This document shows, piece after piece, positions 1 to 33,281 of a DNA stretch of 33,281 bases. The stretch comes from Phycisphaeraceae bacterium. GTDB lineage: Bacteria > Planctomycetota > Phycisphaerae > Phycisphaerales > Phycisphaeraceae. The stretch lies in contig JAFIFY010000121.1 in the NCBI GenBank assembly GCA_020831765.1, positions 1 to 33,281 on the forward strand, read 5' to 3'. Below the pieces are notes generated by a model. That model did not search any database, was not told where the DNA came from, and saw only the letters and a program-made list of their open reading frames with translations. The position numbers were made by a program, and so were the translations under genes. Each line of letters starts with the position of its first letter. The first letter of the stretch is position 1.

Positions 1-501
1 GTGGGCATCGCCGAGCCACGCCACCAGAACCGCACCGTGCTGGAGTTTCTGGCGTATCGCAACCGAGGTCTGGCGATCCACAGTGACTCGCCGCGCAACG
101 TGGCCCAGGACATCCGCGAACTGGCCAGCCGCATCCGTTACCCCGTGATGAAGGATGTCCGAGTCACCGTGGCCGGGGCAGGCGCGGCCGAGACTTTTCC
201 CATCCGGCTGCCCAACATCCACCAGGGCGAGAGCTTCCACGTCTATGGCCGATTCGAGGAAGCCGGCGAAGTGACCATGCGCATCAGCGGCCACAACGGC
301 CAGGATGCCTACGACTTCACCTTCACCAAGGACCTCGCCCAGGCCGAGGAAGGCTCGCGCCTGATGCCCCAGGAGTGGGCGAAGATGAAAGTCCACCACC
401 TCTACAGCGAAATGCTCCGGGCCAACCCCGAAGAGGAAGCCCAACTCATCCGCGAAATCCGCGAACTCCGCCGACGCTACCGGATCGAGATCATGTATTG
501 A
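1..501 (+). CDS. C-terminal part of a VWA-type protein (cut by window start)
   Basis: The frame is open from the first base and ends with TGA at 499-501, so only the last 166 residues are seen and the GTG at base 1 need not be the start. The visible part reads like the stretch after a von Willebrand factor A domain: an LEFLAYRNRGLAIH segment at residues 15-28 (the position of the final VWA strand and helix), a beta-rich region at 50-110 and a helical tail rich in Glu and Arg at 120-160. Proteins with VIT and VWA domains have such a tail, and a second, complete one lies at 8215-11469. The metal-binding motif would lie upstream, outside the window. The family assignment is inferred from pattern, not from a visible DxSxS motif. 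Confidence 0.6.
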   Translation: MGIAEPRHQNRTVLEFLAYRNRGLAIHSDSPRNVAQDIRELASRIRYPVMKDVRVTVAGAGAAETFPIRLPNIHQGESFHVYGRFEEAGEVTMRISGHNGQDAYDFTFTKDLAQAEEGSRLMPQEWAKMKVHHLYSEMLRANPEEEAQLIREIRELRRRYRIEIMY

Positions 502-645
502 TCATGGCCCGGACTGCAAGTGTCTGACCTGCCTGAAAACTACGTACCAGCCTATGTGAAAATCGGTTGGCAGGTAGCTGACGCTATCGTTGGGCGGACC
601 ACCTCGCCTCAGCCACTCGAATCGGTCCGTCAGTGGGGGAGAGGG

Positions 646-1014
646 TTAGGTTTTAAGCCGGCGCACCAGTTCGAGGATTTCACAGAGCTTGCTCTTATTG
701 ATTCGACCCTGAATGGAGACAACATCGCTTGGCCGGAGTTCGACAAGCCAGTTACACACGGCAAATGACCGCTTACGCAATCCGGTGGGTGGAGGTTGGC
801 GTTGCGACCAGGGAAGGGCCACCACGTTGGCGTCAGACGAGTCAACGGAAGTGGAAATAGCAACCGCCACGATTGGCTCGTCGCGGCGTATCTCTTCGTC
901 GGGGGTAATCACAACCAAGGGTCGCTGCTTAGGTTGGCCGACGGGAGGAGACACAGTCGCCCATATGACGCTGCCTTGAGTCAAAGAGATGCTTGGGTTG
1001 CCGCCGGCCGCCAT
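646..1014 (-). CDS. MazF/PemK-like toxin family protein
   Basis: A 122-residue protein with the layout of the CcdB/PemK/MazF beta-barrel. It has an early G-S-V-I-W-A-T-V strand (residues 14-21), a KQRPLVVI segment (29-36) with the Arg-Pro usual in MazF ribonucleases, a V-A-V-A-I-S-T-S strand with the Ser/Thr expected in the active site (48-56), an R-S-F-A-V-C strand near 82 and a terminal helix. Family members cut RNA at short sequences or act as gyrase inhibitors; which applies is unknown. It is the last gene of a three-gene minus-strand operon, 14 nt after the acidic protein, and ends facing the VWA gene. The ATG lacks a strong Shine-Dalgarno site, so coupling to the upstream gene is plausible. 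Confidence 0.7.
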   Translation of the reverse strand: MAAGGNPSISLTQGSVIWATVSPPVGQPKQRPLVVITPDEEIRRDEPIVAVAISTSVDSSDANVVALPWSQRQPPPTGLRKRSFAVCNWLVELRPSDVVSIQGRINKSKLCEILELVRRLKT

Positions 1015-1028
1015 TATCGATGACCGTT

Positions 1029-1271
1029 TCAGGGACCGAAGGGGTCATCATCATCATCGTACCACTGTTGCGGAGCCCGATGATGCTTGGCCAGCCGGCG
1101 CAGATGATCATTGCCAGGTCGGGAATCAGGGGCGACCAATTCCAAGTCATCCGGACCCTTGATCTCCGCATCGTATTCACAAACGACCTCGTCGCTCCTG
1201 GCGTTGAATACCTCATTGAGATCGATCACTTGGTCAATATCGGCATGGTTGTCCGTGTCATTGGGTGTCAT
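1029..1271 (-). CDS. small acidic protein, possible antitoxin of the MazF-like toxin
   Basis: An 80-residue, strongly acidic protein with a hydrophobic N-terminal patch (IDQVIDLNEVF), a middle segment and an Asp run just before the C-terminus (DDDDDPFGP). I do not recognise a family. It starts inside the stop codon of the DUF6941 gene (ATGA overlap at 1268-1271) and is followed after 14 nt by the toxin gene. A small acidic protein placed immediately before a MazF-like toxin fits an antitoxin, but no DNA-binding ribbon-helix-helix or AbrB pattern is visible. The antitoxin role is therefore inferred from position and charge only. Confidence 0.55.
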   Translation of the reverse strand: MTPNDTDNHADIDQVIDLNEVFNARSDEVVCEYDAEIKGPDDLELVAPDSRPGNDHLRRLAKHHRAPQQWYDDDDDPFGP

Positions 1272-1729
1272 GGCGAGTCCACTCCTTGCTCAGATACCGG
1301 ACCAGTCTTGTCCGAACGCTCGATGACCCACAGGGGTCTCTGGTTGAGAATTTCCTCATCGGCCTTAACAAGCAGCCAGTGGAGTCCTGAATTGCTGAAT
1401 TGCAGATCATTGACTTCCAGATGCATGTCCATGACGGCATGTGGTTCAGGTCGACGCGTCGTCAGCGGCCCGCGCAGTTCGAAAACACGCTTGCCCGTAT
1501 CCGCATGCTCCAAAGCCACTTCGAAGTTGACGATTCCTCGTGGATCGATCATCGAAATAAATATGGTCAACGGGCGGTTCACCCGTGCGGGCAGGTTCTT
1601 ATTAAAGACCAGCCGGTTGATTGCCCCGGCGATCGTCGTCTTGCGTGTTGCATGATCCACGTAGACAGCATCGGCTATCATCAGGGCGATAATGCTAGGC
1701 GGCTGCGATGCGGGTGCGGAGCTGTCCAT
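1268..1729 (-). CDS. DUF6941 family protein
   Basis: A 153-residue protein. Residues 13-45 (ALMIADAVYVDHATRK, then TTIAGAINRL) show the hallmark opening of the DUF6941 family, in which a short strand, a statement of 'Asp-x-x-Thr-x-Lys' and a T-I-x-G strand start a small beta-sandwich. The rest is beta-rich, with an FEVALEHADTG strand near 75 and an HWLLVKADEEIL strand near 120, as in the family. No catalytic residues or signal peptide are seen, and the function is not established. It is the first gene of the operon and overlaps the acidic protein by 4 nt. Its start is 406 nt from the fucosidase gene, divergently. Its presence in a toxin operon is unusual. Confidence 0.7.
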   Translation of the reverse strand: MDSSAPASQPPSIIALMIADAVYVDHATRKTTIAGAINRLVFNKNLPARVNRPLTIFISMIDPRGIVNFEVALEHADTGKRVFELRGPLTTRRPEPHAVMDMHLEVNDLQFSNSGLHWLLVKADEEILNQRPLWVIERSDKTGPVSEQGVDSP

Positions 1730-2134
1730 GACACATCTCGATATTGACGGCGTTCAACAAGGCGAGCATTCGTTCTCGAAGCCACAGTCTAGGGACAACA
1801 CCCGTCCATGATCTCAATAGTAGCGAATTCCAGCATACTCTGACACGAACGTGCAGTACTTTCATCCAGAACGCTGGCGTATCCCAATATATTGTGGTTT
1901 TGGCAAAATGCCCACAAGATATTGGGGCGTGAGTTTGCCCGCTACGATTCTTCTCTGCGCTCGACTAGTTCCTTGCCTGTGCTCGCATCTCAACTATCTC
2001 GTAGCGGATGAAACCATGGATAGCACAGGTTATCCTCACTCCCATCCCCTGTGCGGCCGGACGCCAAGTCAGTGCATCGCTCATTGATCAATCCCCGGTG
2101 CCAGCCACCCCGAGCACCAAAATGAGGATTACCT
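1730..2134. other. intergenic control region between the toxin operon and the fucosidase
   Basis: A 405-nt gap between divergent genes, visibly richer in A+T than its surroundings. The only clear structure is the long inverted repeat at 1883-1926, listed separately. Short ORFs here have no ribosome-binding sites and resemble nothing known to me. A Shine-Dalgarno-like GAGG lies just upstream of the fucosidase ATG. I could not place a convincing -35/-10 pair for either gene. Confidence 0.6.
1883..1926. repeat. 44-nt inverted repeat (hairpin or operator)
   Basis: The arms CCCAATATATTGTGG (1883-1897) and CCACAAGATATTGGG (1912-1926) are inverted copies with a single mismatch over 15 positions. 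The 14-nt centre contains TTTT-GGC-AAAA, which extends the stem inward. There is no T-run directly after it on either strand, so it is not an ordinary intrinsic terminator. It may be an operator, a cruciform or the stem of a small transcript. Confidence 0.8.
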
Positions 2135-3364
2135 ATGTCCCCCACTTCACCAGATGCAACCTGGTTCCACGAGGCCCGCTTTGGCATGTTCATTCACTGG
2201 GGCGCCTATGCGGTCGCGGGGCGTGGCGAGTGGGTGGCTTGTCGGGAGCGGATTCCGGCCGAGGAGTACCATCGCCAGTACGTTGACCAATGGCGGGCCG
2301 AGCAATACGACCCCACGGCGTGGTGCCAGCTTGCGCGGGATGCGGGCATGGGTTATGTGGTGCTGACCACCCGGCATCACGATGGCTTTGCGCTGTGGCC
2401 CACCGAGACCAGCGATCGGCACGCCGGGTGCTGTGGGCCCAGACGTGACCTGCTTGGGCCCTATGTCGAGGCGGTGCGCAGCGCCGGCCTTCGCCTTGGG
2501 TTCTACTACTCGCCGGCCGACTGGTACCACCCCGACTATCCAGGCGCCCACTTCCGTGACTGGCCGCGCCGGGAGGACTGGGCGAGCCTTTCGGCACGCT
2601 ACCGGTTCCAGGAGTACGTGTCGGCCCAGGTGCGTGAGCTATGCACGCGCTATGGCAAGATCGATCTCTTCTGGTGGGACGGCACCGTGCCGCACGATCT
2701 GCAAAACCCGCATCTGCAATCCGAGATTCGTGCGCTTCAACCGGACATTCTCATCAACGACCGCAACTGCCCGCCGTATGACATCAAGGTGTGCGAGCAG
2801 GCCATTGTGGCCGCGCCCCCCGGTCAGGCGTGGGAAGCATGCATGACGTTGAACGGGCACTGGGGCTACTGCGCCGGCGATGAAGACTGGAAAAGCCCCA
2901 AGGAAGTCATCCGCATGCTGCTAACCTGCGCCAAGGATGCGGGCAACCTCCTGCTGAATGTCGGGCCGCGTGCTGACGGGACGATCCCCGAGCGTTCGGC
3001 CGAGATACTGCGTGCCGTGGGAGGGTGGCTGCGGCGCAACGACGGCTTCCTGTCCGGCTGTGAGCGCTCACCATTCGCCTCGCACCCTCAGCTCATCGCC
3101 ACGGTCAAAGGTGACCGGGTCTACCTGCACATCCGCCATGACACCGGCGGGAAGGTCTGCTGGGCCGAGCTGGCCAATCGCTGCCTGTCAGCGCGCGTGC
3201 TGGCGACCGGGCAGCCTCTGACGTTCCGCCAGGAGGCAGGCCGCCTCTTCCTCGAAGGCATCCCCGCACCGACGACCGACGATCCGATCATCACCATCGA
3301 GCTGACCACCGACGGCAAGCCGACACCCATCACGCCCCGAACCACGTTCTGGATTCCCGGCTGA
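2135..3364 (+). CDS. alpha-L-fucosidase (GH29)
   Basis: This 409-residue enzyme should hydrolyse terminal alpha-L-fucose from glycans by a retaining mechanism. Family landmarks appear in order: F-G-M-F-I-H-W-G (16-23), the TTRHHDGFALW loop (78-88), FYYSPADW (123-130), the IDLFWWDG segment with the presumed nucleophile Asp182 (176-183), a W-E pair at 233-234 in the usual acid/base region, and DAGNLLLNVGPRADGTIP (268-285). A beta-sandwich tail of about 100 residues follows. The ATG at 2135 is preceded by GAGG at a suitable distance. There is no signal peptide, unlike many GH29 enzymes, so a cytoplasmic role on imported oligosaccharides is likely. It stands alone on its strand, with the toxin operon upstream. 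Confidence 0.95.
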   Translation: MSPTSPDATWFHEARFGMFIHWGAYAVAGRGEWVACRERIPAEEYHRQYVDQWRAEQYDPTAWCQLARDAGMGYVVLTTRHHDGFALWPTETSDRHAGCCGPRRDLLGPYVEAVRSAGLRLGFYYSPADWYHPDYPGAHFRDWPRREDWASLSARYRFQEYVSAQVRELCTRYGKIDLFWWDGTVPHDLQNPHLQSEIRALQPDILINDRNCPPYDIKVCEQAIVAAPPGQAWEACMTLNGHWGYCAGDEDWKSPKEVIRMLLTCAKDAGNLLLNVGPRADGTIPERSAEILRAVGGWLRRNDGFLSGCERSPFASHPQLIATVKGDRVYLHIRHDTGGKVCWAELANRCLSARVLATGQPLTFRQEAGRLFLEGIPAPTTDDPIITIELTTDGKPTPITPRTTFWIPG

Positions 3365-3497
3365 CCGGTTTGCGGCCCATTCCGCCATATCGCGTATTCC
3401 CAAGGGGTTCACAATCTATTTCAGTGGCAGGCATCGCGCGCCAGCGCCGGTTGCTGTAGCGGTGGTTACTTGAAACAGTTCATCGTCAGGACAGTCA

Positions 3498-3577
3498 CCG
3501 GAGCGATTACCATTGGCGGAAGTAATCAGACAGCCCGAATCCAGCGCGGCCACCGGGCAATCGGAACCCGATCGCAT
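3498..3577 (+). repeat. third, partial copy of the gene-start repeat
   Basis: About 80 nt resemble the 3' portions of the repeats at 4788-5268 and 6494-6978. Shared are the CCGGAG-GATT leader, GAAG-ATCA, GAATCC, and a stretch reading A-T-G-Q-S-E-P-D-R-I in one frame. Relative to the copy at 6494 it lacks roughly 40 nt in the middle. It is evidently a remnant of the 5' end of the same gene family as the ORF at 6872. Confidence 0.55.
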
Positions 3578-3778
3578 TCTTGTCACTCTGCTCTTGGTGA
3601 CGCGGCGCATGTGGGGTATACTTTGGACATGTCGAGCCGCCGGCCTCTTGCCCGGCTGAAGGTTACTCCGGGCCTTACACTGTGGGGTTTTGGTTTGGTG
3701 ATGAAGCAGAAATCCTCCGGTCAGCGAGTTTCGCCTGCCTTGGCGGGGCGGGAACTGTCCGACGCTTCGCCCGATGAT

Positions 3779-3916
3779 CCGGTCGAGCGGCATCTGTACG
3801 ACCCGTATGGGCGGGTGACGGTGCTGGACAGCGACTGGGACTCGATTGCGTGGTCGGCTTCGAGGAAAGACGAACTCCTCTTCACCGGCTACCGCTGGAG
3901 TCCGGAGACGGGGTAG
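3779..3916 (+). pseudogene. fragment of an Rhs repeat-associated core
   Basis: The reading frame contains RHLYDPYGRVTVLDSDW, then E-L-L-F-T-G-Y-R-W-S-P-E-T-G and a TAG stop. This is the conserved start of the Rhs repeat-associated core (Y-D-P-Y-G-R-V, L-F-T-G-x-R-x-D-x-E-T-G), which in complete proteins continues with a Y-Y-x-R-A-R-Y-Y segment. The fragment stops exactly at ETG and has no Rhs repeats upstream. It is a relic of a polymorphic-toxin-type or cell-wall Rhs gene. The rest of the gap 3365-3998 holds the repeat remnant at 3498 and nothing else I can identify. Confidence 0.7.
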
Positions 3917-3998
3917 TCGATACTGCGCTTGCGGCAAGCTTGGAGACCGGACGATTCGCGGCGAGCCATGCTAAGTTCTTTAGGGAGTTTTCTTAAAT

Positions 3999-4712
3999 AT
4001 GCATAACATAGTGCTTGCTGTAGTGGGTGCCTGTGCGATGTTGATGGCTTCCTGTTCGAGAGGATCAGGTGTTGTTTCCTTGGATTCACCAACGTCCCCG
4101 GTCCAGTGCTCAGAATACTCCTCAATTACCGAAATGGCGAGGCACCTTGGTGTATTCAACACCCTACACCGGTTTCGTTCAGTTCATGTCACACCCGAGG
4201 ACTACCGGCAGCTTTTTCGAGAGATGATCCATAACGAGGAAGTGGAATTCTTCTCCATTTCGCAACTGAGCTACCGCGAGTTGGATGAATTGAGCGCGAT
4301 TCTCACGGCATGGGAATGGCGGTTCGAGGAGCCCTTCACACGCGAGGACTACGAACTTCGAGAAACTGCCTTTAGAATCGCATACGATGCGCATTCAGGT
4401 GATCCTGAGAAGCGAAAGTTGCTGAACAGAGCATCTGCGCGTTTTGGAATGTCGGGGTCTGCTGATGCCGAGGTTCCCGATCCGGCGAAGATTGTCTACG
4501 TACTGACGCTGGCTGAGAAGGGAGAAATTACTTTCGATGGCCGGCCAGTGGAGTTTGACGAGCTTGCGCTGCTATTCGAAGACTTGAGTCAAAACGAAGC
4601 GCAAGTTACGTTACGTATCGTACTCGAGGAGCCGGGTGTTCGTTGGGGAGACTTTGCCCGAGTCGGCCAGATTGCCTTGCGGGCGGGGTTCGAGGTGGTT
4701 CTTGAGAGGTAA
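3999..4712 (+). CDS. putative lipoprotein with ExbD/TolR-like C-terminal domain
   Basis: A 237-residue protein starting at an ATG 11 nt after AGGGAG. A short hydrophobic leader ends in M-A-S-C, so Cys19 is a plausible lipidation site. The middle (about 40-150) is acidic and helical and unfamiliar. Residues 166-237 (VYVLTLAEKGEITFDGRPVE, then a helix, TLRIVLEEPGVRWGD, a helix, G-F-E-V-V-L) follow the pattern of the ExbD/TolR periplasmic domain, where a strand carrying D-G-x-x-V is followed by a helix, a strand with acidic residues and a last helix-strand. It lacks the N-terminal membrane helix of true ExbD. Codon use is less GC-rich than its neighbours, suggesting acquisition. It follows the Rhs fragment, so an immunity-type role is an alternative. 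Confidence 0.6.
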   Translation: MHNIVLAVVGACAMLMASCSRGSGVVSLDSPTSPVQCSEYSSITEMARHLGVFNTLHRFRSVHVTPEDYRQLFREMIHNEEVEFFSISQLSYRELDELSAILTAWEWRFEEPFTREDYELRETAFRIAYDAHSGDPEKRKLLNRASARFGMSGSADAEVPDPAKIVYVLTLAEKGEITFDGRPVEFDELALLFEDLSQNEAQVTLRIVLEEPGVRWGDFARVGQIALRAGFEVVLER

Positions 4713-4787
4713 CTCTTGAATAGAGCATGCCCAATGCGTGCGTAGCGCGTTCGTGCATGTGTTGATATCTTTTGGTCGGTGGCTTAA

Positions 4788-5268
4788 GGCTGAGTTACTC
4801 CCCGAACCTTGGGGCATTCCGCTAAGGTGGATTCGGCGTCCTGATCGAAGGAGTCGAATCATGGCAAACAGCGCTGGCGAGCGTCGGCCCTTCTCAGCCC
4901 GGTTCAAGGCGAAGGTGGCCGTCGAGGCGGTCCGGGAGGGGAAGGCCATCGCCCAGTTGGCTGGCCAGTACCCGGTCCACCCCAACCAGATCAGTGAGTG
5001 GAAGAAGCACTGCCGCAACGGCCTGGTCATTGGTGCCGGGTCGTCCCACCCCCCTCCCCGAAACGCCGATCGCGCCCTTGCCCCAAAGCGCGGCAATTAC
5101 CCGATGATCGGCTGAGGTCCGGCGGGGTTCGCAGCGCACCACCTGGCCGCCGGAAGGATTGGCGTTGTCCGAAGCGATCAAAAAGCCTTAATCCGAGCCC
5201 GTATCGTTGGTCGAGACCGACGCGGGCAATCCCGGCGACGCCACCGGGCAGTCGGAGGCCGATCGGAT
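4788..5268 (+). repeat. direct repeat, left copy (repeat A)
   Basis: This segment is repeated at 6494-6978 in the same orientation. Matching begins with GGCTGAG-TACTCC and runs through GTGGATTCGGCGTCCTGATC, the truncated OrfA, a C-rich linker, and the 5' end of a gene starting TTG-TCC-GAA-GCG-ATC. The copies differ by scattered substitutions and small indels, so the duplication is not recent. In this copy the gene start is broken by an in-frame TAA shortly after the TTG, and the similarity fades near 5268. Confidence 0.8.
4861..5115 (+). pseudogene. truncated IS3-family OrfA (left copy)
   Basis: The frame gives MANSAGERRPFSARFKAKVA followed by a helix, Q-L-A-G-Q-Y-P-V-H-P-N-Q-I-S-E-W-K-K-H. 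This is the typical helix-turn-helix N-terminus of IS3-family OrfA proteins, in which the recognition helix is followed by a leucine-zipper-like coil. Here the match stops abruptly after W-K-K-H (about residue 50) and the remaining 34 residues are unrelated. No OrfB with its DDE domain follows, so this is a dead fragment. Confidence 0.75.
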
Positions 5269-5335
5269 ACTTCACCCGGGCGACGAGTCCTTGCCGGGGT
5301 CTCGCCGCCCGGTTGGTTTTTTGCGCGGAATCCGC

Positions 5336-5364
5336 TTGACTTATTCGCTGTGCATGACGATAAT
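5336..5364 (+). promoter_or_regulatory. sigma-70-like promoter of the nucleotidyltransferase-XRE pair
   Basis: TTGACT (5336-5341) and GATAAT (5359-5364) are separated by 17 nt, each a 5-of-6 match to the housekeeping consensus. Transcription would begin near 5371, just before the GGAAGGGG ribosome-binding site at 5372-5379 and the ATG at 5383, giving a very short leader. It lies downstream of repeat A, so the gene pair carries its own promoter. Confidence 0.65.
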
Positions 5365-5382
5365 GTCTAGTGGAAGGGGCCT

Positions 5383-5943
5383 ATGGGAACGATACCGGAC
5401 TTCTCGGTTGATGGGTTGCTGCCGCCGGGCGACTACGCGGTGACGCTGGACGAACTGCGGGAATCGCCGCTCGTGGCGGGGTGCGCCGAGTTGGCTGCGC
5501 GGCCGTGCTGGGACACCCCTTGGCGTGCGCATCTTGTGGACAATTTGGAGGTTCTGGTTCGGCAGCTTTGGCGGGTGGGCGTTGCGGACATCTTCGTGGA
5601 GGGCTCGTTCGCCGAGGACAAGGACCATCCCAACGACATTGACGGGTACTTCGTCTGCGACCTGATGCGCCTGGCGTCGGGGGAGTTGGAACGCGAGCTG
5701 AACCTGCTCGATCCGCACAAGGTCTGGACGTGGGACCCGGCCAGCCGCCGGCCATACCGGGGCTATCCGAAGCGGCAGCTTCCAATGTGGCATCAGTATC
5801 GCGTGGAGTTGTACCCGCACTTCAGCGGCTTGTCGTCGGGCATCCGCGACGAACATGGGCACGAGTTGGAGTTCCCATCGGCGTTCCGGCGGTCGCGGCG
5901 GGACGGCAAGCCACGCGGCATCGTCAGGATTCGCCAGACGTAG
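5383..5943 (+). CDS. nucleotidyltransferase-like protein (probable toxin, DUF6932-like)
   Basis: A 186-residue protein. The I-F-V-E-G-S-F-A stretch followed by H-P-N-D-I-D-G-Y-F (residues 70-90) matches the minimal nucleotidyltransferase motif: G-S (74-75) and two metal-binding acidic residues, Asp85 and Asp87. A later H-Q-Y-R-V-E-L-Y-P segment near 142 could supply the third carboxylate. Such enzymes transfer nucleotides to RNA or protein and occur as toxins or defence effectors. An SD sequence precedes the ATG by 3 nt and the XRE gene starts 10 nt after the stop, so the two are co-transcribed. The pairing with an XRE regulator is typical of type II toxin-antitoxin loci. The toxin role is inferred. 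Confidence 0.7.
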   Translation: MGTIPDFSVDGLLPPGDYAVTLDELRESPLVAGCAELAARPCWDTPWRAHLVDNLEVLVRQLWRVGVADIFVEGSFAEDKDHPNDIDGYFVCDLMRLASGELERELNLLDPHKVWTWDPASRRPYRGYPKRQLPMWHQYRVELYPHFSGLSSGIRDEHGHELEFPSAFRRSRRDGKPRGIVRIRQT

Positions 5944-5953
5944 GAGACGAACC

Positions 5954-6397
5954 ATGATTCACAACGAAAAGGAATACGCCCAAGCGGTCGAGCGGATCGC
6001 TCAGGAAAAGCGGCGGTTGGCTGATCAGAAAGCGGAACTGAAGGCCATGGGCCTTGGCCCGGCGGAGATCAAGCGGGCGCTGGACCCGATGGTCTCGTTC
6101 CACCAGCAGTTGGAGGAGGAGGTTCGCAGCTATGAGCGGCTGAAGCGTGGCGAGTTCGACGAGGTGAGCAACCTTCGCGGGGTGGGGCCGCTGCTGGTGT
6201 CACTGCGGATCGCGCGGGGTCTGACGCAACGGCAGCTTGCCGAGAAGCTCGGCGTTCACGAAAGCCAGGTCTCGCGCGACGAACGGAACGAGTACCACAG
6301 CATTACCGTGGAACGGGCCGCCCGCATCCTGGAAGCCTTGGGGGCCGAAGTTCGCAGCCACGTTGAGCTGTCGGACGGGAAACTCGTCGTCGCCTGA
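5954..6397 (+). CDS. XRE-family helix-turn-helix protein (probable antitoxin)
   Basis: A 147-residue protein starting at an ATG 6 nt after AGGAGA. Residues 1-70 are a charged, probably coiled region (K-R-R-L-A-D-Q-K-A-E-L-K). Residues 80-132 form a Cro/C1-type domain with LRIARGLTQRQLAEKLGVHE as helices 2-3 and S-Q-V-S-R-D-E-R-N-E-Y as the recognition end, then I-T-V-E-R-A-A-R-I-L-E-A-L-G. A longer reading frame extends upstream, but the SD site and the 10-nt spacing to the nucleotidyltransferase stop favour this ATG. It probably neutralises the upstream enzyme and represses the promoter at 5336. This role is inferred from arrangement. Confidence 0.8.
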   Translation: MIHNEKEYAQAVERIAQEKRRLADQKAELKAMGLGPAEIKRALDPMVSFHQQLEEEVRSYERLKRGEFDEVSNLRGVGPLLVSLRIARGLTQRQLAEKLGVHESQVSRDERNEYHSITVERAARILEALGAEVRSHVELSDGKLVVA

Positions 6398-6493
6398 CTC
6401 GCCGTCGTCTGGCGCGTCTAACCCGACTTCCCTGGCGCGCTGTGCGATCCCCGGGGGGTCGTCCGCAGCAAGCGCGGAGTATAGTTCTTCCAT

Positions 6494-6978
6494 GGCTGAG
6501 CTACTCCCTGAATACCGGGCGCGCAGTTAAGAGTGGATTCGGCGTCCTGATCGAAAGAGTCGAATCATGGCAAACAGCGCTGGCGAGCGTCGGCGGTTCT
6601 CAGCCGGTTCAAGGCGAAGGTGGCCGTCGAGGCGATCCGGGAGGGGAAGGCCATTGCCCAGTTGGCCGGCCAGTACCCGGTCCACCCCAACGAGATCAGT
6701 GAGTGGAAGAAGCACTGGCCGCAACGGCCTGGTCATTGGTGCCGGGCCATCCCACCCCCCCTCCTCGAACCGCCGATCGCGCCCTTGTCCCCAAGCGCGG
6801 CAATTACCGGGTGACGGCCTGAGGTTCGGTGAGGTTTGCCGCGCACCTCTTGGCCGCCGGAGTGATTGTCCTTGTCCGAAGCGATCAGCCAATCTGAATC
6901 CGAGCCCACCTCGCCGGTCGAGACCGATGCGAGCGATGTCGGCGATGCGGCCATCAGGCGATCGGAACCTGATCCGAT
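6494..6978 (+). repeat. direct repeat, right copy (repeat B)
   Basis: This is the second copy of the segment at 4788-5268. Here the OrfA frame is destroyed by a one-base deletion (the CAGCCC of the left copy is CAGCC), while the gene start beginning TTG-TCC-GAA-GCG stays open and runs into the ORF at 6872-7990. Both copies share the same OrfA truncation point, so truncation preceded duplication. Confidence 0.8.
6567..6719 (+). pseudogene. truncated, frameshifted IS3-family OrfA (right copy)
   Basis: The first codons give MANSAGERRRFSA as in the left copy. A one-base deletion then moves the helix-turn-helix (I-A-Q-L-A-G-Q-Y-P-V-H-P-N-E-I-S-E-W-K-K-H) to another frame, readable from about 6620 to 6715. 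Similarity to IS3 OrfA ends at the same residue as in the left copy. No transposase OrfB follows. Confidence 0.7.
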
Positions 6979-7990
6979 CGAGCCGGATGCGGTTCTCAGT
7001 GCGTGCAAGCGCTGGCTGGCTCTGGGGGTTGATCCGTACATCATCGCGAGGCGGTTTCAAAAGAAGTTCGGCTCCGTGATCGCGCAGCAGGCTGAACTTT
7101 GGACTCGCCGCGCTCGTGAAGCGATGCTGGCCAGTCTGAATGTGCCGCGCGAGCAGAGGACCGCCGAGGCGGTCTGGTTCTACAAGTACATCATCAGTCA
7201 TCCCAAGGCCACCATCAGCCAGAAACTCCGCGCTCGAATCCGCATCGACCAACTCATCGGCCTCACCCCGATGCCAACCCCGCGAACCCACGCCCCCGGC
7301 CCGGGAAATTATCCCGGCTGCGAAAGTTTCTCCGGCCGTTCTCCCACAACCCCCGCCCTCGGCTCTGCCCTTGGAAGTGTCCCGACCTCGGGAAGCAGTC
7401 TCGGAACACCTGGATGGGGAAGTGCCCATCGGGCCGGCAACCCTGCGGGAAGCGTTGGCAGCGCGCTGGGAAGTGAGCCTCGATGTGCCGCGGATGCGCC
7501 CAACCCGGAACGTTTCGGCGATGGCGCATCGGAAACGATCGCGGAGCGAAGTGCGGCCGGGGATGAACCGCACAACGACCAGGTTGCATCCGCCGCGCAG
7601 GACCGGCCGTCGGCAACGCAGGATTCAGCGAATACCCGTAGCCGACAGCGGTCGGATGATCGATGTGCCAACTCACCGGCTGCTGATCGTCTCGCTTGCG
7701 AGAGTACCGGGGTGCCCGGCGGCTCTGGGGATTTCCCTGCTTCGCGTAAAGCTTCGCAGGGCATTTCCGGGGGCACTTCCGGGGGTGGCGCTACCGGGGG
7801 TGGCACTTCCGGGGGCATTTCCCGGCGGTTGTCGACACGTGCTCAGCGTCGAGCCGAAGCAAGGCAGCAGCGAAAAGCAGCCCGGCGGGCAGCGCGTTCA
7901 GCCGTTGCCCCACAGCCGATGGCGGGCCCAATCCCCGCCGCGCAAGACACCCGTCCAGCGCCCGCCGCGCAGGAGCGCGCCCCGCCCTGA
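6872..7990 (+). CDS. uncharacterised protein with conserved N-terminus and low-complexity C-terminus; possibly frameshifted
   Basis: The TTG at 6872 is chosen because repeat A has the same TTG-TCC-GAA-GCG start behind a GGA-GGATT leader. Residues 1-40 are acidic. Residues 45-135 (CKRWLALGVDPYIIARRFQ, then W-T-R-R-A-R-E-A-M, F-Y-K-Y-I-I and I-R-I-D-Q-L-I-G-L) form a compact helical domain vaguely like phage small-terminase proteins; I do not recognise it firmly. From about 7286 to 7490 the more protein-like frame is the next one (A-R-E-I-I-P-A-A-K-V-S-P, L-D-G-E-V-P-I-G-P-A-T-L-R-E-A-L). After that the original frame resumes, with a Gly/Thr/Ser repeat and a basic R-R-A-E-A-R-Q-Q-R-K tail. Two compensating frameshifts are therefore suspected and the product may not be functional. 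Confidence 0.5.
   Translation: MSEAISQSESEPTSPVETDASDVGDAAIRRSEPDPIEPDAVLSACKRWLALGVDPYIIARRFQKKFGSVIAQQAELWTRRAREAMLASLNVPREQRTAEAVWFYKYIISHPKATISQKLRARIRIDQLIGLTPMPTPRTHAPGPGNYPGCESFSGRSPTTPALGSALGSVPTSGSSLGTPGWGSAHRAGNPAGSVGSALGSEPRCAADAPNPERFGDGASETIAERSAAGDEPHNDQVASAAQDRPSATQDSANTRSRQRSDDRCANSPAADRLACESTGVPGGSGDFPASRKASQGISGGTSGGGATGGGTSGGISRRLSTRAQRRAEARQQRKAARRAARSAVAPQPMAGPIPAAQDTRPAPAAQERAPP
7759..7826 (+). repeat. short tandem repeat inside the ORF at 6872
   Basis: About five imperfect units of 12-15 nt of the form GGGCATTTCCGG or GGGTGGCACTTCCGG follow one another. In the annotated frame they encode a Gly/Thr/Ser-rich stretch (G-G-T-S-G-G-G-A-T-G-G-G). Unit lengths are multiples of three, so copy changes would keep the frame. 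Confidence 0.7.
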
Positions 7991-8123
7991 TCCGCCGCGC
8001 TGTTTCAGCAAAATCTCACCACAACCGCCTTGAAAGATGATGCGGATGTCATGCCTATGGAATGTGCTTCGATGCAGGCTGCATCGCACGCTGACTCGGC
8101 GCATCCCTGATGCATGCCGGGCC

Positions 8124-8167
8124 GAAAAACCATCGCCGCCCGATTGCTTGTGGCAACCGGGCGGCGA
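8124..8167 (-). terminator. intrinsic terminator of the VIT/VWA gene
   Basis: TCGCCGCCCG (8133-8142) and CGGGCGGCGA (8158-8167) form a perfect 10-bp stem. The 15-nt loop itself contains TTGC/GCAA. Read on the minus strand, the stem is followed after a few bases by a run of T (the complement of AAAAA at 8125-8129). It lies 48 nt beyond the stop of the minus-strand gene ending at 8215, in the gap between convergent genes. Confidence 0.75.
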
Positions 8168-8214
8168 GCCCCTCTCCTTTGTTGTCGTGATCGGTCGGGC
8201 CGTTGGCCGGCGTG

Positions 8215-11200
8215 CTATGGCATCAACTCCACCCGCCGAACCTGGTCGAGCAGGGCCAGCGATTCGAGCTTTGATGCCTGGATTTGGCCGACGACGAATG
8301 TCGGGTTGTCGGTCCGCCCCTGGATCTCCAGCCCGGCCGCGGTAAGGCTTCTGAGCGTTGCTTCTTCAAGATCGTGCAGCAGCACGGTGATGCGAAGCAA
8401 TTCATCGGCAAGCGGTTTGTCCGCATCGTCGCGCAGCTTCATTGCCCGTTCATGAAGACGCTCATCCAACACCCGTTGCAGTTCCATATCCCTGGCGATG
8501 CGCGGCACGTCGCGTTCCAGGGCGACGATCAACTCACCGAAGATCGCATCGACATCCGCCTGCTCGGCTTCGAGTCGCCGCGCGAACGGCTCGATCAACT
8601 CGATCATGGGTGCAACGGCCAGGATTCGGACCATTTTTTCCGATTCGAGCAGGATGACCCGTCCCAGCGGTTGGGCCTCCTCGATCGTACCATCAGCGCG
8701 GCCGCCAAGCGCCACCCTCAACTGCCCAGCGCGTCGGGTGTCTTCGATGTTTCGCAGTATTGCCCATCCGAGCCTGGTGCCGCCCGGCAGCTCCTGAGCC
8801 GTTGGGATATCTCCTGGGAAGAAGTGACCTCCTACGGCACTTTGTCGTCCATCAATCCTCAACCCTCCGATCATCGAAACGTCCCTGGGAGACGGTGCCA
8901 TTGGCGCAAGCTGCCCATCCGGACGATGCTCGTTCTCGACCATCAATCGGGGCTGTACAGCAGGCTCAGCCATGGGCCGCGTAGCGACTTCATCCGGTGC
9001 GAGCTTAGTGGCAGCCCCCCGCATGGGAGCGATTCGTCCGAGGTCTGGCCGACCACTGAACCTCGACCCATCCGGTTCCGCCGAGGGAGCAAACCGCCGG
9101 GCCAGATCATCGTCAGAAAGTTGGACGCCAAAGATGCCCTCCCAGCTCATGCCCTTGGGGAACTCGATGGGCACGCGAACCATGACCGGCTCGCCCCCGA
9201 CGGTGACCCGAGCCCGATCGACCGCCACGAAACTGGTGTGCTGGGTCATGATCTGGAAGCTTTCGCCGAGGACGACGATCTCTTCCTGAGTGTTGCTTTC
9301 GCGGCTCAACTCGCCCACCTTGGATCTTGCCCATAGGGTGGCGATGACATCGTGGCGAGGTTCCTCGCGGGGCAGCGAAAGCGCGATGCGACGCTCGTAA
9401 GCGCCAGCGCCCGTGCGACCCTTGATGGTCAACTCGCCCGTGCCCGGCTGCGTGTAGCGGCCATGGATCACCAGCGGTTGGAAATCGAACAGGTCCGGCA
9501 TGTGTTCCGGCGAAGGGAGTATGTCCGTGACCTGGACGCCGTCGATGTTCAATTGGATATCGGTCAGCACGGGTGTGGCGATGCGCTGGGTGAAGCGCTC
9601 AACGATCGGGGTCACATCATCGGCCGGCAGCACATAGTCCACCGCGCCGCGGCCGACCCTGGCCATTTCATCAAGCAGGTGGCGGTTGGGCGCGTTGCTC
9701 ATGCCGATGGAGAAGACCCGCGTTTCGTGGGCATGGTTTCGCACCGCCTGGATGATCGCCGCATCGTTGCCCACCAGGCCGTCGGTGACAAACAGCACAA
9801 TGCGCATGGGCGCAGCGCCATCCTGGTCAGGCTTCGGACGATGGGCTTCGAACGGCCCGGCACCCAGGGCACGCAACACGGCGTTACGCATCTCGGTGCC
9901 GCCGCCTCCCTGGCGCTGATCCACATACGCCTGCGCACGTTTGCGATTGTCTTCGGTATTCGGTTTCGGGGCATCCCACAGCACATCGAGCGTGTGGTTG
10001 AAGCTGACGATGTTGAAGCGATCGTCGGGTCGCATCGTGTCGATGGTCTGGTTGATCACATCCTTGGCCGCATCCAGCGCGGACCGATCCGCCAGCCGCG
10101 CCCCGAGCATCGATCCGGAGTTGTCGAGCACGAAGATCAATTCGCGGGGCCGAATATCCGCTTCCCGCACGCGCGCCGGCGGCTCAAGAATCAGCGTGAA
10201 GAACCCACCCTCGAACTTGCCGTAATCACCGGTGTGCATCAACAACGCTTCGGTAATGTCATCACTGCTCAGCCGCCACTTGAGGACGAAATCGCGGTTG
10301 GGGATTTCCTTTTCGTTCTTGAGTCGCACGGTGACCCGCTGCGGCAGGCCGTCGGCAAGGCCCCCGACCAGTTCATGGCTGTTGGAACCGATGCTGGAGA
10401 TTCCGGGACCGCCGGTATCGATGTGTACGGTGATGGAGATATCGTGGCCCGCGCGCTGGTCGGGCTTGACCGGCATCGGCGTGATGCGGTCGGCATCGGG
10501 CACCTGGTCGGTGTTGATGGCGAAGGGATGGCCCGGCGGGGGAAGCATCCGAGGCGGGCAGAAGAACCATCTTCCACCGACGTGTCCGAATCCATCATTG
10601 AAGATTTCGCCGCGCTCGGCGACGCCATCATCGTAGCGGGCGACGAAGCGGGCGCGGGAATCAGGCGCATCCTTCTCGCCACGAACCTTGTTGATCGCTT
10701 CAGCCGACACCGGAACCGTGTGCTGACGAAGCCACTGATCGCTCAACGCCAACGCGCTTCGATCCGGCGATTCGATCTTCGCGGGCGCCAGCAGCACCAG
10801 GCCGCGCGTCGGCTGGATGCCTTCGGGCAACCCATCATCGGGGGAGCCCGGCGCGCCGGGGATATAACGCGGGGCGACGACCGTGGGGAACTGGAACTGG
10901 TATTCACCATCGACCGACTCGAGCACCTCGACGTAGCTGATGCGTATTTCGATCTTTTCGCCCGGCTCAATATTGGCCACCGATTGTGTGAAGATGTTGG
11001 GCCGTTCCTGCTCGAGCAGTGAAGCGACGTATCCCTGCCGCCGGGCCGACTCATACATCAACCGCGCTACCTCGCGCCGCCGGACTTCACCCTCGATGAC
11101 CCGATCGCCCACGGTCATGGTCATGCGATCGACCGCGCTGCGATGGCTGAGTGGAAACGTGTAAACCGCCTCGATCTTGTGGTCGTATGGGTTCGTATAG

Positions 11201-11469
11201 GTCTGGGTGACATTGACCCGGGTGAAGTGACCGCTGATGTGAACCTGGACATCGGTGTGTTCAAGCGGACACGGCCCGATGATGTTTCCTTGCGGGTCGC
11301 GTGCATCGAGCCGACCGCCTTCGGGAGCCATGGTGACCTGGTCGCCCTCCCTGGCGAAGGCCGGCTCCGTCGTGGGGGCTAAGATCAGTGCCGTGATCAG
11401 AACGCCAAGCAGGACCGAAAGCGGAACGGTTGCCTTCCAGAGACGTCTGGGTTGGTTGGATTGTGACAT
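8215..11469 (-). CDS. exported VIT and VWA domain protein
   Basis: A 1084-residue protein. The ATG at 11469 is chosen over an upstream in-frame codon because GGAG precedes it and a signal sequence follows at once (hydrophobic 14-30, A-F-A near 39). Residues 55-200 are a VIT domain (V-T-Q-T-Y-T-N-P, E-A-V-Y-T-F-P-L, Y-E-S-A-R-R-Q-G). Residues 443-620 are a VWA domain with the metal site D449-N-S-G-S, T525 and D563 (F-V-T-D-G). Then come a beta-rich region, a Q-T-S-F-V-A-V-D segment and a long helical C-terminus. Family members resemble inter-alpha-trypsin inhibitor heavy chains; bacterial ones sit in the envelope and bind protein partners. No sortase motif or terminal membrane anchor is evident. 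It is divergent from the secreted esterase at 11611, with a 141-nt shared control region. Confidence 0.9.
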   Translation of the reverse strand: MSQSNQPRRLWKATVPLSVLLGVLITALILAPTTEPAFAREGDQVTMAPEGGRLDARDPQGNIIGPCPLEHTDVQVHISGHFTRVNVTQTYTNPYDHKIEAVYTFPLSHRSAVDRMTMTVGDRVIEGEVRRREVARLMYESARRQGYVASLLEQERPNIFTQSVANIEPGEKIEIRISYVEVLESVDGEYQFQFPTVVAPRYIPGAPGSPDDGLPEGIQPTRGLVLLAPAKIESPDRSALALSDQWLRQHTVPVSAEAINKVRGEKDAPDSRARFVARYDDGVAERGEIFNDGFGHVGGRWFFCPPRMLPPPGHPFAINTDQVPDADRITPMPVKPDQRAGHDISITVHIDTGGPGISSIGSNSHELVGGLADGLPQRVTVRLKNEKEIPNRDFVLKWRLSSDDITEALLMHTGDYGKFEGGFFTLILEPPARVREADIRPRELIFVLDNSGSMLGARLADRSALDAAKDVINQTIDTMRPDDRFNIVSFNHTLDVLWDAPKPNTEDNRKRAQAYVDQRQGGGGTEMRNAVLRALGAGPFEAHRPKPDQDGAAPMRIVLFVTDGLVGNDAAIIQAVRNHAHETRVFSIGMSNAPNRHLLDEMARVGRGAVDYVLPADDVTPIVERFTQRIATPVLTDIQLNIDGVQVTDILPSPEHMPDLFDFQPLVIHGRYTQPGTGELTIKGRTGAGAYERRIALSLPREEPRHDVIATLWARSKVGELSRESNTQEEIVVLGESFQIMTQHTSFVAVDRARVTVGGEPVMVRVPIEFPKGMSWEGIFGVQLSDDDLARRFAPSAEPDGSRFSGRPDLGRIAPMRGAATKLAPDEVATRPMAEPAVQPRLMVENEHRPDGQLAPMAPSPRDVSMIGGLRIDGRQSAVGGHFFPGDIPTAQELPGGTRLGWAILRNIEDTRRAGQLRVALGGRADGTIEEAQPLGRVILLESEKMVRILAVAPMIELIEPFARRLEAEQADVDAIFGELIVALERDVPRIARDMELQRVLDERLHERAMKLRDDADKPLADELLRITVLLHDLEEATLRSLTAAGLEIQGRTDNPTFVVGQIQASKLESLALLDQVRRVELMP

Positions 11470-11610
11470 GATGGTGCTCCGGTTCGTCGTGAAGGTTCTG
11501 GCCGCCCACACCGGACGACGTCACAAGCCCTTGGACGCCCCGGCGGCGAGCCGGTTCCCGAGTTGGGGTCAATTGAGGTTCTTCACGAACCGGTTCGCCC
11601 TGAGGTTCAC

Positions 11611-13239
11611 ATGCCGACCATTGCCCTGACAAAGTGCTTATTGCTGATCGCCGCCGGTTTTACGGCCGTGCTTTCAGGTTCGCCGGCCCAGGCCGACTCT
11701 GATGATGGTGGCCGGCCGACCGAAGCCCGAGCCATGCCCACCCGGCACGACATCGGGCTTGCGTATCTCCGCCTCGAACGCGCCTACGCGCGCCATCGAC
11801 CGGAGGATGCGCAACTGCGTCAGCGTATTAACCGTCACGCCGATGAAGCCGTCAGCCATTTCTTCAGCCTGAGATTGGCAAGGGCCGTGGCGACCATGGA
11901 TCAGGTATCCGATCAACTCGAGCCCGAGCCGGCGACGGCCGACCTGGCCGCGCTGCGACCCTGGCTGAACTCGCTGCGAATCGAGTTGAATCGGCCGGTC
12001 TACCCCGATGATGCGGCGGGGATCGAGATACGGATCGATCAGCTTTACGAGGTGGAGCTTCCGCGAGCCGTTGAGCTTGGCGTCCTGGCCGTGCCGACCG
12101 ATCGCCGGGCGGCTGACGCCGCGGAGCTTGTTATGGGCACGATGACCGTGGAACCGGGGCGCGGCGATGTACAACTCCGGATCAGCCACGATCGCGCAAG
12201 CGCAATCCCCATCGGTTCGTACACGCTTGCGCTTCGCATCGCCGATCCAGTGAATGAACGGCATACGTTGACGGTCCAGCGTGGTGGCTTCTCTCGTGTC
12301 GAACGTTCGCTGTTCATCGAGCGCCGGGAGATGCGGGCTTTGCTGGATGCGATGTCGTGGCGTGATGAATCCATCGCGACCGACGCAAGGGCTGTGGCCG
12401 ACCGCATCGATATCTTGACTGATCGGCCAAGCCGGCGGCGGGCGGCTGAGTTTCAGATGGATATGTCCCTGCTGCTGGCTCAGCTTCGGGAGGAACTGGA
12501 GCGCCTGGAGGCCGAAGCGCCGCCGTTCGCCGGACATCCTGGTACCTATTGGCGAACGTTTCGCTCCGCTTCATCCAACATGGCGGCGTGGATTCATGTG
12601 CCGGAAGTCGCGGCCAAGCGCGACGATCCGCCCACGCCGGACGCCGCGCCGCCGCCACGGGCCGATGGGGATGAGTCCCTGCCCCTGATCATCGCCCTGC
12701 ATGGCGCGGGCGGTGATGAGGCGATGTTCATGTTCGCCCATGGCGGCGGCATGTTGCGCACGCTCGCCGATGAGCGAGGTTTCGTGTTGGCGTCGGTCCA
12801 GACGCCCGCCCTTCTGCGCGATCCATCGTTGCTCGATGTCCTGATCCAAGCCATGGCTCGCGATCACCATGTCGATATCCGGCGTGTGTTCCTGGTCGGT
12901 CACAGCATGGGCGGATTCGCGATCTCCCGGCTCACGCGGGAGTCATCCGATCGATTCGCCGGGGCCGCGATGATCGCCGGCATGCATGACATCGGCCGCG
13001 TTGAAGACTCCCCGCCGTTGCGGCTTTATATCGCCGCCGAGGATCGCATCGTCCCATTGAGTCGGCTTGAGCCGGTCGCCGCGCGTGCCCGGGCCCAGGG
13101 CACGCCCCTGAGCATCGAGATTCGCCGTGGCATCGGCCATCTGCTGGTGGTCAGTGATGTTCTGGAATCCGCCGTGGACTGGTTGCTCGATCTACCGGCT
13201 CGGGGCAACGATCAGGCCGAACCCCCAACCGCGTCTTGA
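11611..13239 (+). CDS. secreted PHB-depolymerase/feruloyl-esterase-like alpha/beta hydrolase
   Basis: A 542-residue protein. The ATG at 11611 has GAGG 5 nt upstream and begins a clear signal peptide ending A-Q-A at 28. Residues 40-310 are helical and beta segments with no family I recognise. Residues 320-530 form an alpha/beta hydrolase of the LpqC/PHB-depolymerase type: L-H-G-A-G-G-D-E (363-370) as oxyanion loop, G-H-S-M-G-G with nucleophile Ser432, Asp478 in A-A-E-D-R-I-V-P and His510 in I-G-H-L-L. It should cleave an ester bond outside the cytoplasm; the substrate is unknown. The 3' end overlaps the convergent hydrolase gene by 28 nt. The gene is divergent from the VIT/VWA gene. Confidence 0.85.
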   Translation: MPTIALTKCLLLIAAGFTAVLSGSPAQADSDDGGRPTEARAMPTRHDIGLAYLRLERAYARHRPEDAQLRQRINRHADEAVSHFFSLRLARAVATMDQVSDQLEPEPATADLAALRPWLNSLRIELNRPVYPDDAAGIEIRIDQLYEVELPRAVELGVLAVPTDRRAADAAELVMGTMTVEPGRGDVQLRISHDRASAIPIGSYTLALRIADPVNERHTLTVQRGGFSRVERSLFIERREMRALLDAMSWRDESIATDARAVADRIDILTDRPSRRRAAEFQMDMSLLLAQLREELERLEAEAPPFAGHPGTYWRTFRSASSNMAAWIHVPEVAAKRDDPPTPDAAPPPRADGDESLPLIIALHGAGGDEAMFMFAHGGGMLRTLADERGFVLASVQTPALLRDPSLLDVLIQAMARDHHVDIRRVFLVGHSMGGFAISRLTRESSDRFAGAAMIAGMHDIGRVEDSPPLRLYIAAEDRIVPLSRLEPVAARARAQGTPLSIEIRRGIGHLLVVSDVLESAVDWLLDLPARGNDQAEPPTAS

Positions 13240-14225
13240 AGAGGGCGGCCATCCGAGCCGGCGTTCCGTAGCCCCGCCGCATCCCTGAAGCAGAACCGTT
13301 CGATCGCCTTGAGCATGTCCGGGTGCATGCAGCGCGGCAGACGCGCGTGTCCGACTTTGGGGACCAGCACCGAATGGATCCCGCCGGGAGCATGGCGATC
13401 GAGCAGTGGCTGGTAGTGATCTGGGATGGGTGTGAGACGATCGGATTCGCCATGAATCAGCAACACGGGACACCGCGCCTGTTCCATCCATTCACAGGGA
13501 TTCAGCTCATCCAGCTTGACGCCGCGGCGGGCCAGCAAGCGTTCAAACCCTCGTTCCATCCACGCCACGTTGCGCGTGCCGATCCAATAATCGCTGAACG
13601 TTCGGATGGCGTGCCGCGCATTGCTGAAGCAAGCGAGGCTGACCACACCGGCCGGACGATCATCGCAACCGGCCAGTCGAAGTGCCGTGGCCGCGCCCAT
13701 GGAAAAGCCCAGCAAGTGGATATCACGCTCGCCGCCGTGGGTTCGCTCGATCTCATCGAGTACCCGCACCGCCGCGGATGTCTCATCTCCGCCCAGTGTG
13801 CATAATCGCCCGCCCGATCGACCATGCGCGGGGAAATCCGCCAACCACACCGAAGCGCCACGGTCGCGAAGCCACCAGGCCAGTTCCAGGTGCATCTCAC
13901 GGCATTCCAGCCAGCCATGCAGGATCAGAATGACCGGTCCCTGGCCAACGTCCGGCGGCTCGATGCGAAGCACTTCCAGCCTCGGCAAATTGCCCTTCGG
14001 TCGGAGCGTAAGGCGCCGTGCCCCCTGCGATATGGCTCGAGCACAGAGCCGACGACTATTCAGGCAAAGCGGGCTGATGCGCCCGAGGCTCAGCGCCACC
14101 CAAGCAACGACCAGGCCGGGAAGATCGATCAATCGACCAGACCATGATCGGAACGTCGGCTGATTGTCGGGTTGGCCGGCGCCGGTGGGTGCTTCGGCGG
14201 ATTCTGTGGACGTTGAGGGTTTCAT
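13212..14225 (-). CDS. alpha/beta hydrolase (serine aminopeptidase/lysophospholipase-like)
   Basis: A 337-residue protein. A hydrophobic stretch at 35-52 may anchor or merely pack the N-terminus. The hydrolase core shows I-L-H-G-W-L-E (101-107), D-F-P-A-H-G-R-S (130-137), G-F-S-M-G-A with nucleophile Ser175, an I-H-G-E-S-D-R-L-T-P strand with Asp262 and V-G-H-A-R-L with His293, a complete catalytic triad. The D-x-x-G-H-G-x-S motif is typical of lipase/esterase-type enzymes. The start codon overlaps the stop of the upstream kinase-like gene (ATGA at 14222-14225), so translation is coupled. The 3' end overlaps the convergent secreted esterase. The substrate is unknown. Confidence 0.85.
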   Translation of the reverse strand: MKPSTSTESAEAPTGAGQPDNQPTFRSWSGRLIDLPGLVVAWVALSLGRISPLCLNSRRLCARAISQGARRLTLRPKGNLPRLEVLRIEPPDVGQGPVILILHGWLECREMHLELAWWLRDRGASVWLADFPAHGRSGGRLCTLGGDETSAAVRVLDEIERTHGGERDIHLLGFSMGAATALRLAGCDDRPAGVVSLACFSNARHAIRTFSDYWIGTRNVAWMERGFERLLARRGVKLDELNPCEWMEQARCPVLLIHGESDRLTPIPDHYQPLLDRHAPGGIHSVLVPKVGHARLPRCMHPDMLKAIERFCFRDAAGLRNAGSDGRPLQDAVGGSA

Positions 14226-15283
14226 GCCGTTTCAACTTCGCGTTCCAGAATCTCAAGTGATGCGTGAAGATGGCGAAGGTTTCCATCCTGGCGAACGGTC
14301 AGCGGCGCGCTCAGCGCCACCAATGCGCGACGTATCTCGGCCAACCGCGGCCAATTGGCATCGACCGGCAGCCCCAATTCCTTACGCTTCTTGCTGATCA
14401 TACGGCACAACTTGCGATCACCCATTCGTTCGCGGCGCGACCAGAAGAGGTGCTCGATGTAAACACCGTCCTCGATCCACGATCCCGGCCGAACCTCGGC
14501 GTAATCAAAGAGAATCGCCGGGCCCTCGCCAGCGCCATTGCGGGTCATGGCATTGCCCAGATGCAGATCACCGTGAATCCAACCATCGATCGGGCGTCGC
14601 TCCCAGAGCTCGGCCCACTTCTGAATCTTCTTACCCGCTTTCTTGAGCGCTGTGTTCCATCGCTGCTCTTCGGGAAGTCGATGCTCCCGCACGGCCTCTC
14701 GAGCATCACGAATCACTTTCTGCCAGTCGAGACATCGCGGCTCGCCCTGAACCGGATATCGCGACGCGGCCTGGTAGAAGCGCGCGGCCGATTCGATCAA
14801 AAGGTCGAACTCCCGGCCTTCCCACTGTGAATCCAACGGACCGTGCCTCAATCGCTCCATCACCACCCAGGCAATGTCATAGCCGCCCAGCACATCGCCG
14901 GAAGCGAACAATCGAGGCGCCACATCGTCGACTTCCTGCAGACGGCTTAGCCAGGTCAACTCGCGAGGCGGAACCGGCAGCTTGCAGACCACCTCATGCT
15001 CGACGCCCGCCTGGTCCCGATAGGTGGCATAACCCGTGGCCGCGCCCCCGCGCTGCCAGTCGGTCCGAAACCAGGAGATCGGTGACAGCCGTTCTTCACA
15101 GCTCTGACCGAGCACTTTCTCAAACGCGGCACCCAGAGGAGAATCGATAACGCGACCGAGGGGCACCGCTGAGGAATCCGACAGCAGCGACTCGTCCATG
15201 TTCGCCGCCGCGACGGCTTGTTTGAGCGTTGGAGTCGCGGCGGCATGCTGCTGTTTCGGTTCGGCCTCGCCAGATGGCTCCAT
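14222..15283 (-). CDS. aminoglycoside phosphotransferase (APH) family protein
   Basis: A 353-residue protein with a protein-kinase-like fold. The N-terminal 40 residues are variable. The small lobe has a Y-A-T-Y-R-D strand and a V-V-C-K-L segment whose Lys101 is the probable ATP-binding residue. The large lobe has I-H-G-D-L-H-L-G-N-A-M (236-246), with Asp239 as catalytic base and Asn244 as metal ligand, and F-D-Y-A-E (259-263) with metal-binding Asp260. Such kinases phosphorylate small molecules (aminoglycosides, choline, sugars) or act in sugar-lipid metabolism. Nothing indicates drug resistance. It is first in a two-gene operon, overlapping the hydrolase by 4 nt, which hints that both act on the same metabolite. 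Confidence 0.85.
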   Translation of the reverse strand: MEPSGEAEPKQQHAAATPTLKQAVAAANMDESLLSDSSAVPLGRVIDSPLGAAFEKVLGQSCEERLSPISWFRTDWQRGGAATGYATYRDQAGVEHEVVCKLPVPPRELTWLSRLQEVDDVAPRLFASGDVLGGYDIAWVVMERLRHGPLDSQWEGREFDLLIESAARFYQAASRYPVQGEPRCLDWQKVIRDAREAVREHRLPEEQRWNTALKKAGKKIQKWAELWERRPIDGWIHGDLHLGNAMTRNGAGEGPAILFDYAEVRPGSWIEDGVYIEHLFWSRRERMGDRKLCRMISKKRKELGLPVDANWPRLAEIRRALVALSAPLTVRQDGNLRHLHASLEILEREVETA

Positions 15284-15671
15284 AGATCAGCCTCGTCGAC
15301 AAGTGGAAATCCTTGCCATCGACAATGAACACTACCGGTTGCCATAGACCGGGGCAAGCGGCTGGGAACGCTTCCTGGCCGGCCGCGGGCTGAGAATACA
15401 GTCGATCCGGCCAGCCAGGCACCGTGAGGCCGGTCTCGTTGGGCAGTCCGGCGGATCGGCCCGGTGCATCGGGTGTTCTGGACGAATGGGCCGCGACACT
15501 CGTCCCGGTCTTGGGGGTCGGGCCGCATGTCAATTTCTCAATCAACTGTCCACAATGAGTTTATTTCGTCCAAGAATTTTTCCGATTTTCTTTGTCCGGC
15601 GGTTGACGAATACCAAACAGATACCTAACATTGTGACGTAGGACGGCGCTTTGGGTGGGTCTGGAGTGCTG
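15284..15671. other. intergenic region between divergent genes
   Basis: A 388-nt gap. Its right end carries a promoter-like pair, listed separately, for the sigma factor gene. The left two thirds overlap long open frames on the minus strand that lack ribosome-binding sites and family resemblance. I see nothing else in it. Confidence 0.5.
15603..15631 (+). promoter_or_regulatory. candidate promoter of the sigma factor gene
   Basis: TTGACG (15603-15608) and TAACAT (15626-15631) lie 17 nt apart, in an A+T-rich patch unlike the surroundings. The distance to the ATG at 15672 would give a leader of about 35 nt containing GGAG. Confidence 0.45.
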
Positions 15672-16274
15672 ATGATGACTGACTGTTCCTGGTGGGACCG
15701 ATTGGACGGCAAGACGCGGAACGAACTCTGTGACCAATGGTTGCCCTGGGCTGCGGAGTTTCTTCGCCGCCGATATGGCGAAGAAGCCGAGGAGTTGGCG
15801 GGCGAGGCCCTTTTCGAAGCGTTGCGGAGTTACAACGGCAGGGTATCGCTTCGATCATGGCTGGCGTTGAAGCTTCACTGGACCTGGTGCCGCACCATGG
15901 AGCGGCGGAACGGCCGGGTGGGCAGCGCTAAGCACCGCGCGATGAGCCTGATCCTCGGCCGCGCCTTTCCTTCTCGAACGTGCGACTCGACGGAACCAGC
16001 CGATGATCATCGCGCGATCGAACTCACACCCGACGACCTGACCCGTGGACCGGTCAGCCGCGAAGCGGACCCGGCGCAACTTTGTGGGCGGAACGAGAGC
16101 CTCGTCGCCGCCCTGCACAAGATCCAATTCTTGCCCGCCCCCGCCCGCCACCTGGTGCTGGGGCGCTTTCTTGGGAGCCTGACCCTTGAAGACATCAGCC
16201 ACATCATCGGTACCGCGCCAAGACGACTCCAGGAAACGCTTGCTGAGGTTCGCCAATCTTTACCACTGGGTTGA
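15672..16274 (+). CDS. sigma-70 family RNA polymerase sigma factor (ECF-like)
   Basis: A 200-residue protein with two sigma regions. Region 2 (about 15-80) reads L-P-W-A-A-E-F-L-R-R-R-Y-G-E-E-A-E-E-L-A-G-E-A-L-F-E-A, then S-L-R-S-W-L-A-L-K-L, as in the core-binding and -10 recognition helices. Region 4 (about 140-195) reads F-L-P-A-P-A-R-H-L-V-L-G-R-F, then L-T-L-E-D-I-S-H-I-I-G, the -35 recognition helix-turn-helix. The acidic linker between them is longer than usual. The ATG at 15672 is chosen because GGAG lies 5 nt upstream; a TTG further upstream is also open. No anti-sigma gene is adjacent. The next gene starts 7 nt after the stop. Confidence 0.75.
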   Translation: MMTDCSWWDRLDGKTRNELCDQWLPWAAEFLRRRYGEEAEELAGEALFEALRSYNGRVSLRSWLALKLHWTWCRTMERRNGRVGSAKHRAMSLILGRAFPSRTCDSTEPADDHRAIELTPDDLTRGPVSREADPAQLCGRNESLVAALHKIQFLPAPARHLVLGRFLGSLTLEDISHIIGTAPRRLQETLAEVRQSLPLG

Positions 16275-16281
16275 TGCGTTC

Positions 16282-16827
16282 ATGCTCTGCGGCGCGAGGA
16301 TCGCCCCGACCAACCCGGGCAGTGATCTCTATACCCTGGGCCTGGCGCGAAGCAACGGGCAATGGCCGTTTCTGGCCTGGGCCATCACGGTGGCCGAGGT
16401 TCACGGCTATCGCATGCGACTGTGCACCGGGCCGACGGCCGGTGAATCGAGGATCGGCTATAAGACCACCGGCCATTGCACCTTCGGGCATGCCTTCGAG
16501 CGCTGGTATCCCGTCGCCCGACCTCGCCTGGCGGTGACACCGGCGGATATTGAACTGACCGAGCGCATCTTCGCGGTGTGGATCGCCGGCAGCCTGTCGC
16601 GACGGGACCGAAGCCATGCCGACGATCCGGTCGTGCTTCGAGCCCCGCGCCTTGGCATGGAAGTCGTAAGGCACCTGGCGGTTGAAGTCGAATCACTGGG
16701 TTTTTCGCCGAACGTGATCCAGACCGAGCAGTTCCATGGCCTTGCGATTGATGGCGCCAAGCGCCATGCCCTGGCCGGAATCGCCGCGCTCTGGGTTCCG
16801 GCACGGGTGTTCGGCCCCGTGCTTTAG
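16282..16827 (+). CDS. uncharacterised protein, faint LAGLIDADG-like pattern
   Basis: A 181-residue protein; the ATG at 16282 lies 7 nt after the sigma factor stop, and the frame is open further upstream inside that gene. Two halves are visible. Residues 1-80 contain Y-T-L-G-L-A-R-S-N-G and G-Y-K-T-T-G-H-C-T-F. Residues 90-181 contain I-F-A-V-W-I-A-G-S-L-S-R-R-D, then L-R-A-P-R-L-G-M-E-V-V, F-S-P-N-V-I-Q and L-A-I-D-G-A-K-R-H-A-L. The second half follows the rhythm of LAGLIDADG endonucleases (A-I-W-x-x-D-D-G-S-L, L-x-T-x-x-F) but lacks the acidic residues. It may be a catalytically dead DNA-binding relative. Third-position bases are GC-rich, so it is likely a real gene. Confidence 0.55.
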   Translation: MLCGARIAPTNPGSDLYTLGLARSNGQWPFLAWAITVAEVHGYRMRLCTGPTAGESRIGYKTTGHCTFGHAFERWYPVARPRLAVTPADIELTERIFAVWIAGSLSRRDRSHADDPVVLRAPRLGMEVVRHLAVEVESLGFSPNVIQTEQFHGLAIDGAKRHALAGIAALWVPARVFGPVL

Positions 16828-17033
16828 CGTCGGCCGATCGGGGGCTGATGGACCGGCGGCGACATGAGAAGTCATAAGGTTCATTTCGCATTCCGCAAGG
16901 TTGGCGTCCTCCGCAGACATTCGGAACGGTCCATGCCTGTTTCATACCCCTGTTCGGGTGCTGAATCGGAAATACCCGGGTCGCTCTACCGTTGTTCGTG
17001 CATCCACTCTCCTCGCCAAAGAAGGACTGATCC

Positions 17034-19052
17034 ATGGGAACATGCTTCTCACGTCGAGTCGCGCACTGCTTGTCCATCATCACGCTTTGCCTGCTCTGGG
17101 CTGGTTCATCGGCTCTGGCCGAACTGCCCCGTCCCAGTGGCGTGCGATTGCCCGACGGCCGGGGGGCTGAATCCGGTCAACTGGAGTTGCGCGATGCCGG
17201 ACGTACGTGGGTGGTCCGCGGTGGCGGTCGTGAGTCCTACATGCAGACGGATGAAGGAACCTTCGCCGGCTTTGCCACCTCCGATCGCCATTTCCGCATC
17301 ACGGCGCGGATTGCCTCGGCCGAAGGCGGCGGGCCCAACCCCAAGTACGGCCTGGCCATTCGAAGTCAGCGCACTGGCTACGGCCCGGCCGTGTTGCTTC
17401 GCTATGACGGCTGGGAAGGCAATCGCTGTCTTCAGTGGTTCACGCGATTCGAAGATGTAAGGCAGAACGACCGAGGCGGGCGGCGCTGCTTCACCGATGA
17501 TGTGGCCCGTGAATGGGACCGGTCGGAGGACGTCTGGATTCGGATGACGCGTCACTATCCTTTCGTCACCATGGAGGCAAGCCTGGACGGAAGCGAATGG
17601 AAAGCGTTGCCGGTTGTATCAGCCATCCTCCTCGAAGACCTGCATGTCGGTGTGCAGGTCACCGCCGGCGGTGATGGACAGACACCGGTTACGGTCACAT
17701 TCGATAACCTCGCGTATGAAACGCTCGAGCCGCCTCGAGTGCCCGGCGCGCCGGAGGGCGCGGCCGAACTTACGCGCAAGTCGCTTGGAGTCGACTGGCA
17801 GCCCGAGCCGATTCGCTATCGCATGTACCAGGTGCATATCGAAGCCGGCGCGGGAACACAGAACGAACCGCACACCGCATTCCTGGTCAAGCCCGAGAAT
17901 CTCGACTGGAAGGATGTCCGCGCGGCGATCGTATCGGCCGGCAGCAAGGAGCTTCCCATCCGCGAGTTCGGCGAGCAGGTGCCCTATGTCAACGGTCCGG
18001 GCGGTCTTCGTCGGCCGCGCACCATGGCGGATTGGCAGGGAAAGCTTGATCTGCCGCCGTTGCCGGCATTCTTCGACATGTTCGCCGAGCACGGGCTCGT
18101 TCGCGTGGGAGGGGTGCGACCAGAGCGCGATTACAAGCTGGTCATGCAGCGCCTCGCGGAACTGACCGGTCAACCCCACATCGCTCATCTGCCCGGCATG
18201 GCGACCGGCGATTCGTTCGGCGGTGGACGCTCCAACGAGTTTGCCCGTTTTCAGCCCGACCGCGCCATCGCCGCAGCGCCGGTCATCATCGGCATCCCCG
18301 GCGGCGATGGCAATGAGCAGACGCGACAGGTGCCCATGCTGCATGTCTGGGGATCGGTGGATGGCGGACACTATCCCCAATCGACCGGGCGGCTGAAGGG
18401 GCTTCGGGAGATGAATGCCAAGTGGGCCAGCACGCCCATGTTCCATATCGGCCATGTCCACTACAACGCCGATACGATCGTCTTCCCCTTCTTCCTGGAG
18501 ATGTTCAAGCTGCGCATGCCCGAAGACTGGGACCGAAGCGCACCACCGAAGCTGCGGCCCCTGAAGGATGAGGAAGGCTGGATCGGCCTGCTCGACGGCT
18601 CGGCCCGCGCTGTTGCGCCGCCCGATCCGCAAATCATGCCGATCAGCGAATACGACGGCGAAGCCCGGTTCCCCGTGTGGCTGGCCAACGAGCGCATGGC
18701 TCATTACTGGCGGCATTTCGTGGCCGATGAGCGGGTGGTGCGAATCGCCTTTCCCACGTTCAATCACTCGTGGGCGTTCGTGTTCCCGCGCGGATTCGCC
18801 CGGCCGGAAGATGTCAGCCGCCATCAGGCGGATAAGCCCTTCGATCTGATCGCCACCGGTCCGCTGGGTGATGATGTCCAGGTCAAGTACTTCATCAATG
18901 CCAGGCAGGTGACTCCGCGGTGGACGCATCCCCAGAACCCGTACCACGTACGCATGCCCCCATTGCCGCGCGGCCTGCATACATTCACCATGGAAGTTCG
19001 CCGGGGTGATCGGGTCCACTTGAGCCGTCCGGTCACGGTCAGTTTCCACTGA
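17034..19052 (+). CDS. secreted two-domain protein: beta-sandwich plus alpha/beta hydrolase (esterase-like)
   Basis: A 672-residue protein. A signal peptide covers residues 1-29 (hydrophobic 12-22, A-L-A before E30), and AAGGA lies upstream of the ATG. Residues 45-230 form a concanavalin-like sandwich resembling DUF1349/LamG domains (F-R-I-T-A-R-I, Y-G-L-A-I-R-S, W-I-R-M-T-R, V-T-F-D-N-L). After a linker the hydrolase part holds A-T-G-D-S-F-G-G-G (390-398) with probable nucleophile Ser394, I-A-A-A-P-V-I-I-G and M-L-H-V-W-G-S-V-D. A last domain from about 600 is beta-rich. The substrate is unknown; an ester-linked polysaccharide decoration is a reasonable guess. It stands alone on the plus strand, with 206 nt upstream in which I see no clear promoter. 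Confidence 0.7.
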   Translation: MGTCFSRRVAHCLSIITLCLLWAGSSALAELPRPSGVRLPDGRGAESGQLELRDAGRTWVVRGGGRESYMQTDEGTFAGFATSDRHFRITARIASAEGGGPNPKYGLAIRSQRTGYGPAVLLRYDGWEGNRCLQWFTRFEDVRQNDRGGRRCFTDDVAREWDRSEDVWIRMTRHYPFVTMEASLDGSEWKALPVVSAILLEDLHVGVQVTAGGDGQTPVTVTFDNLAYETLEPPRVPGAPEGAAELTRKSLGVDWQPEPIRYRMYQVHIEAGAGTQNEPHTAFLVKPENLDWKDVRAAIVSAGSKELPIREFGEQVPYVNGPGGLRRPRTMADWQGKLDLPPLPAFFDMFAEHGLVRVGGVRPERDYKLVMQRLAELTGQPHIAHLPGMATGDSFGGGRSNEFARFQPDRAIAAAPVIIGIPGGDGNEQTRQVPMLHVWGSVDGGHYPQSTGRLKGLREMNAKWASTPMFHIGHVHYNADTIVFPFFLEMFKLRMPEDWDRSAPPKLRPLKDEEGWIGLLDGSARAVAPPDPQIMPISEYDGEARFPVWLANERMAHYWRHFVADERVVRIAFPTFNHSWAFVFPRGFARPEDVSRHQADKPFDLIATGPLGDDVQVKYFINARQVTPRWTHPQNPYHVRMPPLPRGLHTFTMEVRRGDRVHLSRPVTVSFH

Positions 19053-19119
19053 TCGACTCATCGAGATACCGCGGACGCCGCAAACGGTCCGGTTGATTCA
19101 TCGTGCTAGACTCTGGCCG

Positions 19120-20046
19120 ATGAATGAGCCAAGCTCAAGTCCGACCGGCCAGCGGCATGATACTGTCGCGTCAGCGACCCGTGGCGATGTTGATCAGCCC
19201 TGTGAGGATTCATTGGCGGGCCAGCGATTTCGCATGACGGTCGCCTACGATGGCTCGGAGTTCCACGGCTGGCAGCGGCAGACCACGCCTGAGGGTCTCG
19301 TGCTGCGCACTGTGGCCGGCGAACTGGAAAGCATCATCAGTCGCGTCCTTCGCCAACCGGTCATGGTGCAGGGCGCCAGCCGGACCGATGCCGGGGTTCA
19401 TGCCCGTGGGCAGGTCGCCTCGTTCGTGGCCGATTCCCCCGTGCCCGTCGAGCGAATGGAACGAGCGATCAACAGCCGCCTGCCACCGGACCTTGAAATC
19501 CGCGACCTTGCGATCGCGCATCGCGACTTCCACCCCATTCGCGATGCGCTCCGCAAGCAGTATCGCTATCGCCTCCATCACAGCCTGCGCCGCCCGCTGG
19601 AGAAGCGCCGCTTTGTCTGGCATTGCTGGTACGACCTGGACATCGCGAAGATGCGCGACGCCGCGGCGCGGTTGATCGGCCGACACGACTTCGCCGGCTT
19701 CGCCCAGGCCGATCATGGCCGCGCCTCCACGGTGCGCACCATCATGGATTGCCGCATCGAGATCGAGCCGCCCGAGATTCACCTGCTGGTGATCGGCGAT
19801 GGCTTTCTTTACAACATGGTGCGGATCATCGCCGGCACCGTGGTCGAGGCGGGGCGCGGCCGCATCGACCTGGCCCGCATCGATCGAGCGCTTACCGAAG
19901 GCGATCGCCGGTTGGCCGGGCCGACCCTCCCACCCGAGGGCCTCTGGCTCGAGTGGATTGAGTATCCCGACCCGCCATCGATCGATACCGATCCCAGTGC
20001 CCGCGCGCGGCAAGATGCGCAGCGATCCACGGAGGCCGGGGCATGA
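19120..20046 (+). CDS. truA: tRNA pseudouridine synthase A
   Basis: This enzyme isomerises uridines 38-40 of the tRNA anticodon arm. Family landmarks: M-T-V-A-Y-D-G-S-E-F-H-G-W-Q (39-52), G-A-S-R-T-D-A-G-V-H-A (85-95) with catalytic Asp90, Y-R-Y-R-L, F-A-G-F-A and F-L-Y-N-M-V-R-I-I-A-G near the C-terminus. The ATG at 19120 gives 308 residues but lacks a Shine-Dalgarno site and adds about 35 unconserved residues. An in-frame TTG at 19213 is preceded 4 nt upstream by GAGGA and gives a normal N-terminus, so it is a strong alternative start. The stop overlaps the glycosyltransferase start by 4 nt (ATGA at 20043-20046). Confidence 0.95.
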   Translation: MNEPSSSPTGQRHDTVASATRGDVDQPCEDSLAGQRFRMTVAYDGSEFHGWQRQTTPEGLVLRTVAGELESIISRVLRQPVMVQGASRTDAGVHARGQVASFVADSPVPVERMERAINSRLPPDLEIRDLAIAHRDFHPIRDALRKQYRYRLHHSLRRPLEKRRFVWHCWYDLDIAKMRDAAARLIGRHDFAGFAQADHGRASTVRTIMDCRIEIEPPEIHLLVIGDGFLYNMVRIIAGTVVEAGRGRIDLARIDRALTEGDRRLAGPTLPPEGLWLEWIEYPDPPSIDTDPSARARQDAQRSTEAGA

Positions 20047-21242
20047 AGATCGTTCACATCATCACCCGGCTCATCCTCGGCGGCGCGCAGCAGAATACGG
20101 TCATGTCCTGCCACGCCCAGGTCGAGCGCGGCCACGAGGTTCACCTGGTCTACGGCCCGATCCACGGGCCGGAAGGATCGCTGTTGGCCGAGGCCCAACG
20201 AAGCGGGGCGACACTGCATGAATGGCCCACGATGCGGCGCTCGATCATGCCGGGCAAGGATGTGCGATGCCTCTTCTCGCTGCGGCAGTTCCTGCGTCGG
20301 CTCAAACCCGACATCGTGCATACCCACTCGAGCAAGGCCGGCATCATCGGCCGGCTGGCCGCGTGGAGCGCACGGGTGCCGGTGGTGGTACACACGGTTC
20401 ACGGCCTGGCGTTCCACGAGCAACAATCGCCGTGGGTTTCACGGGCTTATGTCAATATCGAGCGACTGGCCGCGCGCAGGTGCCATCACATGATCGGCAT
20501 CACCCAGGCGATGGTCGATCTCTGTCTGGCAGAGGACACCGGCCGGCCTGACCAATTCTCGGTGATTCCCAGCGGAGTGGATGAGCGGATGTTCGCGCCC
20601 CCGGAAGATCGCGCGGCCGAGCGACGACGCATCCTGGCCGAACTGGGGCTGCGCGGCGATGGGAAGATCATCGGCATCGTGGCCCGGCTCGATGCGCTCA
20701 AGGGCCATGCGGACCTGCTCGAAATCCTCCCCAAGCTTCGCGCTCGAATGGGTGAAGTGCATCTGCTGTGTGTCGGCGATGGCTGGAACCGCAAGCAACT
20801 TGAAGCCAAAGCGCGGTCGCAAGGCATTGCCGGGTATGTGACCTGGCTCGGGCTGGTCAGCCTGGAAAAAGTTCCCGCGCTGCTGGCGGCGATGGATGTC
20901 ATGGTGTTGCCCTCATATCAGGAAGGACAGAGCCGCACACTGGTCGAAGCACTGTTTTGCGAAACGCCAGTGGTCGGCTATCGGGTCGGTGGCATTCCGG
21001 AAGTATGCATCGACGGCAGGACGGGCCTGCTGGTCGCCCCGGGCGATCTGGATCACCTGACCGCCGCGATCACCACCATGCTGGAAAACCCCCAACAGGC
21101 CCGCGAACTGGCGCGGGCCGGTCGCGACCACTGCCTGGCCAACTTCAGTGCCCGGGGCATGACCGAAAAACTCGAATCGCTCTACGACCGCCTCGCCCGC
21201 CAACGCAACGCCCCCGGCATCTTCCAGGCCGGAGGCTTGTAG
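20043..21242 (+). CDS. glycosyltransferase family 4 (GT-B fold)
   Basis: A 399-residue protein. The N-terminal half has H-I-I-T-R-L-I-L-G-G-A-Q-Q-N (5-18), the usual G-G-A-E-x-x start, and H-T-H-S-S-K-A-G-I-I-G-R (93-104). The C-terminal half has I-P-S-G-V-D (175-180), I-V-A-R-L-D-A-L-K-G-H (212-222), the nucleotide-sugar strand L-L-C-V-G-D-G and the E-x7-E motif with Glu294 and Glu302 in Y-Q-E-G-Q-S-R-T-L-V-E-A-L. It should transfer a sugar to a surface glycan or exopolysaccharide; donor and acceptor are not predictable. It is coupled to truA by a 4-nt overlap. No other surface-polysaccharide genes are adjacent. Confidence 0.92.
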   Translation: MKIVHIITRLILGGAQQNTVMSCHAQVERGHEVHLVYGPIHGPEGSLLAEAQRSGATLHEWPTMRRSIMPGKDVRCLFSLRQFLRRLKPDIVHTHSSKAGIIGRLAAWSARVPVVVHTVHGLAFHEQQSPWVSRAYVNIERLAARRCHHMIGITQAMVDLCLAEDTGRPDQFSVIPSGVDERMFAPPEDRAAERRRILAELGLRGDGKIIGIVARLDALKGHADLLEILPKLRARMGEVHLLCVGDGWNRKQLEAKARSQGIAGYVTWLGLVSLEKVPALLAAMDVMVLPSYQEGQSRTLVEALFCETPVVGYRVGGIPEVCIDGRTGLLVAPGDLDHLTAAITTMLENPQQARELARAGRDHCLANFSARGMTEKLESLYDRLARQRNAPGIFQAGGL

Positions 21243-21350
21243 CCGCACTTACTACGCCGAGCAGTAACTATCGAACACACTCATGGCACCGCATACGCGA
21301 CGTGCCCTTCGTGAAGGTATGCTTCACCTTCTCCGGCCGATACTGTCTGC

Positions 21351-21654
21351 CGCGAAGTCGCCAACGCAGCGTGCCGCGATTGGCGATCGTCGAGATCAGG
21401 TTGCAGCCGAAACGCTGACCCGTGCCGGGGATCACCGGCGTGCGGCCGCGCTTGGCATAACTGCGGCCAGCCCGATGACCGCTTCCCACGCCCATCTCGT
21501 CGCCCCGGTAAATCTCCGAGTCTTCCCGCTTGGCACGCCGCCGAATCGCCGGGTACTCCTCGTCCAGCCAGCGCTTGACCACCTTGGGATTCTGGTCGTA
21601 GGCCCACACCCGGCCCGATCGTCGCCGGCTGATGGAGCACTTTCCAATCGAGCC
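21351..21654 (-). mobile_element. remnant of an IS630-family transposase
   Basis: On the minus strand one frame reads W-A-Y-D-Q-N-P-K-V-V-K-R-W-L-D-E-E-Y-P-A-I, then I-Y-R-G-D-E-M-G, A-G-R-S-Y-A-K-R-G-R-T-P-V-I and G-T-G-Q-R-F-G-C-N-L-I-S-T-I. This is the central part of IS630-family transposases, with the first catalytic Asp in G-D-E. Both the N-terminal helix-turn-helix and the C-terminal catalytic residues are missing; beyond about 21351 the frame is unrelated. No terminal inverted repeats were found. The rest of the gap 21243-21778 shows nothing else. The element abuts the 3' end of the GH28-like gene. Confidence 0.75.
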
Positions 21655-21778
21655 GGCTCGCCGCCGCTGGTCGTGGTTGCTTCGACGTGTTTTGGTTCGA
21701 TGGTCGGCGTGAATCATCATTTCGAAGCATCGGGAATCGAAATTCGGGCAGTTGCTCCGGAGGCCGGGGGGCCGGCGA

Positions 21779-23050
21779 TCACTGCATGGGAACCAGACCA
21801 ACCATGCAGTTCTTCTCCGGCAGCGGGCTGAGTGCGGGCCTGGAGGCGACGAATTCGTGAAGGTGGTCGGTGTAGAGTCTCAGGGAATCCACCGGTCGAT
21901 TGAGAGCCTCCATTCGATTCCGGCCCGGGAAACCGGCCACCGGCGGAAATGTCGACGGCTTTGTGTCATGTTCCGAGGCCGTCGACTCGGCGATGATCGC
22001 ATGCTGAATCACGTTGCGCATTTCCAGCAATGGTGCTTCCGGACCGGCGTCCTGGGCCGATGATCTGCGTACGTTGAACATCGCCAACCGCTCCATCCTT
22101 GATTCGAGACAGAACAGGGCATCCGCGTAGCCCGAGGTGCTGAAGACCTCGACATCTTCGATGTGAATATCGCGCAACATTCCCACGCCCTGGGCGTAGG
22201 CCGGGTCATCGGACTTGAACAGGGGGACACGACAATATCGCAGCGCATCGGCATTGAGCGCGTAATGTCGGCACCCGCCGTAAACGCCGCGCACCTGGAT
22301 GTCGGAGATTTCCGACCAGACACTGGCCATGCGGATCAGTGAGTGGCAGTCCTCGGCGCGGATATCGGAAATATGAAGATTGCGGATGGGGCCGGATTCG
22401 GCTCCAAGAAGCTCGGATCGCAGCAATCCATCATCGGCATTGAGGGCGATCAGATCGTCGCCGGTCGTATAGCGACCGAACGCTTTGATGTCATGAATAT
22501 GGCCGTTTTCACAGTGGCCGCAGCAGTGGATGCCATCCTGATTGCGGGTCACATGGGTCATCTGGAAGCGGATGTGGGCGATTCGAAAATCCTGCAGTCG
22601 GGTGAAACGAGTGAAATAGGCGGTCGAGTCCTTGAGCACCGCATGCTCCAGCCGGAATCCCTTCACATTCTTCATGTTGATCAGGGTTCCCGTGTAAGCG
22701 TTGCGGTCCCCCTCCTGCCCGCGGGGATTGTTGCGGTTGTTACCGTCCCAGATGCCACCGGAAATGACAATGTCGCGGTCGCCTTGCTCTTCGTTCCGGT
22801 TGGAGATCAGAAAATCAGAAACACACCGCCCGGCGCCGTCGCCAAAGAAAAGGGTGGCCTGCGGATGGACCACAAGCCGTGTGGCACCGCCGATTTTCAA
22901 TCCCTTGTCAATTCGATAATGGCCGTAGGGAACATAGACATGAGGAGCGCCCGAATCGAGCGCTCGTTGAATACCGGCTGAAGCATCCGCCTCGCCATGG
23001 TTGGGGACCTTGAATTCCGTAATCGAGATGCCGAATGATTTCTGATTCAT
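21779..23050 (-). CDS. GH28-like right-handed beta-helix protein (polygalacturonase-like)
   Basis: A 423-residue protein starting at an ATG behind AGGGA. The N-terminus resembles a pectate-lyase/polygalacturonase first coil (A-G-I-Q-R-A-L-D-S-G, V-Y-V-P-Y-G-H-Y). The core repeats short strands of the form I-x-D-I and L-x-N-x. The GH28 active-site stretch is present as N-Q-D-G-I-H (170-175) and T-G-D-D-L-I-A-L (196-203), giving Asp172, Asp198 and Asp199. The later G-H-G and R-I-K motifs are not obvious, so activity may be altered. There is no signal peptide. It follows the sulfatase gene by 108 nt on the same strand, suggesting joint turnover of a sulfated uronic-acid polysaccharide (inference). 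Confidence 0.75.
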   Translation of the reverse strand: MNQKSFGISITEFKVPNHGEADASAGIQRALDSGAPHVYVPYGHYRIDKGLKIGGATRLVVHPQATLFFGDGAGRCVSDFLISNRNEEQGDRDIVISGGIWDGNNRNNPRGQEGDRNAYTGTLINMKNVKGFRLEHAVLKDSTAYFTRFTRLQDFRIAHIRFQMTHVTRNQDGIHCCGHCENGHIHDIKAFGRYTTGDDLIALNADDGLLRSELLGAESGPIRNLHISDIRAEDCHSLIRMASVWSEISDIQVRGVYGGCRHYALNADALRYCRVPLFKSDDPAYAQGVGMLRDIHIEDVEVFSTSGYADALFCLESRMERLAMFNVRRSSAQDAGPEAPLLEMRNVIQHAIIAESTASEHDTKPSTFPPVAGFPGRNRMEALNRPVDSLRLYTDHLHEFVASRPALSPLPEKNCMVGLVPMQ

Positions 23051-23158
23051 CTGGGTTCCCTGGGTTCAAGTATTGCATCCCATGATCGCCCGCCGTTCTC
23101 AATGAGCGTCGGCCGGCCCAAACGTGAGTGCTCCATCGCCGATGAGCAGCGGCATGTT

Positions 23159-24568
23159 CTACAGATCATCCACCCAAGTGACTGGATCGCCTAATTCCCT
23201 GCCACGCCGTTGCATGAGGTCTCGCAGGCGTGTCAGGTCGCCTGATCGTTCCGGGACCTCCGCAAGATTGTTCATTTCGGCCGGGTCATCGATCAGATCG
23301 AAGAGTTGGGTATGGCGTTTACCGCCAACCGAATATTCAATCAGCTTGTAACGGCTGTCTCGTATCGCCCGTTGGCAGTCGCGGTAGGCGTGGTAAAGCA
23401 CTTCTCGAATACGTCCGGACGGGCTATTGAGGCAAGGTAAAAGACTCAGGCCCCCGTCGATGCTTGCCGGCGTTGGCAGCTCGACCAGATTGCAAAGTGT
23501 GGGAAAGAGATCGGAGAGGTAGCACAAAGAACCGCATTGTTCTCCCTTGGGCACGCCGGGACCGGCGAGAACCAGCGGCACGCGGATGCTGTGGTCATAG
23601 AGATTCTGCTTACCCATCAGGCCGTGCTGACCGACGGCCAGGCCATGATCCGCGGTGAAGACCACGATGGTGTTGTCGTGGTATCCGCCATCGATCAGTG
23701 CATCCAGAAGCCGGCCGACCTGCTCGTCCGCGAACGCGATGAGGGCGTAATAGTCGGCCAGATGCTCCCGGACGGCATCGGGACGACGGGGATGGGCCTC
23801 CAACAGCTCATCGCGCACAAGGTATTCCCCGTTGTCGAAGGGATGAGCGATCAGGAAATTGTCCGGGAGTGAAACGGTGCCCTTGTGGTACCGGCTGGAG
23901 AAGCGCTCGGGATATTGGCGCGGATCATGCGGGGCAAGATGGGCAAGGTGCAGGAAAAAGGGCCGGCCTTGGGCGTGGGCTTCGGAGCGGCTGTAGCCGT
24001 TGATAAAATCAATGGCGGCGTCGGTGAAGACCTCGGCTGAATGACGCCCTTGTTTCTTGGCGGTCTCAAAAGGCCCGGTAAAAGGCTCAAGGGCCGGGTC
24101 GTGGTACCCCGCGGCCGGTGGATATTGCCCGGTCGGGTCGAAGTCATGAACCGGAACATGCCAGTGTCCGTTACAGCCCTCGTACCAGCTCTGATCATTG
24201 AATCCGTATATCTTTGCACCGGTGGAATAAGAGCGTGCATGCGAGAGGCGATCCTGATGCCATTTGCCAACGTGAGCCGTTGTATACCCGTGGGCGGCAA
24301 GCCATTCGGGCATGGTGGTGTGCTCCGGCGGAATCCGCTGCCCTTCACGTTCGATGGAGAAAAGCGTTCGTCCGGTCAGGAGCATGGCGCGACTGGGAAT
24401 GCAGACCGCCACATGTCTGCTTCCCATGATGGACGCGTGGGTGAATGCCGTGCCCGCGGCGACCAGGCGATCGAGGTTGGGGGTATCAAGCTCCTCTTGA
24501 CCCAAGGCTGAGAGCGTGTTGAAACGTTGATCATCCATGAGGATGAGCAAGATATTCGGTCGGGGCAT
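23159..24568 (-). CDS. sulfatase (type I, formylglycine-dependent)
   Basis: A 469-residue protein of the alkaline-phosphatase-like sulfatase family. It opens P-N-I-L-L-I-L-M-D-D-Q with metal ligands Asp12 and Asp13. The C-I-P-S-R motif (56-60) supplies Cys56, which a formylglycine-generating enzyme would oxidise. Also seen are V-G-K-W-H (100-104), A-P-H-D-P-R with His214, and F-T-A-D-H-G (304-309) with Asp307 and His308, followed by Lys320. The set looks complete for a polysaccharide or choline-type sulfatase. There is no signal peptide before the first strand, so the enzyme probably acts in the cytoplasm. It is first in an operon with the GH28-like gene. Confidence 0.93.
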   Translation of the reverse strand: MPRPNILLILMDDQRFNTLSALGQEELDTPNLDRLVAAGTAFTHASIMGSRHVAVCIPSRAMLLTGRTLFSIEREGQRIPPEHTTMPEWLAAHGYTTAHVGKWHQDRLSHARSYSTGAKIYGFNDQSWYEGCNGHWHVPVHDFDPTGQYPPAAGYHDPALEPFTGPFETAKKQGRHSAEVFTDAAIDFINGYSRSEAHAQGRPFFLHLAHLAPHDPRQYPERFSSRYHKGTVSLPDNFLIAHPFDNGEYLVRDELLEAHPRRPDAVREHLADYYALIAFADEQVGRLLDALIDGGYHDNTIVVFTADHGLAVGQHGLMGKQNLYDHSIRVPLVLAGPGVPKGEQCGSLCYLSDLFPTLCNLVELPTPASIDGGLSLLPCLNSPSGRIREVLYHAYRDCQRAIRDSRYKLIEYSVGGKRHTQLFDLIDDPAEMNNLAEVPERSGDLTRLRDLMQRRGRELGDPVTWVDDL

Positions 24569-24649
24569 CGCGTATCTCTTGATCGGTGAGCTTTTGACAA
24601 GAAAACGGGGCGCTCCGGCGCCGGAAGATGGAACCGGGCTTACGTGAGG

Positions 24650-24961
24650 CCAATGAACACTATATCCTCTCGCGCATCGGGCACAACTGTCTGGAAGTCA
24701 AGGTGATCCATGCCAAGTCCTCGGATATGGTGAGCGTCGAGGCCCGGGGCGGGTACCACCGCGCCCAAAACCACTGCAATCAGGTCAATATCCCGCCAGA
24801 ACATCCAGTTCCCGTTCATTCAGCGCGGCGGCAGCCTCCTCAGCAGTCCCTCCGTCGGCGGTTCGCATGGTGATATTGCCCAGGGCGATGTCTTCAATCG
24901 GCCATCCAGGCGTGCCGGCAAAGATCAGGACGGCGCCTTTCCCATTGTCGGTCGAGTCGAT
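24650..24961 (-). pseudogene. decayed GH28 C-terminal fragment
   Basis: On the minus strand one frame reads G-K-G-A-V-L-I-F-A-G-T-P-G-W-P-I-E-D-I-A-L-G-N-I-T-M-R-T-A-D-G-G-T and then stops. A second frame takes over with V-P-A-P-G-L-D-A-H-H-I-R-G-L-G-M-D-H-L-D-F and V-P-D-A-R-E-D-I-V-F. Together they match the C-terminal coils of GH28-like enzymes (F-x-G-x-P-x-x-P-I-E-D-I-x-L-x-N-I, then L-P-A-Y-G-L-x-A-R-H-V-x-G-L). A frameshift near 24790 separates the parts and the 5' portion is gone. It lies just upstream of the sulfatase, in the gap 24569-25116, which otherwise holds nothing I can identify. Confidence 0.7.
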
Positions 24962-25116
24962 CTCCGTCGGCAGATGGTGGACCTTGGCCCTCACCTCGCC
25001 GCCGGCCACGCACCCCAGACCCGCTTGAAGTCCCATTTCCCATCCGTCACGATGCAGGCACTGGTCACGTCGTCAGCAATTTGAGCCGCTCTCGGCTTCA
25101 CTTGTATCATCGACTC

Positions 25117-26766
25117 ATGATTCCCCTGCTGTTCAAGCTTGTCGGCGGTATCGGCCTGTTCATGCTGGGTATGGTGTTGCTCACCGATGGCCTCAAGGCC
25201 TTCGCCGGTGATGCGCTGCGCAGGGCGCTGATGAGATTCACCGGTACCCCCACCAAGGCTTTCGCCTCCGGGGCGCTGGTCACGGCCATAGTGCAATCGT
25301 CCAGCGCCACCACCGTGGCGGTGATCGGTTTTGTCAGTGCCGGCCTGATCACGTTTCCGCAGGCCATCGGCGTGGTGATGGGCGCCAGTCTGGGCACGAC
25401 AGGCACCGGCTGGATCGTCGCGGTGCTGGGCCTGAGGGTCAGTGTGGGCTTTTATGCACTGCCACTGGTGGGCATCGGCGCATTCATGAGGTTGCTGGCG
25501 AGGGGACGGATGCGTTCCCTGGGCTTGGCACTGGCGGGATTCGGGTTGATCTTCATCGGCATCGAAACGCTGCAGGATGCCATGCGCGGCTTGTCGGATG
25601 TGTTCAATCTGGCAGCGCTGCCTGCCGGAAGCTTCCGGGGCTACCTGCTGGCGATGGTCATCGGCATCGTGATGACGGTGGTGATGCAATCGTCCAGTGC
25701 CGCCGTGGCCACGATCCTTACCGCCCTGCACACCGGCGCGATCAACTTTGAACAGGCCGCGGCGCTGGTCATCGGCACGGCGATGGGCACGACCGTGACC
25801 GGTGCTCTGGCCGCCATCGGCGGTAACACCCCAGCCAAGCGCACCGCCCTGGCGCATGTGCTTTTCAACCTGTTCACCGGTCTGTTCGCCGTCGCGCTGC
25901 TGCCGGTGTTGCTGGCGCTGATCGGCCTGGCGCAGAAGCACCTGGGCCTTGATGGCGGAGCCATGAGCCTGGTCGCGTTCCATACAGCCTTCATCGCGCT
26001 GGGGGTGTTGATTTTCCTGCCATTCGTCCATCGGTTTGCCCGGTTGATTGAATACCTGCTGCCCGAGCGCAGCCCGCTGCTGACGCGCCACCTGGACAGC
26101 ACGGTGCTGCATGCGCCCCCGGTGGCATTGGAAGCGACCCGACGCGCTCTGACCGAAACCGCAACACAAACCTTCGCGTACCTGGATCAATACCTTGCAG
26201 CACGCCCCGCCACGATCGATGAGCCCGCAAAGATTCAGTTTCTTCAAGCCCTGGAACGCATTCAGGAGTTCTTCCCGCTGATCCCCCCTGCCAACGAAGA
26301 TGAACCATTGACCCAGCGTCGGGTGGCGCAGATGCACGCCATGGATCACCTGTCCCGGCTGCATGGCCGATTGCGGCTGCCAACAACGGTGCATCGCGGA
26401 CTGGTTCACCCTCGTTTGCGGCAACCGGTTTCCCAGTTTCGGCAGTTGTTGCGGACCGCGCAAGAGGGACTGCGCGGCGATCTGACGGATGATTGGCTGG
26501 AAGTTCTGCAGCAGCAGGCCGAGGAACTGGATCGCCACCGTCGTCAGAATCGGCCGCTGATCTTGCAGGAAACCGCGATGGGCCAAGCAACGCCAGCTCT
26601 GGCACTCGACCTGCTCGATACACTGATCTGGCTCCAGGCCACGGGTAACCACATCTGGCGGATCAGTCTGTATCTGACCGAACCCGTGGCCAACTCATCC
26701 GCCCCCGTCGCTGAGGCGTCCACATCCAGTGGCGGTGATGGATCAACGCTCGAATCCGAAACGTGA
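25117..26766 (+). CDS. Na+/phosphate cotransporter family protein (NptA/YjbB-like)
   Basis: A 549-residue membrane protein. The inverted-repeat transporter core spans residues 1-310, with the two diagnostic motifs Q-S-S-S-A-T-T (60-66) and Q-S-S-S-A-A-V (191-197) and Gly-rich helices between (G-V-V-M-G-A-S-L-G-T-T, G-T-A-M-G-T-T-V-T-G). The C-terminal 220 residues are cytoplasmic and PhoU-like, with long helices. It should couple sodium entry to phosphate uptake or export. The ATG at 25117 is preferred; a TTG at 25081 is in frame but has no better ribosome-binding site. A 6-bp hairpin (26777-26792) without a T-run lies after the stop, in the 81-nt gap to the convergent regulator. Confidence 0.92.
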   Translation: MIPLLFKLVGGIGLFMLGMVLLTDGLKAFAGDALRRALMRFTGTPTKAFASGALVTAIVQSSSATTVAVIGFVSAGLITFPQAIGVVMGASLGTTGTGWIVAVLGLRVSVGFYALPLVGIGAFMRLLARGRMRSLGLALAGFGLIFIGIETLQDAMRGLSDVFNLAALPAGSFRGYLLAMVIGIVMTVVMQSSSAAVATILTALHTGAINFEQAAALVIGTAMGTTVTGALAAIGGNTPAKRTALAHVLFNLFTGLFAVALLPVLLALIGLAQKHLGLDGGAMSLVAFHTAFIALGVLIFLPFVHRFARLIEYLLPERSPLLTRHLDSTVLHAPPVALEATRRALTETATQTFAYLDQYLAARPATIDEPAKIQFLQALERIQEFFPLIPPANEDEPLTQRRVAQMHAMDHLSRLHGRLRLPTTVHRGLVHPRLRQPVSQFRQLLRTAQEGLRGDLTDDWLEVLQQQAEELDRHRRQNRPLILQETAMGQATPALALDLLDTLIWLQATGNHIWRISLYLTEPVANSSAPVAEASTSSGGDGSTLESET

Positions 26767-26847
26767 TGGCACACACATTCCTATACAGGAATCCGCCCAC
26801 GGTGCCGGGGAGCCGCTGATCCCGGTCGGTAAATCTCCCCAAGCCCT

Positions 26848-28020
26848 TCACCGCCCGCGCAAACGGCTGCGCCATGCCGCCGGTGATTGCCCATCAGCTT
26901 GGCGCATCGCTTTGGACAGGTTCTGGGCGTATCCAAATCCGCAGCGTTGGGCGATGGCATCCACCGATAGGTCGGTCTCAGCCAACAGCCGGCGGGCGGT
27001 GTTCAAGCGGACGCGGATGATCTCGGCGTGGGGCGTGCGGCCGAGTTGGCGACGAAAACGCAATTCCAGTTGACGGCGGGAGAGTGGCACATGGCGCAGC
27101 ACATCGCCGACGTTCCAGCCTTGGCAGGCATGTTCGGCGATGTAGCGCATCGCCCTGGCCACGATCAAATCCTCGATGGCCAGTACATCACTGGACTGGC
27201 GTGAAACCAGGTGCAGCGGCGGGAACTCGATGGGCACTTCCGGGGGCGGCTCGCCGGCCAGCATGCGATCGAGGATGCTCGCTGCCTCGTACCCGATCCG
27301 CCGCGCCCCGGTCTCGATGCTGCTCAGTGGCGGGTGGGCGATCTCGGTAAAGAGATCATCGTTATCCACCCCGATCACCGCCACCTCCTCGGGCACACCG
27401 ATACCAAGCTCAAAGCAGCACTGGTTCACAAGCCTGCCTTCATAGTCGTTGCGGGCAAAGAGGGCGATCGGCTTGGGCAGGTCTTGAATCCACTTCTGGA
27501 AGAGCGCCCACTCATCCGGCAGACGCCCGGAGCCGGCGGCGGTGACATCGAAAACCTCACTCTTCACCCCCGCCGCCTCCATGGTCCGGGTGAATCCGAG
27601 GCAGCGCTGAATATCCGTTCGGCCGGGGCCGCGGCGATAGAAGGCGGCTTGCCGGAAACCCTGTTCCAGAAAGTGCGTTGCCGCCATGCGGCCAAGGGCC
27701 TGATCATCGAGGCGCACCGTCGGCAGACCGGAGACATCCGGCAGGCTTCCCGAGACGTTGATGGTGGGAACCGTGGCGCGGTCCGGGTGGTGATATTCCT
27801 CGGGTGTGGTGAATCCGGCGATCAGGCCATCGATGCCGCGAGGACCGGTGCCTTCGACGGGCCTGTCCTCGATCAGGAAGATAAAGCGCCATGCGGTGTG
27901 CTGCCGCGCATAATCCATCACGCCGCGTGCAACCTCACGAAAGTGCCGCGCGGCCGTGCCGACCGCCAGACCGATCAGCGGCAGGCGTGAGCGGGACGAT
28001 GCTGAGCTTATTTCCGACAT
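26848..28020 (-). CDS. XylR-type AraC family transcriptional regulator
   Basis: A 390-residue protein with two domains. Residues 13-275 are a LacI/periplasmic-binding-type ligand domain (L-P-L-I-G-L-A-V-G at the start, G-I-D-G-L-I-A-G-F at 62-70, F-A-R-N-D-Y-E-G at 188-195, V-A-V-I-G-V-D-N-D-D at 213-222). Residues 285-385 are an AraC domain with two helix-turn-helix units (V-P-L-S-R-R-Q-L-E-L-R-F-R, I-A-Q-R-C-G-F-G-Y-A-Q-N-L). Planctomycetes use such regulators for sugar responses. The ATG at 28020 is chosen over an upstream in-frame start because the extra 64 residues are not family-like and would cover the control region. It is divergent from the PEP-CTERM gene. Confidence 0.9.
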   Translation of the reverse strand: MSEISSASSRSRLPLIGLAVGTAARHFREVARGVMDYARQHTAWRFIFLIEDRPVEGTGPRGIDGLIAGFTTPEEYHHPDRATVPTINVSGSLPDVSGLPTVRLDDQALGRMAATHFLEQGFRQAAFYRRGPGRTDIQRCLGFTRTMEAAGVKSEVFDVTAAGSGRLPDEWALFQKWIQDLPKPIALFARNDYEGRLVNQCCFELGIGVPEEVAVIGVDNDDLFTEIAHPPLSSIETGARRIGYEAASILDRMLAGEPPPEVPIEFPPLHLVSRQSSDVLAIEDLIVARAMRYIAEHACQGWNVGDVLRHVPLSRRQLELRFRRQLGRTPHAEIIRVRLNTARRLLAETDLSVDAIAQRCGFGYAQNLSKAMRQADGQSPAAWRSRLRGR

Positions 28021-28034
28021 AATTCCGGCCCTGA

Positions 28035-28068
28035 TTGCGCAATTTACTCGTAACTTAGCGCAAATTGT
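28035..28068. promoter_or_regulatory. candidate operator of the XylR-type regulator
   Basis: Two direct copies of GCGCAA followed by three A/T (28037-28045 and 28058-28066) lie exactly 21 bp apart, two helical turns, the usual layout of paired AraC half-sites. CAATTT and AAATTG also form an inverted pair across the same interval. A smaller inverted repeat CCAAA-ccga-TTTGG follows at 28077-28090. The site sits between the divergent regulator and PEP-CTERM genes, 15 nt from the regulator start. Confidence 0.55.
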
Positions 28069-28185
28069 ACTGGCATCCAAACCGATTTGGTGTATTCTTG
28101 AGGCTGAATCGTTCTGAATCGAGGCAATCGTCGTCAACGTTCGATGCGGCGGTTTCTGTTCGGCCCTTTCAAGGAGAAAGAGGAA

Positions 28186-28932
28186 ATGAATACCCGGAAT
28201 TGGTACCGGCAACCCCTATTGGTCGTCGCGGCGGCCGGAGCCCTGCTTGCCTGGACCACCAGCCCGGCCTCGGCGGCCATGCTGGAGTTCGAAGAGACCT
28301 TTGACAACAACACCGGATCGAACCAGCCCCTGAGCTCGGTAAGCCCGAGCTGGCAGGCAAACCTTGGCAGCGCCGGTCATCCGTTACCGGTTCCCGGCAG
28401 CAATACCAATGCGGAGATCGGTGGCGGTGTGGGCGGCGATGGCAATACGGGCTTCGTCTTTTTCTGGCCGGGCAACTCGGGGACGGTGGATGGAGGGTTG
28501 ATCTGGACCGAAACGAGCATCGATCGCGATGCCGCGGAGATCACTCGCTTTGTCTTCGATGTCAGCTCCAACAACTCTGACTCGCTGTGGCAAGTTGCCC
28601 TTCGGATTGGTGGCAATTGGTACGTCTCCAACCAGCAGGAGCCTACCCCGGGGGGCGGTGGGAGCGTGTGGGAGGAACAGAAACTGATCTTTTCCACAGA
28701 TGCCGCTGAGTGGGCCGAGCTTACCTTCAACCCCACGGTGGAGTTGGCTCGGGGCAGCACGCTGGCCGCGGACCTGCCTGACGGCGAGGTCACCGCGTTC
28801 GGCCTTTTCGCCATCACCCAGGGAAGCGACACGCAGCGCTTTGACAACTTCAAGGTGTACGTGGTCCCCGAGCCCGCATCTCTTGCCCTGCTGGGCGTGA
28901 GCGGGCTGTTGATGCTCAGCCGTCGACGATGA
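28186..28932 (+). CDS. PEP-CTERM sorting domain protein
   Basis: A 248-residue secreted protein. The ATG at 28186 follows AAGGAG and GAGG and opens a signal peptide (hydrophobic 11-24, A-S-A near 30). The body (35-220) is beta-rich with aromatic and Gly/Asn-rich strands and resembles a carbohydrate-binding-like sandwich; I assign no function. The C-terminus is V-P-E-P (227-230), a hydrophobic segment (A-L-L-G-V-S-G-L-L-M-L) and a final S-R-R-R, the signature recognised by exosortase for cell-surface sorting. The gene is divergent from the XylR-type regulator and ends in a strong terminator, so it is a single-gene unit probably under that regulator. Confidence 0.9.
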   Translation: MNTRNWYRQPLLVVAAAGALLAWTTSPASAAMLEFEETFDNNTGSNQPLSSVSPSWQANLGSAGHPLPVPGSNTNAEIGGGVGGDGNTGFVFFWPGNSGTVDGGLIWTETSIDRDAAEITRFVFDVSSNNSDSLWQVALRIGGNWYVSNQQEPTPGGGGSVWEEQKLIFSTDAAEWAELTFNPTVELARGSTLAADLPDGEVTAFGLFAITQGSDTQRFDNFKVYVVPEPASLALLGVSGLLMLSRRR

Positions 28933-28991
28933 GTGAAACTCAAAGGCTGATCACCGCCATCCGGCGGCACACAATTGAACCTCACTTGAAC

Positions 28992-29020
28992 ACGGGAGCC
29001 TCCGGGGCTCCCGTTTTTTT
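28992..29020 (+). terminator. intrinsic terminator after the PEP-CTERM gene
   Basis: ACGGGAGCC (28992-29000) and GGCTCCCGT (29006-29014) form a perfect 9-bp GC-rich stem with a 5-nt loop, followed at once by a run of seven T (29014-29020). It lies 60 nt after the stop codon. Confidence 0.95.
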
Positions 29021-29127
29021 CATTTGCATGGCGTTGCGGAATCTTCACCAGATCGGCATCAGAAACCGATGGCGCCCGTTGGAAAAGGGGATACACTCTT
29101 GCACAGACACGAAACAGGCCTCTGAAC

Positions 29128-30069
29128 ATGACCCGGACGCATACCGCACCCACAGCCGCCGACCTGCTCTACCTTGCCACCCAGCCCACCGATGGGCATA
29201 CCCCCGACACACCCGAACGGCACGAATTGCTGCACGGAAAGGGTTACTTCGTGGTCAGGGGCATTCTGAGCGAGGATGATCGGCAGGCCATCAGGGAGCG
29301 GTTGCGCATGGTGTGCCGAAACATCGATTACTATCGCCAACATATCGACCTGATCAAGGAAGTGCCCGATGAGGCGCTTCGCAATCATCCGGACCCGTTG
29401 CTTCGATTCACCTGGGTCAATGAGATCGGCTTTCGTGATGAAGTGCTATGGGAACGTTGCGCAGCGCATCCGAAGCTGCTCGAAGTGGCGCGCAAGGTGG
29501 TCGGCGAGACGATCTACCCCATGAACGGCGGCGGCTTTTTTCTTAAGCCGCCGCGCAGTCAGAGCACGGTGCCCTGGCATCAGGACGCCAGCCCCTTCCG
29601 CATTCCACCGGAGGATGGTCAACCCAGAAACCCGCTTGTGTTCGACTACTGGCTGGGCATCGATGCGGCGACATCGGAGAACGGCTGCCTGCAACTGGTG
29701 CCCGGCTCGCAGAAACTCGGCCGCCTCGAACACCACGACAAAGGCGGAGTGTTTCCGGAGTTGGAGCATCCGACGCAATACGGCTTCAGCGAAAGCGACA
29801 TTGTCAGCATTCCACTTGAAGCCGGTGACCTGCTCGTCTGGCATCAGGACATGATGCACTACAGCGACCCGAACCGGTCGGACCATCAACGGATCGGCAA
29901 GGCCAGTGTGTATATGTCCGGCCCCCAGGAGCAGGAAGTGCGCCAGCGCCTGGCCAAACGTGAACCGAACATGGGCATCAACCGCCGGCGGCCAGCGCTT
30001 TGCCTGAACGGCAAGATTCAACCCCTACGGCCCGACGCCATCATCCACCCACCGGAATCGGGTGGTTGA
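29128..30069 (+). CDS. phytanoyl-CoA dioxygenase (PhyH) family protein
   Basis: A 313-residue Fe(II)/2-oxoglutarate-dependent oxygenase. The double-stranded beta-helix shows W-H-Q-D (150-153) with iron ligands His151 and Asp153, N-G-C-L-Q-L-V-P-G-S (185-194), and H-Q-D-M-M-H-Y-S-D (239-247) with His244 as third ligand; Arg255 is suitably placed for 2-oxoglutarate. Relatives hydroxylate fatty acyl chains, ectoine or small natural products, and planctomycetes carry many of unknown substrate. There is no signal peptide. The upstream gene ends in a terminator and 107 nt separate the two, so this gene has its own promoter, which I could not place. Immediately after its stop codon begins a recombinase relic. 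Confidence 0.9.
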   Translation: MTRTHTAPTAADLLYLATQPTDGHTPDTPERHELLHGKGYFVVRGILSEDDRQAIRERLRMVCRNIDYYRQHIDLIKEVPDEALRNHPDPLLRFTWVNEIGFRDEVLWERCAAHPKLLEVARKVVGETIYPMNGGGFFLKPPRSQSTVPWHQDASPFRIPPEDGQPRNPLVFDYWLGIDAATSENGCLQLVPGSQKLGRLEHHDKGGVFPELEHPTQYGFSESDIVSIPLEAGDLLVWHQDMMHYSDPNRSDHQRIGKASVYMSGPQEQEVRQRLAKREPNMGINRRRPALCLNGKIQPLRPDAIIHPPESGG

Positions 30070-30070
30070 T

Positions 30071-30276
30071 CTCCATGCCCCGCGGCACACGTTCGGTGCC
30101 ACCTCGCCCGGGCTGACGTCGCCCCACGCGTCGCTATGGCCGCGATGCGGCACAGCAGCCTCGAACTCACCATGAACGTCTACACCAACCCGGCCCTGCT
30201 CGATGTGGCTGGTGCTGTCGAGGCGTTGCCCGCCTTCGGCTCACCATCAGGCTATGCCACCGATCAGGCCCTCTGA
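30071..30276 (+). pseudogene. C-terminal relic of a tyrosine recombinase/integrase
   Basis: Read with one frameshift, the sequence gives L-H-A-P-R-H-T-F-G, then L-A-R-A-D-V-A-P-R-V-A-M-A-A-M-R-H-S-S-L-E-L-T-M-N-V-Y-T and a tail ending at TGA 30274-30276. These are box II (L-R-H-T-F) and the catalytic His and Tyr box (M-R-H-S-S ... N-V-Y-T) of tyrosine recombinases. A one-base loss near 30091 breaks the frame, and everything before box II is missing. The relic begins two bases after the dioxygenase stop, so a deletion or insertion junction lies there. Confidence 0.8.
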
Positions 30277-30703
30277 GTAGCGGGTTGAGGCTCGATCTTG
30301 TCCTGACCATTTTCGTGCCCATCGTAAAATGGTGATGACCGCTTTACGATCTCGTGGGATCGACCCCGTTCGCCTTGCCCCAGTCCTTGCACGAGACCTT
30401 GCACATCCAAGTCGGCAATTGGTACGAAACTTTGCACGTACGGTAGGCCTGTTTTTTGAACTTCAGCTTCATCGAGCCTCCTTCAATTGGCAGAACGCCG
30501 AAGTCGCGAAAAGGCGAGGGATGGATCGCTGGCTACGCTCGGACCGATTCCACCTCTGTCCGAGCAGGTGCCAGAACGCCGTGCGAAATCCGAACATGCT
30601 GGCTTGTACTTTTGTTCCTTTTGTAAATTGACAGGCTCCAACCAGCCCCAGAGTCGCCGAAAACAGCCCTGGAGGGCCAGAAAAGCAGGGTTACCGGGAC
30701 GTT
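30277..30703. other. gene-free stretch with an inverted repeat and TTGCAC repeats
   Basis: No convincing gene. A perfect inverted repeat ATCGTAAA (30321-30328) / TTTACGAT (30343-30350) with a 14-nt centre is present. It is followed by two direct CCTTGCAC copies 12 nt apart (30385-30392, 30397-30404) and a related TTTGCAC at 30431. Several ORFs of about 100 codons exist on both strands but have no ribosome-binding sites and resemble nothing I know. Confidence 0.6.
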
Positions 30704-31190
30704 TTATTCCGCACCTCCCCCGTTTTCTTTCTGCATCGTTTCTGCAAGGACCCACTTTGAACATCTTCTGGATCCGGTGTTCCGGATTAGGTCAGCCCGG
30801 CGCATTGCGCTCAGGAGGTTGCTGATCTTCTCGGCCTTCTGGTCCGCGTTCAGGGCGTCGCTGAGCTTATCCAGCAGCAGTTTGTCAATTTCCATGCGTG
30901 ACGCCGATTCAAATTTCTGGAGGTAGTCCAGCACCTGCTTCTTGTAGAATTCGTCGTCTCGCCCTCGAGTACGGATGTAGTCGGCCTGGGTCGCCGCTGC
31001 CTTGGCAACCGAGGCCGAGACATGCAGATTTGGCTTGCGACCCTCGATCAGCCCCATCTTGCGGAGGCGGGGTAGAGACTGGTCGTCGATGGTTAGCCGC
31101 TTCTGAACGCGGTCAAGCGCACACACATCTTCAAGCGGCAGATCAGGCCATAAAATCCGTGTAGGGGCTCGCAGGTAGACGTTGCGGTGC
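30704..31190 (-). pseudogene. C-terminal part of an AlbA/RecG-like ATP-binding regulator
   Basis: The minus-strand frame is open from about 31190 without a usable start and ends at 30704. It reads I-L-W-P-D-L-P-L-E-D-V-C-A-L-D-R-V-Q-K-R, then R-K-M-G-L-I-E-G-R-K-P-N-L-H-V-S, D-D-E-F-Y-K-K-Q-V-L-D-Y-L and I-D-K-L-L-L-D-K-L-S-D-A-L. This matches the C-terminal winged-helix region of schlafen/AlbA-type (RecG-like) transcriptional regulators, which follow an N-terminal AlbA domain and an ATPase-like middle. More than half of the protein is missing and an in-frame TAG lies just upstream, so it is a relic. Confidence 0.7.
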
Positions 31191-31228
31191 GCACTCTAAG
31201 GTTGGATGGGTTGCTCCCGTACAAGAGA

Positions 31229-31438
31229 TCAGAATCCGTACTTTGCCCGCCTTAGTTGGAAAGCAAGCTCGCCTCCCTCCATAACTCGCTTGATCTCCTC
31301 TCGAATCTCCGCAACGTCAATGGCCCCAGCGCACTTGATGCGCCCGCCCGAGTGGTCACCCGCTCGGCGGTAGTCGCATCCTATTACTAGGTCTGCGTCG
31401 CCGTTGGCTGTCCGGTTCGACGGCCTCGCCTGTGAGTT
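31229..31438 (-). pseudogene. orphan coding fragment, unknown family
   Basis: A minus-strand frame of 69 codons runs from a stop at 31441 to a TGA at 31229 with no start codon in its first two thirds. It reads A-D-L-V-I-G-C-D-Y-R-R-A-G-D-H-S-G-G-R-I-K, then I-D-V-A-E-I-R-E-E-I-K-R-V-M-E-G-G-E-L-A-F-Q-L-R-R. The regular strand-loop-helix look suggests the end of a real protein whose front was lost. I do not recognise the family. It lies between the AlbA-like relic and the Fic gene. Confidence 0.4.
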
Positions 31439-31469
31439 CTACTTGACCATTGCCATAGAGTACGCTGCA

Positions 31470-32588
31470 TCAAACCCCGAGCGAGTCAGCATCGGGTAAG
31501 CGATAGCTCGTGCTCCGACCACCGCCGGGGTTCTGCATCAGAACGCCGCGCTGCACGAGTTCACGAATATCACGCAGTGCCGTGTCCTGAGAGCACTTGG
31601 TCAGCTTGGCATACTTCGAGGTCGTCAGATGCCCCTTGAATCCGCTCAGCATCCGGTTGATGACCAGGCGTTGCCGGTCATTGATTGGATTGCGGTTGAC
31701 CCATCGCCAGAGCCGGGCCTTATAGAGCACCGCCGACAGCGTGTCCTGCGAGCCGTCGATCGCACGGTCGAGACAGCCGAGGAACCATTCCAGCCAAGGC
31801 GTGATGTCCAGACCGCCACGCTGGGTTGCTTCCAGCCGAAGGTAGTAGTCCTTCCGCTCGGCCTCGATCTGGGATGACATGCTGTAAAAACGCTCTTTGA
31901 TGCCGTCCGCTCGGGCCAGGGCCATGTCCGCGATCGCGCGGGCGATGCGGCCGTTGCCATCCTCAAATGGATGAATGGTGACGAACCAGAAGTGAGCAAG
32001 CGCGGCTTTGAGAACGGGGTCGATGGACGACGGTGCGTTGAACCAGTCCAAGAACATCGACATCTCTGCTTCGAGCCGCTGGGCAGCCGGGGCCTCGTAA
32101 TGGACCTTCTCCCGACCGATCGGGCCGGAGACAACACGCATCGCACCGGCCTCTTGCGGGCGCCACGCACCGACGGTGATGCGTCGCATCCCGCTTCGTG
32201 CGGTCGGGAACAGGGAGGCGTGCCAGCCGAACAAACGGTCCTCGGTCAGCGGAGCTGCGAAGTGCTGAGTCGCATCGAGCATCATCTCGACAACGCCCTC
32301 GACATCGCGCCCCGCGACGGGAAGCCCACCGGTGTCGAGCCCGAGACGCCGAGCGATGGAGGAGCGCACCTCGTCCGCGTTGAGCGACTCGCCCTCGATC
32401 GCCGATGACTTGACCACATCGCTGGTGAGCACGGTGAGGCTGGCCTCGGCCTGGAGGTCGAATCCCAGGGTGCCCATCCTGCCGAGTAGAAGCCCCTGCT
32501 TGTGACGCACAGCGGCCAAAGCCGGTGACAGGACTTTGGCGTCCCATGAAAACCTGGGCCAATCGGGTTTTTCATGAATATATGGCAT
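31470..32588 (-). CDS. Fic family protein (AMP-transferase type) with N-terminal inhibitory motif
   Basis: A 372-residue protein. The ATG at 32588 is preferred to a GTG two codons upstream because GAGCGG precedes it. Residues 1-55 match the DUF4172-type start. S-S-A-I-E-G-E (61-67) is the (S/T)xxxE(G/N) autoinhibitory helix, whose Glu65 would block ATP binding. The Fic core has I-H-P-F-E-D-G-N-G-R (205-214) with catalytic His206. The C-terminal 70 residues form a winged helix (K-C-S-Q-D-T-A-L-R-D-I-R-E-L), as in Fic proteins that bind DNA. Fic enzymes transfer AMP to target hydroxyls. No separate antitoxin is adjacent, consistent with built-in inhibition. Five copies of an 11-bp element lie directly upstream. 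Confidence 0.92.
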   Translation of the reverse strand: MPYIHEKPDWPRFSWDAKVLSPALAAVRHKQGLLLGRMGTLGFDLQAEASLTVLTSDVVKSSAIEGESLNADEVRSSIARRLGLDTGGLPVAGRDVEGVVEMMLDATQHFAAPLTEDRLFGWHASLFPTARSGMRRITVGAWRPQEAGAMRVVSGPIGREKVHYEAPAAQRLEAEMSMFLDWFNAPSSIDPVLKAALAHFWFVTIHPFEDGNGRIARAIADMALARADGIKERFYSMSSQIEAERKDYYLRLEATQRGGLDITPWLEWFLGCLDRAIDGSQDTLSAVLYKARLWRWVNRNPINDRQRLVINRMLSGFKGHLTTSKYAKLTKCSQDTALRDIRELVQRGVLMQNPGGGRSTSYRLPDADSLGV

Positions 32589-32603
32589 AAACACCGCTCA
32601 TCT

Positions 32604-32684
32604 TGCGGTGATTATCGGCAGTATTCGCCGCACGGTCAAGTATTCGTCGCACAATGTGCGGAGAATAGGAAGATATTCACCGCA
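32604..32684. promoter_or_regulatory. five-copy 11-bp element upstream of the Fic gene
   Basis: The consensus TA(T/A)TC(G/A/T)(C/T)CGCA occurs at 32622-32632, 32641-32651 and 32674-32684 on the plus strand, and inverted at 32604-32614 and 32657-32667. Start-to-start distances are 16-19 bp. The array starts 15 nt from the Fic start codon, overlapping the likely promoter. It looks like a multi-site operator, perhaps for the winged helix of the Fic protein itself. Confidence 0.75.
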
Positions 32685-33059
32685 AAGCGGGACGCTGTCA
32701 TGATGGAACTGTGGCCGAGTTCCTCACTTTCTCTCGCTCTTCAACTCCTGATCCAGTGCCTTGAACATGGCGAGTCTTCCGGCGCTTACCGGTCAGGGCA
32801 ACAAGCTGTGGCGCTCGTGCCCGGTCGAGGTCGGCCGGCTGATGTGTCGTTACAACCCAATCCTGAACGCGCTCTTAAACCGTGTATGCGGCGTCAGCAA
32901 GACACGACCCAAGGTTGCGGTCGTGGCGAGAGCGCGCACCCGAGCCTTGCACTACATTTCGGGTCGATCTTGCACTACAAAGGTCGATTTGACGCCCGAG
33001 TTTTGTAGTGGCTATTCTTACGATGTTACGCAAATCTATTATTGTCAGAAATTTACGAA
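32685..33059. other. gene-free stretch between the Fic promoter and tRNA-Gly
   Basis: No convincing gene. Two plus-strand ORFs overlap here, but one translates the antisense of the tRNA at its end and neither has a family match I can see. The right part holds a direct repeat, listed separately. The last 60 nt before the tRNA are A+T-rich. Confidence 0.55.
32946..32988 (+). repeat. two-unit direct repeat CTTGCACTACA ... GGTCGAT
   Basis: CTTGCACTACA at 32946-32956 and 32969-32979 are identical. Each is followed by GGTCGAT, at 32962-32968 and 32982-32988. The unit therefore repeats with a small length change between its parts. It lies about 70 nt from the 3' end of tRNA-Gly and shares TTGCAC with the repeats at 30385-30404. 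Confidence 0.7.
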
Positions 33060-33131
33060 AGCGGGTGACCGGACTCGAACCGGCAACATTCAGCTTGGGA
33101 AGCTGACACTCTACCATTGAGTTACACCCGC
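33060..33131 (-). tRNA. tRNA-Gly (anticodon CCC)
   Basis: Read on the minus strand, a 72-nt cloverleaf is complete. The acceptor arms GCGGGTG and CACCCGC pair perfectly. The D-loop holds AATGGTAGA, the anticodon arm TCAGC-TTCCCAA-GCTGA gives anticodon CCC, and the T-arm CCGG-TTCGAGT-CCGG is canonical. The discriminator base is T and CCA is not encoded. The 3' end faces the relic-rich region 30071-31438, as expected if an element once used this tRNA as attachment site. Confidence 0.95.
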
Positions 33132-33202
33132 GCTGGAAATATCGTAACACCCGGCTGCTTGTTGTCCAAGTCGATCGTCCCGGCGGGAACCCGACTGCCC
33201 CA

Positions 33203-33281
33203 ATGGCCGATAAGCTCCTGTTTCACAATCCATTAGCCGAAGTGCGGATGATCACTTATATTCAGGATCGGAACATCGGCA
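33203..33281 (+). CDS. possible start of a gene cut by the window end
   Basis: An ATG opens 26 codons (M-A-D-K-L-L-F-H-N-P-L-A-E-V-R) without a stop to the end of the window. There is no clear ribosome-binding site, the frame is also open upstream, and the peptide matches nothing I know. Confidence 0.25.
   Translation, partial: MADKLLFHNPLAEVRMITYIQDRNIG

What the first reader, a model, noticed from the sequence alone, without database searches (positions are those of the whole stretch)
32604..32684. Five 11-bp sites controlling a Fic gene
Three direct and two inverted copies of a TATTC-N-CCGCA-type element occur in 81 bp immediately upstream of the start codon. The Fic protein carries its own winged helix, so it may bind this array and repress itself, with target AMPylation and DNA binding linked. 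Multi-site arrays suggest cooperative, dose-sensitive control.
Basis: partly seen in the sequence, partly recalled or inferred. Interest (0 to 1): 0.6.

Follow-up and report, generated by a model that had tools for sequence, protein, structure and literature searches.

The report
Fic enzyme's own repeated operator sites
A bacterial enzyme that tags proteins with AMP carries its own DNA-reading domain, and the repeated sequence in front of its gene is very probably the switch that domain binds to hold its own production down, a pairing seen in relatives across bacteria.

Summary
Five 11-bp sites (three +, two −) lie at 32604-32684, 15 bp upstream of the Fic ATG (32588, minus strand); 20,000 shuffles of these 81 nt never gave more than one. 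A degenerate sixth site reaches the start codon, so the array reads as two "> < >" triplets. A sigma-70-like promoter (TTGACC-N17-GATAAT) is embedded.

The array is a family trait: 84 of 88 homologues have at least three sites in the 200 nt upstream (0.2% of shuffles). In two genome scans all 24 exact paired-site places lay at or about 1 kb before a fic gene or remnant. Operator sequence follows the recognition helix. Asp335 goes with C at half-site position 3 (123/124 callable loci), Ala335 with A (50/51); a later viral set gave 48/48 and 12/12. With close relatives paired, residue 335 still ranks first of 323 columns.

Best reading: the Fic protein binds this array with its winged helix and represses itself. 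CccR (two sites) is the experimental precedent. Binding, repression and any link to AMPylation are untested here. New variant of a known kind.

The parts
31470..32588 (-). fic gene: DUF4172 + Fic + C-terminal winged helix, 372 aa, start ATG at 32588
   Evidence: translation; PF13776 E 4.4e-33 and PF02661 E 8.9e-18, both over cut-off; 44% identity, TM 0.85 to 8cil_A
32391..32408 (-). class II inhibitory motif SSAIEG (residues 61-66)
   Evidence: read from P0001; fits the (S/T)xxxE(G/N) definition quoted in PMC10628234
31947..31973 (-). Fic catalytic motif HPFEDGNGR (residues 206-214)
   Evidence: read from P0001; fits HxFx(D/E)(A/G)N(G/K)R as quoted
31497..31679 (-). winged-helix domain (residues 304-364)
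   Evidence: AlphaFold2 model, mean pLDDT 90.9: helices 304-314, 323-330, 334-346 and two short strands 351-352 and 362-363
31551..31589 (-). recognition helix (residues 334-346); Asp335 (and less surely Ser333, Gln334) at its N-terminus varies with operator bases
31500..31538 (-). wing hairpin (residues 351-363) with Gly357, which varies with half-site positions 7-8 (not separated from ancestry)
32674..32684 (-). half-site 1 '>' TGCGGTGAATA
   Evidence: 0 mismatches
32657..32667 (+). half-site 2 '<' (TGCGGAGAATA on + strand)
   Evidence: 0 mismatches
32641..32651 (-). half-site 3 '>' TGCGACGAATA
   Evidence: 1 mismatch
32622..32632 (-). half-site 4 '>' TGCGGCGAATA, in the -35/-10 spacer
   Evidence: 0 mismatches; position against the promoter
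32604..32614 (+). half-site 5 '<' (TGCGGTGATTA on + strand), overlaps the -10 hexamer
   Evidence: 1 mismatch to TGCGGNGAATA
32588..32598 (-). degenerate half-site 6 '>' AGCGGTGTTTA, ending on the first base of the start codon
   Evidence: read from the sequence; sits where many homologues have their '>' site at about -10
32634..32639 (-). -35 hexamer TTGACC
   Evidence: TTG is the commonest triplet at this place in 35 aligned loci
32611..32616 (-). -10 hexamer GATAAT, 17-bp spacer
   Evidence: 10 of 12 matches, the only promoter-like hit in 301 nt (0.1 expected); TATAaT consensus

Best explanation
The array is the operator of a self-repressing Fic gene. The Fic protein's own C-terminal winged helix (recognition helix 334-346 and wing) reads the half-site TGCGGNGAATA. 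Six half-sites in two '> < >' triplets cover the -35/-10 spacer, the -10 box, the probable transcription start and the stretch up to the start codon, so protein bound there would block RNA polymerase and hold fic expression low. The gene plus array is a self-contained unit found in many hosts without a conserved partner gene. Shown here: site presence, position over a promoter-like sequence, conservation, restriction of exact operator pairs to fic loci, and co-variation of operator bases with the recognition helix. Inferred: physical binding, repression, cooperativity. Speculative: that array-bound dimers are in a different enzymatic state from free protein, as reported for CbFic2 with random DNA.
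For: Array versus chance: 5 sites, at most 1 in 20,000 shuffles. Conservation: at least three sites in 84 of 88 homologues, 80 of them from at least ten phyla by record title. Control: 0 of 19 weakly matching loci (L012-L030, other Fic families and one fragment) against 76 of 80 homologues have three sites in 110 nt. Specificity: 5 places in 294 genomes and 19 in the genomes of 50 of the 80 homologues, all 24 at fic loci; reversed control patterns 0. Promoter: TTGACC-N17-GATAAT; consensus TTG-N20-TATAaT around the proximal pair in 35 aligned loci; pair spacing 18 in 104 of 109 loci with a pair. Own reader: Asp335 with C3 123/124, Ala335 with A3 50/51; later viral contigs 48/48 and 12/12; residue 335 rank 1 of 323 columns in 92 close-relative pairs (r 0.62, next 0.41). 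His334 goes with T5 in 8 of 9 loci against 4 of 141, including 3 of 3 loci fetched after the rule was seen. Residues 333-335 lie at the start of the modelled recognition helix, 357 in the wing. No conserved neighbour gene in 80 loci. Precedent: CccR footprint and autorepression (PMC9755527).
Against: No binding or expression data. The Asp/non-Asp switch at 335 is a single change on a tree built without the helix-turn-helix, so its counts are not independent; the contrast answers this only in part, and there residues 334 (rank 100 for position 5, rank 4 for position 6), 333 (rank 9 for position 4) and 357 (rank 6 for positions 7-8) do not lead. In one search positions 5, 9 and 11 are led by columns outside the winged helix. 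His334/T5 has only 3 independent supported pairs, too few for p<0.05, and the 3 later loci come from the phylum of an earlier His334 locus. Only exact duplicates were removed from the viral set. Some loci fall short: 26 of 135 D-type have no proximal pair by my criteria, 5 of 155 no TGCNNNGAATA site, 53 of 241 no scored pair, L078 no site. The exact-pair scan found a match in only 15 of 50 genomes known to carry fic, so it cannot exclude weaker sites elsewhere. Site positions fit repression, but activation was not excluded.
Confidence: 0.85

Rival explanations
1. The array is bound by the Fic protein (as in the best explanation, with which this overlaps), but mainly as the DNA ligand that sets the enzyme's state (AMPylation versus deAMPylation), or for activation; repression is minor.
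For: CbFic2, the closest solved relative (44% identity, TM 0.85), changes activity and dimerises on DNA (PMC10628234).
Against: Half-sites sit in the -35/-10 spacer, on the -10 box and up to the start codon, the classical repressor positions; CccR represses from its sites.
Confidence: 0.12
2. Another regulator, encoded elsewhere in the host, binds the array.
For: No binding experiment exists for this protein.
Against: The array occurs upstream of fic in at least ten phyla and in viral contigs (52 of 56 D-type loci) without a shared neighbour (80 genome loci); the exact pairs found belong to fic loci; operator bases follow this protein's recognition helix.
Confidence: 0.05
3. The repeats are a recombination, transposition or replication element, or an RNA hairpin.
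For: Direct and inverted short repeats near a tRNA gene; relatives of the gene are found on plasmids and viral contigs.
Against: Similar register to a promoter and start codon in many loci; direct as well as inverted copies; the expected transcription start lies near the end of half-site 5, so most of the array would not be transcribed from this promoter (inference).
Confidence: 0.02

Closest known systems
CccR of Yersinia pseudotuberculosis (PMC9755527; abstract, sections 9 and 11 and part 1 of section 10 read)
   Same: Class II Fic with C-terminal helix-turn-helix that footprints on and represses its own promoter; sites near -35 and -10; no immunity protein found in neighbouring ORFs
   Different: Two 10-bp boxes with a 26-bp spacer against five or six 11-bp half-sites of another sequence here; low similarity (7xux_A, taken to be CccR from its length and date, not confirmed by a call: E 3.9e-6); CccR is a T6SS effector, not tested here
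CbFic2 of Coxiella burnetii, 8cil (PMC10628234; abstract, passages and discussion part 1 read)
   Same: Same domain order; closest solved structure (44% identity, TM 0.85); DNA-binding winged helix
   Different: Studied with random DNA and as a modifier of host histones; in the parts read no specific sequence is given and finding one is called a future aim
SoFic / EcSofic anti-phage Fic (PMC12249575; abstract, outline and passages read)
   Same: Fic with C-terminal regulatory domain; PADLOC SoFic profile hits P0001 (E 5.7e-46)
   Different: NCBIfam SoFic equivalog 51.8 bits against cut-off 550; EcSofic has a downstream antitoxin gene, whereas no neighbour is conserved here
Type II toxin-antitoxin autoregulation (recalled as a class)
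   Same: A toxin-like protein's own promoter carries a repeated operator
   Different: Here enzyme and DNA-binding domain are one chain and no antitoxin gene is conserved nearby

Membership tests
DUF4172-Fic-winged-helix class II Fic (CbFic2-like) | DUF4172 and Fic domains over curated cut-offs | tested here: met
   113.9 bits (cut-off 25) and 65.4 bits (cut-off 24)
DUF4172-Fic-winged-helix class II Fic (CbFic2-like) | Fic motif and N-terminal inhibitory motif | tested here: met
   HPFEDGNGR at 206-214 and SSAIEG at 61-66 in P0001 against definitions
DUF4172-Fic-winged-helix class II Fic (CbFic2-like) | C-terminal winged helix | tested here: met
   AlphaFold2 model and 8cil match; the Pfam domain hit PF22168 alone is below its cut-off (23 against 27 bits)
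Self-repressing Fic (CccR type) | binds and represses its own promoter | not testable with these tools
   only indirect evidence:
Self-repressing Fic (CccR type) | two inverted 10-bp boxes, 26-bp spacer | tested here: not met
   five or six 11-bp half-sites, different sequence and spacing
SoFic defence system | SoFic equivalog score over cut-off | tested here: not met
   51.8 bits against 550
SoFic defence system | PADLOC SoFic profile | tested here: inconclusive
   E 5.7e-46, no cut-off shown
SoFic defence system | anti-phage activity | not testable with these tools
   needs an experiment
Type II toxin-antitoxin module | adjacent antitoxin gene | tested here: not met
   among 80 homologous loci no ORF family (50 aa or more, E 1e-6, up to about 1.2 kb on either side, less at contig ends) is shared by more than 3; a private partner of the window gene alone was not sought

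The most novel reading that the evidence does not exclude
The promoter array is both operator and allosteric cofactor. Fic dimers parked on the six half-sites are held in the deAMPylating or silent state while repressing fic, and loss of the DNA sites (for example when a phage degrades or titrates DNA) frees monomeric AMPylase. A whole family of solitary Fic enzymes would share this circuit, with a readable residue-to-base code (335, 334, 357) that keeps co-resident copies insulated.
Probability: 0.15. Interest if true: 0.85.

Novelty: new variant of a known kind. Interest (0 to 1): 0.6.

Why it matters
The CccR paper says nearly nothing is known of how class II Fic proteins are controlled, and the CbFic2 paper names a specific binding sequence as wanted. 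This gives a concrete operator for a large CbFic2-like clade and predicts which residues read which bases, so sequence-specific binding, self-repression and a DNA-linked enzymatic switch can all be tested with short DNA pieces. It also suggests that solitary Fic enzymes carry their own restraint when they move between hosts.

Tried and rejected
Loose single-site counting was rejected: at up to 2 mismatches the window has no excess of sites. Reading the array as five equal sites gave way to two triplets once homologues were lined up.

A phylogenetic sign test for His334/T5 and for Q/P334/A6 was tried and was not significant, with few independent pairs. Residue 357 against position 7 gave 2 concordant of 4 independent pairs, also not significant. 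Mutual information over all loci points to residues 335, 333, 334 and 357 for positions 3, 4, 6, 7 and 10, but other columns lead for positions 5, 9 and 11 and share the lead at 8, and it mixes deep ancestry with contact; I rely on the paired contrast, where only residue 335 clearly leads. The A-type wing rule (Leu/Arg357 with 'AT' at positions 7-8) was not separated from ancestry.

A conserved partner gene was looked for and not found. The + strand ORF 32574-33008 covers the array and was set aside as mechanical, untested. Literature: searches listed no paper that by title and abstract start describes this operator or a family-wide one; some searches listed only the top 20 of 37, 119, 162, 159 and 42 papers.

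Loci dropped before counts: one search used 188 of 211 loci (no or truncated ORF, short upstream, identical); one search used 241 of 271; one search used 71 of 80 (7 duplicates, 2 short upstream). Base counts use only loci whose best pair passes a score (124 of 188; 188 of 241; 60 of 71). One search was given 50 of the 80 homologue loci; the fold alignment 25 of the 80.

Full report
What is there. The Fic gene runs from ATG 32588 to the stop at 31470 on the minus strand: 372 aa with DUF4172 (residues 3-84), a Fic domain (113-224) and a C-terminal winged helix. The model has mean pLDDT 90.9, and its best structural match is 8cil, CbFic2 of Coxiella burnetii (chain A 44% identity, TM 0.85). They are the only sites with at most one mismatch in the window, and 20,000 dinucleotide shuffles of the 81 nt never gave more than one. 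The own genome holds 12 exact TGCGGNGAWTA half-sites, 4 of them here and the other 8 single; the pattern read backwards gives 3.

Layout. Read in the gene's direction the half-site is TGCGGNGAATA ('>'), and the order is > < > then > <, with a degenerate sixth '>' (AGCGGTGTTTA, 32598-32588) that ends on the first base of the start codon. The common plan in homologues is '>' at about -98, '<' -80, '>' -64, then '>' -44, '<' -26, '>' -10 from the ATG; many have only part of it. A sigma-70-like promoter lies inside: TTGACC at 32639-32634, a 17-bp spacer that holds half-site 4, and GATAAT at 32616-32611 that overlaps half-site 5. It is the only promoter-like hit in 301 nt, with 0.1 expected. Among 135 D-type loci of the larger set, 109 have a proximal pair within 75 nt of the start, spaced 18 bp in 104; the 35 that could be aligned in full show a TTG -35 element, 17 bp, and TATAaT.

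Conservation. One scan of genome contigs gave the 80 best homologues (53-77% identity) from at least ten phyla by title; a scan of the own genome and 60 relatives gave 8 more close ones, L002-L009. Of these 88, 87 have at least two and 84 at least three sites within 200 nt upstream; shuffled upstreams average 0.25 sites, and 0.2% reach three (recounted without the window itself). L078 has none, and L061, L093 and L110 have two. As a control, 0 of 19 loci that match P0001 only weakly or in part (L012-L030: other Fic families, and L012, a fragment with the winged helix) have three sites within 110 nt anywhere in the locus, against 76 of 80 homologues.

Specificity. Scanning 294 genomes of the window's phylum for a convergent half-site pair gave five places in five genomes; scanning the genomes of 50 of the 80 homologues with a slightly looser pattern gave 19 places in 15 genomes. 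Patterns read backwards gave none. All 24 places belong to fic loci. They include second copies of 63-64% identity in two genomes, a fic remnant, and one extra array about 1 kb upstream of a fic start, in front of two small ORFs. So the exact-pair scans show no other target gene, and the regulon looks private. But 35 of 50 genomes that carry fic had no exact pair, so these scans miss most real arrays and do not exclude weaker sites elsewhere.

Who reads it. PF13776 searches in five groups of genomes gave a broader set: 148 from the phylum of the Chitinophaga locus, 299 from that of the Bradyrhizobium locus, 294 of the window's phylum, 217 from that of an Acidobacteria locus and 213 from that of a Verrucomicrobiia locus (extra stretches). 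With the earlier loci, 241 of 271 remained after removing truncated and identical rows. A convergent pair beginning TG, found without using the rest of the motif, scores 8 or more in 188 of 241 loci against 5 of 1,205 shuffles. Among those 188, proteins with Asp at 335 (S-x-D-T-A-x-R-D) have C at half-site position 3 in both arms in 123 of 124 loci. Those with Ala there (A-T-A-T-R-D/H) have A in both arms in 50 of 51, with operators such as TGAGCCGAATA, TGAGCTATAAA or TGAGCGATAGA. A set of 71 viral-contig loci, fetched after the rule was fixed and cleared of exact duplicates only, gave 48 of 48 and 12 of 12 among 60 with a scored pair; 52 of 56 D-type and 1 of 14 A-type loci have three or more TGCGG-type sites, although 6 of 14 A-type have two, their own sites being two mismatches away.

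How far this goes. On a tree made without the winged helix the 335 switch is one change, so raw counts overstate the evidence. With 92 non-overlapping pairs of close relatives and divergence regressed out, residue 335 is rank 1 of 323 protein columns for half-site position 3 (r 0.62, next 0.41); 334 ranks 4 for position 6 and 357 ranks 6 for positions 7-8; positions 4 and 5 are not led by the helix. A finer rule appeared inside the D-type: His334 with TGCGT. It holds in 8 of 9 His334 loci against 4 of 141 others (Fisher 8e-10, ancestry not removed), including 3 of 3 loci and 10 of 10 sites fetched after the rule was seen, though from the phylum of an earlier His334 locus; only three independent supported pairs exist. 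The viral set held no His334 locus. In the model these residues lie at the start of the recognition helix (334-346), and 357 lies in the wing, where a winged helix would touch DNA.

Mechanism. The most likely working is self-repression: Fic protein binds the half-sites over its promoter and shuts off its own gene. [quoted passage not shown] Its boxes start 36 bp apart; the inner '<' and '>' half-sites are 35 bp apart here and about 36 in the common layout. That may reflect the same dimer span, but this is inference from a single comparison. CbFic2 dimerises and shifts from AMPylation to deAMPylation on DNA, tested with random sequences (PMC10628234); the CccR authors found regulation and toxicity independent. 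Whether the enzyme's activity is tied to this array is open.

Context. The gene looks solitary: no neighbour ORF family is shared by more than 3 of 80 loci. Matches to the protein occur on 592 of 72,556 plasmid records, 50 of them at 60-80% identity, and in viral contigs; arrays were checked on the viral contigs, not on the plasmids. PADLOC's SoFic profile hits the protein, but the NCBIfam SoFic equivalog cut-off is far from met, so an anti-phage role is possible and untested.

Novelty. Autorepression by a Fic protein is known for CccR. The six-half-site promoter array, its spread over a large CbFic2-like clade and the residue-to-base correspondence were not seen in the listings of the literature searches, which cover open-licence papers only and in five cases showed only the top 20. 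I call it a new variant of a known kind.

Noticed in passing
L131 3895-3939 (contig of the L091 genome): A second array of the same half-sites lies about 1 kb upstream of the fic start, in front of two small, apparently hydrophobic ORFs that precede fic on the same strand; a possible second target of the same protein.
   Followed up: partly
L133 2881-3116: A fic remnant (43% identity over residues 3-51 only) still keeps an operator pair upstream.
   Followed up: partly
L132 and L134: Two genomes carry a second fic copy (63-64% identity to the window protein), each with its own operator pair.
   Followed up: partly
L010, L201, L205, L208, L211, L231 and other A-type loci, upstream of fic: A-type Fic genes use operators that begin TGAG or TGAT and a different plan (> < ... 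> <) in which the last half-site often runs into the start codon (...CTCATG).
   Followed up: partly
L090, L093, L110, L140, L194 upstream of fic: Lys or Arg at residue 334 goes with some TGCAA- or TGCAAATA-type sites in four loci, but L194 (Arg) has TGCGG-type sites; too few cases to test.
   Followed up: no
L012 1501-1716: A stretch 63% identical to residues 293-364 in a 135-aa open frame: a winged-helix piece of this family without the enzyme part.
   Followed up: no
window 33060-33131 (-): A tRNA-Gly (ccc) gene lies just upstream of the fic array on the same strand, a common place for integrated DNA; attachment repeats were not looked for.
   Followed up: no
window 26848-30069: A protein with a C-terminal VPEPASLALLG...RRR tail (PEP-CTERM-like, recalled) lies between a phytanoyl-CoA dioxygenase gene and, on the other strand, a sugar-binding plus AraC-type regulator.
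   Followed up: no
window 30704-31126 (-): A 140-aa ORF downstream of fic has no Pfam match; what lies between it and fic was not examined.
   Followed up: no
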